DNA from: Armatimonadota bacterium
GTDB lineage: Bacteria; Armatimonadota; Fimbriimonadia; Fimbriimonadales; Fimbriimonadaceae
Length of the DNA: 64,000 nt
Assembly (NCBI GenBank): GCA_022563855.1
Contig: JADFMN010000004.1
Location: 124,001-188,000 of the forward strand
Direction: 5' to 3'
Within the stretch, counting starts at the first letter, position 1. The number at the start of each line of letters is the position of its first letter. Below the pieces are notes generated by a model. It did not search any database. It was not told the DNA's origin and saw nothing but the letters and a program-made list of their open reading frames with translations. Shown here piece by piece: positions 1 to 64,000 of the stretch. A program made the translations under genes and the position numbers.

Positions 1-292
1 TCGGGTTGAGCGGCAGCGGCACGCCGTTCTCAGTCAGGATTACGCGAACTGGCAGCGTGAAGACGTCCTGCGGCAATCCGTGCTCTATCCTGAAGAGCCG
101 ACTGGCTTCGCTGAGCGTCGCGGTCCGACGGGCGTACTGTCGCACGGCCGCGTCGGCAAGGTCCATGATATCGGAGCGCGAGCGAGAACCGCCGACCTCG
201 ACATACAGGTCGCTTGCGCCCGCCAATCCGGCAATAAATGTAGCGGCGGCCGCCACGATGAGCGGCCGCGAGATGCTCCGAACCAAGTTCAC
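1..292 (-). CDS. Secreted protein of unknown function (3' part cut off)
   Basis: The window edge truncates this minus-strand frame. Reading from a GTG at 292 it gives MNLVRSISRPLIVAAAATF, then a small-residue stretch ending near AGAS, which looks like a signal peptide. A polar region with SRSRSDIMDLADAAVRQYA follows, then FTLPVRVILTENGVPLPL. An AGAGG-like ribosome site lies about 12 nt upstream of the GTG. It starts 15 bp after the stop of the lipoprotein at 308, so it is probably the last gene of the long minus-strand run. No family is recognised, and the plus-strand frame over the same bases has no coding character. Confidence 0.55.
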   Translation of the reverse strand, partial: MNLVRSISRPLIVAAAATFIAGLAGASDLYVEVGGSRSRSDIMDLADAAVRQYARRTATLSEASRLFRIEHGLPQDVFTLPVRVILTENGVPLPLNP

Positions 293-307
293 TAAAGTCA
301 GTTACCT

Positions 308-1621
308 CTATCCTAGGAAGGAGTCAATGGCCGTGATCGTTCGAGCTGACCAGTCACCGTTCACTCCCAGGACGAGGTAATAGTATGTCTTGCCGGGCAC
401 CAGGCCAGGGCCGTTGTAGACGTAAGAGGTGCCAAATGCGGGGTCGAGTTCGTTGCTCCAGAAGACGTCGACCCCTACGCCGGGGAACTCTTCGAACAGG
501 AAAACGATGTACTCTGAGGCCAGCGAGCCCGCTTGCCACCGGAACGTTAGGGGTCCGAACGATGGGGGGAGCAGCGTTAATGGAGCAAGCGTGTCTACCA
601 CGACCCTGTCACTCAGTTCGCTCTCCGATCCCGCGGCCGGATAGTCCGTTGCGATGGCTGTGACCGCATAAGAGTACGTCGAGGCTGTGCCGACGCTCAT
701 GTCGACGTAGTACCCGGCTAGCGGGTCGGCCAGAAAGTCGAGGAACGAAAGCGCTCCGAACGCCGAGTTCGCTCTGTAAATGCCGAAGCCAAGAAGGTCA
801 GGGCTCGTTGGATCATCCCAGAACACATCGACTTCGACAAGCGTCCCAACAGGAAGGTGTGCTTGACTGTTCTGCTCGCCGGTTGCCATCGCTTCTCGAC
901 GAGGATCTATCTGTGACTTGACGTACTCGATCGCGTCGACGCCAAAACCGCGGCCAGCCAGTCCGAAGCCGGGAGAGACCCAGGAAACCGCTTCGACCCC
1001 GGTCGGAGGCTCCATGAACGGTGAACCGGCGTTGCCCAGTACGAAGTTCAGCGTGCGCGACTCGCGCGCTGACAGCACGACGTCCTCTTGGTCGGAGCGG
1101 AACGTTCGAGCCGTTGCGCTGATCGTGTAGACGTAATCCGGCAGAAGGTTCGACAGTAAGTAAACGCCATCGGCATTCGTAAACGTTCTCGCGCTGCTAC
1201 CGGCGCCGTTGTAGGCGTACACCGAAACGTTCTCAAGGAGGAACCCCTCTCGATCCTTCACTACGCCGTGTACGTGTGCCGCTTCGCTAGCGACTCCGAC
1301 GATGATGTTGACGCTCTGCGTGACCTCGTTTTCAAAGTCGAGCGTCCAGTTGACTCCGAGGTACCTGACTCCGTTCTTAAAAATCTCCGCCTGGACGCGC
1401 ACCTCGCCTGCACGCACGTTCTCAAGGACATAGGCGCCTGTCGGCGAAGTGAACGTTAGCGCATCGTCCGTCCACACCTTCGCGTCGCGCACCGGGTTGT
1501 TGTCGATGTCTAGAACCGTGCCAGTAATCGACGACGTGAATGGTCCGCTAAAGCCGCCACAACCGCCGAGGCCGGCGCATATCACGCAAGCTAGAACAGG
1601 AATCCAAAGTGCTTTTCGCAT
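308..1621 (-). CDS. Lipoprotein with carboxypeptidase-regulatory-like and FnIII-like domains
   Basis: A 437-residue exported lipoprotein. The ATG at 1621 is preferred over a GTG 33 bp upstream because AGGTGA sits 7 nt before it and it begins directly with a signal peptide (MRKALWIPVLACVICAGLGGC, lipobox LGGC). Two carboxypeptidase-regulatory-like beta-sandwich repeats follow (about residues 30-95 and 120-195; cores GTVLDIDNNPVRDAKV and GVVKDREGFLLENVSVYAY, each ending in a G-Y-L/V-L turn). The C-terminal half has fibronectin-III-like text such as GFGIYRANSAFG and TYSYAVTAIATD. It likely sits at the membrane as a structural or binding protein. It is tightly downstream of the outer-membrane barrel gene (44 bp gap). 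No enzyme motif was seen. Confidence 0.75.
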   Translation of the reverse strand: MRKALWIPVLACVICAGLGGCGGFSGPFTSSITGTVLDIDNNPVRDAKVWTDDALTFTSPTGAYVLENVRAGEVRVQAEIFKNGVRYLGVNWTLDFENEVTQSVNIIVGVASEAAHVHGVVKDREGFLLENVSVYAYNGAGSSARTFTNADGVYLLSNLLPDYVYTISATARTFRSDQEDVVLSARESRTLNFVLGNAGSPFMEPPTGVEAVSWVSPGFGLAGRGFGVDAIEYVKSQIDPRREAMATGEQNSQAHLPVGTLVEVDVFWDDPTSPDLLGFGIYRANSAFGALSFLDFLADPLAGYYVDMSVGTASTYSYAVTAIATDYPAAGSESELSDRVVVDTLAPLTLLPPSFGPLTFRWQAGSLASEYIVFLFEEFPGVGVDVFWSNELDPAFGTSYVYNGPGLVPGKTYYYLVLGVNGDWSARTITAIDSFLG

Positions 1622-1665
1622 GGCTTTCACCTGGGACAAGATCAAACGCTTCACAAGCCTATCCG

Positions 1666-4281
1666 TTACGAGCGGTAAAAGTCGAACACGAGATCAATGT
1701 CGAATCCGCGCGAACTGTACGCCCCGGTAGATATGAACGGATCGCTGTTGCGGACGTTCCGAATCCGGTAAGCGAATTGAAGCGCCAGGCTCCTCCATAT
1801 TTGATACCGGTACGTGACCCCTACGTCAGACTCGATTTGCGCAAGATAACCAGTAGTATTACCGGCCCGAACGTTCACTGCCAACGAATGTCGTGACCCG
1901 AGTCGGTACCCGAGCGCGGCGTCAACGCTAGCCGAGTTTTGGCCGAACGTTCCGCTTCCGCCCGAGAGCATGAGCCCGTAAATCACCGAGTACGACCAAA
2001 GTTGGGACGGCGCTCCGTTGAATGCGACGTGTAAGGTCGTACTCGCAGAGCGAAGCGGCGAGTCGACGAACCGCGTCCGGCTGAAGTCGAGGTTTGCCGT
2101 AACGAAGTTCTGCCGGCCGAGATCGTATGAAACGTCGATCCCAGCCCCGATAGTCGAGGTGTTCGAGCTGTACGAGCCTTGCGATCTCTGCGTGTAGCCG
2201 TACGCGTTCAGAGCTAGCCTTGCGCTGGGAACGTACTGCGCGCGCAACCGGTACCTTTGAACTTCGCTTGCGCTGGTGAAGCTTGAACTACCGACGCCTC
2301 CGCTAAAGCCGTTGCCATTGAAGCCAGCTCCGTACCCGTTTGAGAAGCCGCTCAACGCCGCAATGCCGCCTGCGTTGCTGTCCTGAAAGTCGAAGTTGAT
2401 CCCCCACAGCAACTGGCCATCCTTGTTCCTCTGGTACTGAACGGTGGCTAAAATGTCGCGCCCTAGACCGTTAGACCCTTTCGACTTCACGCTGCTCAAT
2501 CCGGTGTTCATCGCGACGGTCCAGACCTCGCTTCTGTCGGCTCGACCGGCTTCATACGCAGTGCGAAGGTTGAGGCCGAAGATCTCTGCCGACTGCCTTC
2601 CGCCTTCGCCATCAGGGCCTGACGCGTTCTGCTGCTGCAGGCTGAGTACGGTGTCGAGTTTGCCGAACCGCTTGTTCGTGTTGAGGCTCCAACTATCGAC
2701 CGACGTTTCGCCCTGCAGGCTCCCTGAGCGACGCCGGTTGAATTCAAGGTTCCACGGGATGCCGTCGCCGCTCGGCTCGTACTTCGTGAATGCGCTGACG
2801 GTTGTGAACCTACTGCTGGTGAACGTCGCATTGCCGTTGCCATCGACCTGTCGAGACGAGATGCTGGAGTTGGTCTGTCCGAGGCCATACGTCCAACGCG
2901 AGTCAGGTCGCGCCGTGAGTCTCAGGTTGTGCGCCCTTTCGTTTCGTGCGAATCCTATAGATTCGATGCTGACGTAATCTTCTGGAATCTGCCGCGCGCC
3001 GGCAATCAGCTCGTACACCCCGAGCGTGTACCGGAGTTCGACGGATCGTGCAGTGCCCTGCGATGGGGTTGGGGTGTTGCTCAGCCGACCGGTTGCTTGG
3101 CTGTAAGTCAGCGCGCCGTCCCTCCCCCCGCTGCCGATCCCCCATCGCAAGTCCCAGCCGAAGGTCTCCCGGTCGCCGTCGACGGTCTTTGTCGGCTTTG
3201 GGGTGTACAGCACGTCGATCTCTCGCTCGGGAGCCATGAACCGCGTAAAGAAGAAGATGCTGGCATTGTCCGGATCAAAGAAGTAGTCGATCCCTTCGAT
3301 CTGCTGTATTCCGTCTACGGTGATGACAACGGGCTCCGTCGGCAACGGCTCGAACTGCAAGAAGTACGGCGTCGACGGCGGACCGAAGCCAAAGAACTTT
3401 TCGAGCCTCGTCGAGAGCCGACCTGTCGCGCCAGTGATTTGACGGATCGCCGTCACGCCAATCCTCAGATTGGCCAGCACCTCGTAGGTTCCGCCGACGC
3501 CTTGCACGGTGCCTTTCTGTCCCGAGAAGCCGAACACTTCGTACGTGGCGACGATGACGCTTGTCGGTGGAATGATCTTGCTTTGACCGGTTCTGCGATT
3601 GACGAACGTGATCGCCCCCCGTTCGTATTCAATCTCATAGTCGGTTCCCAGTACCTGCCGGACGCCGTCGACCTCGATGATCTCAGAGCCCCGGACGATT
3701 TGGGTGCTCTGCAAGAAGTACGGCCCTGCGGAGTTCGTGCCGCGGATCGTCACGGTCTTGGCGGCGCCGCGCACCTCGCTGCTCACTACCCGCATTTGGA
3801 GCCGCCCCGCCCCGTACCCGATCGTCACTCCCCGCAGTGACTTGTTGAACCGTGCGAATCGATTCGTGTTGAGCAGTCTCCCACGGACGTCGCCCAATTC
3901 GATCTCCCAAGGTCCTCGGTCGTAGTCAAGCGTGAACCGTTGCCCCTGCGGGTCGTAAAACCGGCTGTCCGTGATCGTAAAGTCGAAGTTCAGCGCTCCA
4001 AGCACCTGGAAACCGCTGATACGGATCGTCCCGTGGTCTGTGATCTTCTTATCGCCTTGACCGGAGTAATTGCCAAAATTGAACGCGTTGCGATCTCCTG
4101 TGACCTCGTGGTCGTGATACGACAGCCTGCGATTGCCGGATATTGTGATGCGATCGATGATCTCTCTCTGCACCCAGCGCGGCAATCCAAGGCCGCTCTG
4201 GCCCTGGACGTGTGCAGCAGCAAGCCCGAATGCAAGGGCCACGCAGATTCTAGGTGCCAACCGTGTGTACGAGAACCTCAA
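1666..4281 (-). CDS. Putative outer-membrane beta-barrel protein, 871 aa
   Basis: The start chosen is the TTG at 4281. It begins a clear signal peptide (MRFSYTRLAPRICVALAFGL...HVQGQ), has GGAAAG upstream and overlaps the csaB stop by 32 bp; the open frame further upstream is csaB antiframe noise. The N-terminal part contains two similar modules of the form PYFLQ...I.VDG..Q..G.DY (about residues 195-260 and 315-360), resembling repeat units of large cell-surface proteins. The last 450 residues alternate polar and hydrophobic residues in strand-length runs with many aromatics, and the protein ends in DIDLVFDFYRS. This supports an outer-membrane barrel. Substrate or partner is unknown. Adjacency to csaB suggests a role in the cell envelope. 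Confidence 0.65.
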   Translation of the reverse strand: MRFSYTRLAPRICVALAFGLAAAHVQGQSGLGLPRWVQREIIDRITISGNRRLSYHDHEVTGDRNAFNFGNYSGQGDKKITDHGTIRISGFQVLGALNFDFTITDSRFYDPQGQRFTLDYDRGPWEIELGDVRGRLLNTNRFARFNKSLRGVTIGYGAGRLQMRVVSSEVRGAAKTVTIRGTNSAGPYFLQSTQIVRGSEIIEVDGVRQVLGTDYEIEYERGAITFVNRRTGQSKIIPPTSVIVATYEVFGFSGQKGTVQGVGGTYEVLANLRIGVTAIRQITGATGRLSTRLEKFFGFGPPSTPYFLQFEPLPTEPVVITVDGIQQIEGIDYFFDPDNASIFFFTRFMAPEREIDVLYTPKPTKTVDGDRETFGWDLRWGIGSGGRDGALTYSQATGRLSNTPTPSQGTARSVELRYTLGVYELIAGARQIPEDYVSIESIGFARNERAHNLRLTARPDSRWTYGLGQTNSSISSRQVDGNGNATFTSSRFTTVSAFTKYEPSGDGIPWNLEFNRRRSGSLQGETSVDSWSLNTNKRFGKLDTVLSLQQQNASGPDGEGGRQSAEIFGLNLRTAYEAGRADRSEVWTVAMNTGLSSVKSKGSNGLGRDILATVQYQRNKDGQLLWGINFDFQDSNAGGIAALSGFSNGYGAGFNGNGFSGGVGSSSFTSASEVQRYRLRAQYVPSARLALNAYGYTQRSQGSYSSNTSTIGAGIDVSYDLGRQNFVTANLDFSRTRFVDSPLRSASTTLHVAFNGAPSQLWSYSVIYGLMLSGGSGTFGQNSASVDAALGYRLGSRHSLAVNVRAGNTTGYLAQIESDVGVTYRYQIWRSLALQFAYRIRNVRNSDPFISTGAYSSRGFDIDLVFDFYRS

Positions 4282-5326
4282 TGTTTCTTTCCGCCTGCTG
4301 TGCGAGCGATTCGGCGCTCTTCCGCACTGACTCCGCCCACTGCTCCTTGCTCTTGATGAAAGTCTGGAAGTCGCTGAACAGGGACTCGGCAGTCGCCTCC
4401 CTGACATTAGGAGGGGCTGGGAACCCCATGGCGTTCGAGAACACTTGAATCTTTGGGTCATACGAGACCATGAAGGCGGGAACGCCGACGGTAGCCGCCA
4501 GGACGCCGGCATGCAGCCTCATGCCTATGACAGCCTGCATTCGAGCGAGCCTTCGCTGGAGGTCCGCAGGGTGAGCAATTCCTTTGAGGTCCGGAACTTT
4601 GCCGCCGTGCAACTTGGCGATTTGATGAATCAGCGGCCGATCGAGTTCTCGATCCATCTCGATCATGACGGGCACGTACCTGTTTTCGCTCAGCAACTTG
4701 ATCAGCTTGGCGAACAGCCCGACGATCGCTCTATCGCGCATTTTCCGGACCGGGCGCACCGACACGCCGACCGCCTTCATGTCGCCAAACCCGAAGCTTG
4801 CTTTGCCTTTTTCACTCTCCGGCTGCTTCAACAAGAACGCCATGTCTGCCGACACTTGCGGGCTCGCTCTCACACCCAGCGATTTGAGCGTCGCGGCCGA
4901 GCCTTTGTCGCGAACGACGATCGCGTCCGCTGCCTCGAAGGCAGACGCCGCGAAACGCTTACCCAAGAACCGGTCCAAGGGCCCGACCCCCTGTCCGAGC
5001 AGGACGACTTTCTTGCCCGCCTTTTTCGCAGATCTAACGAGGTTTGAGTAGTACGCTACGCTACGAACGCTCGTGACGTCTTGAAAGATGCTCCCGCCCG
5101 GGAACACAAGAGCGTCGCACGATTCGATCGTCGCCTGTATCGCTTTGAAATCAAGGTGCCCTACGCCCGACAATCCGTAGCTTCCCGACAGCCTCTTGGG
5201 AGAGCCGCAGATGACCGAAAAGTCGTAGTTGTAGTCTGCAACGCTCCTTGTGAAGGCAAGCATGATCGCGTCGTCCCCAAGGTTTTCTCGACCAAAGTAA
5301 CCCGCCACGACTAGCCGCTTGCCCAT
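4250..5326 (-). CDS. csaB: Polysaccharide pyruvyl transferase CsaB
   Basis: A 358-residue member of the polysaccharide pyruvyl transferase family. CsaB adds ketal pyruvate from PEP to a cell-wall polymer; the pyruvylated polymer is the ligand for SLH domains. Supporting text: MGKRLVVAGYFGRENLGDDA at the N-terminus, PGGSIFQDVTS (about 75-85), LLGQGVGPL, ADMAFLL, and the C-terminal IGMRLHAGVLAATVGVPAF with SYDPK. ATG 5326 is used because the preceding DUF5693 gene ends 1 bp upstream and GGAGG lies in its last codons. A gene for an SLH-domain porin, the expected client, is in the same window at 49367. Confidence 0.92.
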   Translation of the reverse strand: MGKRLVVAGYFGRENLGDDAIMLAFTRSVADYNYDFSVICGSPKRLSGSYGLSGVGHLDFKAIQATIESCDALVFPGGSIFQDVTSVRSVAYYSNLVRSAKKAGKKVVLLGQGVGPLDRFLGKRFAASAFEAADAIVVRDKGSAATLKSLGVRASPQVSADMAFLLKQPESEKGKASFGFGDMKAVGVSVRPVRKMRDRAIVGLFAKLIKLLSENRYVPVMIEMDRELDRPLIHQIAKLHGGKVPDLKGIAHPADLQRRLARMQAVIGMRLHAGVLAATVGVPAFMVSYDPKIQVFSNAMGFPAPPNVREATAESLFSDFQTFIKSKEQWAESVRKSAESLAQQAERNIEVLVHTVGT

Positions 5327-5327
5327 A

Positions 5328-7139
5328 TCAGTTGGAGGCCTCCGACGGCGCGAACAACCTCCTGCCCAACAGCCACAAAAGCCATCCAATTATACCGCCG
5401 AGCAGGATTCCCAGAGCGAGCCGGGCCAGCCCGAGAGCGATCGGTGTGTGGAGGTGGCAGAGCGTGTTGATGAGGCTCGTTTGTGCGATCATCCCGATTA
5501 CGATCGCCGCTTCGCCCAAGCCGTTGCCGGCGACACGCGACCGGATCAAGGACAGTCCGATCAGTAGTGCAGGGTAGCCGAGGAAGACCTCTTTGGATCG
5601 GGGCCTTACGGAGAAAAGCTGATCAATCATCGAGCGCAGCTGGATCTCCACGGCAGAGACGGCTCCGGGGTTGTCGTTCCCCGATCGCACGAAAACGAGT
5701 ACGCCGATCGCAAGTGCTGCGACTGTTAGAAGCGCTGCACCCCAAGTGACGGGATTTGGCGCCAGCTTTCGCACGCCACCGCTGCGTATGATCATCATCC
5801 AGCCGACGATGGCGATCGGCGCAAACATCGCCAGCTTGACGCCGCGAAACGCATCGGCCCTGACCATGAAATCAACGCCGACGAGCGTGCTCGCCACGAC
5901 CAGGCCGCCGACCAGGCTCGCAAGGCACATGCCCAAGAACGCAACGATCGGGTGCAGGTCGCTCTTCCGGGCGAACAGCAGATACCCGCACACCGGGTAG
6001 GCAATGGCGGCGAGCAGTACGTAATACGCGCGCAGTTCGGGAATCACCGTGGCGCCAGCAAACGCGAGAACACCGATCCACGCAATCGTCCGCCCTCCGC
6101 GCACGGCAAGAACCTCAGATACCGTCCAAGCAATGGCCGGCGCTGCCAGGAGCGAGATTGCGACGATGAGCCACTGCGGAACCGCGGGGTCTTGGAACGG
6201 TCGCGGCTCTTTGACTTCGCCCCCGACGCTTCTGATTTCAGTTCGTATTGACGCGAGCGTTCGACCCATCTCCTCGACGGCGTTTGAGCTGGCCTGCGTC
6301 GTCGGGCGCAGCAGAAGCCACCGCACGTTTCGCTCTCGGAACGCCTTTTTCATCCGGTCGAGAAGAGCCCGAGACGAGAGCCGCTCGGATTCAAGTTGCT
6401 GGATGGAGTGGAGCCGAATCGTGCTCTGTGCCAACTCGGATCGCAGATACGAATCGCCGCCGAGTACGACGAACTCGGGCGACACATAGTCCATTCCCAG
6501 CTCCTCCAAGGTCTCCGCAGTCGTCTCGATCAGCACGCGCGAGCCGAGCGCCTGATTGCCGCCGATCAAGTATGCGTCGGCACCGAGCTCGCTCGACTGG
6601 GCCAGCGTATCTTCGATGTAATTTTCGTTTGCCCCAGGCACGTTTTCGTGGCGAGCGATGAGCACGAGCCTCGCGGATTTCACCTGCGCAGCGCGGGCGG
6701 GATTGAGTCCGATTGGCGTGTCGTACAACGTCGGCACGTCGCGATCAGAGCGAAAGATATTCGGCCTAAGTTCTTGCAGCGGCTCTCCGAACCTGCGCTC
6801 ATATGCGCTTCTGAGGCGGGCCGAGCTCGACAGTCGTTGAAGAATTATTCGGTTCCCTCCCTCCTCCGGGAGCAGGAAGAGCGAATTGTTCTCGACCAAC
6901 GTCTGCACAGTCTCCTCCGTCATCGCGACGCCCGTCAGGCCGCGCTCAGCCAGGTACTCCAGGGTCTCCTCGTAGCTCAGCCCGCTGGTCGATGCAAGCG
7001 ATTCGATGACGCTTGACTCCAGCATCAAGCCTACGGCCTTGTTGGAAGCCTCGGCCTTGTGGCGCAAACTGAGCGACCAGCCCGCAAGTAGCAAGCACAG
7101 CGCAGAGCAGACAGCGATCGCCTGGCGCGACTCAATCAT
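5328..7139 (-). CDS. DUF5693 family multi-pass membrane protein
   Basis: A 603-residue protein with one N-terminal membrane segment (about 7-25), an extracytoplasmic region of about 300 residues and roughly nine C-terminal membrane segments (about 325-595). The late motif RPRSKEVFLGYPAL and the NTLCHLHTP stretch before the last helices match what I know of the DUF5693 family, which is repeatedly found next to csaB. No catalytic function is established. Its start overlaps the rhomboid stop by 8 bp and its stop lies 1 bp before csaB, so the three are translationally coupled. A role in making, flipping or pyruvylating the wall polymer is an inference from context. Confidence 0.8.
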   Translation of the reverse strand: MIESRQAIAVCSALCLLLAGWSLSLRHKAEASNKAVGLMLESSVIESLASTSGLSYEETLEYLAERGLTGVAMTEETVQTLVENNSLFLLPEEGGNRIILQRLSSSARLRSAYERRFGEPLQELRPNIFRSDRDVPTLYDTPIGLNPARAAQVKSARLVLIARHENVPGANENYIEDTLAQSSELGADAYLIGGNQALGSRVLIETTAETLEELGMDYVSPEFVVLGGDSYLRSELAQSTIRLHSIQQLESERLSSRALLDRMKKAFRERNVRWLLLRPTTQASSNAVEEMGRTLASIRTEIRSVGGEVKEPRPFQDPAVPQWLIVAISLLAAPAIAWTVSEVLAVRGGRTIAWIGVLAFAGATVIPELRAYYVLLAAIAYPVCGYLLFARKSDLHPIVAFLGMCLASLVGGLVVASTLVGVDFMVRADAFRGVKLAMFAPIAIVGWMMIIRSGGVRKLAPNPVTWGAALLTVAALAIGVLVFVRSGNDNPGAVSAVEIQLRSMIDQLFSVRPRSKEVFLGYPALLIGLSLIRSRVAGNGLGEAAIVIGMIAQTSLINTLCHLHTPIALGLARLALGILLGGIIGWLLWLLGRRLFAPSEASN

Positions 7140-7827
7140 CCTCGTCCTCCTCCTTCAGCCATCGCCGCCACCGCCCGCCTTTCAGCACCTTCTCTCTGCC
7201 GCCCATCACCAATACCGTCACCATACCGGCCAAGAAGCCGCCAGCGTGAGCCCAATTGGCAACGCCCTGCTGAGGCAGCAAGACGTTGAATACGAACCAG
7301 AACCCTAGAAGGATCCACGCAGGCAGCCTGAACACCCAGAAGATGAACGGAGGAACGAACACTGAGATCTTGTTTCCCGGGAAGACCAGGAAGTACGTTC
7401 CGAGCACTCCGCCGATCGCTCCGGACGCCCCGAGCACTGCAACGTTCGACGACGGATCGACGAATATGTGCGCAGCGGAGGCGACGACCCCCCAGAACAG
7501 GTAGTAAAGCGCGAAACGGAATCCGCCGAGAGCGTTTTCGACGTTCTCCCCAAACGCGAACAGGTACAGCATGTTGCCGATCAGGTGCGTTAGCGAGCCG
7601 TGCAGGAACATGCTCGTGAACAGCTTGCCTAGCTCGATCGGGTCTCCCTGCCCGCTAACCGCGCGCATCACCTCCGCCGGGCGCATCGCAAGGTCTGCGA
7701 AAACGTAGCTGGAGCCACCGAGCGACCAAGCTCGATCCCACACGAAGATCAAGACGTTGAGCCCGATCAGTGTCCATGTGACGATGGGCTTGTCTCGCGA
7801 TTCCAGGTTGTCGCGGATCGGGATCAT
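7132..7827 (-). CDS. Rhomboid family intramembrane serine protease
   Basis: A 231-residue polytopic protein. The GASGAIGG motif places the catalytic serine at residue 135, and HAGGF places the histidine at 194. The loop HGSLTHLIGNM (76-86) is the conserved second-helix motif of rhomboids. About six membrane helices are visible, followed by a charged tail (KEEDEDD). Rhomboids cleave membrane proteins within the bilayer; the substrate cannot be read from sequence. The gene lies 23 bp after the repeat protein at 7851 and overlaps the DUF5693 gene by 8 bp. Confidence 0.93.
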   Translation of the reverse strand: MIPIRDNLESRDKPIVTWTLIGLNVLIFVWDRAWSLGGSSYVFADLAMRPAEVMRAVSGQGDPIELGKLFTSMFLHGSLTHLIGNMLYLFAFGENVENALGGFRFALYYLFWGVVASAAHIFVDPSSNVAVLGASGAIGGVLGTYFLVFPGNKISVFVPPFIFWVFRLPAWILLGFWFVFNVLLPQQGVANWAHAGGFLAGMVTVLVMGGREKVLKGGRWRRWLKEEDEDD

Positions 7828-7850
7828 CTACGCGGCTAATTCTGACACGG

Positions 7851-9839
7851 CTACTTGTCCCAGAAAACGCCTAGCTGGCTTTCGGCGGGCGTCGGCGCCC
7901 GATCGGTCCAACTCGCCGTCTTTACGCCGTTGCGCGCCCACGGTGTCCCGTCGGGGTATGTGTCTACGCCGGACATGTCGATGAATACGCCGAGGCATAG
8001 CGCCCGCTCTCGGATGCTGCCCTTGGTCGCGGCGTTCGCCTTGCCCAGCGTCGTACCGCGCGACTCGTAGACGTCGTCGCCCGCTGCGTCATAGAAGATG
8101 CCGATTCCGTTAGCATTGCCAGCGCCAAGGCTGAGGTTCGGCGCTCGATACGTGTCGTTGCCGCCGCGGTCGATCAGATACCCGGTGCCGAAGTCGTGGC
8201 CAGCCCCCTGCGCCATGTTCATGACTGCGATGTATTCGTCGGCCCCTGCCTTATCCTCCAGGTACCCGAGCCCGAAGTGCGCCGAGGCGCCCTGCACGTA
8301 CCACATCCCGTAGTATTTGTCGTCCCCCGCGTCGTCCCAGAGCATGCCGAGCGCCTGCCAGTACCCGGTGCCTTGGCCGAAGACGGCGCACGAATAACTG
8401 TCCGATCCCTTAATGTCGTAGAGCAACCCCACCCCGCCGCTCAAGCTGTGCCCCGTCAGGTAGTCGGATCGAACCCCAAACCCAGCGCCCTGGGCCATGC
8501 TGAAGTTGTGCTCTGCGGACTGTGCGGAGGGCATGTCGATGACCGTGTCGTTCGCGACGTAAGTGTCGTCGCCTGCCCGGTCGATCACAGCGCCAAAGCC
8601 GGCAGTCAGGCCCACCCCCTGCACCTGCATAAAGCCTGAGTACGAGTCGTCTCCGGCCAAGTCCTCCAGAACCCCGACGCCGAATCGGCCGAACCCCTGT
8701 GCGCTGGTGTACGCGTCATAGACGTCGTTCCCGTCCATGTCGATCAACATCGACGCGCCGAACACGGCTGAACCTAATCCGGTACGGTGCGTCCTGTACA
8801 GGTCGTCGCCGAGCGAATCGACCAGGAACGTGACCCCGAACGCCGCCGCGCCCGGTCCGAGTTCGCGCTGGCCGTCCTTTCGGCCGTCCCAGTCGGGAAC
8901 GGCGATCTGTTTCAGCGCCAAATCGGAGAGGTAGCTGTCGGATCCGTGGGTGTCGATGACGACCGACAGCCAGTTGGTGCTCGACGCGTTCGACGGAACG
9001 TTCAAGTACGTGTCGCTTCCTCCTGTATCGATGAGGAGCAGCGTCGGATTGTCTTCGTGCATGGAGTCGTCGCCGCCTGTCAGCACGATCTCGCCCCAGA
9101 CCGTACTGACGCGGTATCCGTACGATTCGGAGGCCGATACAACTTGGGCCTTTGACTGCGCCTTCTGCACGGCCGCCGCCAAGTCCTGAGACGCCGCGAG
9201 CAGGTACTTCATTTCCACTGTCCGGTAGAGGTCGACGAGCGCCTTGTACGCCTGCGGGTCGGCCTCTGCCTCTACCGCCAGCACCCGGCTGTACTCCAGC
9301 GCGATGTCATCGATGTCGCTGAACGACGCTCGGCGGTACTTGATCGCGTCAAGCGCGACCTCTAACACGAGAGCGGCCGCGGATCGAACTTCGAACGGAA
9401 CGTCGTCGGCCGACGGGATGGCGCCGACGATCAGCCCTTGGGCTTTCATCTTCGTCAGGGCTGCGCGCAGGGGTTTTTCGACCTTGATCCTCTCCTCAGC
9501 CTGCGCGATCGGATTGCCCAGAAGACTCCTTCGGCTGCCTAGGCCGATCATCCGACTGGCAGTGCTGAGAGTGGCTGCTGGGTCGCCTGCCGTTACCTTC
9601 AAGGCTCGACGGTACATGCCCAAGTAAAAAGGCGTCCGCCACGGCTCGGTGTGACAAACTCGGTACAGCGGCGTCGCGAACTCCCCTTGGGCGTAGATCG
9701 CCAACATTTCGGGATCGAACACGGCGGTGTTGGCGGTGAGCCCAGCCGCGCCGAGCGCGATTGCGAAGTCGTTGTCTAAAATGGTTGGGGCCTGAACTGC
9801 TGAAATGCCAACGGTTGCAATAAGAATCAAGTTTGTCAT
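7851..9839 (-). CDS. Secreted protein with 12 D-x2-G-x-D-x-Y repeats
   Basis: A 662-residue protein with a signal peptide (MTNLILIATVGISAVQA) when started at the ATG at 9839, which has AGAGAAAG upstream. After a helical N-terminal region (to about residue 265) it carries twelve repeats of hydrophobic-hydrophobic-D-x2-G-x-D-x-Y (examples: IDTGGSDTY, IDMDGNDVY, WDDAGDDKY, YDAAGDDVY) spaced 25-60 residues apart. Most are separated by a glycine-rich AQG-x-G segment. Regular spacing and conserved acidic residues suggest a beta-solenoid, perhaps binding calcium; that is inference. I do not recognise a named family. It is likely the first gene of the minus-strand run ending at the left edge. Confidence 0.7.
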   Translation of the reverse strand: MTNLILIATVGISAVQAPTILDNDFAIALGAAGLTANTAVFDPEMLAIYAQGEFATPLYRVCHTEPWRTPFYLGMYRRALKVTAGDPAATLSTASRMIGLGSRRSLLGNPIAQAEERIKVEKPLRAALTKMKAQGLIVGAIPSADDVPFEVRSAAALVLEVALDAIKYRRASFSDIDDIALEYSRVLAVEAEADPQAYKALVDLYRTVEMKYLLAASQDLAAAVQKAQSKAQVVSASESYGYRVSTVWGEIVLTGGDDSMHEDNPTLLLIDTGGSDTYLNVPSNASSTNWLSVVIDTHGSDSYLSDLALKQIAVPDWDGRKDGQRELGPGAAAFGVTFLVDSLGDDLYRTHRTGLGSAVFGASMLIDMDGNDVYDAYTSAQGFGRFGVGVLEDLAGDDSYSGFMQVQGVGLTAGFGAVIDRAGDDTYVANDTVIDMPSAQSAEHNFSMAQGAGFGVRSDYLTGHSLSGGVGLLYDIKGSDSYSCAVFGQGTGYWQALGMLWDDAGDDKYYGMWYVQGASAHFGLGYLEDKAGADEYIAVMNMAQGAGHDFGTGYLIDRGGNDTYRAPNLSLGAGNANGIGIFYDAAGDDVYESRGTTLGKANAATKGSIRERALCLGVFIDMSGVDTYPDGTPWARNGVKTASWTDRAPTPAESQLGVFWDK

Positions 9840-9870
9840 CGCGCTTTCTCTTTGCGTAGGGGGCTTCTGC

Positions 9871-11022
9871 ATGACTTTGGCTCAGACCGCGTCGATACTG
9901 CAAGCTCCGCCGCAGATTCAGTTCGACGGCTGGCGCGAGACGGAGCGTCGCGAGTTCTACAGGCGGTACGAACTCTCCTTTCCCAGCCCGTACGACACAC
10001 CGTACCCAAGGAACAACATCGTCAAGCTCTCGATCACGATGCCGACGGATTCGCCGGGTCCCGTGCCGGTCGTGATCCTGCTGCACTACTGGGGCGCTTC
10101 GAGCGCCACCGTGGAGGATGTGCTGTCGCGCAACTTGGCGGAGCGCGGCGTAGCAAGCGTGCTGATGCCGCTGCCGTACCACCTCACCCGGACCCCGCCC
10201 GGTACGCTCTCTGGCGAGCTTGCAGTCCAGGCCGACCCGGAGGCACTGAGGAAGACGATGACTCAGAGCGTTCAGGACGTACGGAGAACGATAGACTGGA
10301 TTGCGACCAGACCTGAGTTCGATTCAACCAAGGTAGGGGTCAACGGCACAAGCTTGGGAGCGATGGTCGCCGCGCTGGCCTTCGCTGTCGACAGCCGGAT
10401 TTCGGCGAGCTGCTATGTTCTGGGAGGCGCTGATCTCGCCCATATTCTGTGGAACAGTTCGCGAGTCGTCTCGCAGCGCGAGCGGCTCCGAAAGCTCGGG
10501 TACACGGAGGCGAGGATGCGAGAGGAGCTGAAGGAGGTTGAGCCGCTCAACTACCTCGATCCGTCCGATTCGCGTCCGAGCTTCGTCATCGCAGCGCGCT
10601 ACGATACCGTGATCCCGCCCGTCGACAGCGAAAAGCTCATCGCGGCGCTGGGCAACTCGCAGGAGCTCTGGTTGAACACGGGGCATTACGGCGGCGTGTT
10701 GGTGGGGCCGAAGATCTCGCGAACCGTCGCTCGCTACTTCCAGACGACGTTCAACGGTCAGAAATTTGTAGCCCCGACCGTCTTCTATTCGCCGACCATT
10801 CGATTCGGTCTGCACACCAATGACGAAACCGGGGTTCAGGTCATAGCAGGGTTGGACGTGTGGCGTCTCCGAGCTGCGGGCAAGACGTTCGCGTCTGTGC
10901 TGGTGACGCCCAAAGGAGTACTGGGGTACATCGGACACACGGTCAGCCGGGAGCTGTCGATCGGCATCACGATTACTCGCAGAAGGACTACATGGGGGGT
11001 GTTGTGGAGCGTCGTACTTTAG
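9871..11022 (+). CDS. Alpha/beta hydrolase
   Basis: A 383-residue alpha/beta hydrolase. The nucleophile elbow is GTSLGAM (Ser161), preceded by an oxyanion-type LLHYWGA at about 70. A late acid in ARYDTVIP and a histidine in NTGHYGG complete a plausible triad. Substrate is unknown; a carboxylesterase or peptidase-like role is possible. ATG 9871 is preferred because AGGGGG lies 7 nt upstream. An in-frame ATG at 9805 would add a credible signal peptide but lacks a ribosome site and would make the gene overlap the divergent gene at 9839. The C-terminal 90 residues are basic and strand-rich. The next gene overlaps it by 31 bp. Confidence 0.8.
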   Translation: MTLAQTASILQAPPQIQFDGWRETERREFYRRYELSFPSPYDTPYPRNNIVKLSITMPTDSPGPVPVVILLHYWGASSATVEDVLSRNLAERGVASVLMPLPYHLTRTPPGTLSGELAVQADPEALRKTMTQSVQDVRRTIDWIATRPEFDSTKVGVNGTSLGAMVAALAFAVDSRISASCYVLGGADLAHILWNSSRVVSQRERLRKLGYTEARMREELKEVEPLNYLDPSDSRPSFVIAARYDTVIPPVDSEKLIAALGNSQELWLNTGHYGGVLVGPKISRTVARYFQTTFNGQKFVAPTVFYSPTIRFGLHTNDETGVQVIAGLDVWRLRAAGKTFASVLVTPKGVLGYIGHTVSRELSIGITITRRRTTWGVLWSVVL

Positions 11023-11819
11023 CCGACCCATCTCTCGAAGAGGCGCGCGGTATCGTGATTCACACGTATCTGCGGCTTGCGCTGGCTGTGCCTGGCACCT
11101 TCGCAGACCGTCGCCAAAACGCGACGGTTGTGCGCGGTCCAGAGGGGCTTGGGTTCTGCAACTTTGCAATCGGGCTGAACTTCGACGACGATGCGGGGCC
11201 GGGACTGGATGCGTTAGTGGCTGAGGCACGGAGCAAGCGGGCGTTCAACATATTCGCGATGACGGGCGACCGGCCGACGGATCTTCGGCAGGAGCTAGAG
11301 GCGCGGGGTCTGGCTGTTCGGCAGTGGCTCGTGACCATGCATTGCGCAGGCACGGAATCCGTGACAGCCATCCCCACCGTGCAAGCGGTACAGGCGTCGG
11401 TTCGGCGCGAGGTGGCCGACTTTATGGTTCGTCAGTTCTTCCATCAGGCATCGGAGGCGGTCCAGGGCACGCTAGCCCAGGCAACAGCCGGCTCGGATCT
11501 GGAATTGCGATATATCGAGGATCGATCGGGGATCGCTGCGGCCTACATGCTCGCACCTGGCCGGACGGGATTTGGGCTGTACAACCTATGCGTCAGGAGC
11601 GACCGCAGAGGCCAAGGGTTAGGTGCCAGCCTAGCCCAGCAAGTAGCAGGACAGCTCGCGGCAAAGGGGATGCGAACTTACCTTCAGTGCGAGGAGTCGC
11701 TCGTGAGCTGGTACGAGCCGCTCGGGTTCAAACCTCTTGGTGAAGTTGTCGCGCTCGCCTTTGCAGGAACAAAGCAGGATGATATACTGCTGCATAGATC
11801 ACGGAGTACGGACCGTTGA
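10992..11819 (+). CDS. GNAT family N-acetyltransferase
   Basis: A 275-residue protein whose C-terminal half is a GNAT fold. LYNLCVRSDRRGQGLGASLAQQ is the acetyl-CoA-binding beta4-alpha3 motif (R-G-Q-G-L-G), and YLQCEESLVSWYEPLGF is the typical terminal strand. The N-terminal half looks like a divergent second GNAT-like domain with no clear motif. ATG 10992 has AGAAGGA 6 nt upstream; a GTG at 11004 is an alternative. It overlaps the hydrolase upstream (31 bp) and the pseudopilin downstream (4 bp, TTGA). The acceptor substrate is unknown. Confidence 0.8.
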   Translation: MGGVVERRTLADPSLEEARGIVIHTYLRLALAVPGTFADRRQNATVVRGPEGLGFCNFAIGLNFDDDAGPGLDALVAEARSKRAFNIFAMTGDRPTDLRQELEARGLAVRQWLVTMHCAGTESVTAIPTVQAVQASVRREVADFMVRQFFHQASEAVQGTLAQATAGSDLELRYIEDRSGIAAAYMLAPGRTGFGLYNLCVRSDRRGQGLGASLAQQVAGQLAAKGMRTYLQCEESLVSWYEPLGFKPLGEVVALAFAGTKQDDILLHRSRSTDR

Positions 11820-12694
11820 GCAAGAGTCGAGCCTTCACACTGATCGAGATGCTCGTCGTCATAGCCATCGTGGCGATACTGGCGGCGGTGCTTTTCCCCG
11901 TCTTCAGCCGCGCCCGCGACCAGGCGAAGGCGACGGTCTGCCTCAGCAACTTCAAGCAGGTCAGCACCAGCGTGCTGCTGTACCAGGTCGATTACGACGA
12001 CCGCTACGTTCCTGCGAAGTACTCGACCGACGCAAACGCCGATTCGAGCACAGACCGCACCTGGGTACAGCTGATACTTCCGTACGGCAAGAGCTTTGCC
12101 CTCTTCAAGTGTCCGGGCGACTTCTCTGTTCGACCGACGAATGAGAGCCTCTTCAACGCTGACGCCCTTCCAAACGATTCGTACGCTCGGTATTACCGCG
12201 CTTCGATGCGATCGAACCTCGGCTACAACTACCTGTATTTTGCTCCGTTGTTCACAGCTCGCTCGAGAATTCCCTATTCCGTTACTCGATCGACATGGGA
12301 GGTCCAAGACCCGTCCGGCATGCTCGTTTTCGGTGATTCAGTTCATTCGATCGATTCTTCCGGCAAGCCGGTTGGCGGCGGCAGCTACCTGATCGTTCCG
12401 CCGTGCAGGTACGCCAACGCCGAAAACGGCACCGTCGATACGTTCCTGTTGGACTCCATTCCGAATACAGACTTGTACACGGGGAGCCTGGATTGGGGTC
12501 CGATCGGCAACGGCGTCGCCGCAGTGGCCAGCGGCGGTCTTTGGCCGTGGCACAGCGACCGGTTGACGACCGTATATGCGGACGGCCACGCCAGGCGCAT
12601 CACCCTGGACCAAGCGGCGGAAGGATGCGAGGCGTTGCCGATGTGGGCCGGACTCATCTCCGACCGATCGAAGTATCGCTGGGACTTCGACTAG
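11816..12694 (+). CDS. Prepilin-like protein with H-X9-DG C-terminal motif
   Basis: A 292-residue type II pseudopilin-like protein. It begins SRAFTLIEMLVVIAIVAILAAVLFPVF, the prepilin N-methylation/cleavage segment with Glu at +5. The C-terminal region ends PWHSDRLTTVYADGHARR, in which H is followed by exactly nine residues and DG. This is the H-X9-DG motif of prepilin-type proteins abundant in Planctomycetes and Armatimonadota. The start is TTG in a 4-bp TTGA overlap with the GNAT gene. It is presumably processed by a prepilin peptidase and exposed outside the inner membrane. The gene is followed by a symmetrical hairpin shared with the convergent thioredoxin gene. Confidence 0.9.
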   Translation: MSKSRAFTLIEMLVVIAIVAILAAVLFPVFSRARDQAKATVCLSNFKQVSTSVLLYQVDYDDRYVPAKYSTDANADSSTDRTWVQLILPYGKSFALFKCPGDFSVRPTNESLFNADALPNDSYARYYRASMRSNLGYNYLYFAPLFTARSRIPYSVTRSTWEVQDPSGMLVFGDSVHSIDSSGKPVGGGSYLIVPPCRYANAENGTVDTFLLDSIPNTDLYTGSLDWGPIGNGVAAVASGGLWPWHSDRLTTVYADGHARRITLDQAAEGCEALPMWAGLISDRSKYRWDFD

Positions 12695-12718
12695 TCTCAC
12701 CTGCGACCCCAAAAATTC

Positions 12719-12758
12719 ACGACAGGCGAAACACCAGAGGCGGCGCTTCGCCTGTCGT
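12719..12758. terminator. Bidirectional hairpin between convergent genes
   Basis: A 12-bp perfect inverted repeat, ACGACAGGCGAA and its complement, around a 16-nt loop. It lies midway between the pseudopilin stop (12694, plus) and the thioredoxin stop (12772, minus). AAAAA precedes it on the plus strand, which gives a T-run for transcripts reading from the minus strand. Confidence 0.7.
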
Positions 12759-12771
12759 CGGTCGTATGGGA

Positions 12772-14094
12772 CTACTTGCCTTCTACAAGTGCCTTGACCT
12801 TCTCGCGGAACGGTATGAAGATCGTCGGCGTGTAGCCGATGTGGATGAACGCCACGTTGCCCTCGCGGTCTAGCACCACCCAGTGCGGAATTCCGCCGAC
12901 GCCATAGGCGTCATTGTTCGACTGGCCGCCAAAGACCATCGACCAAGGTTCGCCCTTGTCGGCGCGGAAGTTCGCCATTTCAGCGAACTCTTCCTCTTCG
13001 GAGATCTCTCTCTTCGCGCCTACGTATCCGTAGTACTGGGTCACGGCGACCATTTCGAGTCCTTTGTCGTGGAAGTCAGCGTACAGCTGCTTCAGGTCCG
13101 GAACGGACCTCTGACAGAACCCTCACCAGTGCGCCGTGAAGTCGATGATGACGACCTTGCCCTTCCAGGCATCCAGGCTCTTGAAGTCGCCGTACTGCCG
13201 GTCGAAGTCCAGCGCGGTCGCCGGCGAGCCGATCATCTCGGTCTGCATGATCGCAGAATTGGCGCGGCGCACAGAGGCGTTCGACGGATCACGGTCCTTG
13301 ACGAACTCCTTCAAGACAGAAAGAGCCTCGTCCTTGCGTCCCGCATCTTCCAACAGCCCTGACTTTTTGTTCGCGGCGGAATAGATCAGGCCGACTCTAC
13401 GGTTCTTGGCGCTACTGACCAGCATTGCGGTGATCTGCTTGTCCGTCATCTCGCTGCCGTCGCGGTTCCTGGTGCCGCGCGCTTTGAAAGAGTCGAACGA
13501 GCGCTTCGCGTACTCCTCTGGATCTTCGAACTTGGCCAGGGCCATAGCGTCGTCAATCGCCTTGAGAGCGGCCTCGATGCCCATTTTCTCGGCGATGGTA
13601 TCGGCGTAAAACCGCACGACGCTCCCCAAATGCCCTTGGCTCTCAATTGTCGTCGCTGGGGCGTACGTCGCCAGCATCTCGACCAGCATGTCCGCGTCAC
13701 CAAGCGAATTGCAGGCCCTCATCGCCATGCCCTGGGCAATCGACTTGTCCTCTCGGCTCGGATTACTCTCTAGGAACCTCAAGCAGAGGTCGCAGATCTC
13801 CTGGTGCATGCCGGCAAAGGAGAACACCGACGCCCACGACAGGGCTAGATCGAGATCGACGTTCGCCGGGTCGACCCCTTTGGCCGCCTTGAGCGCCATA
13901 GCCTTAGTCTCAGCGTTTATGGCGGCCATATCGGCCCGCTGTCCAGCAGAACGAGCCTCATCCATGCGTTGCGTCCTGTGGGCGACGATCGCATCCATGA
14001 TGTCCTTGGGATTCTTCTCTTGCGCAAAGGACACCGCGGTGCTGACGACCAGCGTCAGGCAAGCGACAGTGCGGAAGAAGTATTTCACGGTCAT
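12772..14094 (-). CDS. TlpA-like thioredoxin, candidate selenoprotein (in-frame TGA at UxxC)
   Basis: A 440-residue exported protein if the in-frame TGA at 13125-13123 is read through. ATG 14094 has GAGGTGA upstream and starts a signal peptide (MTVKYFFRTVACLTLVVSTA...FAQ). Residues 30-290 are helical and TPR-like. A thioredoxin domain follows: VVIIDFTAHW, then TGA, then GFCQRSVPDLKQLYADF, GLEMVAVTQYYGY, and GGIPHWVVLDREGNV with the cis-proline loop. TGA is residue 324, exactly where the first cysteine of CxxC belongs, giving U-G-F-C. The frame continues without a break for 116 residues that match the fold. A hairpin 12 nt after the TGA fits a bacterial SECIS. A nonsense mutation or sequencing error is the alternative. 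Confidence 0.8.
13094..13110 (-). promoter_or_regulatory. Candidate bacterial SECIS hairpin
   Basis: On the minus strand AGGTCC-GTTCC-GGACCT forms a perfect 6-bp stem with a 5-nt loop whose first base is G. The stem starts 12 nt and the loop 18 nt after the in-frame TGA at 13125-13123. Bacterial SECIS elements lie directly downstream of the UGA, with an apical loop roughly 16-37 nt away and a G in the first loop positions. CTG/CAG can add a lower stem below an internal loop. The hairpin lies inside the thioredoxin coding region, as expected for bacteria. Confidence 0.6.
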
Positions 14095-14242
14095 ATTCAC
14101 CTCGTGCCCGGACGTTACCCTTTCGTAGCGCTTGCCGACGTTGGACGAGAGCGCACGGGCGGAGGCCGATTGTCGGAGATACCGATGCGATCCCGGCTAA
14201 ACTGGTGCCCCTACAGCTTCAACGGAGAACCAACAACACATC

Positions 14243-15193
14243 ATGAAAGTCAGCATCATCGGAGGCGGCGGGCGCGTAGGATCGGACGCGGCGTACGCCC
14301 TACAACTCGGCGGCATCGTCACCCACATCGCCCTCGTCGACGTCAACCAGGACATGGCTGCGGGCGAGGCGCTCGACCTGCGCCACGGCGCGTCGTTCAC
14401 GGCCAACCAGACGTTCACCAGCGGCGGCTACGAGGAGTGCGAGGGCAGCGACTGCGTCGTCATCACAGCAGGGCTTCGCAGAAAGCCCGACGAGAGCCGG
14501 CTCGACCTCATCAACCGCAACGTCGGCCTATTCACGGGCATCCTCGAATCATTGAAGGAAGTCAAGCTCGCCGACGTCGCGACGATCCTCGTGGTCAGCA
14601 ACCCGGTCGACATCCTCACGCACCTCACGGTCAAGAGCGGCCTGCTCCCGCAGAGCCAGATCATGGGCCTCGGAACGGTGCTCGACACGGCGCGGTTCCG
14701 CAGCCTGATCGCCGACCACTTCAAGGTCGGAGCGAAGGACGTCAACGCGGTCATCCTCGGCGAGCACGGCGACTCGATGGTGCCGATCTGGTCCGGCGCG
14801 ACGATCAACGGCGTGGCGATCTCCTCGATCCCCGGCTGGAGCGACTCCTCCGCCGACGAGCTTTTCGAGACGACCAAGAAGTCCGGCGCGACAGTCATCA
14901 GGCAGAAGGGCGGCGCGGGCCGCGCGGTCGGCATCGCGATCAAAGAGGTCGTCGAAGGCATCGCGCTCGACGACGGCCGCCTGCTCCCCGTGAGCAGCGC
15001 GCAGACCGGCACGATGGGCATCAGCGACATCTCGCTCTCGCTGCCGACCGTGGTGGGCCGAGCGGGCGTGGTCGCGGTCTGGGAGCCGAAGGTCAGCGAC
15101 GCCGAAAGAGAAGCCCTCATGAAGAGCGCCGCCGCGCTCAAGGAGACGTTCGCCATCGTCGAAGAGTCGACCTTTGGGAGTGCGCGGGCTTGA
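14243..15193 (+). CDS. mdh: Malate dehydrogenase (LDH/MDH family)
   Basis: A 316-residue NAD-dependent dehydrogenase of the tetrameric LDH-like MDH group. The glycine-rich GGGGRVG (7-13) binds NAD, ASP33 in LVDVN selects NAD over NADP, and GEHGDSMVP carries the catalytic histidine 175. The specificity loop reads AGLRRKPDESR: an arginine (R80) stands where lactate dehydrogenases have glutamine, which favours malate/oxaloacetate. It interconverts malate and oxaloacetate in the cytoplasm. It is transcribed divergently from the thioredoxin gene and stands alone. Confidence 0.9.
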   Translation: MKVSIIGGGGRVGSDAAYALQLGGIVTHIALVDVNQDMAAGEALDLRHGASFTANQTFTSGGYEECEGSDCVVITAGLRRKPDESRLDLINRNVGLFTGILESLKEVKLADVATILVVSNPVDILTHLTVKSGLLPQSQIMGLGTVLDTARFRSLIADHFKVGAKDVNAVILGEHGDSMVPIWSGATINGVAISSIPGWSDSSADELFETTKKSGATVIRQKGGAGRAVGIAIKEVVEGIALDDGRLLPVSSAQTGTMGISDISLSLPTVVGRAGVVAVWEPKVSDAEREALMKSAAALKETFAIVEESTFGSARA

Positions 15194-15418
15194 CCGCCCT
15201 CTCCGTTGCGTCGGCTTGACGACGCGTGTTCGGATTGGTCCGGGTTAGTTCGGGTTGGTTCGGGTTGGTTCGGGTTTGACCTTTGACCCTTAACCATTTC
15301 TCTGCCAACCGCCAACTGCCAACTGCCGACTGCCAGCTGCCGACTGCCGACTGCCAACTGTCTTCGGATTGGTTCGGGTTCGTGCAGGGGGAGCGCTTTA
15401 GTGGTGCGGGCTCCACGG
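15194..15418. repeat. Two short tandem-repeat arrays between mdh and an SBBP gene
   Basis: Bases 15229-15279 hold about four copies of a 10-bp unit GGGTTGGTTC. Bases 15302-15360 hold about eight copies of a 7-bp unit (A/G)ACTGCC, and the GGATTGGTTCGGG text returns at 15366. The complement of this text, CCGAACC units and AACCAATCCGATCCG, reappears at about 57671-57727. The reverse strand is open through both arrays only because the repeats are short. No gene is supported here. Confidence 0.8.
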
Positions 15419-17311
15419 TCAAGGCACGATCGTCCACACTGTCTGATCGAAGCTGATCAGCCACGGGTATGAGAGCACGATGCCGGCTTCCTTGTAGCTG
15501 ATCTTGGCTCTCATCTGCTTCGTTCCTGCTTCGACGAACCGCGCCGGGTCTGTCGTGATGCTCACCTCCACGATCGAGTCCACCGTCGTCGCGATCATGA
15601 AGTCGACCTGCTCGTACGAGTTCGTGTCGTAGTTCCACAGCTCGATCCACTGTCCGATGTTGTTGATCTCCGCGTGGGCCTCCAAACGGAATCGAAGCTC
15701 GGTCGGCGTCTCAGTCGGAGAAGTGCCAGTGACGATGAGCTGCACCTGTCGCTCAGATTGGTTCAGCGTGATCCCTGGCAGCACCGTCATCCAGCTGTCG
15801 TCGCTCGCGAGCAGGTCGCTCAGCCCGCCGCCGGTCAGAATCCCGCGGAACAGCGAGAAACTGTCGGGTAAGACCTCGACCGTCTGAGAGTACTTGATCG
15901 TCGCGTAGTCGTAGTTCGTGCCTGAGCCCCACGACCAACCGGTTACATACACGTTGCCCGGGCCGTCCACAGCAACGGCCTCGGCACGGTCATAACCGAT
16001 GCCTGAACCGTCGTAGCGCATCGACCAAAGCCGGTTGCCGTCCGTGTCGTACTTCAACGTCAAGTAATCGAGGCTCGTACCGAAGCCACTCGAGAAGCCG
16101 GTCACGTACATGTTGCCTGAGCTATCCAGAGCAAGCGCAGCGGCACCGTCCGAACCGTTGGCTGGGCCGTTGTAGCGCCTTTCCCAGACAAGGTTGCCGT
16201 TCGTGTCGTATTTAAGGGTCGCGACGTCGGTGCGCGTGCCGGAGCCCACCGACCAGCCGGTCACATATACGTTGCCAGCTTCGTCAACAGCAAGCGCATT
16301 GGATTGATCGACATCGTTGGCCGGACCGTTGTAGCGCAGTGCCCAAACCAGGTTGCCGTTCGCGTTATACTTCACCGTCGCATAGTCGATGTCTGTGCCG
16401 ACGCCCCAAGAAGATCCGGTCACATAGACGCTTCCGGCCTCGTCAACAGCAAGTGCGGTAGGGACATCGATGTAGTTGGCCGGGCCGTCGTACCGCCGTA
16501 CCCAAAGCTGGTTTCCGTTTGTGTCGTATTTGAGGGTCGCGTAGTCGAAGTTCGTGGCGCCCCCCCATGATTGGCCGGTTACATAGACGTTGCCGACGTC
16601 GTCGACAGCAATTGCAGTAGCGATATCGCCATTATCGTTGGACGGGCCGTTGTACCGTCGTACCCAGAGGAGGTTGCCATTCGTGTCGTATTTCAGCGTC
16701 GCGTAGTCGACACCCGTGCCACCGCCCGAAGAGCTACCGGTCACGTACACGTTGCCAGCGCTGTCCACGGCAAGCGCGTATGCTTGGTCGCCACTTCGGT
16801 CTGCGCGGCTGTAGCGGCTTAGCCAGAGCAGGTTGCCGTCCGTGTCGTACTTCAATGTCGCGTATAGCTTGTACCCGTTGGAGGCGGTTGAGGCTCCGGT
16901 CACATACACGTTGCCTGCGTCGTCCACGGCAAGCGCACGGGCGATATCGAGTCTGTTGCCTGGGCCGCTGTACCGCCTCTCCCAGAGCTCGTTGCCCACC
17001 GTGTCGTACTTCAACGTCGCGTAGTCGTTGCCAGTGCCGGAGCCGTCCGATTCGCCGGTCACATACACGTTGCCTGCCCTGTCCACAGCAAGCGCTCTGG
17101 CGACATCCCGATCGTTACCCGGGCCGTTGTAGCGACGGACCCACTCCTCCTGCACTTGGCCGAAAGTCGCGCTCGTCACCGCGAGTGCGACGGCGGTGCA
17201 CGCGATCCTCACAAATGATTTCCGAGCGCGTATTGCCGACCGTCGCCCGGCTTCATACTGCGCCCTCGTCGCTTCTCGCCATCTGTCTGTTGCGTTTTGG
17301 CCGTCAAACAT
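15419..17311 (-). CDS. SBBP-repeat secreted protein, paralog 1
   Basis: A 630-residue protein with eight SBBP-type repeats of about 47 residues (core ALAVD-x-AGNVYVTG...DYATLKYDT-GN-LW-RRYNGP). They start just after an export signal (VRIACTAVALAVTSATFGQ) and run to about residue 455; a beta-propeller is likely. A C-terminal module of about 130 residues (LPDSFSLFRGILTGGGLSDLLASDDSW to the end) is shared with the paralog at 17441. ATG 17311 has AAGGAAG 9 nt upstream but gives a long, arginine-rich n-region; a GTG near the FVRIA text is a possible later start. The function is unknown, perhaps a surface or adhesive protein. It lies 129 bp after its paralog in the same direction. Confidence 0.8.
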   Translation of the reverse strand: MFDGQNATDRWREATRAQYEAGRRSAIRARKSFVRIACTAVALAVTSATFGQVQEEWVRRYNGPGNDRDVARALAVDRAGNVYVTGESDGSGTGNDYATLKYDTVGNELWERRYSGPGNRLDIARALAVDDAGNVYVTGASTASNGYKLYATLKYDTDGNLLWLSRYSRADRSGDQAYALAVDSAGNVYVTGSSSGGGTGVDYATLKYDTNGNLLWVRRYNGPSNDNGDIATAIAVDDVGNVYVTGQSWGGATNFDYATLKYDTNGNQLWVRRYDGPANYIDVPTALAVDEAGSVYVTGSSWGVGTDIDYATVKYNANGNLVWALRYNGPANDVDQSNALAVDEAGNVYVTGWSVGSGTRTDVATLKYDTNGNLVWERRYNGPANGSDGAAALALDSSGNMYVTGFSSGFGTSLDYLTLKYDTDGNRLWSMRYDGSGIGYDRAEAVAVDGPGNVYVTGWSWGSGTNYDYATIKYSQTVEVLPDSFSLFRGILTGGGLSDLLASDDSWMTVLPGITLNQSERQVQLIVTGTSPTETPTELRFRLEAHAEINNIGQWIELWNYDTNSYEQVDFMIATTVDSIVEVSITTDPARFVEAGTKQMRAKISYKEAGIVLSYPWLISFDQTVWTIVP

Positions 17312-17440
17312 GATTACGGCTTCCTTACAGCAGCTCAAGGCCGCAGATACATCATGACACAGTGCTTCGTCAGAGGATGCCAGTAATTTCACCGGCACGA
17401 GCGAGGCGAATTGCTAGCCACGCGATTGCCGGTTGGTCGT

Positions 17441-19261
17441 CTACGGGACGATAGCCCACACCGTCTGGTCGAAGCTGATCAGCCACGGGAATGAGAGTAC
17501 AATCCCGGCTTCTTTGTAGCTGATCTTCGCCTTCATCTCCTTCGTGCCCGCCTGTACGAACCGGCCCGGATCGACCGTGATGCTCACCTCGACTATCGAG
17601 TCAGTCGTCGTCGCGATCATGAAGTCGACCTCTTCCCACGAACTCGTGTCGTAGTTCCACAGCTCTATCCACTGCCCGATGTTGTTGATCTCGGCGTGGG
17701 CCTCCACTCTGATCCGAAGCTCGCTCGGCGTTTCAGTCGGAGCTGTACCGACGACGATGAGCTGCACCTGGCGCTCCGCTTGGTTCAGCGTGATCCCCGG
17801 CAGCACAGTCATCCAGCTGTCGTCGCTGGCGAGCAGGTCGCTCAGCCCGCCGCCGGTCAACATCCCGCGGAACACGGAGAAGCTGTCCGGCAAGATCGTC
17901 TGCGTCTGGCTGTATTTTATCGTCGCGTAGTCCGTGCCCGTGCCGGAGCCCGTCGATTCGCCAGTTACATACACGTTGCCGGCACTGTCCAAAGCAAGCG
18001 CATGCGCCCTGTCAGAACCGTTGCCCGGACCGTTGTAGCGCATTTCCCAAAGCACGTTTCCGCTCGGGTCGTACTTGAGCGTCACGTAGTCGTCGTCAAT
18101 TCCAGGGACCGGCGAATAGCCGTTCACATACACACAGGATTCGGTGTCGATTTCAATGTCAGCGCCTTGATAGGTAACGAAGCCCGGGCCGTCGGACCGC
18201 CTATCCCAGAGTTGATTGCCGTTCGAGTCGTACTTCACGGTCGCGTAGTCCCAGCCTTTGTCGGGTGCCCACGTCAGGCCGATCACATAGACGTTGCCTG
18301 CGTTGTCGACAGCAAGTGCGGAGGCACGATCCGCATAGTCGGCCCTGTTGTAGCGGCTTGCCCAAAGCAGGTTTCCGTCCGGGTCGTACTTCAGCGTCGC
18401 GTAGTCTAAATCCGTACCCGAGCCAGTCGATTCGCCGGTAACATACACGTTGCCCGCGCTGTCCACTGCAATGTGAGAGGCGATATCCCATGCTCCTCCC
18501 GAGCCGGCGTAGCGCCTAGCCCAGAGCAGGTTTCCGTCCGTGTCGTACTTCAACGTTGCGTAGTCCCGTCCAGGGTAGGAGCCCGTGCCCCCGGTCACGT
18601 ACACGTTGCCTGCGCTGTCCAGTGCAAGCGCAAAGGCGGCATCCGAACCGCTGCCGCCGCCATTGTAGCGACTTTCCCAGAGCAGGATGCCGTCCGTGTC
18701 GTACTTCAACGTTGCGTAGTCGTGCCCCGTGCCGGAGCCCACCGAGTTGCCAGTCACATACACGTTGCCTTCGCTGTCCACTGCAATCGCCCGGGCTTGA
18801 TCGGTACTGCTTCCCGGGCCGTTATAGCGTCTTGTCCAAAGCAAATTGCCGTCCGAGTCGTACTTCAACGTCGCGTAGTCTCTGAGCGTGCTATGTGAGC
18901 CGTACGAATCTCCGGTCACATACACGTTGCCCGCGCTGTCCACGGCAAGCGCATTGGCGAAATCGGGTCTGTTGCTTGCGCCGCCGTATGAGCCGTCGTA
19001 GCGCCGTTCCCAGAGTTGATTGCCGTCCGAGTCGTACTTCAGCGTCGCGTAGTCCAAGTGCGTGCCGGAGCCCACCGAGCTGCCGGTCACATAGACGTTG
19101 CCGGCGCTGTCAACTGCAATCACAGAAGCAGTATCCGAACCGTTGGCGGCGCCGTTGTATCGCGCGACCCACTCCTCCTGCACTTGGCCGTAAGCCGCGC
19201 TCGTCACGCCGAAAACCGTGGCGATGCAGAATAACTTTCTTGCGACAGTGACAGTACGCAC
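17441..19261 (-). CDS. SBBP-repeat secreted protein, paralog 2
   Basis: A 606-residue paralog of the downstream gene with the same plan: signal peptide (MRTVTVARKLFCIATVFGVTS), the motif QVQEEWVARYNG, eight SBBP repeats and the same C-terminal module beginning LPDSFSVFRGMLTGG. The seventh repeat has diverged (ADIEIDTESCVYVNG). The GTG start at 19261 has GGAGGG 5 nt upstream. The repeats are alike at DNA level too, so the 15.9-19.1 kb stretch is prone to recombination and misassembly. The pair most simply reflects a gene duplication. Confidence 0.82.
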   Translation of the reverse strand: MRTVTVARKLFCIATVFGVTSAAYGQVQEEWVARYNGAANGSDTASVIAVDSAGNVYVTGSSVGSGTHLDYATLKYDSDGNQLWERRYDGSYGGASNRPDFANALAVDSAGNVYVTGDSYGSHSTLRDYATLKYDSDGNLLWTRRYNGPGSSTDQARAIAVDSEGNVYVTGNSVGSGTGHDYATLKYDTDGILLWESRYNGGGSGSDAAFALALDSAGNVYVTGGTGSYPGRDYATLKYDTDGNLLWARRYAGSGGAWDIASHIAVDSAGNVYVTGESTGSGTDLDYATLKYDPDGNLLWASRYNRADYADRASALAVDNAGNVYVIGLTWAPDKGWDYATVKYDSNGNQLWDRRSDGPGFVTYQGADIEIDTESCVYVNGYSPVPGIDDDYVTLKYDPSGNVLWEMRYNGPGNGSDRAHALALDSAGNVYVTGESTGSGTGTDYATIKYSQTQTILPDSFSVFRGMLTGGGLSDLLASDDSWMTVLPGITLNQAERQVQLIVVGTAPTETPSELRIRVEAHAEINNIGQWIELWNYDTSSWEEVDFMIATTTDSIVEVSITVDPGRFVQAGTKEMKAKISYKEAGIVLSFPWLISFDQTVWAIVP

Positions 19262-19430
19262 TTCATCCCTCCAAGCTCGTCAGCGATCGGCGCCGCACGC
19301 GCGCGACCGTCACGCTCCCATTGGCAACAACACAGTTGGCCATCGTCCCTCTGGTACCGTTCCACAGTACCGAACCTCTAAAATACCACAGACAGCAACG
19401 GTCCGGATTCGGATGCGCCCCGCCCACCCG

Positions 19431-19463
19431 GTATATTTACGTGTTTATATACTTGTGACACAA
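19431..19463 (+). repeat. Left terminal inverted repeat of the IS
   Basis: It starts GTATATTTACGTGTTTATAT and ends TTGTGACACAA. It is AT-rich against the flanking GC-rich DNA and is matched by the complement at 22266-22298. Confidence 0.85.
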
Positions 19464-19470
19464 TCTGTGC

Positions 19471-19476
19471 TATACT
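19471..19476 (+). promoter_or_regulatory. -10 box (TATACT) of the transposase gene
   Basis: TGC-TATACT lies 6 nt before the GTG start at 19483 and just inside the left inverted repeat, so the transcript is probably leaderless or nearly so. Confidence 0.5.
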
Positions 19477-19482
19477 AGGGGC

Positions 19483-20403
19483 GTGGCCGACCTTCTAGCA
19501 CTACCCAAGAGCCTGATGGACGCGATGGCGAAGTTCTCGAATGAGGACTATGCTTTCGAGTACGTCAAGGCTAAACGATGGCCGAACGGCGTCATCTGTC
19601 CAAGGTGCGGCACTATGGAGCCGTCCTTCGTCAAGTCTCGCAAGATATGGCGTTGCCACGGTTGCAAGAAGCAGTTCAGCATCCGACTTGGCACCATATT
19701 CGAGGACAGTCCGATACCGTTGGGCAAATGGCTCTCTGGCGTTTGGCTAATGGCGAACGCTAAGAACGGTGTTAGTTCCTGCGAGGTCGCCAGGAGCCTT
19801 GAGATCACGCAAAAGTCAGCATGGCACCTGGTTCACCGGATCAGGCTCGCAATGGAGGCAGAGCCGCCCTTTCGTCTATTGGAGGGCACGGTAGAAGCCG
19901 ATGAGACCTTCGTTGGGGGCAAGCTGGACAGGCGGAGGCACAAGGCGGGCAGAGACAAGTTTGGCGACTGGGCCCACAAGACGCCAGTGATGGGCGTCCT
20001 CGAAAGGGGCGGAGAGGTGCGGGCCATGACGATCCCGCGCTCAAGTGCGCCCCAACTCACTCGCACCGTCCGACGCCACGTGTCGCCAGGATCGAACCTC
20101 TATACAGACGCGCACGCAGGCTACTACTGGCTCAAGACGGACTACCTGCACGAGACTGTAAACCATTTGGATGAGTGGGCGCGTGGTGCCGTCCACACCA
20201 ACAATATCGAGTGCTTCTGGAGCCTGTTCAAGCGGAGCATCAGAGGCACATGGGTTCGCCCTAGCCGCAAGCACATGGATCGGTACGCCGTAGACCAAGC
20301 TTTCCGCTGGAACCTCAGAGAGACAGACGACCCTGGCCGCTTCGCTGAGCTGTCTGGCCGTGTGTTTGATCGTCGGCTGACATGGCAGGACTTGGTTCGC
20401 TAG
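19483..20403 (+). CDS. IS1595 family (ISXO2-like) transposase
   Basis: A 306-residue transposase. An N-terminal zinc ribbon uses C39-x2-C42 and C58-x2-C61 (CPRCG, CHGCKKQFS). The DDE triad can be placed at D140 (VEADETFVGGK), D209 (YTDAHAGY) and E243 (NNIECFWSLFKRSIRGTW); the N-x3-to-E helix text is typical of ISXO2-like enzymes. It starts at GTG 19483 and is full length, with no frameshift or internal stop, so it may still be active. It would act on the 33-bp ends described above. Confidence 0.93.
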   Translation: MADLLALPKSLMDAMAKFSNEDYAFEYVKAKRWPNGVICPRCGTMEPSFVKSRKIWRCHGCKKQFSIRLGTIFEDSPIPLGKWLSGVWLMANAKNGVSSCEVARSLEITQKSAWHLVHRIRLAMEAEPPFRLLEGTVEADETFVGGKLDRRRHKAGRDKFGDWAHKTPVMGVLERGGEVRAMTIPRSSAPQLTRTVRRHVSPGSNLYTDAHAGYYWLKTDYLHETVNHLDEWARGAVHTNNIECFWSLFKRSIRGTWVRPSRKHMDRYAVDQAFRWNLRETDDPGRFAELSGRVFDRRLTWQDLVR

Positions 20404-20538
20404 GCCATCTGGCGCGAATGCTCGCCGCGTCTTGCCTATCGTCCAGGTTCGAATCCGTCGTTCGCACGGTATAAATACCTATTCTCGTCTATACATTGCC
20501 GTCTGTCCAACTCTTACCATGCAATAATAACAGGAACG

Positions 20539-20988
20539 ATGAGCGTTCGGAAGCAGATCGAGAGGCTTGTAGCCAAGAAGAAAAAGGAGCTAGTCTCCTG
20601 GGAGGAACGGCTTGCGTCTTTCCACGCCGAGATTGCCCGCCTTAAGGGACAGATCGAGGGCCAAGAGGAACTCCTCCAATTGTTGCCCAGGGACTTGCCC
20701 CGCACCAAGGATAAGGTAACACTGAAGCCGGGCAGCGTCATGGCGAGGGCGCACACCTATCTCAGGGGCAGGGGCTCCCCAGCCCACGTCAGGGAGATCA
20801 TCCAGGGCATCGGCGATGAAGAGACCCCCAAGTCCGTTCGAGTGGTCGCCAGCCAGCTCAATTCCTACTTCAAGGAGGGACGCTACTTCACGCGGCCACT
20901 GCCCAACACGTTTGGGCTACGAGAATTTTCCCTAGACGATCAACAGGAGCAGTCGTCCAATGGGAAGCCGGACGGAGGTCCGGCTTGA
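20539..20988 (+). CDS. IS passenger: coiled coil plus HARE-HTH-like winged helix
   Basis: A 149-residue protein. Residues 1-50 are a charged coiled coil (MSVRKQIERLVAKKKKEL, then heptads to EELLQLLP). Residues 65-135 look like a HARE-HTH-type winged helix (MARAHTYLRGRGSPAHVREI, then SVRVVASQLNSYFKEGRYF and a short beta wing NTFGLREF). This architecture would suit a DNA-binding accessory or regulatory protein. CAGGAAC lies upstream of the ATG. It sits between the transposase and the tRNA-like segment, inside the element. Domain assignment is by eye. Confidence 0.65.
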   Translation: MSVRKQIERLVAKKKKELVSWEERLASFHAEIARLKGQIEGQEELLQLLPRDLPRTKDKVTLKPGSVMARAHTYLRGRGSPAHVREIIQGIGDEETPKSVRVVASQLNSYFKEGRYFTRPLPNTFGLREFSLDDQQEQSSNGKPDGGPA

Positions 20989-21066
20989 AGGTGTGGGGTC
21001 GTGCTTAGACCCGCCGGTTTCCCCGGTCACGGTCTGAGGGTTCCATGGCCCCACTGTAATCTGATA

Positions 21067-21138
21067 GGCGAGTGCAGGTTTGCTAAAGCGCGACTCTCAA
21101 TTGTGCCCAAGGCGGTTCGAATCCGCCGCTCGCCACCA
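21067..21138 (+). tRNA. tRNA-like sequence with CCA end (anticodon CTC), degenerate D arm
   Basis: The acceptor GGCGAGT pairs with GCTCGCC (one G-T), followed by A and an encoded CCA. The T arm is perfect (GGCGG-TTCGAAT-CCGCC). The anticodon arm CGCGA-CTCTCAA-TTGTG has five pairs with two G-T and would read CTC (Glu codon GAG). Only 15 nt separate acceptor and anticodon stems and no proper D stem forms, so this is either a minimal, decayed or mimic tRNA. It lies inside the insertion element, upstream of the DUF3800 gene, and may be a relic attachment site or a carried small RNA. Confidence 0.4.
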
Positions 21139-21250
21139 CCCCTATTTTGACGCATTATTGGCCCATATAAACCCTACAAGCTAAGAAACCATTTAAATTG
21201 CGAATTTGAACCGAATTCCGGCCCGCCCGGTTCGGCTTAGTACCTAGTAC

Positions 21251-21424
21251 CTACCTGCCGGGCTCGGGATGCTTGGCCCGACCGTCCGGTTGGCCGTTTC
21301 CGTTAGGGATGTTCTTGCCGGGCTTGGCGACCTTCTTGCCCCTGATGGACTTCTTGGGCACCAAGAGAATCTGTTCGAGCAGCTTCTCGAACTGTTCGAC
21401 CTCTAGCTTCTGGTCGGGCTCCAT
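21251..21424 (-). CDS. Possible 57-residue basic protein in the IS
   Basis: A minus-strand frame from ATG 21424 to TAG 21251 reads MEPDQKLEVEQFEKLLEQIL, then a lysine/proline-rich tail (VPKKSIRGKKVAKPGKNIPN) and ends HPEPGR. An amphipathic acidic N-terminus with a basic tail looks protein-like and the codon pattern is reasonable, but the ribosome site is weak and the plus-strand frame is also open. It is divergent from the DUF3800 gene by 43 bp. I cannot assign a family. Confidence 0.35.
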   Translation of the reverse strand: MEPDQKLEVEQFEKLLEQILLVPKKSIRGKKVAKPGKNIPNGNGQPDGRAKHPEPGR

Positions 21425-21467
21425 TGGTTCTATTCTACTTCACTCGGCTAGTACACTAGTGTAAGGC

Positions 21468-22118
21468 ATGGCGGATGTACATATGTTCGGGGATGAGGCT
21501 GGCGACAATAAGTTCAAGGCCACCTGTTCCAACTACTACATGATCGGCACGGTCTGCATGACCGTGGGAACTCTAGCCCAAGACCTCTGGGAGCTTCGCC
21601 GAGACTTGACTGAGAGCGGCGACTTTACTGGCACCTTCTTTCATGCCTGCAATGACACGTGGCCGGTTCGTAATGCGGTCTTCCAGTTGATTGCCAGCCA
21701 CCAGTTCAAGTTCGACGCCACGGTGATCGAGAAGCGTAAGACCGAGCCGCACCTGGTCAGGAACAAGCAACGGTTTTACAAACAGGCTTGGTTCTTTCAC
21801 ATGAGCAAGATTGGCAAGAATCGAGTCCGGGCCGGGCAGTCGTTGTTTCTCGTAGCTGCATCGCAGAAGAGTGACCACAACGACATGAGTCGAATCAAGA
21901 GAGATTTGGACGACATCTGTAACCAGACCCTTGCGGGGAGGACTTTTACGACTGCCTGCTGGCCCTCTGCTTCAGATCCATGGCTACAGGTGGCTGATTA
22001 CTGTAGCTGGGCCGTACAACGAAAGTACGAGCGTGGCGACGACACTTGCATGAAGTTGATTTCGTCTCAGATCGACACCCTATATCATCCGTTCCATCAT
22101 GGAGCCAAAAGATACTAG
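21468..22118 (+). CDS. DUF3800 domain protein (IS passenger)
   Basis: A 216-residue protein with the DUF3800 signature: an N-terminal acidic motif FGDEAGD (residues 7-13), a conserved central basic region, and LQVADYCSWAVQRKYERGD near residue 185. DUF3800 is generally regarded as an RNase H-like nuclease fold, often found in mobile and defence contexts; activity here is unproven. TACACT lies 10 nt before the ATG. It is the last gene before the right inverted repeat (22266). Confidence 0.8.
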   Translation: MADVHMFGDEAGDNKFKATCSNYYMIGTVCMTVGTLAQDLWELRRDLTESGDFTGTFFHACNDTWPVRNAVFQLIASHQFKFDATVIEKRKTEPHLVRNKQRFYKQAWFFHMSKIGKNRVRAGQSLFLVAASQKSDHNDMSRIKRDLDDICNQTLAGRTFTTACWPSASDPWLQVADYCSWAVQRKYERGDDTCMKLISSQIDTLYHPFHHGAKRY

Positions 22119-22265
22119 GGGTAGGTGGTGCCGCCGAGCCGGACTCTCACCGACAGACCCCAGCGGGGCAGCTATCAGCGACACCTCAATGCTGTCCTAA
22201 TTATGACACAGTTTCGGGTGCGATTCACCCTAAACGGCCACCAACCAGGCACATCTACGAAGCCT

Positions 22266-22298
22266 TTGTGTCACAAGTATATAAACACGTATATTTAC
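22266..22298 (-). repeat. Right terminal inverted repeat of the IS
   Basis: It reads TTGTGTCACAAGTATATAAA and ends ATATTTAC, the complement of the left repeat with two mismatches near the outer end. Confidence 0.85.
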
Positions 22299-22391
22299 CC
22301 GGGCAAGTCGCGGGCGCTGCTGACGCTTGTTCCTGACTCTCGCTTGTCGCCGACACGTCCCGTGCAAGCACGCTGAAGGAGCCATGTTCGG

Positions 22392-22397
22392 TATAGT
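22392..22397 (+). promoter_or_regulatory. -10 box (TATAGT) 6 nt before the VOC start
   Basis: TATAGT-N6-ATG; no convincing -35 hexamer 17 bp upstream. It fits a leaderless transcript. Confidence 0.5.
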
Positions 22398-22403
22398 TGT
22401 TCG

Positions 22404-22742
22404 ATGTCCATTAAGATCGGCCACATCGAGGTCTTCTGCAAGGACACCGCAGAGGCGAGAGACTGGTACGTTGATGTATTAGGCGCAAGACCCGTATCGG
22501 AGCAGGATGAGTACCAGTGGGTCGAAATCGGCGGCACAGAGATCCTCCTGCGCCCCGGCAAAGGTGTGCCAGGAGGCGGTTACAAGGACAGCGCGGTGGC
22601 GCTCGTCCTGTACGTGGAGGACGCCGCAGTCTTCAAAGAGCAGCTAGAGAACAACGGCGTCGAAGTCACCCACGGCGACAACGACGAGTGCCTGACGTTC
22701 CAAGACCCGGACGGTCATTGGATACAAGCGGTCCAACGCTGA
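22404..22742 (+). CDS. VOC (glyoxalase/bleomycin resistance) family protein
   Basis: A 112-residue single VOC module with two beta-alpha-beta-beta-beta halves: IGHIEVFCKDTAEARDWYVDVLG (5-27), the metal-side strand GGTEILLRPG, then VALVLYVEDAAVFKEQLENNG and CLTFQDPDGHWIQAVQ. Candidate metal ligands are H7, E46 and the late E or D residues, but the exact set cannot be fixed by eye. Such proteins are lyases, isomerases, dioxygenases or binding proteins. It stands alone next to the right end of the IS, with a TATAGT box close to its ATG. Confidence 0.85.
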   Translation: MSIKIGHIEVFCKDTAEARDWYVDVLGARPVSEQDEYQWVEIGGTEILLRPGKGVPGGGYKDSAVALVLYVEDAAVFKEQLENNGVEVTHGDNDECLTFQDPDGHWIQAVQR

Positions 22743-23116
22743 TTCTGCGAGGGACGACTTTCCATCTGCTCTTCAGAAGTCTCTAGTCCGCCAATCGTGT
22801 GCCACGGTCAGGCCCGATAGGGTTTGTCCGTGCGGTTGCGGAGTGCGGTCGATGTCAACAGCACGACCGAAATGGCGAGTCAATCGATAGCCAAGGTCGC
22901 CCAGGAGGACGACCCTCCATGGGTAAGACCGGAGTTTCGTCACTCGCGGCGCACGGCCTGCCCTTCGGGTCAGACCGTGGCACCCAATCCGAACCTCCCA
23001 AAAGTCGACCGCGTCGCTGTCGGCCGGTCGTCGTCCGCCTTCGGCGTCACCGCGAGGACAATCGGCGACAACTTGGCGACTACCTGGCGACCACCAGACG
23101 ACGCCCCGCCGGATCT
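22743..23116. repeat. Intergenic repeat island 1
   Basis: No gene. It contains module B (22797-22833, GTGTGCCACGGTCAGG...TTTGTCCGTGC) and module A (22893-22919, AAGGTCGCCCAGGAGGAC...CTCCA). Both recur elsewhere in the window. The open plus-strand frame that crosses it runs antisense through fabH and is not credible. Confidence 0.75.
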
Positions 23117-24103
23117 CTACCACCGGATCAAATTAGCGCCCCACACGAGTCCTGCGCCGAAGCCGACGGTCATCACGACCATGTTCTTCTCCAGCCGACC
23201 GTCGATCACCGCCTCATAAAGCCCGAGCGGGATCGATCCGCCGCTCGTGTTTCCGTACTTTTGAACGTTCAAGTACACCTTTTCTTCCGGCAGCCCGAGC
23301 CGCGATGCAGCAGACATGATGATCCGCAAGTTCGCTTGGTGAGGTACGAACAGATCGACGTCGCTGGCGGTCATGCCCGTCTTCTCGAGGACTTTGCCGC
23401 AAGCGTCGACCATCGCCTTGACGGCGAACTTGTACGTCTCTGGGCCGGCCATGTAGATGTACGGCTTCTTGCCGTGCGAGCTCGCCAGATCGTGCGGGTA
23501 TCGGGAGCCGCCGCCCTCCACGTTGATGTAGACCAAGCCGGATCCATCGGAGTACATGACTGTGTCGATGAGTCCGCGGTCGGTGCCCTCTTCGCCCTTG
23601 AGCACGAACGCACCGGCGCCATCTCCGAACAGGATGCAGGTGGAGCGGTCCGTGTAGTCAACAAACTTCGTCAAGGCGTCGGCCCCGATCAAGAGCACGG
23701 TCTTGGCCCGGCCGGACTCAACCATTGACGCGCTGACGCTTAGCGAGTAAATGAAGCCAGCACAGGCCGCTCCGATGTCGAACGCCCCCGCGTTCTTCGC
23801 GCCAACAGCATCTTGGACGATGCTGGCTGTAGAAGGGAACTGCATATCGCCAGTGACCGTTGACACGACGACCGTATCGATATCGGCCGCACGAACCCCC
23901 GCACTGTCGAGGGCCTCCTTCGCTGCGGCGATCGCAAGGGTGCTCGTCGACTCTTCGGCTGTGCAGACTCGCCGCTCCTCGATGCCCGTTCGCTGGAGGA
24001 TCCACTCGCTGTCGGTGTCCACCATTCGCTCAAAATCCGCGTTCGTCAGCACCTTGTCAGGTACGGAATGTCCACGGCCGTGGATCACCGCTCGAATGCT
24101 CAT
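23117..24103 (-). CDS. fabH: 3-oxoacyl-ACP synthase III
   Basis: A 328-residue ketoacyl-ACP synthase III, which condenses a short acyl-CoA with malonyl-ACP to start fatty-acid synthesis. The catalytic triad is visible: Cys114 in GAACAGF, His255 in VPHQANLRI and Asn285 in YGNTSGGS. The N-terminal NADFERMVDTDSEWILQRTGI is also typical. The length is normal for the family. The ATG overlaps the plsX stop by 4 bp, so it is the third gene of yceD-plsX-fabH. Confidence 0.96.
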   Translation of the reverse strand: MSIRAVIHGRGHSVPDKVLTNADFERMVDTDSEWILQRTGIEERRVCTAEESTSTLAIAAAKEALDSAGVRAADIDTVVVSTVTGDMQFPSTASIVQDAVGAKNAGAFDIGAACAGFIYSLSVSASMVESGRAKTVLLIGADALTKFVDYTDRSTCILFGDGAGAFVLKGEEGTDRGLIDTVMYSDGSGLVYINVEGGGSRYPHDLASSHGKKPYIYMAGPETYKFAVKAMVDACGKVLEKTGMTASDVDLFVPHQANLRIIMSAASRLGLPEEKVYLNVQKYGNTSGGSIPLGLYEAVIDGRLEKNMVVMTVGFGAGLVWGANLIRW

Positions 24104-25095
24104 GCGTTTTTCAGTTTACTTTCGTGTGCGACGGCCTCACGAATGGTCGGTACAAGGTCGTTCTGGATCGCAACGGCAGCAAGTGCGACGGCGCTTGCGA
24201 TCGCCCGCGCATTGCTGTGGCCGTGACAGATGATACACATGCCGTTGAGACCGAGGAGTGGCGACCCGCCGTATTCTGCGTAGTCGAGCAGCTTTTTCAC
24301 GGGTCGCAATGCCAATTTGAGCGGAAGGGCGGCCAGCCTTGCAAATCCGCTTGAAACGGATCGCTTGATCTCATCCATGATGAATTGGCTGACGCCCTCG
24401 GCGGTTTTGAGTACGAGGTTCCCGGCAAACGCATCACAGACAACGACGTCGCAGGGGCTGCGGAACATTTCGGTGCCTTCGATGTTCCCTGCAAACCACG
24501 CATGGTCGCTGAGCAGTTCGTGTGCCCGCTTTGCGAACGCGTTGCCCTTGCCGGGCTCTTCGCCGATATTCAGCAGATGCACGCTAGGGTTCACCCTCTG
24601 CATCACCTTCTCTGCGTACGCGCGGCCCATGAGTGCGAACTCAAGCAGGTGAACGGGGTCGACGTCGGGCGACGCGCCAGCATCGAGCAGCAGGAACCGG
24701 CCGTGCTTGGTCGGCACATAGCTCGCGATCGCGGGACGATGAACCCCTTCGATCGGTCGCCAGGACACGAGCGAGCAGGCCGTCACAGCGCCAGTGTTGC
24801 CCGCCGAAACCATCGCGTCTGCCTGCCCGTCCTTGACAAGCTGACAAGCCACGGCGAGCGAGGAGTCCTTCTTCCTCCGCAGAGCCACGGTGGGCTTGTC
24901 GTGCATTTCGACGACCTCGCTGGCAGGATGGATGGAGACGTTGGTCGGCGCGCATCCGTCCAAGCACGCCTTAATTCTCGCTGGATCGCCGACCAGGATA
25001 ATGTTGCCGTCGAGCTTTTCAGACGCGAGCAGCGCTCCGGCGACGACCACATCGGGAGCGTAGTCCCCGCCCATAGCGTCCAGCGCGATCCTCAA
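24100..25095 (-). CDS. plsX: Phosphate acyltransferase PlsX
   Basis: A 331-residue PlsX, which makes acyl-phosphate from acyl-ACP for phospholipid synthesis. Family landmarks are LRIALDAMGGDYAP at the start, SAGNTGA (about 95), the LLDAGASPDVDP stretch, NIGEEPGKG, GNIEG and CDAFAGNLVLKTAEG. TTG 25095 is the start: it overlaps the yceD stop by TTGA and has AGGAG upstream, while the frame further upstream has no homology to the family. It is coupled to fabH by a 4-bp overlap. Confidence 0.95.
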   Translation of the reverse strand: MRIALDAMGGDYAPDVVVAGALLASEKLDGNIILVGDPARIKACLDGCAPTNVSIHPASEVVEMHDKPTVALRRKKDSSLAVACQLVKDGQADAMVSAGNTGAVTACSLVSWRPIEGVHRPAIASYVPTKHGRFLLLDAGASPDVDPVHLLEFALMGRAYAEKVMQRVNPSVHLLNIGEEPGKGNAFAKRAHELLSDHAWFAGNIEGTEMFRSPCDVVVCDAFAGNLVLKTAEGVSQFIMDEIKRSVSSGFARLAALPLKLALRPVKKLLDYAEYGGSPLLGLNGMCIICHGHSNARAIASAVALAAVAIQNDLVPTIREAVAHESKLKNA

Positions 25096-25625
25096 GCCCC
25101 GGGCTCCTGTGGATGAAGGAGCTTCCCTAGGTTCTGCATGCCGGGGTGCCCGGTGTCCGGCCGCGCACTCTCTGTCCGGAGCGCGTGCGGGCAGGCGCCG
25201 TCCCATCCGAACTTGCAAAGCGGCTGTCCTGGAAGGTTGATCAGAACTCCCTGTCTGACGTAGGCGTCGCAAATCAGCGAGTTGCCGTCGAAGATCGGGA
25301 AGTCTTCCTCTGGTTCGACTCTGGCGAAGTCGCCGGTCCCGTAACAGCTTGGCGTGCCCTCGACAACGATGTGATCCTCCATTTCAAAATCGAGGTCGGT
25401 TTCAAGGGGTGCCCCGCAGCGAGCACACTCCAAAACGCACCTGCTGCGAAATTCACCGCTCAGAATCAGAAGGTTGCCGGTGCACTCGACGTGCAAAGAC
25501 CCGGTGACGGGCTCAAGCAAATCCAAGTCTTGCTCCTGGCCCAGGCTCGTGCTGACTTCGAAGGCGAGCTTGCAACCTGGGTGCTGAATAGCGCCGTTCA
25601 AGTCGATGAGCCCGTCGCGTTTCAT
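25092..25625 (-). CDS. YceD/DUF177 family protein
   Basis: A 177-residue DUF177 (YceD-like) protein. The central CVLECARCGAPLETDLDFEMEDHIV is the family core, followed by DLNSLI-like GNSLICDAYVRQGVLINLP and PLC...GACP cysteines. YceD is linked to 23S rRNA accumulation and is usually encoded with ribosomal protein L32. Here no rpmF lies between it and plsX; the genes overlap directly. A TACAAT box lies 9 nt before the ATG, consistent with a very short leader. It is the first gene of the lipid operon. Confidence 0.85.
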   Translation of the reverse strand: MKRDGLIDLNGAIQHPGCKLAFEVSTSLGQEQDLDLLEPVTGSLHVECTGNLLILSGEFRSRCVLECARCGAPLETDLDFEMEDHIVVEGTPSCYGTGDFARVEPEEDFPIFDGNSLICDAYVRQGVLINLPGQPLCKFGWDGACPHALRTESARPDTGHPGMQNLGKLLHPQEPGA

Positions 25626-25933
25626 CAGGCGGCGATTGTACCTGTGCGCGAAGCTGGCTCAAGGCCTTGAATCGACCGCCCTCACGGGCTCGCCCTGGCT
25701 CCAAATCCGCACCTCGGCGGGGGTGCTTCGCCGAATCTGCGAGTCGTCGAACCAGAATTGCCGGGCTGGGGACAGTACAGTCTGAGTACATCTTCGAACG
25801 AAACCAAGTAAGTACAGCGTCAAATGGTGTACTCTTGGTCGCGAATGCTCGACTTGTACGCTAAGTCGGGCCCTGTAGGCTTGTCCTCTAGGGCCAGAAC
25901 CAGTATTATCTGGAGCGTCGCGTTCGGAGACAT
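25626..25933. other. Divergent intergenic region with promoter
   Basis: 308 bp between yceD (minus) and the lipoprotein (plus). It holds a near-consensus promoter at 25881-25909 and an inverted repeat GGCCCT-N15-AGGGCC (25869-25895) around its -35 box. No ORF of note. Confidence 0.7.
25881..25909 (+). promoter_or_regulatory. Sigma-70-type promoter for the lipoprotein/UBact operon
   Basis: TTGTCC and TATTAT are separated by exactly 17 bp. The -35 hexamer lies inside the loop of the inverted repeat GGCCCT/AGGGCC (25869-25895), which could be an operator. It is the only clear promoter seen ahead of the overlapping genes ending at 29684. Confidence 0.6.
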
Positions 25934-27271
25934 TTGAAGAGGTTATCAGCTTTGAGGAAGTGGTTGTTTGCTTTTGTTGCGGTGGTTGTCGTCATCGGCT
26001 GCGGTGGCGGTGGCGGTACGGGCGGTGGCGGTACGGGCGGCGGTACGGGCGGCGGCGGTGGTACGACCGGCGGGCCGACTGCGCCAACCGTAGTGCTAGA
26101 TACGGATTCGACGGTTCAGTACCTGCTGTTGACCGGCGCTAACCGGCGTGCCGGTGGTATCGGGGACCAGTTCGTCGTCATGAGGAACATCAAGGTGCAA
26201 AACGATGTCTTCGACTTTGCGCCGACGTCGCAAGGGGGCGCCAGCGTTATCCAGGCGCGGTTGAACGGCTACAAGATCTTCTCATCGTTCTTCACCTATA
26301 CCATCCAGGCGGGGGACAACTTCAAGACGTTCGTTGAGTATCCGATGGAGATCAGCGGCATGAAGGAGCAGACGGGGCCGGGCGAGGGGGACATCACCGA
26401 TCTCTTTACGACCCCTGAGTTCATTACCCCTCCGTTTGCTCTGAACCTGGTCTTGCTCAGAGGGCGACAGCACACGATTCAGATCAACCTTGACGAGTCG
26501 ATCGTCTTCTACGATCTGTTCACAACCCCCAAGTTCAACTTTGACCGAGCTGGCTTCGAGGACGAAAACTACGACCCGATCGACAACTCGATCAACTCGT
26601 TCTTGAGCGACTACATTTCGTTTGACATATCGAACATGGCAGCTGCAGACCGGCCAAATATGGTGAGCACGGCAGAGGCCGACAAGATTCTCATCTCCGG
26701 AGACGCGATCGCGATGGCCGCGGGTTTCGATACCGACGACTCTTTTGAGGTCTTGAACCCTGTGTTTCTAGACCAGGGTCGGTTTACGGCGCCAGACCCG
26801 GGTCCACCTCCGTTTCCGGGCACCTACTCAGTGTTCGAGGACGATCCCAGGGACCTCATTCCCCCGATCGCACAGCTGATTGCGCTGCAAGGCATTTGGA
26901 AAGATTACAGCGAAGTCTTGACCGACGTTGGCACCAACGTCGGCAACGAGGCCGTGATCGCTTTCCCGAATAGCCGCCAAGACACAGAGAGCATGACGGT
27001 TGTGTACTTCAAGCGCGACGTGTCCGGCAACATCATCGCGCTGTGGCAGGGCGTCATTCGACTCTCTGGCGCACAGACGAATACGATCATAGTTTCACCA
27101 ATCGATGACCTGCCATCAGGGATCCTGGCTGGCGAAGCGAGGGGCACGTTATCCAACCTCGTCTTCCTCAACGGTGAAGTCATCCGTGGCGAGTTCACGT
27201 TTGTTAGCGGGCCGGGGCTGCCAGGATTCCCGTTCTCGCTCGCAGGAGAATTCGCAGTATTCATCAGGTAG
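25934..27271 (+). CDS. Lipoprotein of unknown function heading the UBact operon
   Basis: A 445-residue lipoprotein. Signal: MKRLSALRKWLFAFVAVVVVIG, then the lipid cysteine, then a glycine/threonine linker of about 25 residues that is nearly all G. The rest is a globular, strand-rich domain with no family I recognise; VLLRGRQHTIQINLDESI and GEFTFVSGPGLPGFPFSLAGEFAVFIR are typical stretches. The TTG at 25934 has GGAG upstream; a TTG at 25952 is possible. Its stop is immediately followed by the ATG of the ligase gene (0 bp), so it is co-transcribed with the UBact system. A functional link to it is inference. Confidence 0.7.
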   Translation: MKRLSALRKWLFAFVAVVVVIGCGGGGGTGGGGTGGGTGGGGGTTGGPTAPTVVLDTDSTVQYLLLTGANRRAGGIGDQFVVMRNIKVQNDVFDFAPTSQGGASVIQARLNGYKIFSSFFTYTIQAGDNFKTFVEYPMEISGMKEQTGPGEGDITDLFTTPEFITPPFALNLVLLRGRQHTIQINLDESIVFYDLFTTPKFNFDRAGFEDENYDPIDNSINSFLSDYISFDISNMAAADRPNMVSTAEADKILISGDAIAMAAGFDTDDSFEVLNPVFLDQGRFTAPDPGPPPFPGTYSVFEDDPRDLIPPIAQLIALQGIWKDYSEVLTDVGTNVGNEAVIAFPNSRQDTESMTVVYFKRDVSGNIIALWQGVIRLSGAQTNTIIVSPIDDLPSGILAGEARGTLSNLVFLNGEVIRGEFTFVSGPGLPGFPFSLAGEFAVFIR

Positions 27272-28762
27272 ATGCGGTCGATTCTGGCCGGACTTGACAC
27301 CGAGTACGGCTTAGCGGTCGAAGGACGAGGCGCAGAGGACCAGATAGACGACGCAGAAGCGCTCATCCGGAGTTATCCGGATGAGCGCTTCTTAGGTTGG
27401 GACTACCGGTTTGAATCGCCGAGGAGAGACCTTCGCGGGTTCGACTTGGAGCGGCTGGCATCAGACCCCGTCGATGCCGCTTTCGATAAGGGGCGAGCGC
27501 CAACTGTCGATCAGCGGGCCGACCTCGTCCTTGTCAACGGGGCGAGGCTGTACAACGACCACGGCCACCCAGAGTACGCGACACCGGAGTGCTGGAGCCT
27601 GAGAGAGCTCGCCCTGCACGATATGGCGGGGGATCGCACGATGCTGCTTGCCGCGAGCGCCTTTGAGGTTCAGACAGGGCGTTCAGCGCGGCTATTCAAG
27701 AACAACACGGACTTTCACGGAGCGTCGTACGGCACCCATGAGAGCTACCTGGTGCCGAGGAGCGTTCCGGTAGAGCAGCTCATCCGCGGCCTCCTTCCGC
27801 TATTCGTCGCCAGGCAGGTGCTTTGTGGGGCTGGCAAGGTCGGCAGCGATAGCGGCAGCCGGTGTGAGTACCAAATGTCGCAGCGCGCTGACTTCTTCGT
27901 CGATTCCGTGAGCGCCGAGACTCTGTACAAACGACCGATTTTCAATACGAGAGACGAACCGCACGCCGATGTTCGGCAGTGGATGCGGTTGCACGTGATC
28001 TGCGGCGAATCGAACAGGATTCCTTCTGCCGTGACTCGCAAGGTCGGGCTTGTCAAGCTCGCGCTAGCTTCGATTGTCGAGGGGATTGCGCCGGAATGGG
28101 ATCTCTCAAGTCCGGTTGAGAGCGTGCAGGCCGTCAGCCGCAGCTGCGACGAGGAGGGGCGGGTCGAGCTCGCGAGCGGCTGGACGACGCCGAGAGAGAT
28201 CCTCGAGTCGTACTTCGCAGCGGCCGAGCCTTATATCGACTCGTGGTTTGCGGCAGATATTGCAAACGAACTGACGCAGGTCGTCTCGGACTGCAGAACC
28301 CTCTTAGCGGACCGGTTTGAACGGTCCGGCGAGTTCGCTCGCAAAGTTGACTGGGCAGCAAAGCTGCAACAGCTGCGGAGTTTCGCCGACGCAGAGGGCA
28401 CTGGCTGGAAGGAGCCCGCCATGCAGAGCATCGACCTCGCATATCACGAATTGGGGGGTCAGGACGCGCTGTTTCCGGCGCTGGTCGAGGCGGATGTGGT
28501 CGAAGCCATGCCGGACGATGGGGAAGTGGAGGTCAGAATGCGCTCAACGTTCGAGTACAGCCGCGCGTTCGCACGGGGCCTGGCCGTGCGAGATTATCGC
28601 GAGGAACTCGCGGGAGTGAGCTGGGGCAACCTGAGGTTTCAACTCGGCGACGGTATAAGGGATGTGTCCCTAGACCCGTCGAAGAAGTACCCAGATGAGC
28701 TTCAGCGTTGCAAAAGCGTAGAAGAATTCATATCATTACTGGAGGACGTAAGCAGAACATGA
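27272..28762 (+). CDS. Dop/PafA-family ligase or deamidase/depupylase
   Basis: A 496-residue enzyme of the Pup ligase/depupylase family (glutamine-synthetase-like fold). Visible motifs are AGLDTEYG (6-13), VNGARLYNDHGHPEYATPE (88-106, with D96 at the PafA/Dop catalytic aspartate), FKNNTDFHGASYGTHESYLV, LCGAGKVG, SQRADFF, and INTRDEPHAD-like FNTRDEPHAD. The YNDHGHPEY text mixes Dop-like (DHxHPEY) and PafA-like (ATPE) features, so I cannot decide between ligase and depupylase; it might do both. It should act on the UBact gene product, whose ATG overlaps its stop by 4 bp. A 16-bp perfect palindrome lies inside codons 28-41. Confidence 0.9.
   Translation: MRSILAGLDTEYGLAVEGRGAEDQIDDAEALIRSYPDERFLGWDYRFESPRRDLRGFDLERLASDPVDAAFDKGRAPTVDQRADLVLVNGARLYNDHGHPEYATPECWSLRELALHDMAGDRTMLLAASAFEVQTGRSARLFKNNTDFHGASYGTHESYLVPRSVPVEQLIRGLLPLFVARQVLCGAGKVGSDSGSRCEYQMSQRADFFVDSVSAETLYKRPIFNTRDEPHADVRQWMRLHVICGESNRIPSAVTRKVGLVKLALASIVEGIAPEWDLSSPVESVQAVSRSCDEEGRVELASGWTTPREILESYFAAAEPYIDSWFAADIANELTQVVSDCRTLLADRFERSGEFARKVDWAAKLQQLRSFADAEGTGWKEPAMQSIDLAYHELGGQDALFPALVEADVVEAMPDDGEVEVRMRSTFEYSRAFARGLAVRDYREELAGVSWGNLRFQLGDGIRDVSLDPSKKYPDELQRCKSVEEFISLLEDVSRT
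27355..27392. repeat. 16-bp perfect inverted repeat inside the Dop/PafA gene
   Basis: AGAAGCGCTCATCCGG, loop AGTTAT, then the exact complement. It lies 83-120 bp after the start codon and encodes part of DDAEALIRSYPDERFLG. In RNA it would be a very stable hairpin early in the message. Confidence 0.9.
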
Positions 28763-28944
28763 TTTTTGAAGTTGATCGATTGCGGCGATCCCGCGACGCT
28801 GGACCCGACAGAAAGTTCGGCGAGGACGACGGGCCGGGCAAACCTGACATCCGGAAACCGGGCGCGCCGAACGAGCTGCTCAAGCGAATGAGGAAGGTCG
28901 ATCCCGACCAGGCCAAGAAGTACAGGCAGCGGTCAGGTCAATGA
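28759..28944 (+). CDS. UBact (Pup-like protein modifier)
   Basis: A 61-residue ubiquitin-like modifier of the UBact type, the Pup analogue of several Gram-negative phyla. It is short, highly charged and predicted disordered (DAGPDRKFGEDDGPGKPD), followed by the conserved ELLKRMRKVDPDQAKKYRQR and the terminus SGQ. A C-terminal Gly-Gln would need deamidation to Glu before ligation, as for Pup. ATG 28759 overlaps the ligase stop, and its TGA overlaps the proteasome beta ATG, each by ATGA. Length and ending fit the family; no fold can be read. Confidence 0.88.
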   Translation: MIFEVDRLRRSRDAGPDRKFGEDDGPGKPDIRKPGAPNELLKRMRKVDPDQAKKYRQRSGQ

Positions 28945-29684
28945 GGCTGTCTTCACCCCGGACCTTCGGTGAGCTCGTCGACTTCCAGCCGGCCCCGCTG
29001 CCGGCGGGCGCCGGAGAGACCCACGGGACAACGGTGCTCGCACTGATGTGTGCCGACGGTGTCGTGACCTTGGCAGACCGGCGGGCGACGATGGGAAGCC
29101 TCATCATGTTCGACAAGGCCGAGAAGATCGTGGCGCTGGATCGTTGGACGGTCGTTGCCATCAGCGGCGCGTACGCAAGGTCGATCGACGTCTGTCGCTA
29201 CCTTCAGCACGCGTTCATGTACTACGAGCGTCGCAATTTGCAGGAGATTTCAGCCCAAGGCAAGCTGATGGAGATCTCGAAGGCGCTGTCGGAGAACCTT
29301 CAGCTTGCGTCAGACGGCTTCGGGGTTTTCTTACCTATCGCCGCCACCTACGACCGCAAGGCCGATCAGTTCGGGATCTACTTCTTCGATATGGCTGGCG
29401 CGAGGTTTGAGTCGGCTCAGTACGCATGTGCAGGGTCCGGCTCTGAGAGGATCAGAGGGATCTTCGAATACGCACTTCGAGATAAGGGCCCTTGGTCGGA
29501 CCGCAGCCTTGATGACGTGCTCGAAGACGGGCTACGTATGCTTGACATCGCCGCAGATCTGGATTCAGCAACCGGCGGGGTCAGGAAGCACCTTCCCTCG
29601 GTCTGCGTGCTGACCGCCGACGGGGCGAGGGTGATGGACGAAAGCGAGATACGGCCGTTCGTTGATAGGGTGCTGCAAACGTAA
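28941..29684 (+). CDS. prcB: Proteasome beta subunit
   Basis: A 247-residue 20S proteasome beta-type subunit. A 29-residue propeptide ends ETHG, exposing Thr30 of TTVLALMCADG as the N-terminal nucleophile. LADRRATMG gives the conserved aspartate, and FDKAEKIVAL the lysine of the active site; AGSGSERI supplies the later serine region. It would degrade UBact-tagged proteins inside a 20S chamber. No alpha-subunit gene follows: a terminator-like hairpin begins 1 bp after its stop and the next gene is convergent. It is coupled to UBact by a 4-bp overlap. Confidence 0.92.
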   Translation: MRLSSPRTFGELVDFQPAPLPAGAGETHGTTVLALMCADGVVTLADRRATMGSLIMFDKAEKIVALDRWTVVAISGAYARSIDVCRYLQHAFMYYERRNLQEISAQGKLMEISKALSENLQLASDGFGVFLPIAATYDRKADQFGIYFFDMAGARFESAQYACAGSGSERIRGIFEYALRDKGPWSDRSLDDVLEDGLRMLDIAADLDSATGGVRKHLPSVCVLTADGARVMDESEIRPFVDRVLQT

Positions 29685-29685
29685 G

Positions 29686-29715
29686 GAGGGCGAACCCTAG
29701 GTCGGATTCGCCCTC
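29686..29715. terminator. Bidirectional terminator after the proteasome operon
   Basis: GAGGGCGAA and its complement TTCGCCCTC (9 bp) surround a 12-nt loop. It lies directly after the prcB stop and 18 bp before the convergent stop at 29734. Confidence 0.7.
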
Positions 29716-29733
29716 TGAGATTCGGGTCCGCGC

Positions 29734-30246
29734 CTAGTAGCGGTACCCGAGGTAAATGCCAGCGCTCGTGGCACGGACGCCGCCTTGGCCCTGATCGGAG
29801 TACACAAAGTTCGATTCGATAAAAATGTGTTCGCCTAGTTCGACTCCGAATCCCGAGCGCACCATAGCGAGGGAGTCGGTACCGAAGATGTCAATAATTG
29901 CCACGCCAGCTCCCAAGTGGAAGTAGGTGCGGTTCGCCGAAAAGTAGTCGCCGCCGATGTACCAGCGCAAGTTGAGAGCTAGAGGGAACATGTTGCCCTT
30001 CGCTCCACTCGCGCTCTTGCCGAGCCAGTCGAACGACAGGTACGTCTCGGTGTTGCCCAGCAGGCTCTTTTCAAAAAAGTAATCCCCGCCAAAACCGATC
30101 ATGTTGCCGACTTGCGCCCGCGTGACGTCGTCGATAGGGTAGCCGAATCCGAGGCGAAACGCCACGTTGACAGGGTTGCCGATATCCTGTGCAGTGGCCA
30201 TTCCGGCCAAGCCCAAAGAGGCGATCAAAAGCATTCGCTTAATCAT
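29734..30246 (-). CDS. Small outer-membrane beta-barrel protein
   Basis: A 170-residue protein with a signal peptide (MIKRMLLIASLGLAGMATAQ) and a C-terminal domain of alternating strands: VAFRLGFGYPI, TYLSFDWLG, LALNLRWYIGG, YFHLGAGVAII, VELGEHIFIESNF, ending in AGIYLGYRY. A terminal aromatic after strand-like text is typical of outer-membrane barrels; eight strands are plausible. A start 9 bp upstream is possible. It is convergent with the proteasome operon and shares its terminator. No specific family is recognised. Confidence 0.7.
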   Translation of the reverse strand: MIKRMLLIASLGLAGMATAQDIGNPVNVAFRLGFGYPIDDVTRAQVGNMIGFGGDYFFEKSLLGNTETYLSFDWLGKSASGAKGNMFPLALNLRWYIGGDYFSANRTYFHLGAGVAIIDIFGTDSLAMVRSGFGVELGEHIFIESNFVYSDQGQGGVRATSAGIYLGYRY

Positions 30247-30371
30247 GAGATACATCCGTAACGATTCTTTTACAAGGGCTCAATCCGGTTGTGCCCGCAC
30301 CATTCTACTGATTATCGTCACCTGGGTCAAATCTGGGGCAACAAAATCCCAGCGGTACACTCGTTTGCGAC

Positions 30372-32447
30372 ATGCCTGAGATGCTGTTCGAACTTGGCAC
30401 TGAGGAGCTTCCGGCCGTTGCCGTGAGACCAGCCTACGAGCAATTGGAGCGCGAAGTGCTCCACGGTCTTGGGTCTGCCGGGGTCGAATTCGGCGAGGTT
30501 GCCAGCATGGGAACGCCCAGGAGGCTCATTGTCCAGGTTCAAAACGTGTCTGCCATGCAGCCTGACAGGGTGGTCGAGCAGCGCGGTCCGTCCGTTAGCG
30601 CTGCGTTCGACGATTCAGGAACTCCGACCCGGGCGCTGGAGGGCTTCTGCAAGGGGCAAGGCGTGGCCGCAGACCAGGTTCAAGAAAGGGACGGCTACGT
30701 GTGGGTCACAAAAAACGTGCCGGGAAGGCCGACGATCGATATCCTACAGGAAGTGCTCCCGAGCGCTGTCCGCGCGCTGGCCTTCGCCAAGACGATGCGC
30801 TGGGCCGGCACGAAGATGCGGTTCGCCCGTCCGATCAGGTGGGTGCTGGCGGCGTTCGGAGGCGAGTGCGTGCAGTTCGACCTTGAGGGCGTGCGATCGG
30901 GACTGCTGAGCCGAGGTCACAGGTTCAACTCTACCGGCGAATTCGAGGCTTGCACGCTGGACGAACTGGTTGCGGGTCTGCGAGAGCGCGACGTCGAGCC
31001 CGACCCGGACGCCCGCGAAGAGGCGATTAGATCGGGCGCGAACGAGGTGTCCGGCGGGCGCGTCGAGCTGACGGACGACTTGGTGGAGGAGAACGTCTTC
31101 TTGACCGAAAGCCCGGTCGCGCTGAAGGGGGTCTTCCCAAAGGAGTATCTAGGGCTGCCAGAGCCGGTACTGGTGACCGCAATGGCCAAGCACGAGAGGT
31201 TTTTCCCAGTTCGCGACTCGAACGGCAAGCTGGCCAACGAGTTTGTGAGCATTCGAAACGGCGGCGATGAGAGCGTCGTGCGAAGCGGCAACCAGTGGGT
31301 GCTCAACGCGCGGTTCAACGACGCGAAGTTCTTCTTTGACGAAGACCTGAGGATGACGCTCGACCAGTTCTTGCAAGCGACCGCAAGGATGACGTTCGCC
31401 GATGGACTGGGCACAGTTCTAGATCGCTCATCGCGCTTAGAGAGCTTATGCGGGGCGATTGCGACCGCGACGGGCGCCGATGAGGGCGAGCGCGATCAGG
31501 CGATGACAGCTGGCAAGTACGCCAAGGCGGACCTATCAGCCGGGCTGGTGAGCGAGCTGCCGTCGTTGCAGGGCGTCATCGGTGGCGTATACGCCGAGCG
31601 GGAGGGCATGCCGGGGCCGGTTTGTGCGGCGATCGCCACACAGTACGACCTCGACGCAAATCCGCTGCCGGACAGCGCGGAAGCTCGAACTGGGATTCGG
31701 CTGACGATGGCCGACCAGATCGACAGGCTGGCAGGGTTCCTCGGGACTGATCGGTCGCCGACCGGCTCCCGCGACCCGTTCGCGCTGCGCAGGGCGGCCG
31801 CTCTGCTGACTGACGCGGCCCTCCGGTGGTCTCAGCCCTTCCACGGCTACATTAGCCTGTTCGATCACGCGGTGGGGCTGTACGAGGCCCAGGGCATCGC
31901 GCTGGATCGAGGCAAAGCGTTCTCGCACCTGGCAGAACTGTTCGAGAGCCGATACGAGGTCGCTTTCCCCGATGTGCGCAGCGATATCTTGAGCGCGGCG
32001 ATGATGGATCGCTCACCCGACGACCTGTTCAGTCCGCGGCGCGTCGGTCTGAGGATCGAAGCGCTGCAACGGTTGACCCACGACGACGCGTTCGTGCAGA
32101 CGGCTACGAGACCGATCAATATCGTGGCGGCGGCCGTCGAGTCCGGGGAAGACATTGCGGACGGGCTGCCCAAAGAAGCGGCGCTGGATTCAGCTGATGG
32201 CGCGGCGCTCCTTGCGCTGATTCAAGACGTGGCTGTCAAGGCCGGCAAGGCTGAAGAATCGGAAGCCGTGGAAGATCTGTGCGATGCGTTGCAGACGTTG
32301 GCAAATCCGATCAATGCGTTCTTCGAATCGACGATGGTCATGGCCGACGACGATGCTGTCCGCTTAGCTCGCCTGCAACTTTCGAAGGCCGTCGGCGACA
32401 CGTTGAGGCTCGCTGGCGACTTCACCAAGGTCGTCATTGACGGGTAG
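30372..32447 (+). CDS. glyS: Glycyl-tRNA synthetase beta subunit
   Basis: A 691-residue GlyS, the normal length for the bacterial alpha2-beta2 enzyme. It begins MPEMLFELGTEELPA and carries GTPRRLIVQV, FAKTMRWAGTKMRFARPIRWVLA, the KHERFFPV motif, NGGDESVVRSGNQWVLNARFNDAKFF and the GSRDPFALRRAA text near the C-terminal anticodon-binding region. It supplies tRNA recognition for charging tRNA-Gly. The alpha subunit gene glyQ is not adjacent, so the pair is split in this genome. TACACT lies 10 nt before the ATG. Its last 14 bp overlap the convergent ribE. Confidence 0.97.
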   Translation: MPEMLFELGTEELPAVAVRPAYEQLEREVLHGLGSAGVEFGEVASMGTPRRLIVQVQNVSAMQPDRVVEQRGPSVSAAFDDSGTPTRALEGFCKGQGVAADQVQERDGYVWVTKNVPGRPTIDILQEVLPSAVRALAFAKTMRWAGTKMRFARPIRWVLAAFGGECVQFDLEGVRSGLLSRGHRFNSTGEFEACTLDELVAGLRERDVEPDPDAREEAIRSGANEVSGGRVELTDDLVEENVFLTESPVALKGVFPKEYLGLPEPVLVTAMAKHERFFPVRDSNGKLANEFVSIRNGGDESVVRSGNQWVLNARFNDAKFFFDEDLRMTLDQFLQATARMTFADGLGTVLDRSSRLESLCGAIATATGADEGERDQAMTAGKYAKADLSAGLVSELPSLQGVIGGVYAEREGMPGPVCAAIATQYDLDANPLPDSAEARTGIRLTMADQIDRLAGFLGTDRSPTGSRDPFALRRAAALLTDAALRWSQPFHGYISLFDHAVGLYEAQGIALDRGKAFSHLAELFESRYEVAFPDVRSDILSAAMMDRSPDDLFSPRRVGLRIEALQRLTHDDAFVQTATRPINIVAAAVESGEDIADGLPKEAALDSADGAALLALIQDVAVKAGKAEESEAVEDLCDALQTLANPINAFFESTMVMADDDAVRLARLQLSKAVGDTLRLAGDFTKVVIDG

Positions 32448-33003
32448 CGAGGAGCCCCTCGACGTACTTCGCGAGCACGTCGAACTCGATGTTGACCGCA
32501 TCGCCCGCCGTCAGTTGCCCCAGGGAAGTCTTCTCCTGCGTCAGCGGGATGACGGCAACGCTGAAGTCGCCCTTGTCCGGTTCGACGACTGTGAGGCTAA
32601 CGCCGTCGATCGCCACGGAGCCCTTGTCGACCAGGTACTTCGCGAACTGATCGGGGATCTGGAAGCGCCACGAGCCGCCCGAACTTCGATCGACGAAACG
32701 ACCCGTACAATCGATATGCCCCTGTACGTAATGTCCGCCGAGTCTGGCACCGACCTTCAACGCCCGTTCCAGATTGACCTGGGTTCCGGCCGGTAGCCCA
32801 CCGAGCGTTGTCCGTCCGAGAGTCTCCTCGCTGACCTCGAACGCCAGGCTGTCATTTTGTGCCGCGAGCGTCAGGCAACAGCCGTTGATCGCGATGCTCT
32901 CGCCGACGCTGAGATGATCCCAAGAGTCGGGCCGAGCGACCGACAATCGCTCTCCGTCGAACTGCAACACCTCTTCAAGACTTTCGACGATCCCTGTAAA
33001 CAT
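32434..33003 (-). CDS. ribE: Riboflavin synthase
   Basis: A 189-residue riboflavin synthase (alpha-subunit type) with two lumazine-binding halves. It starts MFTGIVESLEEV; the first half has SIAINGCCLTL and the second SVAIDGVSLTVV; GGHYVQGHIDCTG lies between them. It dismutates two 6,7-dimethyl-8-ribityllumazine molecules to riboflavin. No FMN riboswitch is evident in the 160 bp upstream. It is convergent and overlaps the end of glyS by 14 bp. Confidence 0.95.
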   Translation of the reverse strand: MFTGIVESLEEVLQFDGERLSVARPDSWDHLSVGESIAINGCCLTLAAQNDSLAFEVSEETLGRTTLGGLPAGTQVNLERALKVGARLGGHYVQGHIDCTGRFVDRSSGGSWRFQIPDQFAKYLVDKGSVAIDGVSLTVVEPDKGDFSVAVIPLTQEKTSLGQLTAGDAVNIEFDVLAKYVEGLLATRQ

Positions 33004-33165
33004 GCCTGAGCCTTGAGTCTACGCGATACACGCCGGGGCCGGCCGAAGTGCCCGATGTTCGAACTCTGGTAAAGCCAACAGTGAGCTAGAACCAGGTTCA
33101 GTACCGATGATTCTGCTTAGTACCGCGAACCAAGGAAGAGTGAGCTCTTCAAGGTACAGGGCACG

Positions 33166-34548
33166 ATGCAAAACGGGTTACGCGCTAGCACACGCACATC
33201 GCTGACGACTTCGACTCGCGTTGATCCGAAGGTCGTACTCGGCAGCAAGATCCTGCAGCTCAGTCAGGCCGAGCTGCAGCAGGCGATAGAGCGCGAACTT
33301 GCCGAAAACCCCGCGATGGACCGGATTGACGAGCCCGATGCGCCCATCTCTGATGAGGAAGTTCTCAGGGTCGTGGCACCGGACGAGTTGAAGAGGTCCT
33401 CGACGGACTATGAGGCTCGCCGATCCATGCCGGCCGACTCCGACCAGCGCCCTGACTGGGTCGATCTGACCGCCAGCTGCGACACTCTGTGGGATCACCT
33501 GCGCGCCCAGCTTGGCCGCGTCGTTGCCAAGGAGGACCGCGAGTTGATGCATTACTTCATCGGCTCGGTGAACGACCGCGGCTATCTGAATTGCACGGTC
33601 GAAGACGCGGCGCTCGACTGTAAGACGAGCCTTGAGTCAGCTGAGAACGTGCTCGAACTGCTTCAGCAGTGCGAGCCGGCTGGAATCGGAGCGACCAATC
33701 TTCGAGAGGCGTTGCTGCTCCAGCTGCGGCGTCCGGAGGGCGATGCCGAGCGGTTGGCGCGGTTTATGTTGAAGAACTGCTGGGATGAGCTTGTTGCTAG
33801 AAACGCGAAAGCGATCCAGCGGAAGCACAAGGTTGATCCGGAGCTGATCGAGCAAGCGTTCGAGGTGATCCTCTCCCTTCGACCGTTCCCGGGCGAGGGG
33901 TTTGCCGTTGGCGTTGCGCCTCCACACGAGCGCGTAGTCCCTGCGAATCCCGATGTCAGCTTCACTCTCGACGAGGCGGGCTGGATCATCGAAGTGCTGG
34001 GGCCGTCACCGCTCAGCCTGCGCGTCAGCAGAACGTATCTGCAACGTCAGCAAGAGCTGCAGAACACCGCCAACGCCCCAAAGGACGAGAAGCGACACGT
34101 CGATCAGTTCATCGGACGCGCTACGATGTTCAAGGAGGCGCTGGAGCAGCGCAGAAGGCTCATCGGGGACATGGCTAAGTACCTGGTCGACCACCAGGGC
34201 GGGTTCATCAGCACCGGCAACTACCAATTCATCAAACCGCTGACCCGGTCGAAGCTCGCCCGCGATCTCGGAGTGCACGAGAGCAGCATCAGCCGCGCGA
34301 CGAACGGCAAGTTCTGCCAGCTTCCGAACGGTGAGATCATCCCGTTCGAGGTGTTCTTCAAGCCTGCGCTACGCGTCCAGAAGATGATCGAGGAGATTTT
34401 GAGCACAGAGAGCCCGGACGGCCCGCTGAGCGACGAGCGCATCCGCAAGATTTTAGCGGAGAAGGGTGTGAAGATAGCCCGCAGAACCGTGAACAAGTAC
34501 CGCTCTCGCCTCAAGCTGCTCAGCTCCCGCCAGCGGCGGACTGCTTAG
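33166..34548 (+). CDS. rpoN: RNA polymerase sigma-54 factor RpoN
   Basis: A 460-residue sigma-54. Region I is glutamine/leucine-rich (SKILQLSQAELQQAIERELAENPAM), the core-binding domain follows (NDRGYLN, PAGIGATNLREALLLQL), and the C-terminal helix-turn-helix LARDLGVHESSISRATNGKF precedes the RpoN box ARRTVNKYR. It directs transcription from -24/-12 promoters with enhancer-binding ATPases. It stands alone, without the usual hpf or lptB neighbours. The downstream gap is filled with repeat modules. Confidence 0.97.
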   Translation: MQNGLRASTRTSLTTSTRVDPKVVLGSKILQLSQAELQQAIERELAENPAMDRIDEPDAPISDEEVLRVVAPDELKRSSTDYEARRSMPADSDQRPDWVDLTASCDTLWDHLRAQLGRVVAKEDRELMHYFIGSVNDRGYLNCTVEDAALDCKTSLESAENVLELLQQCEPAGIGATNLREALLLQLRRPEGDAERLARFMLKNCWDELVARNAKAIQRKHKVDPELIEQAFEVILSLRPFPGEGFAVGVAPPHERVVPANPDVSFTLDEAGWIIEVLGPSPLSLRVSRTYLQRQQELQNTANAPKDEKRHVDQFIGRATMFKEALEQRRRLIGDMAKYLVDHQGGFISTGNYQFIKPLTRSKLARDLGVHESSISRATNGKFCQLPNGEIIPFEVFFKPALRVQKMIEEILSTESPDGPLSDERIRKILAEKGVKIARRTVNKYRSRLKLLSSRQRRTA

Positions 34549-34924
34549 CGGCGTTCGGCTAGTGTGGGAGTGCGCTGGCTTGACAGCGCTTTGCATCCGC
34601 GCGGCATGACGCGCGCTTCGAGCCGATCGGGTTTGTTCTGCTCCCTGCTCCGCGCTGCTCGCACCTTCCCCTGGAGGGTCGTCCTCCTGGGCGACCTTAG
34701 CTTGCGACAGTATCGAACATCGGTCAGGAATACAAAGCTAGACGCTGTTTCTCGGCCCCCTCCTAACCTCCCCCGGCCACGAGGATCTGCGGCATGCGAA
34801 GACCGTTTGGCCCTGGGGAGGGATTCGGAGCGCGGACTCTTAGTCCGCATCCCGGCACTTGGACTCTCAGTCCATTTTCGAACGTGGCACACGGCTCCTC
34901 ACGCCAAGCCAATTGACTCGACCT
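34549..34924. repeat. Intergenic repeat island 2
   Basis: No gene. In order it holds module A reversed (34672-34698), module C (34765-34830, CCTCCCCCGGCCACGA...GATTCGGAGCG) and the twin-hairpin repeat (34827-34874), then a fragment of module B (GTGGCACACGGC). All have copies elsewhere in the window. Confidence 0.8.
34827..34874 (+). repeat. Twin-hairpin repeat, copy 1
   Basis: Hairpin 1 is GCGGACTCTTAGTCCGC (7-bp stem), hairpin 2 is TGGACTCTCAGTCCA (6-bp stem). They are separated by ATCCCGGCACT. The same layout recurs at 52060-52108 (reversed) and 57321-57369. Confidence 0.85.
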
Positions 34925-35530
34925 TTACCTGCCTCTCCAGTTATTCTCGTAGCCGTTCTCCTCCGCATTTTGTTCTAGGAGTTCAACTGCTTGAGCTTTG
35001 TCATTTCTCATTACTTTGATATTGAACCCGCGAGGGGTTGTGTACCCTTCAATTTCAATCCCGTTCTCCTGAAACAGATGGGTGACGAGGTCTGCGAATT
35101 CAAGATCGACCGTCGCGATGAGCACGAACTCCATCTGTCTGTCAATCTGTCTGTCAGCTTCATAGTCGATCAATTCGTCCGTCGTCATCAGGTCGGTTTC
35201 GGCAACCGTGAGAACGTATAGGTTTTTGAAATACAGATTATCGCTAACCCTTGACTTCGGCACTTTGATAATCCCCAGTAGCCGACCGTCCTCAGAGAAG
35301 ACCTCGAAATCATTACCAGCAAACGTGAGGTCCCTGAGACCTTTCTCCTGTACTTTGTATGAATTGGGCTCGACAGTAAGCGGCTTTCTAAGGCCCAGTT
35401 TTACGCTGATCGTCTCGTCGGTCGTGTTGATGACAATTACGTCGAATGATTCCGTGCAGCCGTTTAGGAGAACGGCCGCCAGGACAGCGCAAGTCCCAAC
35501 TCCGATCCAGGCCCCTATCTTCTTACCCAT
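34925..35530 (-). CDS. Lipoprotein with C-terminal DUF2007-like domain
   Basis: A 201-residue lipoprotein (MGKKIGAWIGVGTCAVLAAVLLNGC). Residues 30-120 form a small beta-rich domain (FDVIVINTTDETISVKLGL). Residues 133-195 (EFVLIATVDLEFADLVTHLFQENGIEIEG to AVELLEQNAEENG) look like DUF2007, a small ferredoxin-like putative signal-transducing domain. The combination of a lipid anchor with this domain is unusual. TACACT lies 6 nt before the ATG, pointing to a leaderless message. Function unknown. Confidence 0.75.
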   Translation of the reverse strand: MGKKIGAWIGVGTCAVLAAVLLNGCTESFDVIVINTTDETISVKLGLRKPLTVEPNSYKVQEKGLRDLTFAGNDFEVFSEDGRLLGIIKVPKSRVSDNLYFKNLYVLTVAETDLMTTDELIDYEADRQIDRQMEFVLIATVDLEFADLVTHLFQENGIEIEGYTTPRGFNIKVMRNDKAQAVELLEQNAEENGYENNWRGR

Positions 35531-35863
35531 AGTCCCAGTGTATCAGAGACCGAGCAGCCTTTGGCTGAATCATCTGCGCCAGTCGCTGGCGCGGTGTCGC
35601 AGGAGCGCCACCCTCCTGCCCCGCACGGACAAACCCTGCGGGCCTGACCGTGGCACACTTGGGCCGGCTAACTCCTCTCCCCTTGAGGGAGAGGTTGGGT
35701 GAGGGGTTTGAGGGATTCAGTCCTTGCCGTTCAGGCTTCCTTGGCAGGGAGCAAGCCGAGAAAGGAAAGGACTGTGTTGTTTCGCCCCCTCTCCTCAATC
35801 CTCCCCCTCGTTGGGGGGAAGAAGCAGCTTGCCATTGGAGTGTCGAACGCAAATCCGCCTTGC
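35531..35863. repeat. Intergenic repeat island 3
   Basis: No gene. It holds a variant of the CAGGAG/CTCCTG text (35599-35620), module B reversed (35623-35658), and purine/pyrimidine-rich inverted text CTCTCCCCTTGAGGGAGAG (about 35674-35692) and CCCCCTCTCCTCAATCC, which recurs at about 60826-60860. Confidence 0.7.
35537..35542 (-). promoter_or_regulatory. -10 box (TGA-TACACT) 6 nt before a lipoprotein start
   Basis: TACACT preceded by TGA (extended -10) and followed by GGGACT and the ATG at 35530. Leaderless transcript likely. Confidence 0.5.
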
Positions 35864-37174
35864 TTACTCAGCGTCTTCCACCGGATTGAGCGCTTCCGGA
35901 TTCAGGTACACGGCCAGGCGCGTGATGCGCTGGCGAGCCATGTTCTCGACCTTGAGCGTTCCGATCGGCAGCTCGACGGTGTCGCCGAGGTGCGGCACGT
36001 GACCGAGCCCTTTGACGATGAGCGCCGCCAGCGTGTCGGTCGTCACGTCCTCTCCGTTCAAGTCGAACTTCAAGAACGCGATCAGTTCGTCGTAGCGCAC
36101 CTCTGCCCGGGCGGTGACGCGCGACTCGCTGGTCCTCTCGATCGCTGGCCGCTCGCTCTCGAGCCGATCCTCCAGGTCTCCGAATATCTCCTCGACGACG
36201 TCCTCCAGCGTTACGAGGCCGCTCGTGCCGCCGTACTCGTCGCGGATGATGACGATCTGCGTCTTGATGTCTCGCATCAGGTCGATCATGCGGTCGAGGG
36301 TAAGGGTCTCGGGGACGAACTCGGGCTCGCGCATGATCCTGTCGATCTTGAAGTCGTCGTCGTCCCAGTGCGCGAGGATGTCCTGGACGTACACGACGCC
36401 GACAAGCTCGTCGATGTCCCCGACGCAGACCGGTATCCGGCTGTGCGGTATCGCCGCGATCTTGGCGGGCAATTCGTCCCTTGGCGTGTCTAGTTCCAAC
36501 CACTTGATGTCCAGCCGATGAATCATCACGTCGTTGGCGTCAAGGGTGTCGAATCTCAGGGTTTTCGTGAGGAGTGACGCCTGCGCCTCGTCGAACTCGC
36601 CCTCGCTCTGGCTCGTCTGCACCATCACGGCGAACTCTTCGCGAGAGATGCCCTCTGTCTGCCGCGCGTCCATATCGACGCGAAACGGCTTTAGCATCAG
36701 CACCGTCGTCGTGCGGAACAGCCAAGTGACCGGCTTGAGCACGGGGATGATCAAGCGAAGCGGGTTGACCAGCAGCATCGCCACGCGCTCGGAGTATCGC
36801 AGCGTGACGTACTTCGGAAGCAGTTCGCCGATCACGACCATCGGGTAGGTGACGGCGATGATCGCCAGCGTGCTTGCGACCTGGCTCGGCAGCGTAGAAA
36901 CGAGCCCGAGGATCACCTGGGAGAGAAACGGCTCGGTCAGCGCGCCAAGCGCAATGCCGAACATCGTGATGCCGATCTGGATGCCAGCGATGTACGTAGC
37001 GCGATCGTCGAGCATTACCAGAACGCGCCTTGCCGACCGATTGCCCCTCTTGGCCAGCGCGGTGATTTTGCTTCGCCTTGCCCCCACGAGGCCGTATTCG
37101 GCTGCAACGAAAAACGCGTTGCCCAGAAGTAGCAGCAGGCTGAAAAGTAGCGTTAAGCTACTGTCACTTTCCAT
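35864..37174 (-). CDS. CNNM/CBS/CorC_HlyC membrane protein (hemolysin family)
   Basis: A 436-residue protein of the HlyC/CorC family. The N-terminal CNNM (DUF21) domain has about four membrane segments (residues 5-165; FFVAAEYGLVGARRSKI, PMVVIGELLPKYV). A CBS pair follows (VMIHRLDIKWLE to LTLDRMIDLMRD; IVIIRDEYGGTSGLVTLEDVVEEIFGDLEDR), then the CorC_HlyC C-terminal domain (ARAEVRYDELIAFLKFDL...TLAALIVKGLGHVPHLGD). Members are linked to magnesium or other cation transport. It is monocistronic and divergent from the aldolase gene. Confidence 0.92.
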   Translation of the reverse strand: MESDSSLTLLFSLLLLLGNAFFVAAEYGLVGARRSKITALAKRGNRSARRVLVMLDDRATYIAGIQIGITMFGIALGALTEPFLSQVILGLVSTLPSQVASTLAIIAVTYPMVVIGELLPKYVTLRYSERVAMLLVNPLRLIIPVLKPVTWLFRTTTVLMLKPFRVDMDARQTEGISREEFAVMVQTSQSEGEFDEAQASLLTKTLRFDTLDANDVMIHRLDIKWLELDTPRDELPAKIAAIPHSRIPVCVGDIDELVGVVYVQDILAHWDDDDFKIDRIMREPEFVPETLTLDRMIDLMRDIKTQIVIIRDEYGGTSGLVTLEDVVEEIFGDLEDRLESERPAIERTSESRVTARAEVRYDELIAFLKFDLNGEDVTTDTLAALIVKGLGHVPHLGDTVELPIGTLKVENMARQRITRLAVYLNPEALNPVEDAE

Positions 37175-37314
37175 TCGACGAACTGCTATTGTATCAAATA
37201 ATAGGTCGGTCGGGTCGAATTAGCTTGTAAAGAAACACATCAGGCCCGTAAAAGTGCGAGGCGCCGAGGAACTCGAGGCCCACCTACATCGGCTCTATTT
37301 CACCAGGCAGGGAT

Positions 37315-37320
37315 TATACT
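37315..37320 (+). promoter_or_regulatory. -10 box (TATACT) 6 nt before the DapA-family start
   Basis: TATACT-GACCGG-ATG; no -35 consensus. Leaderless transcript likely. Confidence 0.5.
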
Positions 37321-37326
37321 GACCGG

Positions 37327-38199
37327 ATGTTGTCGCATGGCGTCTACCCCGCCGCCGTCACTCCGATGGACGACCAGGGGCAGGTCGACGAGGCATCGGT
37401 AGCGAGGTTGCTCGCGTACTTCGAGGCGGCGGGCTGCCGAGGGGTCGTGCTGGCCGGGACGAACGGCGAGGGGCCGTCGCTGAGCGCGTATGAAAAGCGC
37501 GACCTGCTGCGCACGGCAGAAAGGTGCAAAGGGCGTCTCGATCTGATCCTTGGGATCGCTACGCCTAGTCTTGACGAGGCCAAATGGTCGTGCCAGCAGG
37601 CGGCGAAGAACGGTGCGTCAGCGGTGCTGGTCATGCCGCCCTCGTACTTTCGATCCGCTTCGGAGAAGGGAGTTGCGGCGTGGTTCGTCGAGCTGGCCGA
37701 CAACAGCCCGTGTCCGATCATCGCGTACAACTTCCCGAAGATGACGGGGTTCACGATGAGCGCGGCGTTCGTTGCCGACCTCGCCGGACACGAGAGAGTC
37801 ATCGGATTCAAAGACTCCAGCGGCGAGCGTGCAAACATCGAAGCGTACCGGCGAGCCGTACCCGAGGGGAAAAACCTGTTCGTCGGCGATGAAACGCTTC
37901 TCTTGGAAACTTTGCAGGCTGGATGGACAGGCACGATCAGCGGCGCAGCAAACTGCGTGCCGCAGTGGCTCGCAAAGGTCGTCGCCGACCTGGATGAGGC
38001 CAAGTTCAAGATACTGCTCCCAGTGATCCAGGCGATCCGCGCTCAGCGCCAGCCCGCTGCGAACAAGGCGGTCCTGCACGCTCTGGGCGTCATCGCCTCG
38101 CCAAGTCCGAGACTGCCGCTGGAGCCCGAGAACCCCGCCGAAGTGCTCCAGGCCCTGGAAGAGCACTTAGGGATTACGCGCGATAACCTAGGCGTCTAG
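37327..38199 (+). CDS. DapA/DHDPS family aldolase-lyase
   Basis: A 290-residue TIM-barrel enzyme of the dihydrodipicolinate synthase/N-acetylneuraminate lyase family. The Schiff-base lysine is in VIGFKDSSGE and the catalytic tyrosine in PIIAYNFP. The substrate-binding loop reads GTNGEG rather than the GTTGE usual in true DapA, so another 2-oxo acid aldolase role (for example KDG or hydroxyproline pathway) is possible. The cdaA gene begins 25 bp after its stop, but no lysine-pathway genes are adjacent, so the substrate is left open. Confidence 0.85.
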   Translation: MLSHGVYPAAVTPMDDQGQVDEASVARLLAYFEAAGCRGVVLAGTNGEGPSLSAYEKRDLLRTAERCKGRLDLILGIATPSLDEAKWSCQQAAKNGASAVLVMPPSYFRSASEKGVAAWFVELADNSPCPIIAYNFPKMTGFTMSAAFVADLAGHERVIGFKDSSGERANIEAYRRAVPEGKNLFVGDETLLLETLQAGWTGTISGAANCVPQWLAKVVADLDEAKFKILLPVIQAIRAQRQPAANKAVLHALGVIASPSPRLPLEPENPAEVLQALEEHLGITRDNLGV

Positions 38200-38224
38200 C
38201 GGATCGGCACCAAACCGGCGCAGA

Positions 38225-39142
38225 GTGGCGCGCCGCCCTCACGAGGTTCAGCCCGTTCGGTTAAAATGGGTACGCGCACCCTTGAAAGAGTTCTTTACTG
38301 ATCTGTTCGGGTTATCACAGCGGGGATTCATCAACGTCCTTGATATTCTCCTGGTCGCGTATCTGAACTACCGAATCTTGAAACTGATCAGGGGGACTCG
38401 CGCTTGGCGGATCGTCGTAGGCGTGTTCGTTTTCTTGGCGGTGTTGTGGCTGAGCGACTACTTTCAATTTGGCACGCTGCACTGGATTTTGGAAAAGGCG
38501 ACGATCTTGGCTCCGGTCGCGATCGTGATCCTCTTCCTTCCCGAACTGCGCCAGGCCGTTGAAGGGTTCGGGAAACTCGGCCTCTGGACGGAGAAGCTGA
38601 TCGTTTTTCGGGGTGCTCCCGAAGAAGGGACGCTGGGCGAGATCGCTACTGCGGTCGGAGCGATGGCCGAGCAGCGCATTGGCGCGCTGATCGTCATCGA
38701 GCGTGGGGCGCAGTTGGCAAACATCGCCGACACGGGAGTGCCGGTTCACGCGAAGGTATCGGCGGAACTGATTGGTGCGATTTTCTACCACGGCAACCCT
38801 TTGCACGATGGCGCGATCGTCATTCGCGGCGACGAGGTTCTGGCTGCTGCCTGCCGCCTGCCGATGAGCGATAGCCGCAAAATAGACACTCACTACCATA
38901 TGCGTCACCGAGCTGGCGTCGGAATGAGCGAACAGTCTGATGCAATCGTCATCATCGTAAGCGAGGAGCGCGGCGATATCATGGTTGCCCAAAACGGTGA
39001 ACTCCAGCCGTTGGAATCCGAGGTCGAGTTGCGAGAGTTCATGTCGAAGCAGATCCGCAACGTTGGGCGCTCGCGGCTAAGATGGACCCGCAAGCAGCGT
39101 GATTTGGCTGGATCCGAGTCGGCCGAGGTGGCAGATCAATGA
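38225..39142 (+). CDS. cdaA: Diadenylate cyclase CdaA
   Basis: A 305-residue membrane-bound diadenylate cyclase that makes c-di-AMP from two ATP. Three N-terminal membrane segments (about 35-110) precede the DAC domain: PELRQAVEGFG, IGALIVIERG, LHDGAIVIRGDEVLAAACRLP (DGA motif) and THYHMRHRAGVGMSEQSDA (RHR motif). GTG 38225 is the longest start; a TTG at 38282 after a TAAAAT box is an alternative. Its last bases overlap the cdaR ATG by 4 bp, the classic cdaA-cdaR pair. Confidence 0.95.
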   Translation: MARRPHEVQPVRLKWVRAPLKEFFTDLFGLSQRGFINVLDILLVAYLNYRILKLIRGTRAWRIVVGVFVFLAVLWLSDYFQFGTLHWILEKATILAPVAIVILFLPELRQAVEGFGKLGLWTEKLIVFRGAPEEGTLGEIATAVGAMAEQRIGALIVIERGAQLANIADTGVPVHAKVSAELIGAIFYHGNPLHDGAIVIRGDEVLAAACRLPMSDSRKIDTHYHMRHRAGVGMSEQSDAIVIIVSEERGDIMVAQNGELQPLESEVELREFMSKQIRNVGRSRLRWTRKQRDLAGSESAEVADQ

Positions 39143-40080
39143 GCGGAATCATCGACTTTCTTTGGTCGCGGCGAGACAACATCCTGCTGTTCATCGCCTC
39201 TCTCGTGATCTCGCTGCTGTTGTTCGTTCAGTTGCAGACGAGGCTCGACCCTAACAGTGAGCTTCAGTTCGATGCGGTGTTGGAGTGGGAGAATCTGCCG
39301 GAAGATCTCGTCGTCGTTCAGAGCCCGCAGCGCATAAAGGTGGTCGCTTCCGGTTCAAAGCAGCAGCTTGACCGGCTCGACACGGCACGAATCACGGCTA
39401 AAGTCAACCTCTCAAAGGCTGCAGATGGAGTTGCGCGCTACCTCATTGGGATAGGCGGCTCTGTTCCTCGCGGCGTCACGATCTCGCCGGACCGACCCTT
39501 GATCGAAATTGGGATTGAAGAGATGGGACGGCGGACGTTCGAGATTGAAGTCTCCGCGATGGGCGTTCCTCCTGGCGCGTACACGCTCTTGGGATTGAAC
39601 GCAGCTCCAAGCACGGCGGTTGTCAGCGGACCGAAGTCAGTTGTTTCGCAGGTCAAGAGCGTGCGTGCGATCGTAGATGTGACGCAGGCTCGACCCGGCA
39701 GTGCGTTCGACGTCAGACTCGAGGCGCTTGGCGACGAGAACAGGCCGGTCGCGATCGTTGAGATCAGTCCTGAGTTCGTCTCCGTAAGCCCGGCGCTGTC
39801 CCTGGCTCCGACGAGAAGGCCGCTTTTCGTCACGGCATCATTCATAGGGCAAGTGCCGTTCTCACATCGCTTCTTCGACTACTCCGTCGAACCGACCGAG
39901 GTCGAGATACGCGGTAGCAGCGACGTGCTTTCGCGACTTCGCATGATCGGTACGGCATCCATAGACTTGACGGGCCTGACCGAGTCCACGTCGATCGACG
40001 TAGCGCTGATCATCCCCGCAGGGGTCGAGCTCGTCGGCGAAGCTACGGTTAGGGTAACGCTCGATATACGGCGCAGATAG
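39139..40080 (+). CDS. cdaR: YbbR-domain protein CdaR
   Basis: A 313-residue protein with one N-terminal membrane anchor (NILLFIASLVISLLLFVQLQ) and about three YbbR repeats outside the membrane (for example FDAVLEWENLPEDLVVVQSP; VEVSAMGVPPGAYTLLGLNAAPSTAVVSGPKS; FFDYSVEPTEVEIRGSSDVLSRL). CdaR modulates CdaA activity from outside the membrane. The glmM gene that often completes the operon is not here. The ATG overlaps the cdaA stop. Confidence 0.9.
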   Translation: MSGIIDFLWSRRDNILLFIASLVISLLLFVQLQTRLDPNSELQFDAVLEWENLPEDLVVVQSPQRIKVVASGSKQQLDRLDTARITAKVNLSKAADGVARYLIGIGGSVPRGVTISPDRPLIEIGIEEMGRRTFEIEVSAMGVPPGAYTLLGLNAAPSTAVVSGPKSVVSQVKSVRAIVDVTQARPGSAFDVRLEALGDENRPVAIVEISPEFVSVSPALSLAPTRRPLFVTASFIGQVPFSHRFFDYSVEPTEVEIRGSSDVLSRLRMIGTASIDLTGLTESTSIDVALIIPAGVELVGEATVRVTLDIRRR

Positions 40081-40099
40081 CCTGCTAAGATGTTTTTGC

Positions 40100-40873
40100 G
40101 TGGTTGAGATTCGAACGATCGACGAGAGCGAAGCAGAGCAGTTCCTTCACTTGCTTTGCCTGGTCTTCAACCTCGACATCGATATGGCTCGATCCATATT
40201 TCGGTCTGAGCCGATGTTCGATCTGAACCGCAAGTGGTGCCTTTTTGAAGACGGCGAGATGCGCTCTATTCTCACGACGACGCCGCTGATCTTCGGTTGG
40301 GGCAGGGCGTTCGGAATCGCGGGCGTCGCCACCCGCCCGGAGTATCAGCGAAGGGGCTACGGACAACGAATTTTGGAGCACGTGCTGGCACATGGCAAAG
40401 AGAGCGGCGAGCCTGCAGCGCTGCTGTTCGCACACGAGACAAAGGTGTATGAGCGCGTCGGCTTTAAGATGCTGGACGAGGTCGTCCGTGGCAGGCTCAT
40501 CACCGACCCGGAGCCGGGCGTGCGCCCAGTGCTGACGGATGAGGAGATCCGTGGCGTCTACGATGCTTGGGCCGAGGCTGACGATCATCGGCTGCGACGA
40601 GACGAGCTTCGATGGAAGTTCTGGTCGTGGGTGCTCAGGACCTGTGAGCGAGCGGGTGGCGGCTACATATGCCTTGAACCCGGGTTGTGCCGCGAGGCGA
40701 TCTTGGAGCCGGCGCTGGAGCGTTGGCCGCTGCCGGAGGAAACTGAGTGGACTGGTCTTGCTTCGATGACCGACAGGTTTGCAGTTCCGCTGAAGGACAG
40801 GCGCCACGTGTTGCACGTCATGGGGGTCGGCATGAGCGCTTTGCCCCAGATGTTCATGACGGACCAGTTTTGA
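40100..40873 (+). CDS. GNAT family N-acetyltransferase
   Basis: A 257-residue acetyltransferase. The acetyl-CoA motif is GVATRPEYQRRGYGQRILEHVL (about 74-95), followed by LLFAHETKVYERVGFKML. The long C-terminal region resembles the second half of Eis-type enzymes but is shorter than full Eis (about 400 residues). GTG 40100 is the only start that keeps the fold; TAAGAT lies 8 nt upstream. It is 19 bp after cdaR. The acceptor is unknown. Confidence 0.82.
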   Translation: MVEIRTIDESEAEQFLHLLCLVFNLDIDMARSIFRSEPMFDLNRKWCLFEDGEMRSILTTTPLIFGWGRAFGIAGVATRPEYQRRGYGQRILEHVLAHGKESGEPAALLFAHETKVYERVGFKMLDEVVRGRLITDPEPGVRPVLTDEEIRGVYDAWAEADDHRLRRDELRWKFWSWVLRTCERAGGGYICLEPGLCREAILEPALERWPLPEETEWTGLASMTDRFAVPLKDRRHVLHVMGVGMSALPQMFMTDQF

Positions 40874-40886
40874 CCCGGAATTGACC

Positions 40887-40892
40887 TATAAT
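40887..40892 (+). promoter_or_regulatory. -10 box (TATAAT) 7 nt before metK
   Basis: A perfect TATAAT followed by CAGTACG and the metK ATG. Transcription should start at or next to the A of ATG. Only 26 bp separate metK from the previous gene, so there is no room for a SAM riboswitch. Confidence 0.6.
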
Positions 40893-40899
40893 CAGTACG

Positions 40900-42030
40900 A
40901 TGGCTCAGAAGATTCACACGTCCGAATCGGTTAGTGAAGGGCATCCGGACAAGCTGGCGGATCAGATTTCAGACGCGCTGCTCGATTCAGCCCTCGCTCA
41001 GGATCGGAACGCGCGCGTTGCTATAGAAACGTTGCTGACGCGCGGTACTGCCGTCATAGCAGGGGAGGTGACCATCGACGGATACATCGAGGTCGCCAAC
41101 ATCGTGCGCGAAACGATCAAGAGCGTCGGATACACAGACACCGAACTCGGCTTCGATGGGAGCTCCTGTGGAGTCGTGGTCGCGATTCAAGAGCAGTCCG
41201 CAGACATAGCAGTCGGCGTGGATCGAGGTGGCGCCGGGGACCAGGGGATGATGTTCGGCTTGGCCACGCGCGAGACGCCCGAGCTGATGCCGCTTCCGAT
41301 CGCGATGGCGCACGCGCTGATGCGTCGGTCGGCGGACGTGCGCAGGAAGCACCCGTCGCTCGGTCTGCGGCCCGATGCAAAGGCGCAGGTCTCCGTAGTG
41401 TACGTGAACGGCCAGCCCTCGAAGGTCGATACGATCGTGCTCTCGACGCAGCACAGCCCCAATCTATCGCACAAGGCCGTTACTGAGATCGTCCACGAGT
41501 ACATCATCGAGCCGGTCCTGGCGGAGTACTCAGAGGCGGCATCGTCCGACATCAAGTTTTACATCAACCCCACCGGCATCTTCGTCGTTGGCGGACCCCA
41601 GGGCGACACCGGGCTGACCGGCCGCAAGATCATCGTCGATACGTACGGGGGACTGTGCCCTCACGGCGGCGGATCGTTCAGCGGAAAGGACCCGACGAAG
41701 GTCGATAGGAGCGCGGCGTACATGGCCCGGCACGTGGCGAAGAGCGTTGTGGGGGCAAACATGGCCGACAAGTGCCAGATCGGATTTGCGTACGCGATCG
41801 GCGTCGAACACCCAGTTGCCGTACAGGTTGAGACGTTCGGCACAGAACATCTGGAGCCGGAGAAGATTTCAGAGCGCGTGCGCGAGACGTTCGACCTCAC
41901 TCCGCGCGGAATCATCGACTATCTGGGACTGCTGGACACAAAGTATCTGCCGACTGCGAAGAACGGGCACTTCGGGAACCCGTCGTTCCCCTGGGAGCGG
42001 ACGACGGACGCCGAGAAGCTGCTCGGGTGA
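40900..42030 (+). CDS. metK: S-adenosylmethionine synthetase
   Basis: A 376-residue MetK that makes SAM from methionine and ATP. Signatures: HTSESVSEGHPDKLADQISD, GAGDQGMMFG (methionine-binding hexapeptide GAGDQG), LRPDAKAQVSVVY, and GGGSFSGKDPTKVDRSAAYMAR (GGGAFSGKD-type P-loop). Length and motifs are standard. It is probably transcribed as a leaderless message. It is convergent with the TPR gene 7 bp away. Confidence 0.98.
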   Translation: MAQKIHTSESVSEGHPDKLADQISDALLDSALAQDRNARVAIETLLTRGTAVIAGEVTIDGYIEVANIVRETIKSVGYTDTELGFDGSSCGVVVAIQEQSADIAVGVDRGGAGDQGMMFGLATRETPELMPLPIAMAHALMRRSADVRRKHPSLGLRPDAKAQVSVVYVNGQPSKVDTIVLSTQHSPNLSHKAVTEIVHEYIIEPVLAEYSEAASSDIKFYINPTGIFVVGGPQGDTGLTGRKIIVDTYGGLCPHGGGSFSGKDPTKVDRSAAYMARHVAKSVVGANMADKCQIGFAYAIGVEHPVAVQVETFGTEHLEPEKISERVRETFDLTPRGIIDYLGLLDTKYLPTAKNGHFGNPSFPWERTTDAEKLLG

Positions 42031-42037
42031 TCGACGC

Positions 42038-42454
42038 CTAGTTGATGATCGTTCCGATGTTTCCAAACGGCGGAAGAGAGCGGGCGGCGGCCAGCGCCTT
42101 CCTTTTTTCCACTACGTTCGGACCAGCCTGTCGCCACTGCTCGACCGCTGTGAGCGCCGCATGCACCTGCGCGCAGAATCGCGGATCATCGCTCTGCGCC
42201 AGCGCATCGGAGAAGTCGCCGTATGCGTAGTGCAGCTGACCGAGAGAAAGATAGGACATTCCTCGGGTGTATCGGTATCCTGGCTCCATCGGGTTTAGCT
42301 TCAACAGCCGTGTCGTGGTGCGGATAACTTCAAGGTATTCGCCGGCAAACCACTGGGCTTGCGCCGAAACTTCCAGGGCGCCCAGGTGATCAGGGTCTCG
42401 CTTGAGAAGATCACGGCAGTTGTCTAATGCGCCTTGCCAATCGTATGCGTACAA
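42038..42454 (-). CDS. Small TPR-type protein
   Basis: A 138-residue helical protein with two to three TPR-like units (MLYAYDWQGALDNCRDLLKRDPDHLGALE, QWFAGEYLEVIRTTTRLLKLNPMEPGYRYTRG, YLSLGQLHYAYGDFSDALA). ATG 42454 has AGGCGAG upstream; the open frame continues upstream but without TPR or signal features. It likely acts as a protein-interaction scaffold. No specific partner can be named. Confidence 0.6.
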   Translation of the reverse strand: MYAYDWQGALDNCRDLLKRDPDHLGALEVSAQAQWFAGEYLEVIRTTTRLLKLNPMEPGYRYTRGMSYLSLGQLHYAYGDFSDALAQSDDPRFCAQVHAALTAVEQWRQAGPNVVEKRKALAAARSLPPFGNIGTIIN

Positions 42455-42695
42455 CATCGTTCTCGCCTGTAAACCAACATCAAGCGCCAGGACAGCTTTC
42501 GCCCTACAGCCTGCCGCAGCGCTCGAAAAAACAGTCTGTTGCGTCGTCGTCGTTTGCGCTCGACACGTTCTCAGGTCGTGAATGTCCCTCACGATGCACG
42601 GCCTTCAACGTCCAACGTCAAGTGCGTCGACTTATCTGCAACTGCGCAGTTAGTGTGGCCTGTCGAGACACGTTTTCGCATACTGGATTTGTACA

Positions 42696-44666
42696 TTAAG
42701 CGACCTTCTGTGTGGAAAGCTGGTGATTTTGCTGGTGAACAGCGGCAACTTTAGCTCTCAGAGCAAGTGGGATTCGAGTCTGTCCATCCGGTGACATGAC
42801 TGCAACCATGGATGCTGTCGCAGCTGCGCCGTTGGCCCAACTAGTAGCGAACTCCTCGTCTCTTGTGAGCAGGAAGACTACGTAGTCGCCCTCAGCACGT
42901 CGGCACATCGCCGCGCCTGACGGCAGCTTGGACTTGATTGTGAGCGCAAATTTCCGTATCGCGTGCTCGACCGCCGGTCCCCCGTAGGTACTGATCAGAT
43001 CGTCCTTTCTCGGGACGTCTAGATACACCATAAAGCCGTAGTTGTTCGATCGCACGATTTCAAAGAACTCCCTTGGGGTCGCGAGCCCTTCGGCGTCGCG
43101 ATGCCCGTTCGTCAGGCGCGCGAACGCCTGCGACAGCTCGGCGCAGATGATTCGGAGGGTTTCGAGTCCTCCGTCGTCGATGCCGTCCACTCGATTCGTC
43201 ATCGCGGTGACGAACCCGAACGGCTTCTCTCCGAATTGGAGCGGAAGGAGCACAAAGCTACCGATTCGCTGGCGCAGCGCTTCGTTCTTCGAAAGCCGGT
43301 TGTCCTCACGCGCATTGAGCGCACAAACCTCGGGCGCGCCAGTCTGCAGCCAGCCTGCGAATCCGGGGCCGTTCGCGAACGAAAAGTGCTGCAGGAAGTT
43401 CTTTTCGATCCCCTGGCGCGCGACTTCGACTTCCTCGCCGTCCTCGATCAGCGAGATCGCGAGGTGGTCGAGTCCTAGCGTATCCCACAGCTCCCGAACC
43501 ACGCGCTTGGCAAGAGTCTTGGGCGTGTGCGCCCCGCTCGTCGTAGTCGCTACCGAATACAGTAGCTCTGCTTCGCGCAGTCTGCGGCGTTGGTCATCCT
43601 TGCCAACCTGCTCTGCCACCATGCACGAGAGAAAGTCTGCGGTCTCAGAGACCTGCTTCATGGACTCTGTCAGGGCCGCTTGGTCGCGATGGAACAGTGC
43701 GAGCAAGCCGGTGATCTTGCCGTTCACCTTGAGGATCAAACTGCCGACGGCGCGCCCTCTTTCGGGCGTAGAGATCGACGACAGAGTCCGCTCGACCTGC
43801 TCTCGGATCGACTTTTCGGAGTCCTTTTTGGATACCCGGAACGAGTTCGCCCCGCCCGTATTCGATCCGAATGTCGCAGATCGGGCGGTTAGCGTCTCTC
43901 CGGAATTCGTGATCGTGTAGAGAACGGCTGCCTGCGCGCCAAAAATTGTCTTCGCTGTCTCGGCGATCGCTAGGTACGGCGAGCTCGGAGTCGACGTCAC
44001 GCTCTCGTACAACTTGACCGCGTTGCTGGCGCCGCGGCTGTTCCGTTCCAGTCTGCGCGTCCGAATGGACAGCTCTCGAAAGCTCTCTTTCAGCGCAGCG
44101 CTCGCGGCCTCTGGTGCCGCAGGCAGTGGGGCAGGCGTGCTCGCGGGCTCGAGGATCTCCTCTTCGGTTTCGTACTCGAATACGTTTTCCTCGCGTTGCT
44201 TCGCCAGCTGTCGGGCGTCGTATTTAGCTCTGCCCCAGCCAAGGCCCAGTCCAACGATCAGCACGCCCAAAGCGTTGACCAGCAGCAGCGGCGTGAACGC
44301 GTTGCCGCCTCCGAAGAGGTTCGCTCCGACCAAGAGCCACGAGGCGATCAGCGGCGCCATCATCGCGGCGTTCGCCTTGAACCTCAGAGTGGCGTAGGCC
44401 ATCGGGATGATCGTGAGTCCGCTGAACGTCGTGGAAAGGCCGGCGTTCGCGAGAAGCGCTGCGATAACGCCCGCATCTGCGACCGCGATCAGACCCGACA
44501 TGCCGGCGTTGCGCGAGTTCTTCCCTTCCATCAGGTACGCCAGGTAGGAGTACGACGCGAAGAGCAGCGCGGCCTGCCACGCCATCCCAAAGTCCGGCTT
44601 TCCCAGAATCCCTGCGGATGCCATGACCCCGGATGCCAATGCGACTCGTACGATCAGCTCAAACAT
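42696..44666 (-). CDS. Membrane sensor with GAF domains and a degenerate GGDEF domain
   Basis: A 656-residue protein. Residues 1-150 hold about five membrane segments. A glutamate/alanine/proline linker follows, then two GAF-like domains (about 215-365, YLAIAETAKTIFGAQAAVLYTI to LLALFHRD; and 385-530, LLYSVATTTSGAHTPKTLAKRV to GFVTAMT). The C-terminal 110 residues (FFEIVRSNNYGFMVYLDVPRKDDL to CRRAEGDYVVFLLTR) look like a GGDEF fold in which the signature is AEGDY, so diguanylate cyclase activity is unlikely. It probably senses a small ligand and signals by binding. Monocistronic. Confidence 0.7.
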   Translation of the reverse strand: MFELIVRVALASGVMASAGILGKPDFGMAWQAALLFASYSYLAYLMEGKNSRNAGMSGLIAVADAGVIAALLANAGLSTTFSGLTIIPMAYATLRFKANAAMMAPLIASWLLVGANLFGGGNAFTPLLLVNALGVLIVGLGLGWGRAKYDARQLAKQREENVFEYETEEEILEPASTPAPLPAAPEAASAALKESFRELSIRTRRLERNSRGASNAVKLYESVTSTPSSPYLAIAETAKTIFGAQAAVLYTITNSGETLTARSATFGSNTGGANSFRVSKKDSEKSIREQVERTLSSISTPERGRAVGSLILKVNGKITGLLALFHRDQAALTESMKQVSETADFLSCMVAEQVGKDDQRRRLREAELLYSVATTTSGAHTPKTLAKRVVRELWDTLGLDHLAISLIEDGEEVEVARQGIEKNFLQHFSFANGPGFAGWLQTGAPEVCALNAREDNRLSKNEALRQRIGSFVLLPLQFGEKPFGFVTAMTNRVDGIDDGGLETLRIICAELSQAFARLTNGHRDAEGLATPREFFEIVRSNNYGFMVYLDVPRKDDLISTYGGPAVEHAIRKFALTIKSKLPSGAAMCRRAEGDYVVFLLTRDEEFATSWANGAAATASMVAVMSPDGQTRIPLALRAKVAAVHQQNHQLSTQKVA

Positions 44667-44796
44667 AAAGCTCTACTTCAGGTTTCGGGTTGAAGGAACT
44701 AATCCTCAGGGTCAGAGTTGGCACAAATTCTGAGAAGCTGGCAAATTTACTTGTGTGAAATCGTTGGGAATGTGGAATATTGCCGAGCCGAAGCGA

Positions 44797-45648
44797 TCAG
44801 CCTTTCGCCCACTTCCACAGGCGACCGACGTTCACCTCGTGCATTTCGTCGGCGTCGGGGGTCTCGACCAGGATCGGGGTGTTCTCGAACCGTTTGTCGT
44901 TCACCAGGCACTGGAACGCCTTTTTGCCGATCAGTCCGTCGCCGAGGTTTTCGTGCCGGTCCTTGCGCGTGCCGAGTTCGTGTTTGCTGTCGTTGCAGTG
45001 GATCGCTTTGATCCGGTCGCACCCGACCAGGCGATCAAACTCCGCCATCGTCTCCTCGTAAGTCTCCGCAGTCCGGATGTCGTACCCGGCGGCGAAGATG
45101 TGGCAGGTGTCGAGGCACACGCAGCAGCGCGGATGCCCGCCGACCGCGTCGATGATCGTCGCCAGATGCTCGAACCGGTAGTTCAGCACGGTGCCCGGCC
45201 CGGCGGTCGTCTCCATCAGGATCATCACGTCGTCCGGCGTGTCGTCCAGGATCTGCTTGGCGGCCTCGGCTACTCGCGCCAGCCCGACCTTCTCGCCCTG
45301 CTTCATGTGCGCGCCCATGTGGCTGACGACGTACGGGATGCCGAGCTGCGAGCACCGCATTAGTTCGCTCTTCAGCCCGTCGATGCTCTTCTGCCGCTTC
45401 TCCTCTTCGGGAGCGGCGAGGTTGATGAGGTACGAGTCGTGGCTGACGATCTTGCCGACCATTCCGGTCTCCTCCAGCGCCTCGGTCAGCTGTGCGACCA
45501 TCTCGTTGGTGATCGGCTTGGCGTGCCAGGTCTGAGGGCTGGAGGTGAACACCTGCAGGGCGGTGCACCCGATCGCCTTGCCGTTTCGCACGGCGTTGTG
45601 CAGCCCGCCCGCCATAGGCATGTGCGCGCCGATCAGTTTCGCTGGCAT
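44797..45648 (-). CDS. nfo: Endonuclease IV
   Basis: A 283-residue AP endonuclease of the Nfo/EndoIV family, which nicks DNA 5' of abasic sites. It is a TIM barrel with metal-ligand motifs: IGAHMPMAGGL, FTSSPQTW, VSHMGAHM, METTAGPGT (Glu), CLDTCHIFAAGYD (His), AIHCNDSK, RHENLGDGLIG and ILVETP. The -10 box TAGAAT overlaps the stop codon of the preceding gene and sits 6 nt before the ATG, so nfo likely has its own leaderless transcript in addition to any read-through from the sigma-factor operon. Confidence 0.95.
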   Translation of the reverse strand: MPAKLIGAHMPMAGGLHNAVRNGKAIGCTALQVFTSSPQTWHAKPITNEMVAQLTEALEETGMVGKIVSHDSYLINLAAPEEEKRQKSIDGLKSELMRCSQLGIPYVVSHMGAHMKQGEKVGLARVAEAAKQILDDTPDDVMILMETTAGPGTVLNYRFEHLATIIDAVGGHPRCCVCLDTCHIFAAGYDIRTAETYEETMAEFDRLVGCDRIKAIHCNDSKHELGTRKDRHENLGDGLIGKKAFQCLVNDKRFENTPILVETPDADEMHEVNVGRLWKWAKG

Positions 45649-45654
45649 GGCGCC

Positions 45655-45660
45655 ATTCTA
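45655..45660 (-). promoter_or_regulatory. -10 box (TAGAAT) 6 nt before nfo
   Basis: TAGAAT-GGCGCC-ATG. Its first three bases are the stop codon of the upstream gene (45658-45660). Confidence 0.5.
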
Positions 45661-47139
45661 CTTGCCGTCCGTAACCGGAGGTGGCCCTGCTTGACGCCGC
45701 ATTTTCTCTAAAACCCGTTTCCTTCGCTCTTTGCGGAGCGCCGCTTCTTCTTCCTGAGTAATTCCGATGTTCTTTGCTGAATATCGACCAGTGACAAATA
45801 AGTGGTCTGGGTCGATCTGATCGGTGATGACAAATCCCCAACCCCGGACTGGTATCGTCGTGACGCGGAACGTTGCATAACCGACCTGTTTGCCGCTCGC
45901 TCGGTGCGCCACGTACTCGCCCGGTTTCTGTATGTACGGCTCCACAGGCTCGCAAACAGGGATCACGACGTTATAAGTGACCGCCTGGTTTGGCTCGACG
46001 CGGCCAGGGTTGAACTGCAGACAGTAGTACGGCTCGCCCTTGTGGAACCCCATCGGCCTCAGCTTTACCACGATATCCTCCCGTGCCACACGAGGTGGAG
46101 GGTTTTCTGGCGGGATTCCGTAGTTCCGCTCGCGAGTGCGATCGTCGTCCTCGAACCAGAAGTCGACCAGGTGTTGTTTGCCGCTGGTATCGAAGACCGC
46201 CGCCTCGGCGAACAGCGGTGGCACAGCCCCGCCTGTCCATAGAATGCGCACAGTTCCGTCCCTTTCTTGAAAGGCGCCGAGCAACACGATCTCAATCCCT
46301 TTGACCGTTTGTTTCGGGGCATCGCCCTTGAATCCGGCAAGCAAGTCCCTTACAATTTTGTCGCAGTCGTAGGCGACGAACCCCTCAGGCACTTGCGGCT
46401 CGAAGACCTCGTCTGGAATGTCGTCGGGATACTCGAACCGCACGATCCATTGCAACACCCATTTGCCTTGGCTCGTGATGCTGAACTTCTTCTGTTCGAT
46501 CGGAAGGCTGGTCTCCGGGTCGGCTGTGACTTCGATTCTGAACGGACTGTAGTCGTACTTCAGGTGGGCTTGAAAGACAAGGGTCTCCATGCCGTTGACG
46601 ACTTTGCGCTCGATCTTCGGATTCTCTCTCGATACCAACCTATAGCGCTTGATAATGTCGTCGATGGTCTCGAGTTCATTGATCTGGTTTCCCGGTAGGC
46701 GGATGCCGATTTCGACGTTCTTGCCTTCGAAATCGACCCGCCATGAGCGCCGGCCGTCGAACCCGCTGTCCGACCGAGGAATCCGCCTTGCGAGGCCTGA
46801 CCAGCGCCTGTACTTGGTTCCCTCTCGCCACTCCTCACGGTAAACGTCTCCCTCGATTCCGCTGTCGACGAACCTGTACGTGATGTGTACAGCGTTTTCG
46901 CTTTCGAGCGCATCGGCCATGTCCGCTAGGGTGACTGCCTTGGCAGGTTGTGACAAGAGCAGTGTCGCGACTGTAACTAGCACTGGGATCAACGCCAGCG
47001 CCGAGTAAAGGGCTGCCCCCTTGATCCTCTTCACCGGGCGGTCGAAGACCCGGTAGCGTGCGTAAACCGTCTCGATCCCCGTCGTCGGAGCCGTCGCCCG
47101 GACGCTCTTCAGCGCCTTCCTAAATCGCCTATCAACCAT
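45658..47139 (-). CDS. Membrane protein partner of the ECF sigma factor (putative anti-sigma)
   Basis: A 493-residue protein: a cytoplasmic basic tail of about 40 residues, one membrane segment (ALYSALALIPVLVTVATLLL), then a large external part. Residues 70-240 (AVTLADMADALESENAVHITY to DEVFEPQVPEGFVAYD) read like a LolA/RseB-type half-barrel. ATG 47139 has GAGGTGG 5 nt upstream and overlaps the sigma gene by 8 bp, a position normally held by an anti-sigma factor. The usual zinc-binding H-x3-C-x2-C is absent, so an anti-sigma role is inferred from context only. Confidence 0.65.
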   Translation of the reverse strand: MVDRRFRKALKSVRATAPTTGIETVYARYRVFDRPVKRIKGAALYSALALIPVLVTVATLLLSQPAKAVTLADMADALESENAVHITYRFVDSGIEGDVYREEWREGTKYRRWSGLARRIPRSDSGFDGRRSWRVDFEGKNVEIGIRLPGNQINELETIDDIIKRYRLVSRENPKIERKVVNGMETLVFQAHLKYDYSPFRIEVTADPETSLPIEQKKFSITSQGKWVLQWIVRFEYPDDIPDEVFEPQVPEGFVAYDCDKIVRDLLAGFKGDAPKQTVKGIEIVLLGAFQERDGTVRILWTGGAVPPLFAEAAVFDTSGKQHLVDFWFEDDDRTRERNYGIPPENPPPRVAREDIVVKLRPMGFHKGEPYYCLQFNPGRVEPNQAVTYNVVIPVCEPVEPYIQKPGEYVAHRASGKQVGYATFRVTTIPVRGWGFVITDQIDPDHLFVTGRYSAKNIGITQEEEAALRKERRKRVLEKMRRQAGPPPVTDGK

Positions 47140-47674
47140 GTTCCACCTCGCAGGATCGCGTGTCGGAAAAGTCCCATGCCGATGCCAGCTTGCGCCGCAG
47201 GCGCTGCTTGGCGAGCGAGCAGCGCGACTTGACCGTCCCCTCGGGTACGTCGAGCACCTCTGCTGTTTCTCGTACCGAGAGCCGGTCGATCTCGCGCAGC
47301 ACGAACGTCTCGCGAAGCTCGTCCGGAAGCGCATCGATGGCCTGTTGCAGGACGATCCCGTCCTCGGTGAGCCCAGCCGGACTTTCCACCGACTCGCTCA
47401 ACGCCACAGTCTCCTGCCTGTCTCTGCGCCAGTGCGTGAACTCGTGGTACGCGATCGAACGGAGCCAAGTACGCAGACTCGACTCGTGCCGGAATTCCGC
47501 CAGCGCGTCCTGCGCCTTTACGAAGGTCTGCTGTGTCAGCTCGACCGCCTCTTCCTCGGAGCCGGTCAAGTAGCGAAGGAAGCGCAACAGCGGCCCGTAG
47601 TGGTCGTCGACGAAACGGCGCGCGGCCCTTTCGTCTCCGCTCAACAGTCGCTGGACAAGCCTTCGCTCGAGCAT
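47132..47674 (-). CDS. ECF-family RNA polymerase sigma factor
   Basis: A 180-residue extracytoplasmic-function sigma factor. Region 2 is visible as LRFLRYLTGSEEEAVELTQQTFVKAQDALAEF with the -10 recognition helix SSLRTWLRSIAYHEFTHWRR. Region 4 is IDALPDELRETFVLREIDRLSVRETAEVLDVPEGTVKSRCSLAKQRLRR. ATG 47674 (GGAAGAG 6 nt upstream) is preferred to a TTG at 47695. It overlaps the membrane partner downstream by 8 bp and is divergent from the phosphohexomutase gene (87 bp). Confidence 0.94.
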   Translation of the reverse strand: MLERRLVQRLLSGDERAARRFVDDHYGPLLRFLRYLTGSEEEAVELTQQTFVKAQDALAEFRHESSLRTWLRSIAYHEFTHWRRDRQETVALSESVESPAGLTEDGIVLQQAIDALPDELRETFVLREIDRLSVRETAEVLDVPEGTVKSRCSLAKQRLRRKLASAWDFSDTRSCEVEHG

Positions 47675-47761
47675 CGGGTTTCTCTTCCGCCCCAATAGAG
47701 CCGTTGGAACGGGGATCGGTTCACAGCATCTTACTGGTTCGTCTCAGGTACCTTCCCCGCG

Positions 47762-49105
47762 ATGGGCGAACATCTCGCTTGCTTCAAGGCCTACGACGTG
47801 CGCGGGCGTGTGCCGGAGGATCTCGACGCCGATCTCGCGTACAAGATCGGGCGCGCGTTCGCTGACGAGACCGAGGCGAAGCGCGTCGTAGTCGGGCACG
47901 ACATCCGCCTGAGCGGGCCCGAGTTGAGCGAGGCTTTGACCAAAGGGCTCAACGACGCGGGAGTCGACGTGACCGACATCGGCTTGTGCGGCACGGAGAT
48001 GGTCTACTTCGCGACCGCGCACTACGGTTTTGACGGCGGAATCATGATCACCGCCAGCCACAACCCGCCCGGCGACAACGGAATGAAGATGGTCCGCTCT
48101 GAGAGCCGCCCGATCAGCGGCGACACGGGGCTCTACTCGATCGAGAGGCGCGCCTTCGAGAGCAAATGGGAGTGCGAGGGGAGCGGCACTAACCGAGAGA
48201 AGGACGTTTACGACGACTTCGTCCAGCATTTGCTCAAGTTCTGCGATCCGGCGACCATGAGGCCGCTAAAGGTGGTCGCCAAGGCCGGCAACGGCGGGGC
48301 GGGCATCGCGATCAACAAGCTCGCTCCCTTCCTGCCGCTCGAGATCACCGAGATGCAGTTCGAGCCGGACGGGAGCTTCCCTAACGGAGTCCCCAACCCG
48401 ATACTCGCGGACAGCCGCAAGGACATCGAAGACGAGTTGCAGAAGGGCGGCTACGACTTTGGAGTGGCCTGGGACGGGGACTACGACCGCTGCTTCTTTC
48501 TTGACGGGCAGGGAAGGTTCATCGAGGGGTACTACATCGTCGGCGTACTGGCCCGTGCCATGCTGGCCAAGAACCCCGGCGAGGCGATCGTATACGACCC
48601 GCGCCTAACCTGGAACACGCTTGAGATCGTCGAAAAGGCCCGCGGCAGAGCCGTGATCTGCAAGTCCGGCCACGCCTTCATCAAGGAGAAGATGAGGGCT
48701 GAGAACGCCGTTTATGGCGGCGAGATGAGCGCCCACCACTACTTCAGGGACAACTGGTACTGCGACAGCGGGATGATCCCGTTCCTGCTGATCGCCCAAC
48801 TGATTTCGGAGACCGGCCAACCGCTTGGTGAGATGGTTGCGGAAATGATCGAGCGGTACCCGTGCTCAGGCGAGATCAACTCGGTGGTTGACGACGTTCC
48901 CGGAACGCTTGAGCGGGTCGAATCTAGGTATAAAACGGGCGAAATCGACAAGATCGACGGGTTGAGCGTCGAGTTCGACGAGTGGCGCTTCAACCTGCGC
49001 GGCTCGAACACCGAACCCGTGATCCGCTTGAACGTCGAATCGCGCGCGAGCCCGGCGCTGGTCGACGAAAAGGCGGGGGAATTGCTCGGAATGATCCGAT
49101 CCTAG
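47762..49105 (+). CDS. Phosphomannomutase/phosphoglucomutase
   Basis: A 447-residue alpha-D-phosphohexomutase. The phosphoserine loop is TASHNPPGDNGMK, the metal loop DGDYDRC, the sugar loop GGEMSAHHYF and the phosphate-binding loop RGSNTEPVIRLNVE. The GEMSAHHYF text is typical of PMM/PGM (AlgC/ManB-like) rather than GlmM. It interconverts hexose 1- and 6-phosphates for polysaccharide precursors, which fits the envelope genes around it. Monocistronic or with the SLH gene. Confidence 0.93.
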   Translation: MGEHLACFKAYDVRGRVPEDLDADLAYKIGRAFADETEAKRVVVGHDIRLSGPELSEALTKGLNDAGVDVTDIGLCGTEMVYFATAHYGFDGGIMITASHNPPGDNGMKMVRSESRPISGDTGLYSIERRAFESKWECEGSGTNREKDVYDDFVQHLLKFCDPATMRPLKVVAKAGNGGAGIAINKLAPFLPLEITEMQFEPDGSFPNGVPNPILADSRKDIEDELQKGGYDFGVAWDGDYDRCFFLDGQGRFIEGYYIVGVLARAMLAKNPGEAIVYDPRLTWNTLEIVEKARGRAVICKSGHAFIKEKMRAENAVYGGEMSAHHYFRDNWYCDSGMIPFLLIAQLISETGQPLGEMVAEMIERYPCSGEINSVVDDVPGTLERVESRYKTGEIDKIDGLSVEFDEWRFNLRGSNTEPVIRLNVESRASPALVDEKAGELLGMIRS

Positions 49106-49366
49106 GTTCAAATCCACCGGGTGTTGGTACTTTTTCCGGCATACCGTTGCATATCAGATTCAGTCCGAACCATAATAGGGCGAGCCAGGAGCAATTCTGG
49201 CGCATGCGAGCAGACGCAGGATGCGTCGCCAGGCTGTGACCGAGACGGCTTGGGCATTGACACGGAACTGAAGGAAAGTTGGTCAGAGCTCTTGCCTCAT
49301 CGGCCCCCCCTAGGCGCTGTTCCTGTCCTGCACGCAAATCTTGACAGGAGAAATATAGCGAAAAAA

Positions 49367-51253
49367 ATGAATCGAACGCTCAAGTTCGCGCTGGGCGTTG
49401 CCCTTAGCGTCGGCCTGGTCATGCCAGCCGCCGCGCAGAGCAACTTCCCAGACGTGCCGGACAATCACTGGGCATACGAGGCGCTGGCCAACCTGAAGGG
49501 CTCCGTGCTCTTCGGCTACCCCGACGGCTTGTACCGCCCCTCTCGTCCGATGAGTCGAGCTGAGTTCGCCGTCGCCATCAACAACCTCTATAGCTTGGCT
49601 ATGGGCAAGATGGCCGGCCTCAGCGACCAGTTGAACGCCCTGGACGCATACGTGAAAGGTATGAAGACGGGCGCGACCGAGGAGCAGATGGCCGAGCTCC
49701 AGGCGCAGATCAACGCGATCAAGACCAGCATCCCCGACGTGAGCTCAATGCGGGCGGACATCGCTTCAATGAAGCGGCTCGCCGGCGAGTTCGAGAAGGA
49801 GATGGCCTCCTTCGGCGTCGACATGGACGCGATGAAGCGGGACATGGCCGACCTCGAGAACCGGGTATCCGGTCTGGAAGGGCCAGGCGACAGGGTCAAC
49901 CTCAGCGGAGATCTGATCTTCGTGGGGCTCGCTGGCCACTCGACCGACGGCATGCTTGGTCTGACAAAGACCGGACGTGTAACTGGTGAAGTGGGCGGCA
50001 ACCCGGTTGGCATGGACCGCACCTTCCAGGTGTATCACAACCTGAACATCACGCTTGACGGCGATGCAGGCAACGGCGCTGCGTGGAAGGCTTCCATCAA
50101 CTCCTCGAACGCCTACGGAGATTTCGGCTTCGGACTCTTCGCAAACTGGAATGGCAGTTTGATGGGCGAGGGCTACGGTCAGCGAGGCCCCGAGGATATG
50201 TGGGTCGATGAGGCCAACATCACCTTCGCAACAGACTGGATAGGACAGGACGCCGACATGACCGTCGGTCGTTTCTATCACTCCAGCGGCCCGTTCTTCT
50301 TGGCCAGACCTCACTACGCGGAGTTCTACGACAATCCGCGCACGAACAATGGAAAGCACGTGCTCGACGGAATTCGATCCGTCTTCGGCTTTGGCAGCGC
50401 AGACCTTACGGTTCTGCTCGCGCGAGTCGATGACTTCATCAATTCCGGGGGTGTACCGTGGACCGGCATGATGGGCGAGACTCTGTTCGGCCTCGAGCTG
50501 GACTTTGATCTTGGCGGCAGCGGCACGCTGAAGGGCGTCCACTACTGGGAGCAGTCCAACACGATCGGCGCCTTTGGTGTCGCTGGCGAAGACCGCATGC
50601 GCACGTTCGGCGCACAGGTGGAATTCGACTTCGATAACTTCGGCGTATACGGAGTGTTCTCGCAGACTGACTTCTATCTCGGTGACGCATCCGTCCTCAA
50701 CAGCGACAACACCGCTACGGTGGTTGGCCTGAGCTACGAGCCTGGCGGCAACTGGGGCGCCAGTGCGTACTACGGCATGATCGAAGGCAACTTCGGTGCT
50801 GAAGGCTCCTGGGGTCGAGTAGGACCGTACTTCAACCCAGCGAACGTCGACGTGGTCGGCGCGCATCTTTGGCTAGACGTTGGCAACGACGTCAGGCTGT
50901 CAGGTGGCTGGAGGAGGTTCGAGCCAGCCGAGAGCGCGGCCATGGGTGCCTTCGGCATCATGATGGGCAACGACGACCTCACCGCTTTTGAGGTTGGTGT
51001 CGCGTTCGACCTGAACAGCAACTGGACTGCGAACCTCGGTTGGGAGAACATTGATGGATCCATGCTCAGCGCCCAGCAGGTTGACTTCAATTGGTACTCA
51101 ATTGATCTAAACTACGCGGTCAGCGACAACGCCGACGTGGCGATCCACTACCTGTTCAGCGACGGGATGATGCCGCTCAACTCGGGCACCTTCTCAGGCA
51201 CCAGCGTCTGGAAGGGTGGCATTCTGGGCGTACAGGCGACTGTACGGTTCTAG
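49367..51253 (+). CDS. SLH-domain porin (OmpM/SomA-like)
   Basis: A 628-residue outer-membrane protein. After a signal peptide (MNRTLKFALGVALSVGLVMPAAA) comes a single SLH domain (FPDVPDNHWAYEALANLKG to RPMSRAEFAVAINNLY, about 26-80). A coiled-coil spacer of about 90 residues follows (MADLEAQ-like heptads, SMRADIASMKRLAGEFEKEM), then a porin-like barrel (from about 175) ending SVWKGGILGVQATVRF. In Negativicutes, Thermus/Deinococcus and cyanobacteria such proteins tether the outer membrane to the wall. The ligand is usually a pyruvylated polymer, and csaB is at 4250. AGGAG lies about 17 nt upstream of the ATG. Confidence 0.9.
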   Translation: MNRTLKFALGVALSVGLVMPAAAQSNFPDVPDNHWAYEALANLKGSVLFGYPDGLYRPSRPMSRAEFAVAINNLYSLAMGKMAGLSDQLNALDAYVKGMKTGATEEQMAELQAQINAIKTSIPDVSSMRADIASMKRLAGEFEKEMASFGVDMDAMKRDMADLENRVSGLEGPGDRVNLSGDLIFVGLAGHSTDGMLGLTKTGRVTGEVGGNPVGMDRTFQVYHNLNITLDGDAGNGAAWKASINSSNAYGDFGFGLFANWNGSLMGEGYGQRGPEDMWVDEANITFATDWIGQDADMTVGRFYHSSGPFFLARPHYAEFYDNPRTNNGKHVLDGIRSVFGFGSADLTVLLARVDDFINSGGVPWTGMMGETLFGLELDFDLGGSGTLKGVHYWEQSNTIGAFGVAGEDRMRTFGAQVEFDFDNFGVYGVFSQTDFYLGDASVLNSDNTATVVGLSYEPGGNWGASAYYGMIEGNFGAEGSWGRVGPYFNPANVDVVGAHLWLDVGNDVRLSGGWRRFEPAESAAMGAFGIMMGNDDLTAFEVGVAFDLNSNWTANLGWENIDGSMLSAQQVDFNWYSIDLNYAVSDNADVAIHYLFSDGMMPLNSGTFSGTSVWKGGILGVQATVRF

Positions 51254-51277
51254 ACTGAACTTGACCTAAACGACAGG

Positions 51278-51306
51278 CGCGGGTCCGACCCCTGGTCGGG
51301 CCCGCG
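51278..51306 (+). terminator. Strong hairpin terminator after the SLH porin
   Basis: A 13-bp stem (CGCGGGTCCGACC with GGTCGGGCCCGCG, one G-T pair) around a CCT loop, followed by TCAATTTGT. Confidence 0.75.
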
Positions 51307-51390
51307 TCAATTTGTGACTTTCAAAACGGCGGCGATAGGACTGCGTTGTCGAGCGGTAAGCTAAGCCGTCTAATAGATAGGAGCACATCC

Positions 51391-51834
51391 ATGAAGTCAA
51401 TGAGAAGGAACGTTTTTAGAATCGGTTTGGTGACTGTCGCCTTGTTCGCTGTGTCCGCTCTCGCCGTACCGCAGATCAAGCAGATCATAAAGATCTTCGG
51501 CGTCGGCTATGCTGTCAAGCAGTTTGGCGGTGACATCAACAAGGAGTTCAACAAGCTGACGGGGCACACCGACACAGAGGACAGCTTCACGAAGGTCGTG
51601 CCGATCATCACGATCGGGCTAGGTGCCCGCGGCGCCATCGGCGCAGCACAGGTGACCGGCGCGAAGGCGAACGTCGAGAAGGTCGAGGCCGTTGCCTCGC
51701 CCGAGCTTGAGCTGTTCGGCGAGATTCATCTGCGGGCGCTGATCCCGGTCGACTCGATCGACATAACGCGCGTTCAGGATATCAAGGCCGTGGACGGAGT
51801 CGGCGTGAGCGGAATCGTCGACTTGAAAGTCTGA
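51391..51834 (+). CDS. Small secreted protein of unknown function
   Basis: A 147-residue protein with an N-terminal export signal (MKSMRRNVFRIGLVTVALFAVSALAVPQ). The mature part has KIFGVGYAVKQFGGDINKEFNKLTG, a glycine-rich stretch (TIGLGARGAIGAAQVTGAKANVEKVEA) and a strand-rich C-terminus ending GVSGIVDLKV. ATG 51391 has TAGGAG 8 nt upstream. It follows the SLH porin after a terminator. I recognise no named family. Confidence 0.6.
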   Translation: MKSMRRNVFRIGLVTVALFAVSALAVPQIKQIIKIFGVGYAVKQFGGDINKEFNKLTGHTDTEDSFTKVVPIITIGLGARGAIGAAQVTGAKANVEKVEAVASPELELFGEIHLRALIPVDSIDITRVQDIKAVDGVGVSGIVDLKV

Positions 51835-52304
51835 TCTCGTGGCCGTTGGCTCACGGGCTGCCGCGCCGTTCGCCTTCGGGGTGCAAATCTGGAGACCCGC
51901 ACCACGATGGATGGATCGGCGGGTGTGTTCAACGCTGACTCACGACTTTCGACTTCCCTCGGGAGGGCGAGCGTCCCCGCGAGCCGCGCCGACCGCCGGA
52001 CGGTGTGCCACGGACAGTTCCGATTCGGTTTGTCCGGGCTCGCCCAGCTTGAGTATTCAGTGGACTGAGAGTCCACTGGCCTGGATGCGGGCTAAGAGCC
52101 CGCGCTCCGGGGGATTACGCCCCGGCGACGTCGGCAAGCCAGCCCCAAAACCGTCATTCTGAGCGGAACCAAGGTGCCAGTAGCCAGCCCCAAAACCGTC
52201 ATCCTGAGCGGATCGAAGGAGCGCGGTTATGGGGCTGGCTAGTTGAGGTAGACACCGGATTCTGCGGCAAGTGACTGAACTACGGCCAGAGGCAGCGTGA
52301 TGAG
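51835..52304. repeat. Intergenic repeat island 4
   Basis: No gene. It holds a diverged module B (52003-52038), the twin-hairpin repeat reversed (52060-52108) and two direct copies of AGCCAGCCCCAAAACCGTCA followed by TCTGAGCGGA-type text (about 52136-52175 and 52178-52215). Confidence 0.75.
52060..52108 (-). repeat. Twin-hairpin repeat, copy 2 (reversed)
   Basis: Hairpins GTGGACTGAGAGTCCAC and GCGGGCTAAGAGCCCGC. Relative to copy 1, the A-T pair in the second stem is replaced by G-C on both sides, a compensated change. Confidence 0.85.
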
Positions 52305-52994
52305 CTACTCGTCGTCTGTCAGCGACACTGGGACTGGCCGGACGACTCTCCCATCCGACGTCTCTCCACTGACAGCCAGCCGCTTCCCGTACCGCTTGAC
52401 GTACATGTACCGAGTCGCCCAGACCATCAGCGCGAAGACGCAGAGGATACCAAACCAATAGGCGCCGTCGAGCTGGCCGCCGATCAGGGTGTCCGAAGGG
52501 TGGAACGAGACCAGGATGCGCGGCAGGACGAAGATCAGGAACAGCATCGGCAGCACCGTCGCGACCGAGTACGCCGATGCGGCCTTCGCGGTCTTCACCT
52601 CATCGACAAGCCCGCCGCGGATCGCGACTCCAGCGCCGCACAGCATCAGCACCATCAGGAAAGACGTCTGTCGTGGGTCGTTCTGCCACCACGCGCCCCA
52701 CTGCACCCTGCTGAATACGATCCCCGACGCCATCGTCAGCGCCGCGAAAAGCAGGGCCAGCTCTGTTGCCGCAGCGTTGCGCGCGTCGAAACCGTGTTCG
52801 CGAGTCTGGAGAAACCGCATTCCCAGCCAAGCAGAGTGAATGATCAACCCCGTCGCGACGAACGCACAAGGGAGGTGGAAGAACAGGATCCGGGCCAGCT
52901 CCGGATTAGGGAACGACTTGGCGGGCGGCGCAGTCAGCGCGTAGACGACGGCGCCGATGCAGCCCAAAACGAAGAGCGGCGTCTTCCAATTCAT
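52305..52994 (-). CDS. ccmC: Cytochrome c biogenesis protein CcmC
   Basis: A 229-residue six-helix membrane protein of the CcmC/CcsA heme-handling superfamily. The tryptophan-rich heme motif reads VQWGAWWQNDPRQTS (about residue 100). Histidines for heme ligation are in FFHLPCAF and VSFHPSD. It delivers heme to CcmE on the outer face of the inner membrane. ATG 52994 has GAGG 6 nt upstream. It is the last of secG, phosphatase, ccmA, ccmB, ccmC; ccmD, ccmE and ccmF are not in the window. Confidence 0.9.
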   Translation of the reverse strand: MNWKTPLFVLGCIGAVVYALTAPPAKSFPNPELARILFFHLPCAFVATGLIIHSAWLGMRFLQTREHGFDARNAAATELALLFAALTMASGIVFSRVQWGAWWQNDPRQTSFLMVLMLCGAGVAIRGGLVDEVKTAKAASAYSVATVLPMLFLIFVLPRILVSFHPSDTLIGGQLDGAYWFGILCVFALMVWATRYMYVKRYGKRLAVSGETSDGRVVRPVPVSLTDDE

Positions 52995-53043
52995 CTTCAA
53001 CCTCTATTCTGAACAAGCCGCCCGGAAATGCCCAGGGAAAGGC

Positions 53044-53721
53044 TCAGTCGTTCCTCCACACCTGGCCGATCAGTATCGGGCCGGCAGCCAGCGTCACGAG
53101 CGCGTAACCGGCCAGCGCGACCAGGCTCTGGTTCCCCTGCTGGTCCAGCCCAGATCCAAGCCCGGCTTGCAGAGCGCCGACGCCTAGGAAAACGACGGGC
53201 ACGAGCAACGGAAGGGAGACGAGCCCCGCCAGTATCCACCGGTTCGCCGCGCCCAGCACCAGCCCTCCGCAGAAGCTCGTCCCACCGGCGAGAGCCAGCG
53301 CGAGAAGCGCAAGTCCGAGCACGAACACCGTACCCTTGACGACAGGTATATCGACCATCGCGACGAACACCCCTCCAAGCAGCAGCGAAGCAATCAGCAT
53401 GTGTAGCGCGTTGAAGACCGCCTTGCCGAAGAACGCCGCCGACGGATCGGAGAGCAGTTGCAAGAGCTCGAACGTCCCCTGCTCGTCCTCGATGATCATG
53501 GTCCGGGGTAGGGTCGAGACCGCCGCAAACACGAGCGCGACCACGAGCATCCCCGCAGCGAGCGACGGGCTCGGCTTGTCGATGTAGGTCGAGAACACCA
53601 TCGTCAGCACGGTCAGCACGCCGAACATGCCGGCCGTGAAGAGCCCGTGCTTCGAGCGGAACTCCGTGCGGACTTCCTTCTGGAACACCGCGACCGCCTG
53701 GTCAAGCCAGCTCGAGCTCAT
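53044..53721 (-). CDS. ccmB: Heme ABC exporter membrane subunit CcmB
   Basis: A 225-residue CcmB with about six membrane helices. It begins MSSSWLDQAVAVFQKEVRTEFRSK, matching the family N-terminus, and has IIEDEQGTFELLQLLSDP, the conserved cytoplasmic loop. ATG 53721 overlaps ccmA by 20 bp and has GGAGG upstream. With CcmA it powers heme release from CcmC/CcmE. Confidence 0.92.
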   Translation of the reverse strand: MSSSWLDQAVAVFQKEVRTEFRSKHGLFTAGMFGVLTVLTMVFSTYIDKPSPSLAAGMLVVALVFAAVSTLPRTMIIEDEQGTFELLQLLSDPSAAFFGKAVFNALHMLIASLLLGGVFVAMVDIPVVKGTVFVLGLALLALALAGGTSFCGGLVLGAANRWILAGLVSLPLLVPVVFLGVGALQAGLGSGLDQQGNQSLVALAGYALVTLAAGPILIGQVWRND

Positions 53722-54277
53722 GCGTCGCGTACCTCCTGTCGCTGGGGTCGTTGGTCGCGATGACCACCGCGCCTTGCCTTTTCTGCTCGTATACGATGCG
53801 CGCGACGATCTCTCGCCCGTTCTCATCGAGCGAGGCCGATGGCTCGTCTAGGAGCAATACGGGAGGCTCGTGCTGGATCGCCAGAGCTAGTTTCAGCCGC
53901 GCGCGCATCCCGCTGCTGAACTGCCCGACCGGCTTCTTTCCTACGTCGGTCAGACCGACTGTGTCTAGAAGCTCAACACGAGGGGAGGCAAGCCCGCGCA
54001 ACCTCCCGGCGAACTCCAGGTGCTCTCTTGCGGTCAGATGGTGATAGAGCGCCAAATCAACCGCCGCATAGCCGAGCACGCTGCGGCTGTCGCAAGGCTT
54101 CGGATCGACCGACCCCTCGCTCGCCGACAGCAGCCCCGCGAGGATGCGCAGCAACGTCGATTTTCCGCTTCCGTTGGGCCCCAGCACGCACAGCGCATTG
54201 CCACCGAACAGCTCAAACTCAAGTCCTCGGAAGATCCACCGCGCGCCGAACCGCCGCCCGAGCCCAGAAGCGCTCAT
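53702..54277 (-). CDS. ccmA: Heme ABC exporter ATP-binding subunit CcmA
   Basis: A 191-residue ABC ATPase. Walker A is GPNGSGKST (near residue 33), the signature is FSSGMRARLKLA, Walker B is VLLLDEPSASLD. It is short, as CcmA proteins are. The start overlaps the phosphatase stop (TGATG); a GTG 9 bp upstream is an alternative. Partner membrane subunits CcmB and CcmC follow in order. Confidence 0.9.
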   Translation of the reverse strand: MSASGLGRRFGARWIFRGLEFELFGGNALCVLGPNGSGKSTLLRILAGLLSASEGSVDPKPCDSRSVLGYAAVDLALYHHLTAREHLEFAGRLRGLASPRVELLDTVGLTDVGKKPVGQFSSGMRARLKLALAIQHEPPVLLLDEPSASLDENGREIVARIVYEQKRQGAVVIATNDPSDRRYATHELELA

Positions 54278-54999
54278 CAAGGCCACGGCACAAGCTCCGA
54301 TTCGACCAGCCCCGACGAAGAGTCCCAGACGTACCGTCCGATGAACCGCGCGTGCGACCCGCCCTGGCAGATCGGCGTGCCGTTGACGACCTCGGGCTGC
54401 TCTAAGACCGTGTGCGAATGTCCGCCGAGGATCAGGTCGAACTCAGTGGTCGCCTCGGCCAGAAGCCGGTCCTTTGCGAGGCCGATGTGCGTCAGCGCGA
54501 TCAGCAGATCGACCTGAGGGCGGAGCGACGCCGCGAGAGAGACCGCCACGGGCACTGGCTGGTCCCACAGGTACGCGCTGGCCGCCTGCGTCTTCATCCG
54601 CGTTGTCACCATCGGCACCATCACGCCCACGATACCGACCTTCATCCCACCGGCGTCGAGAGTCCAAGTGGATGGCAGAGGATCATCACCCCGTTTGAGA
54701 TGAAGGTTCGCACAGACCAAGGGGTGCGCGGCTCCCTTTAGCTTCATAGTGAAAGCGGATTTCAGAACGTGCGACTCTCGGTTGCCGATCGTGCCCGCGT
54801 CGCACGCCGCTTCGGCCAACAGCGGCCACACAGGATCTGGCTTCACAGGAACGGCGAGGTTTCCGGCCTTGATGCAGTCGCCGGTGTCGAAATACAGGTC
54901 CACCTCCGCCCGAAGCGACAGGAGAAAAGGCAGTTTCGCGGGCGTCAAGCGTCCGTGCGTGTCGTTGGTATGGATCAGGGTGATCGATGCCACCCGCAC
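54277..54999 (-). CDS. Calcineurin-like metallophosphatase (5'-nucleotidase-like)
   Basis: A 240-residue metallophosphatase with HTNDTHGR (10-17), FDTGD (38-42), LTHIG and GGHSHT, the usual two-metal ligand motifs. The third motif, normally GNHE/D, reads TIGNRESH, so the usual histidine is an arginine. It lacks a signal peptide and the C-terminal domain of UshA-type enzymes, so it is probably cytoplasmic. GTG 54999 has AGGGAG upstream. It lies between secG and ccmA, with a 7-bp gap and an overlap respectively. Confidence 0.82.
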   Translation of the reverse strand: MRVASITLIHTNDTHGRLTPAKLPFLLSLRAEVDLYFDTGDCIKAGNLAVPVKPDPVWPLLAEAACDAGTIGNRESHVLKSAFTMKLKGAAHPLVCANLHLKRGDDPLPSTWTLDAGGMKVGIVGVMVPMVTTRMKTQAASAYLWDQPVPVAVSLAASLRPQVDLLIALTHIGLAKDRLLAEATTEFDLILGGHSHTVLEQPEVVNGTPICQGGSHARFIGRYVWDSSSGLVESELVPWP

Positions 55000-55006
55000 A
55001 CTCCCT

Positions 55007-55246
55007 TTAGTTGATCCTGCTGCTCAGCATAGCCAAGATCAGCATCAAGAGCATGAACGAGCCGCCGAGGACGTAGGTGATGTTCGTGATCTTGTCGTCG
55101 AAGCTGGCCTTGCCCTTGAAAGTCGTTCGGATTCCAGCAGCGCCGCCGGCCATCGCGTCGCCTTTGCCGGTGACGAGCACTAGCAAGGTGAATATAACGG
55201 CGACGAATACGCTCACGCCGAGCAGGATGTTATAGAAGGTCTCCAA
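55007..55246 (-). CDS. secG: Preprotein translocase subunit SecG
   Basis: A 79-residue SecG with two membrane helices (LLGVSVFVAVIFTLLVLVTGKG; ITYVLGGSFMLLMLILAML) joined by a glycine-rich loop (GDAMAGGAAGIRTTFKG). The TTG start at 55246 has GAGGAAAG upstream. It assists SecYE in protein export. It is the first of five co-oriented genes ending with ccmC. Confidence 0.9.
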   Translation of the reverse strand: METFYNILLGVSVFVAVIFTLLVLVTGKGDAMAGGAAGIRTTFKGKASFDDKITNITYVLGGSFMLLMLILAMLSSRIN

Positions 55247-55266
55247 CGAGCTTTCCTCGGATCAGG

Positions 55267-56418
55267 CTAAAAGAATACCCTCCATTCTGGAGGAACGTTG
55301 AGCAGCGCCAGGACGCCAGAAAGGACGAATTGAGCTAGGATCGCCCCTGCTATGACCGCGAAAATCCCGCTCATGGCCAGTTTCCTGTAAATCGGCGGTG
55401 AGGCGATAGGCGACACAGCGCTGGCAGCCAGCAGCTCGTTGCCAGCCTTGATCCCGCTCATGATCTGCTCGTCGGTGGGCGGTTTCGTGGTGAAGGCAAG
55501 CTGGACGAACTGGCCGACTGGCCTCCATAGGAACATGGTCGTCAGCACGGCGACCATGAGCTTGAGAGTGCCATTGTCCTCGCCGCCGAGCCAGGGCGAC
55601 GAGAGAATCCCCATGAAGATCATCGCGCCGACGGCGATGTTCGTGCCGCATCGCGGGTGCGACCGCGGCATCCGGCGGACGACGTCGACGTGCAGTCGCT
55701 CACCTCGCTCGATCGCGTGCACCACCATGTGCTCTGCTGCGTGAGTTCCGCTCAGCGGCAGCATCCGCAATCCGACTAGAAAGAGCGCGGTCGTCGCGAC
55801 GTTCATGCCTTGCAGGACGTTGGGAACGTCCGTATCCAGGTGGAGCATGAGGACTGCGACCGCCAGAACGAGATAGTGCGCGACGAAGATCACGCCGGTC
55901 ATCAGCCCCCCGGTCAGAAGCAGCCCCCAGGCGCTGGCGCCTCCCTTCACAGCGCCGTTCGTCAGATACACTCCCAGGGGCGTCGCCATGCCACCGATCA
56001 CCCTTGGGCGGTAAGACGCAGTCGCTGGTAGCAGTAGTCGCGATGGCGTGAGCAGGCCGACCGGCTCTCCCACGCTGTCAACGATCACGATCGCTCGCGC
56101 GCCGGTCTCTTGGAACACCCGCAAAGCCTGAGCGCCGGACGCTTGAGGCGGCAGCGTCGTCGGCGACGGGTCGATCAGCGCGTCGATCGGGTCGTGCGGC
56201 TCTGCGCCGTGCGAGAGCGCCTCGATGAGCTGTGCCTCGTCGAGCAGCCCGACGAAGAGCTTTCCGTGCGCGACGGCCAACGAATGAACGCCCTCGCTGG
56301 TCATCGTCCTCGCAGCGACCTCCAACGAAGCGCCGACCTGGATCGGATCGACGGGCGCGGCTAGAACGCCCACCGGAAGGGAGAGCGGATCGGACTGCGA
56401 AAACTGGTGAGGCGTCAT
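55267..56418 (-). CDS. CBS-pair plus DUF1385 membrane protein
   Basis: A 383-residue protein. Residues 20-135 form a CBS pair (AARTMTSEGVHSLAVAHG, ALRVFQETGARAIVIVD). The DUF1385 domain follows: VIGGMATPLGVYLTNG, membrane helices, GTHAAEHMVVHAIERGERLHVDVVRRMPRSHPRCGTN. DUF1385 includes YqhQ, of uncertain role; the AAEH, HPRCG cysteine and histidine residues may bind metal. A fused N-terminal CBS pair suggests regulation by an adenine nucleotide. It lies 20 bp upstream of secG. Confidence 0.82.
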   Translation of the reverse strand: MTPHQFSQSDPLSLPVGVLAAPVDPIQVGASLEVAARTMTSEGVHSLAVAHGKLFVGLLDEAQLIEALSHGAEPHDPIDALIDPSPTTLPPQASGAQALRVFQETGARAIVIVDSVGEPVGLLTPSRLLLPATASYRPRVIGGMATPLGVYLTNGAVKGGASAWGLLLTGGLMTGVIFVAHYLVLAVAVLMLHLDTDVPNVLQGMNVATTALFLVGLRMLPLSGTHAAEHMVVHAIERGERLHVDVVRRMPRSHPRCGTNIAVGAMIFMGILSSPWLGGEDNGTLKLMVAVLTTMFLWRPVGQFVQLAFTTKPPTDEQIMSGIKAGNELLAASAVSPIASPPIYRKLAMSGIFAVIAGAILAQFVLSGVLALLNVPPEWRVFF

Positions 56419-56517
56419 GGGTTCTTGTCAACTGCGGCGACAGGAAGATACAGTTTACTGGATCACTTTGCTAAGTTCCAAGACGCCGGTTTATGCCGAT
56501 GCGTTGCTAATCCGGGA

Positions 56518-57039
56518 CTAACCGAGCGCCTTCGTCCGCGTTTCGCCGATCAGCCAGATCATGGCACCGGAAGTAACGACGAGCAGCAGATCGTCCAAGA
56601 CCGACAGAAGCATCGCGAATCCCTCCGCGAACATTAGGTGTTGCACCAGGCCCGGGACGAAGAGCGGCCAGAAGCCGAACGCCCCTAGGCCGACCGCGAT
56701 GAAGATGAAGCACACAAAGCTAGCGATCCCGCGCACTGGTTCGAGCCGGAGCACGAGTCCTAGACCTAGGGCAGCCCTGATGCTCGATACGATGATGGAG
56801 AGGGTTCGGAAGTAACTGGCGTCTCGGGCCAGCAGCAGGTAGGCCAGCATGGCGAGCCCGCTGACCAGCCAGTAAATGGAGACGGCCATGTACAGGCCGT
56901 CGACGACCCTCTGAGGAACGCCGTGCCCTGTCTTGGGCTCAGCGGGCCTTGCCCCCGGAGGGCCGAGCTGCGCGTGGCAGAACTGGCATACGTCGGTGTG
57001 GTCGGGAATCGTCTGGCCGCAACTTGGACACGTCATCAT
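56518..57039 (-). CDS. Zinc-ribbon membrane protein
   Basis: A 173-residue protein with an N-terminal zinc ribbon (C4-x2-C7 and C18-x2-C21; CPSCGQ, CQFCHA), a proline-rich linker, and four membrane helices. GGGGGAAG lies before the ATG. Function unknown. The first helix begins VDGLYMAVSIYWLVSGLAML. Confidence 0.75.
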   Translation of the reverse strand: MMTCPSCGQTIPDHTDVCQFCHAQLGPPGARPAEPKTGHGVPQRVVDGLYMAVSIYWLVSGLAMLAYLLLARDASYFRTLSIIVSSIRAALGLGLVLRLEPVRGIASFVCFIFIAVGLGAFGFWPLFVPGLVQHLMFAEGFAMLLSVLDDLLLVVTSGAMIWLIGETRTKALG

Positions 57040-57320
57040 TTCTTTCTTCCCCCGCCGCTTCTCCTCCTGAGCTAGGCTACTGGGTATACGGGTTGAAGTG
57101 CGAGCTGCGTTGCGTTATGGTGCTGAGTGGTGACCTTGCCGCCTGTCCCGCTGGAGGGTGGCGCTCCTGGGACACCGCGGTTTGCGGACTGAATGTCCGC
57201 GGACCGGGGAGCGGTCTTTCGACAGGCTCAGGAGAATGCCCGCGCTCCACTTTCCGAACTCCCGAACTTCCCGAAGCCGTGTGCCACGGTCAGGCCCGGA
57301 GGGTTTGTCCGTGCTCAGAC

Positions 57321-57369
57321 GGAGCGCGGACTTTCCAGTCCGCATCCCGGCCTATGGACTCTCAGTCCA
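57321..57369 (+). repeat. Twin-hairpin repeat, copy 3
   Basis: Hairpins GCGGACTTTCCAGTCCGC and TGGACTCTCAGTCCA, joined by ATCCCGGCCTA. Same order and spacing as copy 1. Confidence 0.85.
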
Positions 57370-57602
57370 AACACCGCGAAGCCCGCTCATAACCTCCCCC
57401 GGCCACGATTGTTCGAGGCGAATGCCAGCCCACAGGCCGAGGGAGAGATTCGGAGCGACGCAGCTTTCGCCCACAATCCCTCCCCAGACCCGACAAAGAT
57501 GTGCTTGCCGCTGGCAACCGCGGTCGGGGGAGGATAGGAGGGGGCCGGGACGCTCTTGCGGTTCTGCTGCTCTCACTACGAAGTTTGTGGCTCGCAAGAG
57601 CT

Positions 57603-57629
57603 AAGGTCGCCCAGGAGGACGACCCTCCA
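57603..57629 (+). repeat. Module A, 27-bp exact repeat
   Basis: AAGGTCGCCCAGGAGGAC plus GACCCTCCA. Identical copies at 22893-22919 and, reversed, 34672-34698. It contains a GGAGG/CCTCC stem. Confidence 0.85.
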
Positions 57630-57729
57630 TCGGGGAATCTCAAATCTCAGATTTCAAATCAGAAGCAAGCTCGAACCAATCCGATCCGAACCTCCGAACT
57701 CCCGAACCCCCGAACCCCCGAACCTCTGA

Positions 57730-57735
57730 TACAAT
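57730..57735 (+). promoter_or_regulatory. -10 box (TGA-TACAAT) 6 nt before gene 57742
   Basis: Extended -10 text CTGATACAAT, then GAACCC and ATG. The paralog at 59384 has the same arrangement. Confidence 0.55.
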
Positions 57736-57741
57736 GAACCC

Positions 57742-59145
57742 ATGCGCTGGCGACTCGGAAGACGGTCCGGAAAGCCGCTAAGCCGGGCTAGGAAGATAGC
57801 GATCTTCAGTCTGTTCGGTCTGAGCGGCGTGGTAGCGCTGATCTTGACGGTCACAGGAATAGGGCCGTACGATATGCCGCAGCAGGCTCGGCGGTTGCCC
57901 GAACTGCTCGAGGAGAGCGAGCGGCTGGGCCTGCCGATGACGCAGGCGGACCTCAAGCCCCAAGTACAGATTCCGGACGATCAGAACGCGGCGATCGAGG
58001 TGGTTCGTCTGGCTGAAGAGGCGGCGAATACCAACGTGACTGTGATCCCGAAGTATTACCTGGCCGGAACTCCAGAGCGCGCGGATCTCGAAGCGGATAT
58101 CCAGACGGTCAGCCCGTTTCTGGACGGGATCGCCGAAGAGCTTGCTGGCAAGCCAGAGTGGTTCATTGACAGAGACTACGACCTCGGCCTGGTTCTCCCC
58201 CTTGTCGAGTACGGAGACTTCAAGGCGGTCGCAAAATACTTGGCGTTCAGGTCGTTCATAAGAGCCGAGCGCTCCGATATCGAGGGAGCGCTGGGCGATC
58301 TGAGGGCAGGTCGCGAGCTTCGACTCAGGATTCTCAACGATCCAGTCCTCGTCGCCTCGTTAGTCGTCATCGCGATCGATGCGATCATGCTGCGGGCCAG
58401 CGAGCACGTTATGACGGCATGGGCTGATGACCCCGACGCGTTGGCACAGCTAGCGGCGGTACTCGCTGAGACCGACCACAGGATCGACCCCCGGCCTGCC
58501 CTGCGCGGCGAGTTCTATTATTTGTTGGCCATCATGAGAAATCTAAAGCAGTACGGCGGACTGACTGGCTTGGGGCAAGGCACCAGCGGCTACGGCGGCG
58601 TAGTACTTGATCCCGACAATGTGCGCCGCTCAGGACTGCCAAGCGACATGTTCGCCAGAGCGTTCTCGGCGGCGATTGCGGAGGAGTGGAATGCGCTGTT
58701 CCGCTCGTTCGAGGGACTGGACGAGCCGCCGCGCGGCTGGGGCGCAGGGATCGACCGCCGAGCGAAGCGGATGAAGGAGCGCTACAAAGTCAGCGAAACC
58801 TATGTTCAAATCCTGATGCCGGTTTTCGGCAAAGTCGATGTTACGCTTACCCGAAACGACGTCGTTCAACAACTGCGCAAGGCGCTCGTGAAAGTGTTGA
58901 GATTCCGGGCCGAAAACGGTCACCTGCCTGCGTCGCTTGAGGAAGCTGGGGCAGCGTTTCCCGACGTGTTCAACGAGGGCGCGCAGCTTCAAGCGATTCT
59001 CACGGAGGACGAAGTGCGAATCTGGAGCATCGGTCCAGACGGCATCGACGATCTAGGTGTGCCACGAGACACTGTGAACAGGGATCGCGACGATCTCGCC
59101 GTCTTCTGGCCCGCGACGAAGCGGACAGAGTACGAAGGCCGGTGA
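57742..59145 (+). CDS. Membrane-anchored protein of unknown function, tandem paralog 1
   Basis: A 467-residue protein. A basic N-terminus and one membrane segment (KIAIFSLFGLSGVVALILTVTG) are followed by GPYDMP, a shared opening of the external part, then a mostly helical domain (to about 380). The C-terminal RAENGHLPASLEEAG to VRIWSIGPDGIDDLG resembles the tail text of pseudopilin-like proteins of Planctomycetes and Armatimonadota. It shares this plan with the next gene (59384). No enzymatic motif seen. Probably leaderless. Confidence 0.7.
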   Translation: MRWRLGRRSGKPLSRARKIAIFSLFGLSGVVALILTVTGIGPYDMPQQARRLPELLEESERLGLPMTQADLKPQVQIPDDQNAAIEVVRLAEEAANTNVTVIPKYYLAGTPERADLEADIQTVSPFLDGIAEELAGKPEWFIDRDYDLGLVLPLVEYGDFKAVAKYLAFRSFIRAERSDIEGALGDLRAGRELRLRILNDPVLVASLVVIAIDAIMLRASEHVMTAWADDPDALAQLAAVLAETDHRIDPRPALRGEFYYLLAIMRNLKQYGGLTGLGQGTSGYGGVVLDPDNVRRSGLPSDMFARAFSAAIAEEWNALFRSFEGLDEPPRGWGAGIDRRAKRMKERYKVSETYVQILMPVFGKVDVTLTRNDVVQQLRKALVKVLRFRAENGHLPASLEEAGAAFPDVFNEGAQLQAILTEDEVRIWSIGPDGIDDLGVPRDTVNRDRDDLAVFWPATKRTEYEGR

Positions 59146-59383
59146 CGATCGTGGCGCGGGTCTCCAGACCTGCACAAACGGAGTGTGGTGCCTTGCCGCC
59201 GCTCTTCTCTGCGAGGCTGGCCTCGCTCGACCTGACGTTGTCGCGTCGGGCGGACTGAATGTCCTCGGACCGGGGTGCGGACCTTCGATCCTTCGACAAG
59301 CTCAGGACAGGCTGAGCTCAGGAGAACGTCTGCGCTCCAACTCCCGAACTTCCGATCTCCCAAACCTCGGATACAATTGACCT
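59146..59383. repeat. Intergenic repeat island 6
   Basis: It contains CGGACTGAATGTCCTCGGAC (59251-59270), nearly the same text as 57186-57205, then CTTCGACAAGCTCAGGACAG/GGCTGAGCTCAGGA (about 59291-59325) and CCGAAC-type heptamers, ending in the TACAAT box at 59372. Confidence 0.7.
59372..59377 (+). promoter_or_regulatory. -10 box (TACAAT) 6 nt before gene 59384
   Basis: TACAAT-TGACCT-ATG. Leaderless arrangement as in the paralog. Confidence 0.55.
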
Positions 59384-60790
59384 ATGCGCTGGCGTTGGGT
59401 GAGAGAGTCGTCGCGTCCGTTGAGCCTGCCGAAGAAGGTTTTCGTTTTCGGGGGTTTTACGCTGCTGATCACGCTTGTCCTCATGCTGGCGGTCACGGGC
59501 GTTGGCCCGTACGATTTTCCTGCGGCGTCACGCTCGCTTCCTGACGTCATTGCGATTAGCCAGTCGCTCGGTCTTCCAATGACAGAGGATGAAGTTGAAG
59601 AGCCAGTTGAAGACGATCAGAACGCAGCTCTCGTCGTCGTGCCGCTCGCAGAGGCACTGGATGAGATTGTCGATGCCGATCTGAGAGATCGGGCTGTTTC
59701 ACGGCTCCTAAGGGAGGAATCACTCAACGAAATCCGCTCGATAGTCGACGACGGCGCCAACCTGTTGGACGCGATCCAGGCCGCGCTGGACCATCGGTCA
59801 GGCTGGTTCATTGACAAGGATCTTGAGCATGGGCCGAACCTGCTCTATCCTGAGGTGGGCCATGTTCAACGGGCTTGCGACGTGCTTCGGTGTCGCGCTT
59901 ACGTCAGGGCAATTGATGGCGATGTCGATGGGGCGTTACGAGATCTTGCGACATGTCGAAAGCTCGCTCAGTACCAAGGCAGCCAGTTTGGGTTTATCGG
60001 CCTGCTGGCGGCGGTAAACATCGAAGGCAGAACGCTAATGGCGAGCACACTGCTAGCCCACCTTTGGCAGGCGGACGAGACCGCCTTACGTAGCCTGCGC
60101 GATATGTTGGCTGACACGTACGTGCCAATCGATCCTCGGCCCGCGATGAGGCACGAGTTCTTTAATGGCGTCGCAGTCGCGAGAAATCTCGACCGATACG
60201 GAGGGCTGAAGGTAGTTCTAACAATAGGCTCGGAATCTCACGGCAAGCCATTCGTGTTCGATTCGATCGGGTTGCAAAGAGAGGGTCTGCCAAAGAGAAT
60301 GTGGGAGCGAGCGTTCCTGGCTCGATTCGCCGAGGTTCTTAACGCTGGCTATACCCCGATCAAAGACGATCCGCACCCGCCGTTGGACTGGACAAAACCG
60401 ATGGTGGATGAGTTGTTTCAACTCGATTTCGATCAGGAATTGAGTTCACGGTACGCCTTCATCATGGTTCCGGTCCTCTCGCAACTTGATCGGCGAATGG
60501 CCGCAGTGGATGCGAGACAGGCCCTAGCCAGAGCCTATGTAGTTGCGCTGATCCACAAAGCCAACCACGGCCAGCTCCCATTGGGTCTAGAAGAGCTAGA
60601 CGGCGATTACCTAGATCCATTCAACGGAGCACCGCTAAAGTTCAAACATACCGCGGACGGATTTCGAATCTGGAGCGTCGATGCCGACGGCCACGACGAC
60701 GACGGCGTTTTTAGGTGGGAAGCGCCAGGTCGCGATCATGATCTCGTTGGGACATTCCCGCCGCTACCTGAAGAACCGCCCGCGCCGTAG
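59384..60790 (+). CDS. Membrane-anchored protein of unknown function, tandem paralog 2
   Basis: A 468-residue paralog of the preceding gene. Shared landmarks are MRWR, a membrane helix (VFVFGGFTLLITLVLMLAVTG), VGPYDFP, LGLPMTEDE, EDDQNAA, IDPRPAMRHEFF (IDPRPALRGEFY in paralog 1) and the late GFRIWSVDADGHDDDG. Both are followed and preceded by repeat-rich gaps, suggesting duplication with flanking repeats. Function unknown. Confidence 0.7.
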   Translation: MRWRWVRESSRPLSLPKKVFVFGGFTLLITLVLMLAVTGVGPYDFPAASRSLPDVIAISQSLGLPMTEDEVEEPVEDDQNAALVVVPLAEALDEIVDADLRDRAVSRLLREESLNEIRSIVDDGANLLDAIQAALDHRSGWFIDKDLEHGPNLLYPEVGHVQRACDVLRCRAYVRAIDGDVDGALRDLATCRKLAQYQGSQFGFIGLLAAVNIEGRTLMASTLLAHLWQADETALRSLRDMLADTYVPIDPRPAMRHEFFNGVAVARNLDRYGGLKVVLTIGSESHGKPFVFDSIGLQREGLPKRMWERAFLARFAEVLNAGYTPIKDDPHPPLDWTKPMVDELFQLDFDQELSSRYAFIMVPVLSQLDRRMAAVDARQALARAYVVALIHKANHGQLPLGLEELDGDYLDPFNGAPLKFKHTADGFRIWSVDADGHDDDGVFRWEAPGRDHDLVGTFPPLPEEPPAP

Positions 60791-60889
60791 AGTGCTCCGT
60801 TATTCGGAAAGGACTCTCACTGTTCACCCCCTCACCTCAATCCTCTCCCTCCAGGGGAGAGGAGATAGCCGCCGATCACCGCGCGCCGA

Positions 60890-61795
60890 TTACCAGCCTC
60901 GCGGGGCGAGCAGTTCTTTCTCGTCGATCGACGAAACGTTGATCCCGACCATCGGTTCGCCGAGGTTGCGGCTGATCTCGGCCAGCCTCTTCGCATCGTC
61001 GAAGAACAGCACAGCCTCGACGATCGCCTTCGCACGCTTCGCCGGGTCGCCGGACTTGAAGATGCCGGAGCCGACGAAGACGGTCTCCGCGCCGAGCTTC
61101 ATCATCAGCGCCGCGTCCGCTGGGGTCGCGATCCCGCCAGCGCTGAAGTTCGGCACGGGCAGCTTGCCTGTCTCATGCACGACGCGCAGCATATCCAGGG
61201 GAGCCCGGTGTTCCTTCGCTAGCGCGTCAAGCTCGTCCTCGCGAGCATTGTGAACGACAGCCATCTCCGACATGATCGTGCGCATGTGGTTGACGGCCTC
61301 GACGACGTCGCCGGTGCCGGCCTCGCCCTTGGTGCGGATCAGCGCCGCGCCCTCGCCACACCGCCGCATCGCCTCGCCAAGGTTCCGCGCGCCGCACACG
61401 AACGGAACCGTGAACGGGTGCTTATCGACGTGGTTTGCGTTGTCGGCGGGGGTCAGAACCTCGCTCTCGTCGACGAAATCGACCTCAAGCGCCTGTAGGA
61501 TTTCAGCTTCGACGAAGTGGCCGATTCGGCACTTGGCCATCACGGGGATCGTGACGGTCTCCTTGATGTCCAGGATCATCTCCGGGTCGCTCATGCGGGC
61601 GACCCCGCCGTCGCGCCGGATGTCGGCGGGCACGCGCTCGAGCGCCATCACCGCGACCGCGCCTGCGTCTTCGGCGATCTTCGCCTGGTCGGCGCTGGTG
61701 ACGTCCATGATGACGCCGCCCTTGAGCATCTCTGCAAGGCCGACTTTCTCGCGCCACGTCTTCTGGGCGCCCGAGGGCATACCGTTCTGATCCAT
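60890..61795 (-). CDS. pdxS: Pyridoxal 5'-phosphate synthase lyase subunit PdxS
   Basis: A 301-residue PdxS that forms PLP from ribose 5-phosphate, glyceraldehyde 3-phosphate and ammonia. Asp31 ([18 protein letters not shown]), Lys88 ([10 protein letters not shown]) and Lys156 ([11 protein letters not shown]) match the catalytic residues. [28 protein letters not shown] is the conserved C-terminal segment. The glutaminase partner pdxT is not adjacent. Monocistronic. Confidence 0.97.
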
Positions 61796-61969
61796 CTAAC
61801 TGTGTCTACGCGCCCAATTTGCGCAGGGTGCGTCCTGTAGGAGCATTGTACCGACGCCCACCGAGCGACCTGGGGACTGCGATCCCCCTAATGATACGGG
61901 GAAATCCCCCGAGAATCCGATTACGCCGGTTTGGAATCGGCCCAAGAAACCTAAAGTAGGTTGTGAGGA

Positions 61970-62767
61970 ATGCAAGTTCAAAACATCGAGTGCCAGCTAG
62001 CCAAGGCGCAAATGCGCCGGTTTTTGACCGGCGAAGCCATGCCGGACGAGCTTGTGAGCGACCTGGAAGGCCATTTGAAGGCTTGCCCGGAGTGTATGGC
62101 CGATGCGAATCGCCAGCGCGGCGCGCTGAACGCGATGCTGACCGACAAGATAATCGGAGGGAAGCCGACTGCCAAAGCCGTCGTGAAGCCCAAGCCCCAG
62201 GGCGTAACCGGCAGGTTTGTCCGGCGCCGATCAGAATCGGGCACGGCTGTCGCGGACAAAGCTGTGGTTGAACCGACCTTGCGGACTCCGCGCGACGTGC
62301 TCAACGCACCTGATCGTCAGTTCAAGTCCAAGATCAAGACCAAGGTCAAGAGTTCGACCGCCAAGACGCTCGTGTACAGCTTAGGCCTAGCAGTCGTTCT
62401 CGTCCTGATGAGCACCGTTTTCAAGGATCCGACTCGTCTGTTCGGTCCAAAGGCAAACGAAGCCCAAGGCAACACCCCGCCCGCCGTTCAGGGAGAGGAT
62501 AACAGCTCTGAGCCGGTGGAGAACGGAAGCACGGTTGAACCCACGGGCGACAGGGCGACGAGCGATTCTGGGGCGAATGACCTCCCGGAAGCGACGTCGA
62601 ACTCGCCAGCAGCAGCGGAGAGTTCTGGCGACAATGACTCGTTTCTTGGCAGCGAAGTCATCATAGCGGACTCGATCACGGGCCAGGAAACGGTAATGAT
62701 CCCTCCACCCAAGCCAAAGCCGACCGAAGGCACCGGCACGATAAAGGTGTACCTACCGGAAGGCTAG
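61970..62767 (+). CDS. Zinc-finger (anti-sigma-like) membrane protein
   Basis: A 265-residue protein. The N-terminus has C8, then H35-x3-C39-x2-C42 (EGHLKACPECM), the pattern of zf-HC2/anti-sigma zinc domains. A basic linker (SKIKTKVKSSTAKT) leads to one membrane helix (LVYSLGLAVVLVLMSTVF) and an acidic, low-complexity external tail ending in a proline-lysine stretch (IPPPKPKPTEGTGTIKVYLPE). No sigma gene is adjacent; an ECF sigma is at 47132. It is followed in the same direction by an STN-domain protein (30 bp). Confidence 0.75.
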   Translation: MQVQNIECQLAKAQMRRFLTGEAMPDELVSDLEGHLKACPECMADANRQRGALNAMLTDKIIGGKPTAKAVVKPKPQGVTGRFVRRRSESGTAVADKAVVEPTLRTPRDVLNAPDRQFKSKIKTKVKSSTAKTLVYSLGLAVVLVLMSTVFKDPTRLFGPKANEAQGNTPPAVQGEDNSSEPVENGSTVEPTGDRATSDSGANDLPEATSNSPAAAESSGDNDSFLGSEVIIADSITGQETVMIPPPKPKPTEGTGTIKVYLPEG

Positions 62768-62797
62768 CAAAGATTCAGTAAATCCGAGGAAACAAAA

Positions 62798-63439
62798 ATG
62801 CGAAAACTCATCCCGATCATGCTGTTAGCGGCCTCATCGCTCGCCGTCGCTCAAGGCGGAGACCAGAACGAAGCCACCGACGTATCGATTGCTGCCGAGA
62901 CAGGCGTGGTTACGATCGCGTCGAAGGGGGCGGACGTGCGAAATGTGCTGTACGACCTGTTCACGCAGAGCAAGAACAACTTCGTGCTCGAGGCGAACAT
63001 CCGGTTCATTCTGTACCTGTCGCTCACCGGCGTCGAGTTCGAAGAGGCTTTGAACATCGTGTGCACCGTGACGAGCCTGGAGTACGAACTCGATAACGGC
63101 ATCTACTTCATTGGAAAGAAGAAAGTCGGTTCAGGTCCGTTGCCCAAACGCGATTCGCGGCCGAAACCGCAGGCAAAGCGTGGAAAATTGACCTCTGCAG
63201 AGCTTCAAAAGCATTTGACAACGAGGTTCATGAGGGCCGACTTGCGCAAGGTTTACGAGTCGTTTTCAGAGCAGACCGGCGTCGAGATCATAGTCGACGC
63301 AAACGTACCGATGTACAAAATCGACGCTTTCCTGATCGATACCTCGCTGGAGTACGCCCTGGACGTCTTGGCTAGAGCCACACAGCTGAAGTACACGCTC
63401 AACGACAACAAGCAGATCGTCATTTCGAAGAAATCCTAA
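62798..63439 (+). CDS. Secreted protein with two STN (secretin N-terminal) domains
   Basis: A 213-residue protein with a signal peptide (MRKLIPIMLLAASSLAVAQ). Two STN-like modules are visible: about 36-108 (IASKGADVRNVLYDLFTQ to LEYELDNGIYFIGKK) and 135-212 (FMRADLRKVYESFSEQTGVEIIVDANV to LKYTLNDNKQIVISKK). STN domains form the periplasmic collar of secretins and TonB-dependent receptors; here no pore domain follows. It may be an accessory or a signalling protein. GAGGAAAC precedes the ATG. Confidence 0.78.
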   Translation: MRKLIPIMLLAASSLAVAQGGDQNEATDVSIAAETGVVTIASKGADVRNVLYDLFTQSKNNFVLEANIRFILYLSLTGVEFEEALNIVCTVTSLEYELDNGIYFIGKKKVGSGPLPKRDSRPKPQAKRGKLTSAELQKHLTTRFMRADLRKVYESFSEQTGVEIIVDANVPMYKIDAFLIDTSLEYALDVLARATQLKYTLNDNKQIVISKKS

Positions 63440-63460
63440 AATCCCGTAACGCCAGAGAAG

Positions 63461-63491
63461 CGGCCAACCGCAAGGTTGGCCGTACTCTTTT
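63461..63491 (+). terminator. Rho-independent terminator after the STN gene
   Basis: CGGCCAACC-GCAA-GGTTGGCCG, a 9-bp stem with a GNRA tetraloop, then TACTCTTTT. Confidence 0.88.
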
Positions 63492-63597
63492 GTGTCGTTG
63501 GGATGGATCGGATCAAATTGCCAGGCGTCTATTGAATTGGGAGCGGCGAGATGAGAGCTTTTGTCTGTCAAAATGCAGAAGCGGGTTGACGGAGAAC

Positions 63598-64000
63598 ATG
63601 GAAAGCAACGTGCGACGGGTCTGGATTACGGTGATCAAGTGGGTCGCTGTGCCCGCCGTCGTCGCCGCAGTCGGGTTCTTCCTCGTCGGACCGCGAATCG
63701 GCAGGCCTGATTCGAGCGCTGAATCCAGTGGCCCAGCGGTTCGCACGCCAACGCCATCCGACGTGGTCGAGATGGCATTTGAAACTGATGACAGGCCTGC
63801 GCCGCCCAGGATCATAGTGTCTGTGCAGCCGTCGGATCGACTCGACAGCGAGCCGATCGAGGAGATCCCAGGGCCGGACGATCCGGTGCCTCCGCCGCTC
63901 GTGTTCATGGATGACGACGGCGATGAGGCGTCGATTGGGGGAATCGGCAGCGACCCTCCCGACGCCGACGACTCGGACGATGACGCATCAGGCGACGACA
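63598..64000 (+). CDS. Membrane-anchored acidic protein (3' end beyond the window)
   Basis: The frame from ATG 63598 (GGAG upstream) runs open to the edge. It has a short cytoplasmic start (MESNVRRVWITVIKW), one membrane helix (VAVPAVVAAVGFFLVG), then a proline- and aspartate-rich external region ending in D-rich text. It follows the zinc-finger and STN genes after a terminator. Compositional bias prevents assignment. Confidence 0.6.
   Translation, partial: MESNVRRVWITVIKWVAVPAVVAAVGFFLVGPRIGRPDSSAESSGPAVRTPTPSDVVEMAFETDDRPAPPRIIVSVQPSDRLDSEPIEEIPGPDDPVPPPLVFMDDDGDEASIGGIGSDPPDADDSDDDASGDD

Follow-up and report, generated by a model that had tools for sequence, protein, structure and literature searches.

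Locus and predicted protein

The window, by which we mean the whole stretch of 64,000 nucleotides that was analysed, comes from a Fimbriimonadales-type Armatimonadota genome (G000, 3.18 Mb, 96% complete) and carries on its minus strand a gene that we predict to encode a selenoprotein. Its features, with the basis of each, are as follows.

14098-14103, minus: Shine-Dalgarno-like GAGGTG preceding the ATG at 14094 (sequence)
14094-12772, minus: predicted selenoprotein gene, 440 codons with the TGA read through, from ATG 14094 to TAG 12774-12772
14020-14094, minus: probable signal peptide, residues 1-25 (basic start, hydrophobic core)
13234-14013, minus: N-terminal all-helical domain, a TPR-like solenoid, about residues 28-287 (structure model, TPR matches)
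13125-13123, minus: in-frame TGA, codon 324, candidate selenocysteine (Sec) in HW-U-GFC (Cys/TGA alignment column)
13094-13110, minus: candidate SECIS hairpin AGGUCCG-UUC-CGGACCU (comparison, compensatory change, synonymous sites)
12775-13122, minus: post-TGA part, 116 codons, with Cys 327, thioredoxin fold and cis-Pro 403 (pN/pS, pLDDT, GC3)
12719-12758, minus: intrinsic terminator 3' of the TAG, 18 pairs plus a T tail (hairpin and T tail)

As the initial annotation had stated, the TGA is the only interrupting codon: translation of 14094-12772 yields 440 residues with a single TGA, which is preceded by VVIIDFTAHW and followed by GFCQRSVPDLKQLYADF, with GGIPHW further downstream, all as had been claimed. 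GC3 is 0.78 after the TGA vs 0.79 upstream of it. The terminator is strong, lies directly 3' of the TAG, and none of it is placed after the TGA, so the transcript appears built to take in the post-TGA part. The neighbours are a divergent gene at 14243 and a convergent gene ending at 12694, and the selenoprotein gene therefore stands alone. When we inspected by eye the gene order around the homologues in two relatives, G055 and G150, nothing was shared. Elsewhere on the minus strand of the window, at 15419-17398 and 17441-19261, are two adjacent large proteins that are alike in their repeated build, with propeller-like AVDSAGNVYVTG repeats and C-terminal regions very similar to each other.

Residues 1-25, the probable signal peptide, are modelled with low confidence and imply that the product is probably exported. 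In the helical domain, both the TPR_14 match and the PDB matches to TPR folds are weak. The mean pLDDT of the full-length model is 90.5, and the post-TGA part, at about 87-97, is modelled about equally confidently. The best Pfam match of the read-through protein is Redoxin (56 bits), and the C-terminal domain is of the Redoxin/AhpC-TSA type, with ResA and DsbE-like proteins as the nearest solved structures. The TGA falls just ahead of the first redoxin helix, in the place of the leading Cys of the CxxC motif, and downstream of it Cys327 and the GIP loop with the cis-proline are both retained. We place the protein among the TlpA/ResA-like redoxins because it has a thioredoxin fold, a UxxC where the first redoxin helix begins, and the cis-Pro. 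This agrees with the TlpA-like assignment made before, and also with the earlier view that the 116 downstream codons keep the thioredoxin fold. None of the NCBIfam models attains its cut-off against the read-through protein.

Homologues, downstream selection and the hairpin

We aligned 38 homologues, all from the phylum; the named relatives are Armatimonadota, mostly Fimbriimonadales-type MAGs. At the column of codon 324, all 38 aligned members have either Cys or TGA. The TGA copies are in five genomes (G000, G055, G150, which is Armatimonadetes bacterium ATM1, G155, and G120, which is Chthonomonadales MAG_18), and all remaining members have Cys at exactly this column, as expected if the TGA occupies the position of the nucleophilic Cys. 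Identity to the window protein is 55% for G055 and 47% for G150. All five genomes with a TGA copy have selA, although in G120 it is split across two contig ends. Even counting well-supported branches alone, the unrooted tree requires at least three Cys/Sec changes, in either direction.

The residue before the second Cys is Phe in all five Sec copies (U[GT]FC; L021, L028, L057, L061, L065) and Pro in 32 of the 34 Cys copies (C[GP]PC). In the clade of G111, G119 and G120, Phe is present in Cys copies too (CIFC, CGFC), so in that clade Phe may have come before Sec. TlpA-like genes with HWUGPC (L066, G048:C1:696269) and FWUGPC (L067, G013:C178:4476) were seen in two further genomes of the family, where a simple hairpin by the TGA is weak or absent. 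We also noted that a contig labelled Methanoregulaceae archaeon (JADZEW010000008.1) holds an Armatimonadota-type member of this redoxin family (L092) that is apparently the G056 gene itself, which suggests that the record is mislabelled.

Compared with G055, the part of the gene after the TGA has 82% amino-acid identity, a pN/pS of 0.27 and zero frameshifts, and the TGA is retained, while the part before it has 46% identity and a pN/pS of 0.57. This pattern indicates purifying selection on the post-TGA codons; a decayed tail would give the opposite pattern. Disabling mutations downstream, which had been named as the sign of a gene in decay, are thus absent from the comparison with the closest homologue. 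Synonymous divergence collapses in the 20 codons after the TGA, where pS is 0.081 vs G055 (0.50 further downstream, 0.62 upstream) and 0.087 vs G150 (0.57 further downstream, 0.70 upstream). Synonymous sites have nearly saturated in G155 and G120, the two most distant TGA homologues, and the evidence for selection downstream therefore comes mainly from G055 and G150.

A 6-bp stem, AGGUCC-GUUCC-GGACCU, with its loop 18 nt past the TGA, had been pointed out in the initial annotation and is present; the same hairpin may alternatively close as 7 bp with a 3-nt loop. Alone it is weak evidence. The hairpin satisfies the published bacterial SECIS rule (PMC13188914), but so do about 9% of the window's ordinary coding positions, and we therefore rejected the rule as sufficient evidence on its own; the folding z of the 60-nt stretch holding the hairpin is -1.2. 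Because the rule is met this often by chance, the weight rests on conservation, and once homologues are compared the hairpin becomes significant. All five TGA genes have it, as a 7-bp stem with the loop 16-19 nt after the TGA. Hairpin scores are 11-13 in the five TGA homologues and 2-10 in the 34 Cys homologues (rank test p = 1.6e-4, uncorrected for relatedness), and none of the 34 Cys genes equals a TGA gene at that place. When the same peptide was recoded synonymously, 140 of 5000 shuffles attained the score of the window. The hairpin is identical in the window and G055, and that of G150 differs from the window's by one compensatory pair change, G-C to U-A, in which both halves alter the protein (Arg to Met and Leu to Met). 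A single compensatory pair across three sequences is modest by itself (164 of 500 shuffles), but it carries more weight because synonymous change collapses across the same 20 codons.

Selenocysteine machinery and other in-frame TGA genes

A search for selA, selB, selD and tRNA-Sec had been proposed as a check, and the genome has all four. One SelA (513 bits), SelB (345 bits) and SelD (359 bits) were found, each above its curated cut-off, along with a tRNA-Sec with anticodon TCA (74 bits), on which ARAGORN agrees and which is on the same contig as the window but outside it; within the window, the Rfam scan and ARAGORN gave no matches. Those weaker matches to the tRNA-Sec model that we examined are tRNA-Ser and tRNA-Leu. 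The selD gene itself has an in-frame TGA (KCAG-U-ASK), and its product (L017, C4:338766-339668) is a predicted selenoprotein in its own right.

Of the 18 AhpC/TSA-fold genes in the genome, seven have one in-frame TGA, and as judged from their motifs (UGFC in the gene studied here, UGPC twice, UPPC, UGC, USFC and a peroxiredoxin-type PGU) these TGAs are at the expected catalytic positions. The six redoxin or peroxiredoxin genes other than the one studied are L073 (C1:413358, PGU-T), L074 (C4:55835, UPPC), L075 (C10:107339, UGPC), L080 (C4:283102, USFC), L082 (C2:345778, UGC) and L083 (C2:207325, UGPC). At least seven other genes of this genome thus seem to use TGA as selenocysteine, a count that covers redoxin-fold genes and SelD. 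Among these other genes, the UPPC gene, one UGPC gene and selD pass the published SECIS rule, and in the rest the hairpin is shorter or weaker. A single in-frame TGA occurs in 18 of 73 redoxin-fold genes across five genomes with selA vs 0 of 59 across four genomes without it (Fisher 1.1e-5), where four of the five selA-positive genomes had been picked for holding TGA copies of the studied gene; minus those four entries, p is 1e-4.

Proposed decoding of UGA324 and relation to known selenoproteins

If the TGA were a true stop, the gene would be a pseudogene, or its product would be cut short after 323 residues, as a helical protein lacking redox activity. TGA terminates 15 of the 43 long ORFs of the window and so is an ordinary stop elsewhere, and the ATG at 13053, with AAAGGA upstream, could begin a 93-residue fragment. 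However, such a fragment would be without the active site, and this reading is very unlikely given the purifying selection downstream, the lack of frameshifts, the maintenance of the TGA across five lineages, and the terminator placed after the TAG. The same terminating TGAs argue against a genome-wide reassignment of TGA to another residue, for example Trp or Gly; in-frame TGAs in several genes would fit reassignment, but they are at catalytic Cys columns rather than at Trp or Gly, and the UCA-anticodon tRNA that we found is of the tRNA-Sec type, so we consider this exceedingly improbable.

A sequencing or assembly error, with TGC or TGT misread as TGA, has a minimal probability, as four other assemblies have TGA at this codon and seven other genes in the genome have an in-frame TGA, mostly at the catalytic Cys. 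In other organisms short of selenium, Sec-UGA can take Cys, which is a precedent for reading the UGA without selenium, by tRNA-Cys or tRNA-Trp for instance, to give a Cys protein; as the genome has all of the Sec machinery and the hairpin is conserved, such a route would be superfluous, and there is little chance that it applies here.

Sec insertion at UGA324, giving a full-length selenoprotein, is in our judgement very nearly certain on the sequence evidence: the machinery, the Cys/TGA column, the downstream selection and the conserved hairpin all support what the initial annotation had proposed. SelB and tRNA-Sec would decode UGA324 as selenocysteine, directed by the hairpin that starts about a dozen bases past it. 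In the presumably exported product, Sec324 in the TlpA/ResA-like redoxin domain would be the attacking nucleophile and Cys327 the resolving residue, and disulfides outside the cytoplasm would be reduced or exchanged. The TPR-like domain probably binds a partner or a substrate.

UxxC thioredoxin-like selenoproteins are already catalogued, TlpA-like and Redoxin families among them (PMC1088965, PMC9312934, PMC13188914), as had been stated in the earlier reading, and Cys-to-Sec exchange is a described trend among thiol redox proteins (PMC1794560). The thiol-disulfide isomerase-like selenoprotein from the Sargasso Sea (cd02966/PF13905, UxxC; PMC1088965, listed in PMC13188914 and PMC9312934) likewise has, by description, a TlpA-like thioredoxin fold and UxxC, whereas the present family is marked by its AHWUGFC motif and by a TPR-like domain at the N-terminus; a review listing the Sargasso Sea family does not mention Armatimonadota. 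The Redoxin family selenoprotein (PF08534, UxxC; PMC13188914), also compared by description, has the Redoxin Pfam and UxxC in common with it. The UGC-containing TlpA family (NF041054, WAxxUGC) also resembles TlpA and ResA and has Sec in place of the first Cys, but its motif differs from the UxxC of our protein, which scores 22 against its cut-off of 300. ResA/TlpA/DsbE oxidoreductases have a like fold (TM 0.8-0.9, by target length, to ResA and DsbE-like structures), CxxC position and cis-Pro, and our protein differs from them by Sec at the first Cys and by the extra helical domain; against the ResA model (NF002854, cut-off 170) it scores 47.4 bits.

The mechanism is thus already known; what surprises is the lineage in which it appears and how many such genes there are. 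In the open-access literature that we searched, there was no report of selenoproteins in Armatimonadota, Armatimonadetes or Fimbriimonas, and our results add a redoxin-rich selenoproteome for this phylum. They are also a solid correction of annotation, since automatic annotation would make a truncated protein and a separate fragment out of this one enzyme. Chances seem to us evenly balanced that this Armatimonadota lineage swapped Cys and Sec repeatedly in its redoxins and that the Sec/Cys pairs trace the birth of SECIS elements within coding sequence. These Sec/Cys pairs, in which the hairpin imposes amino-acid replacements, are a good natural test of SECIS origin.
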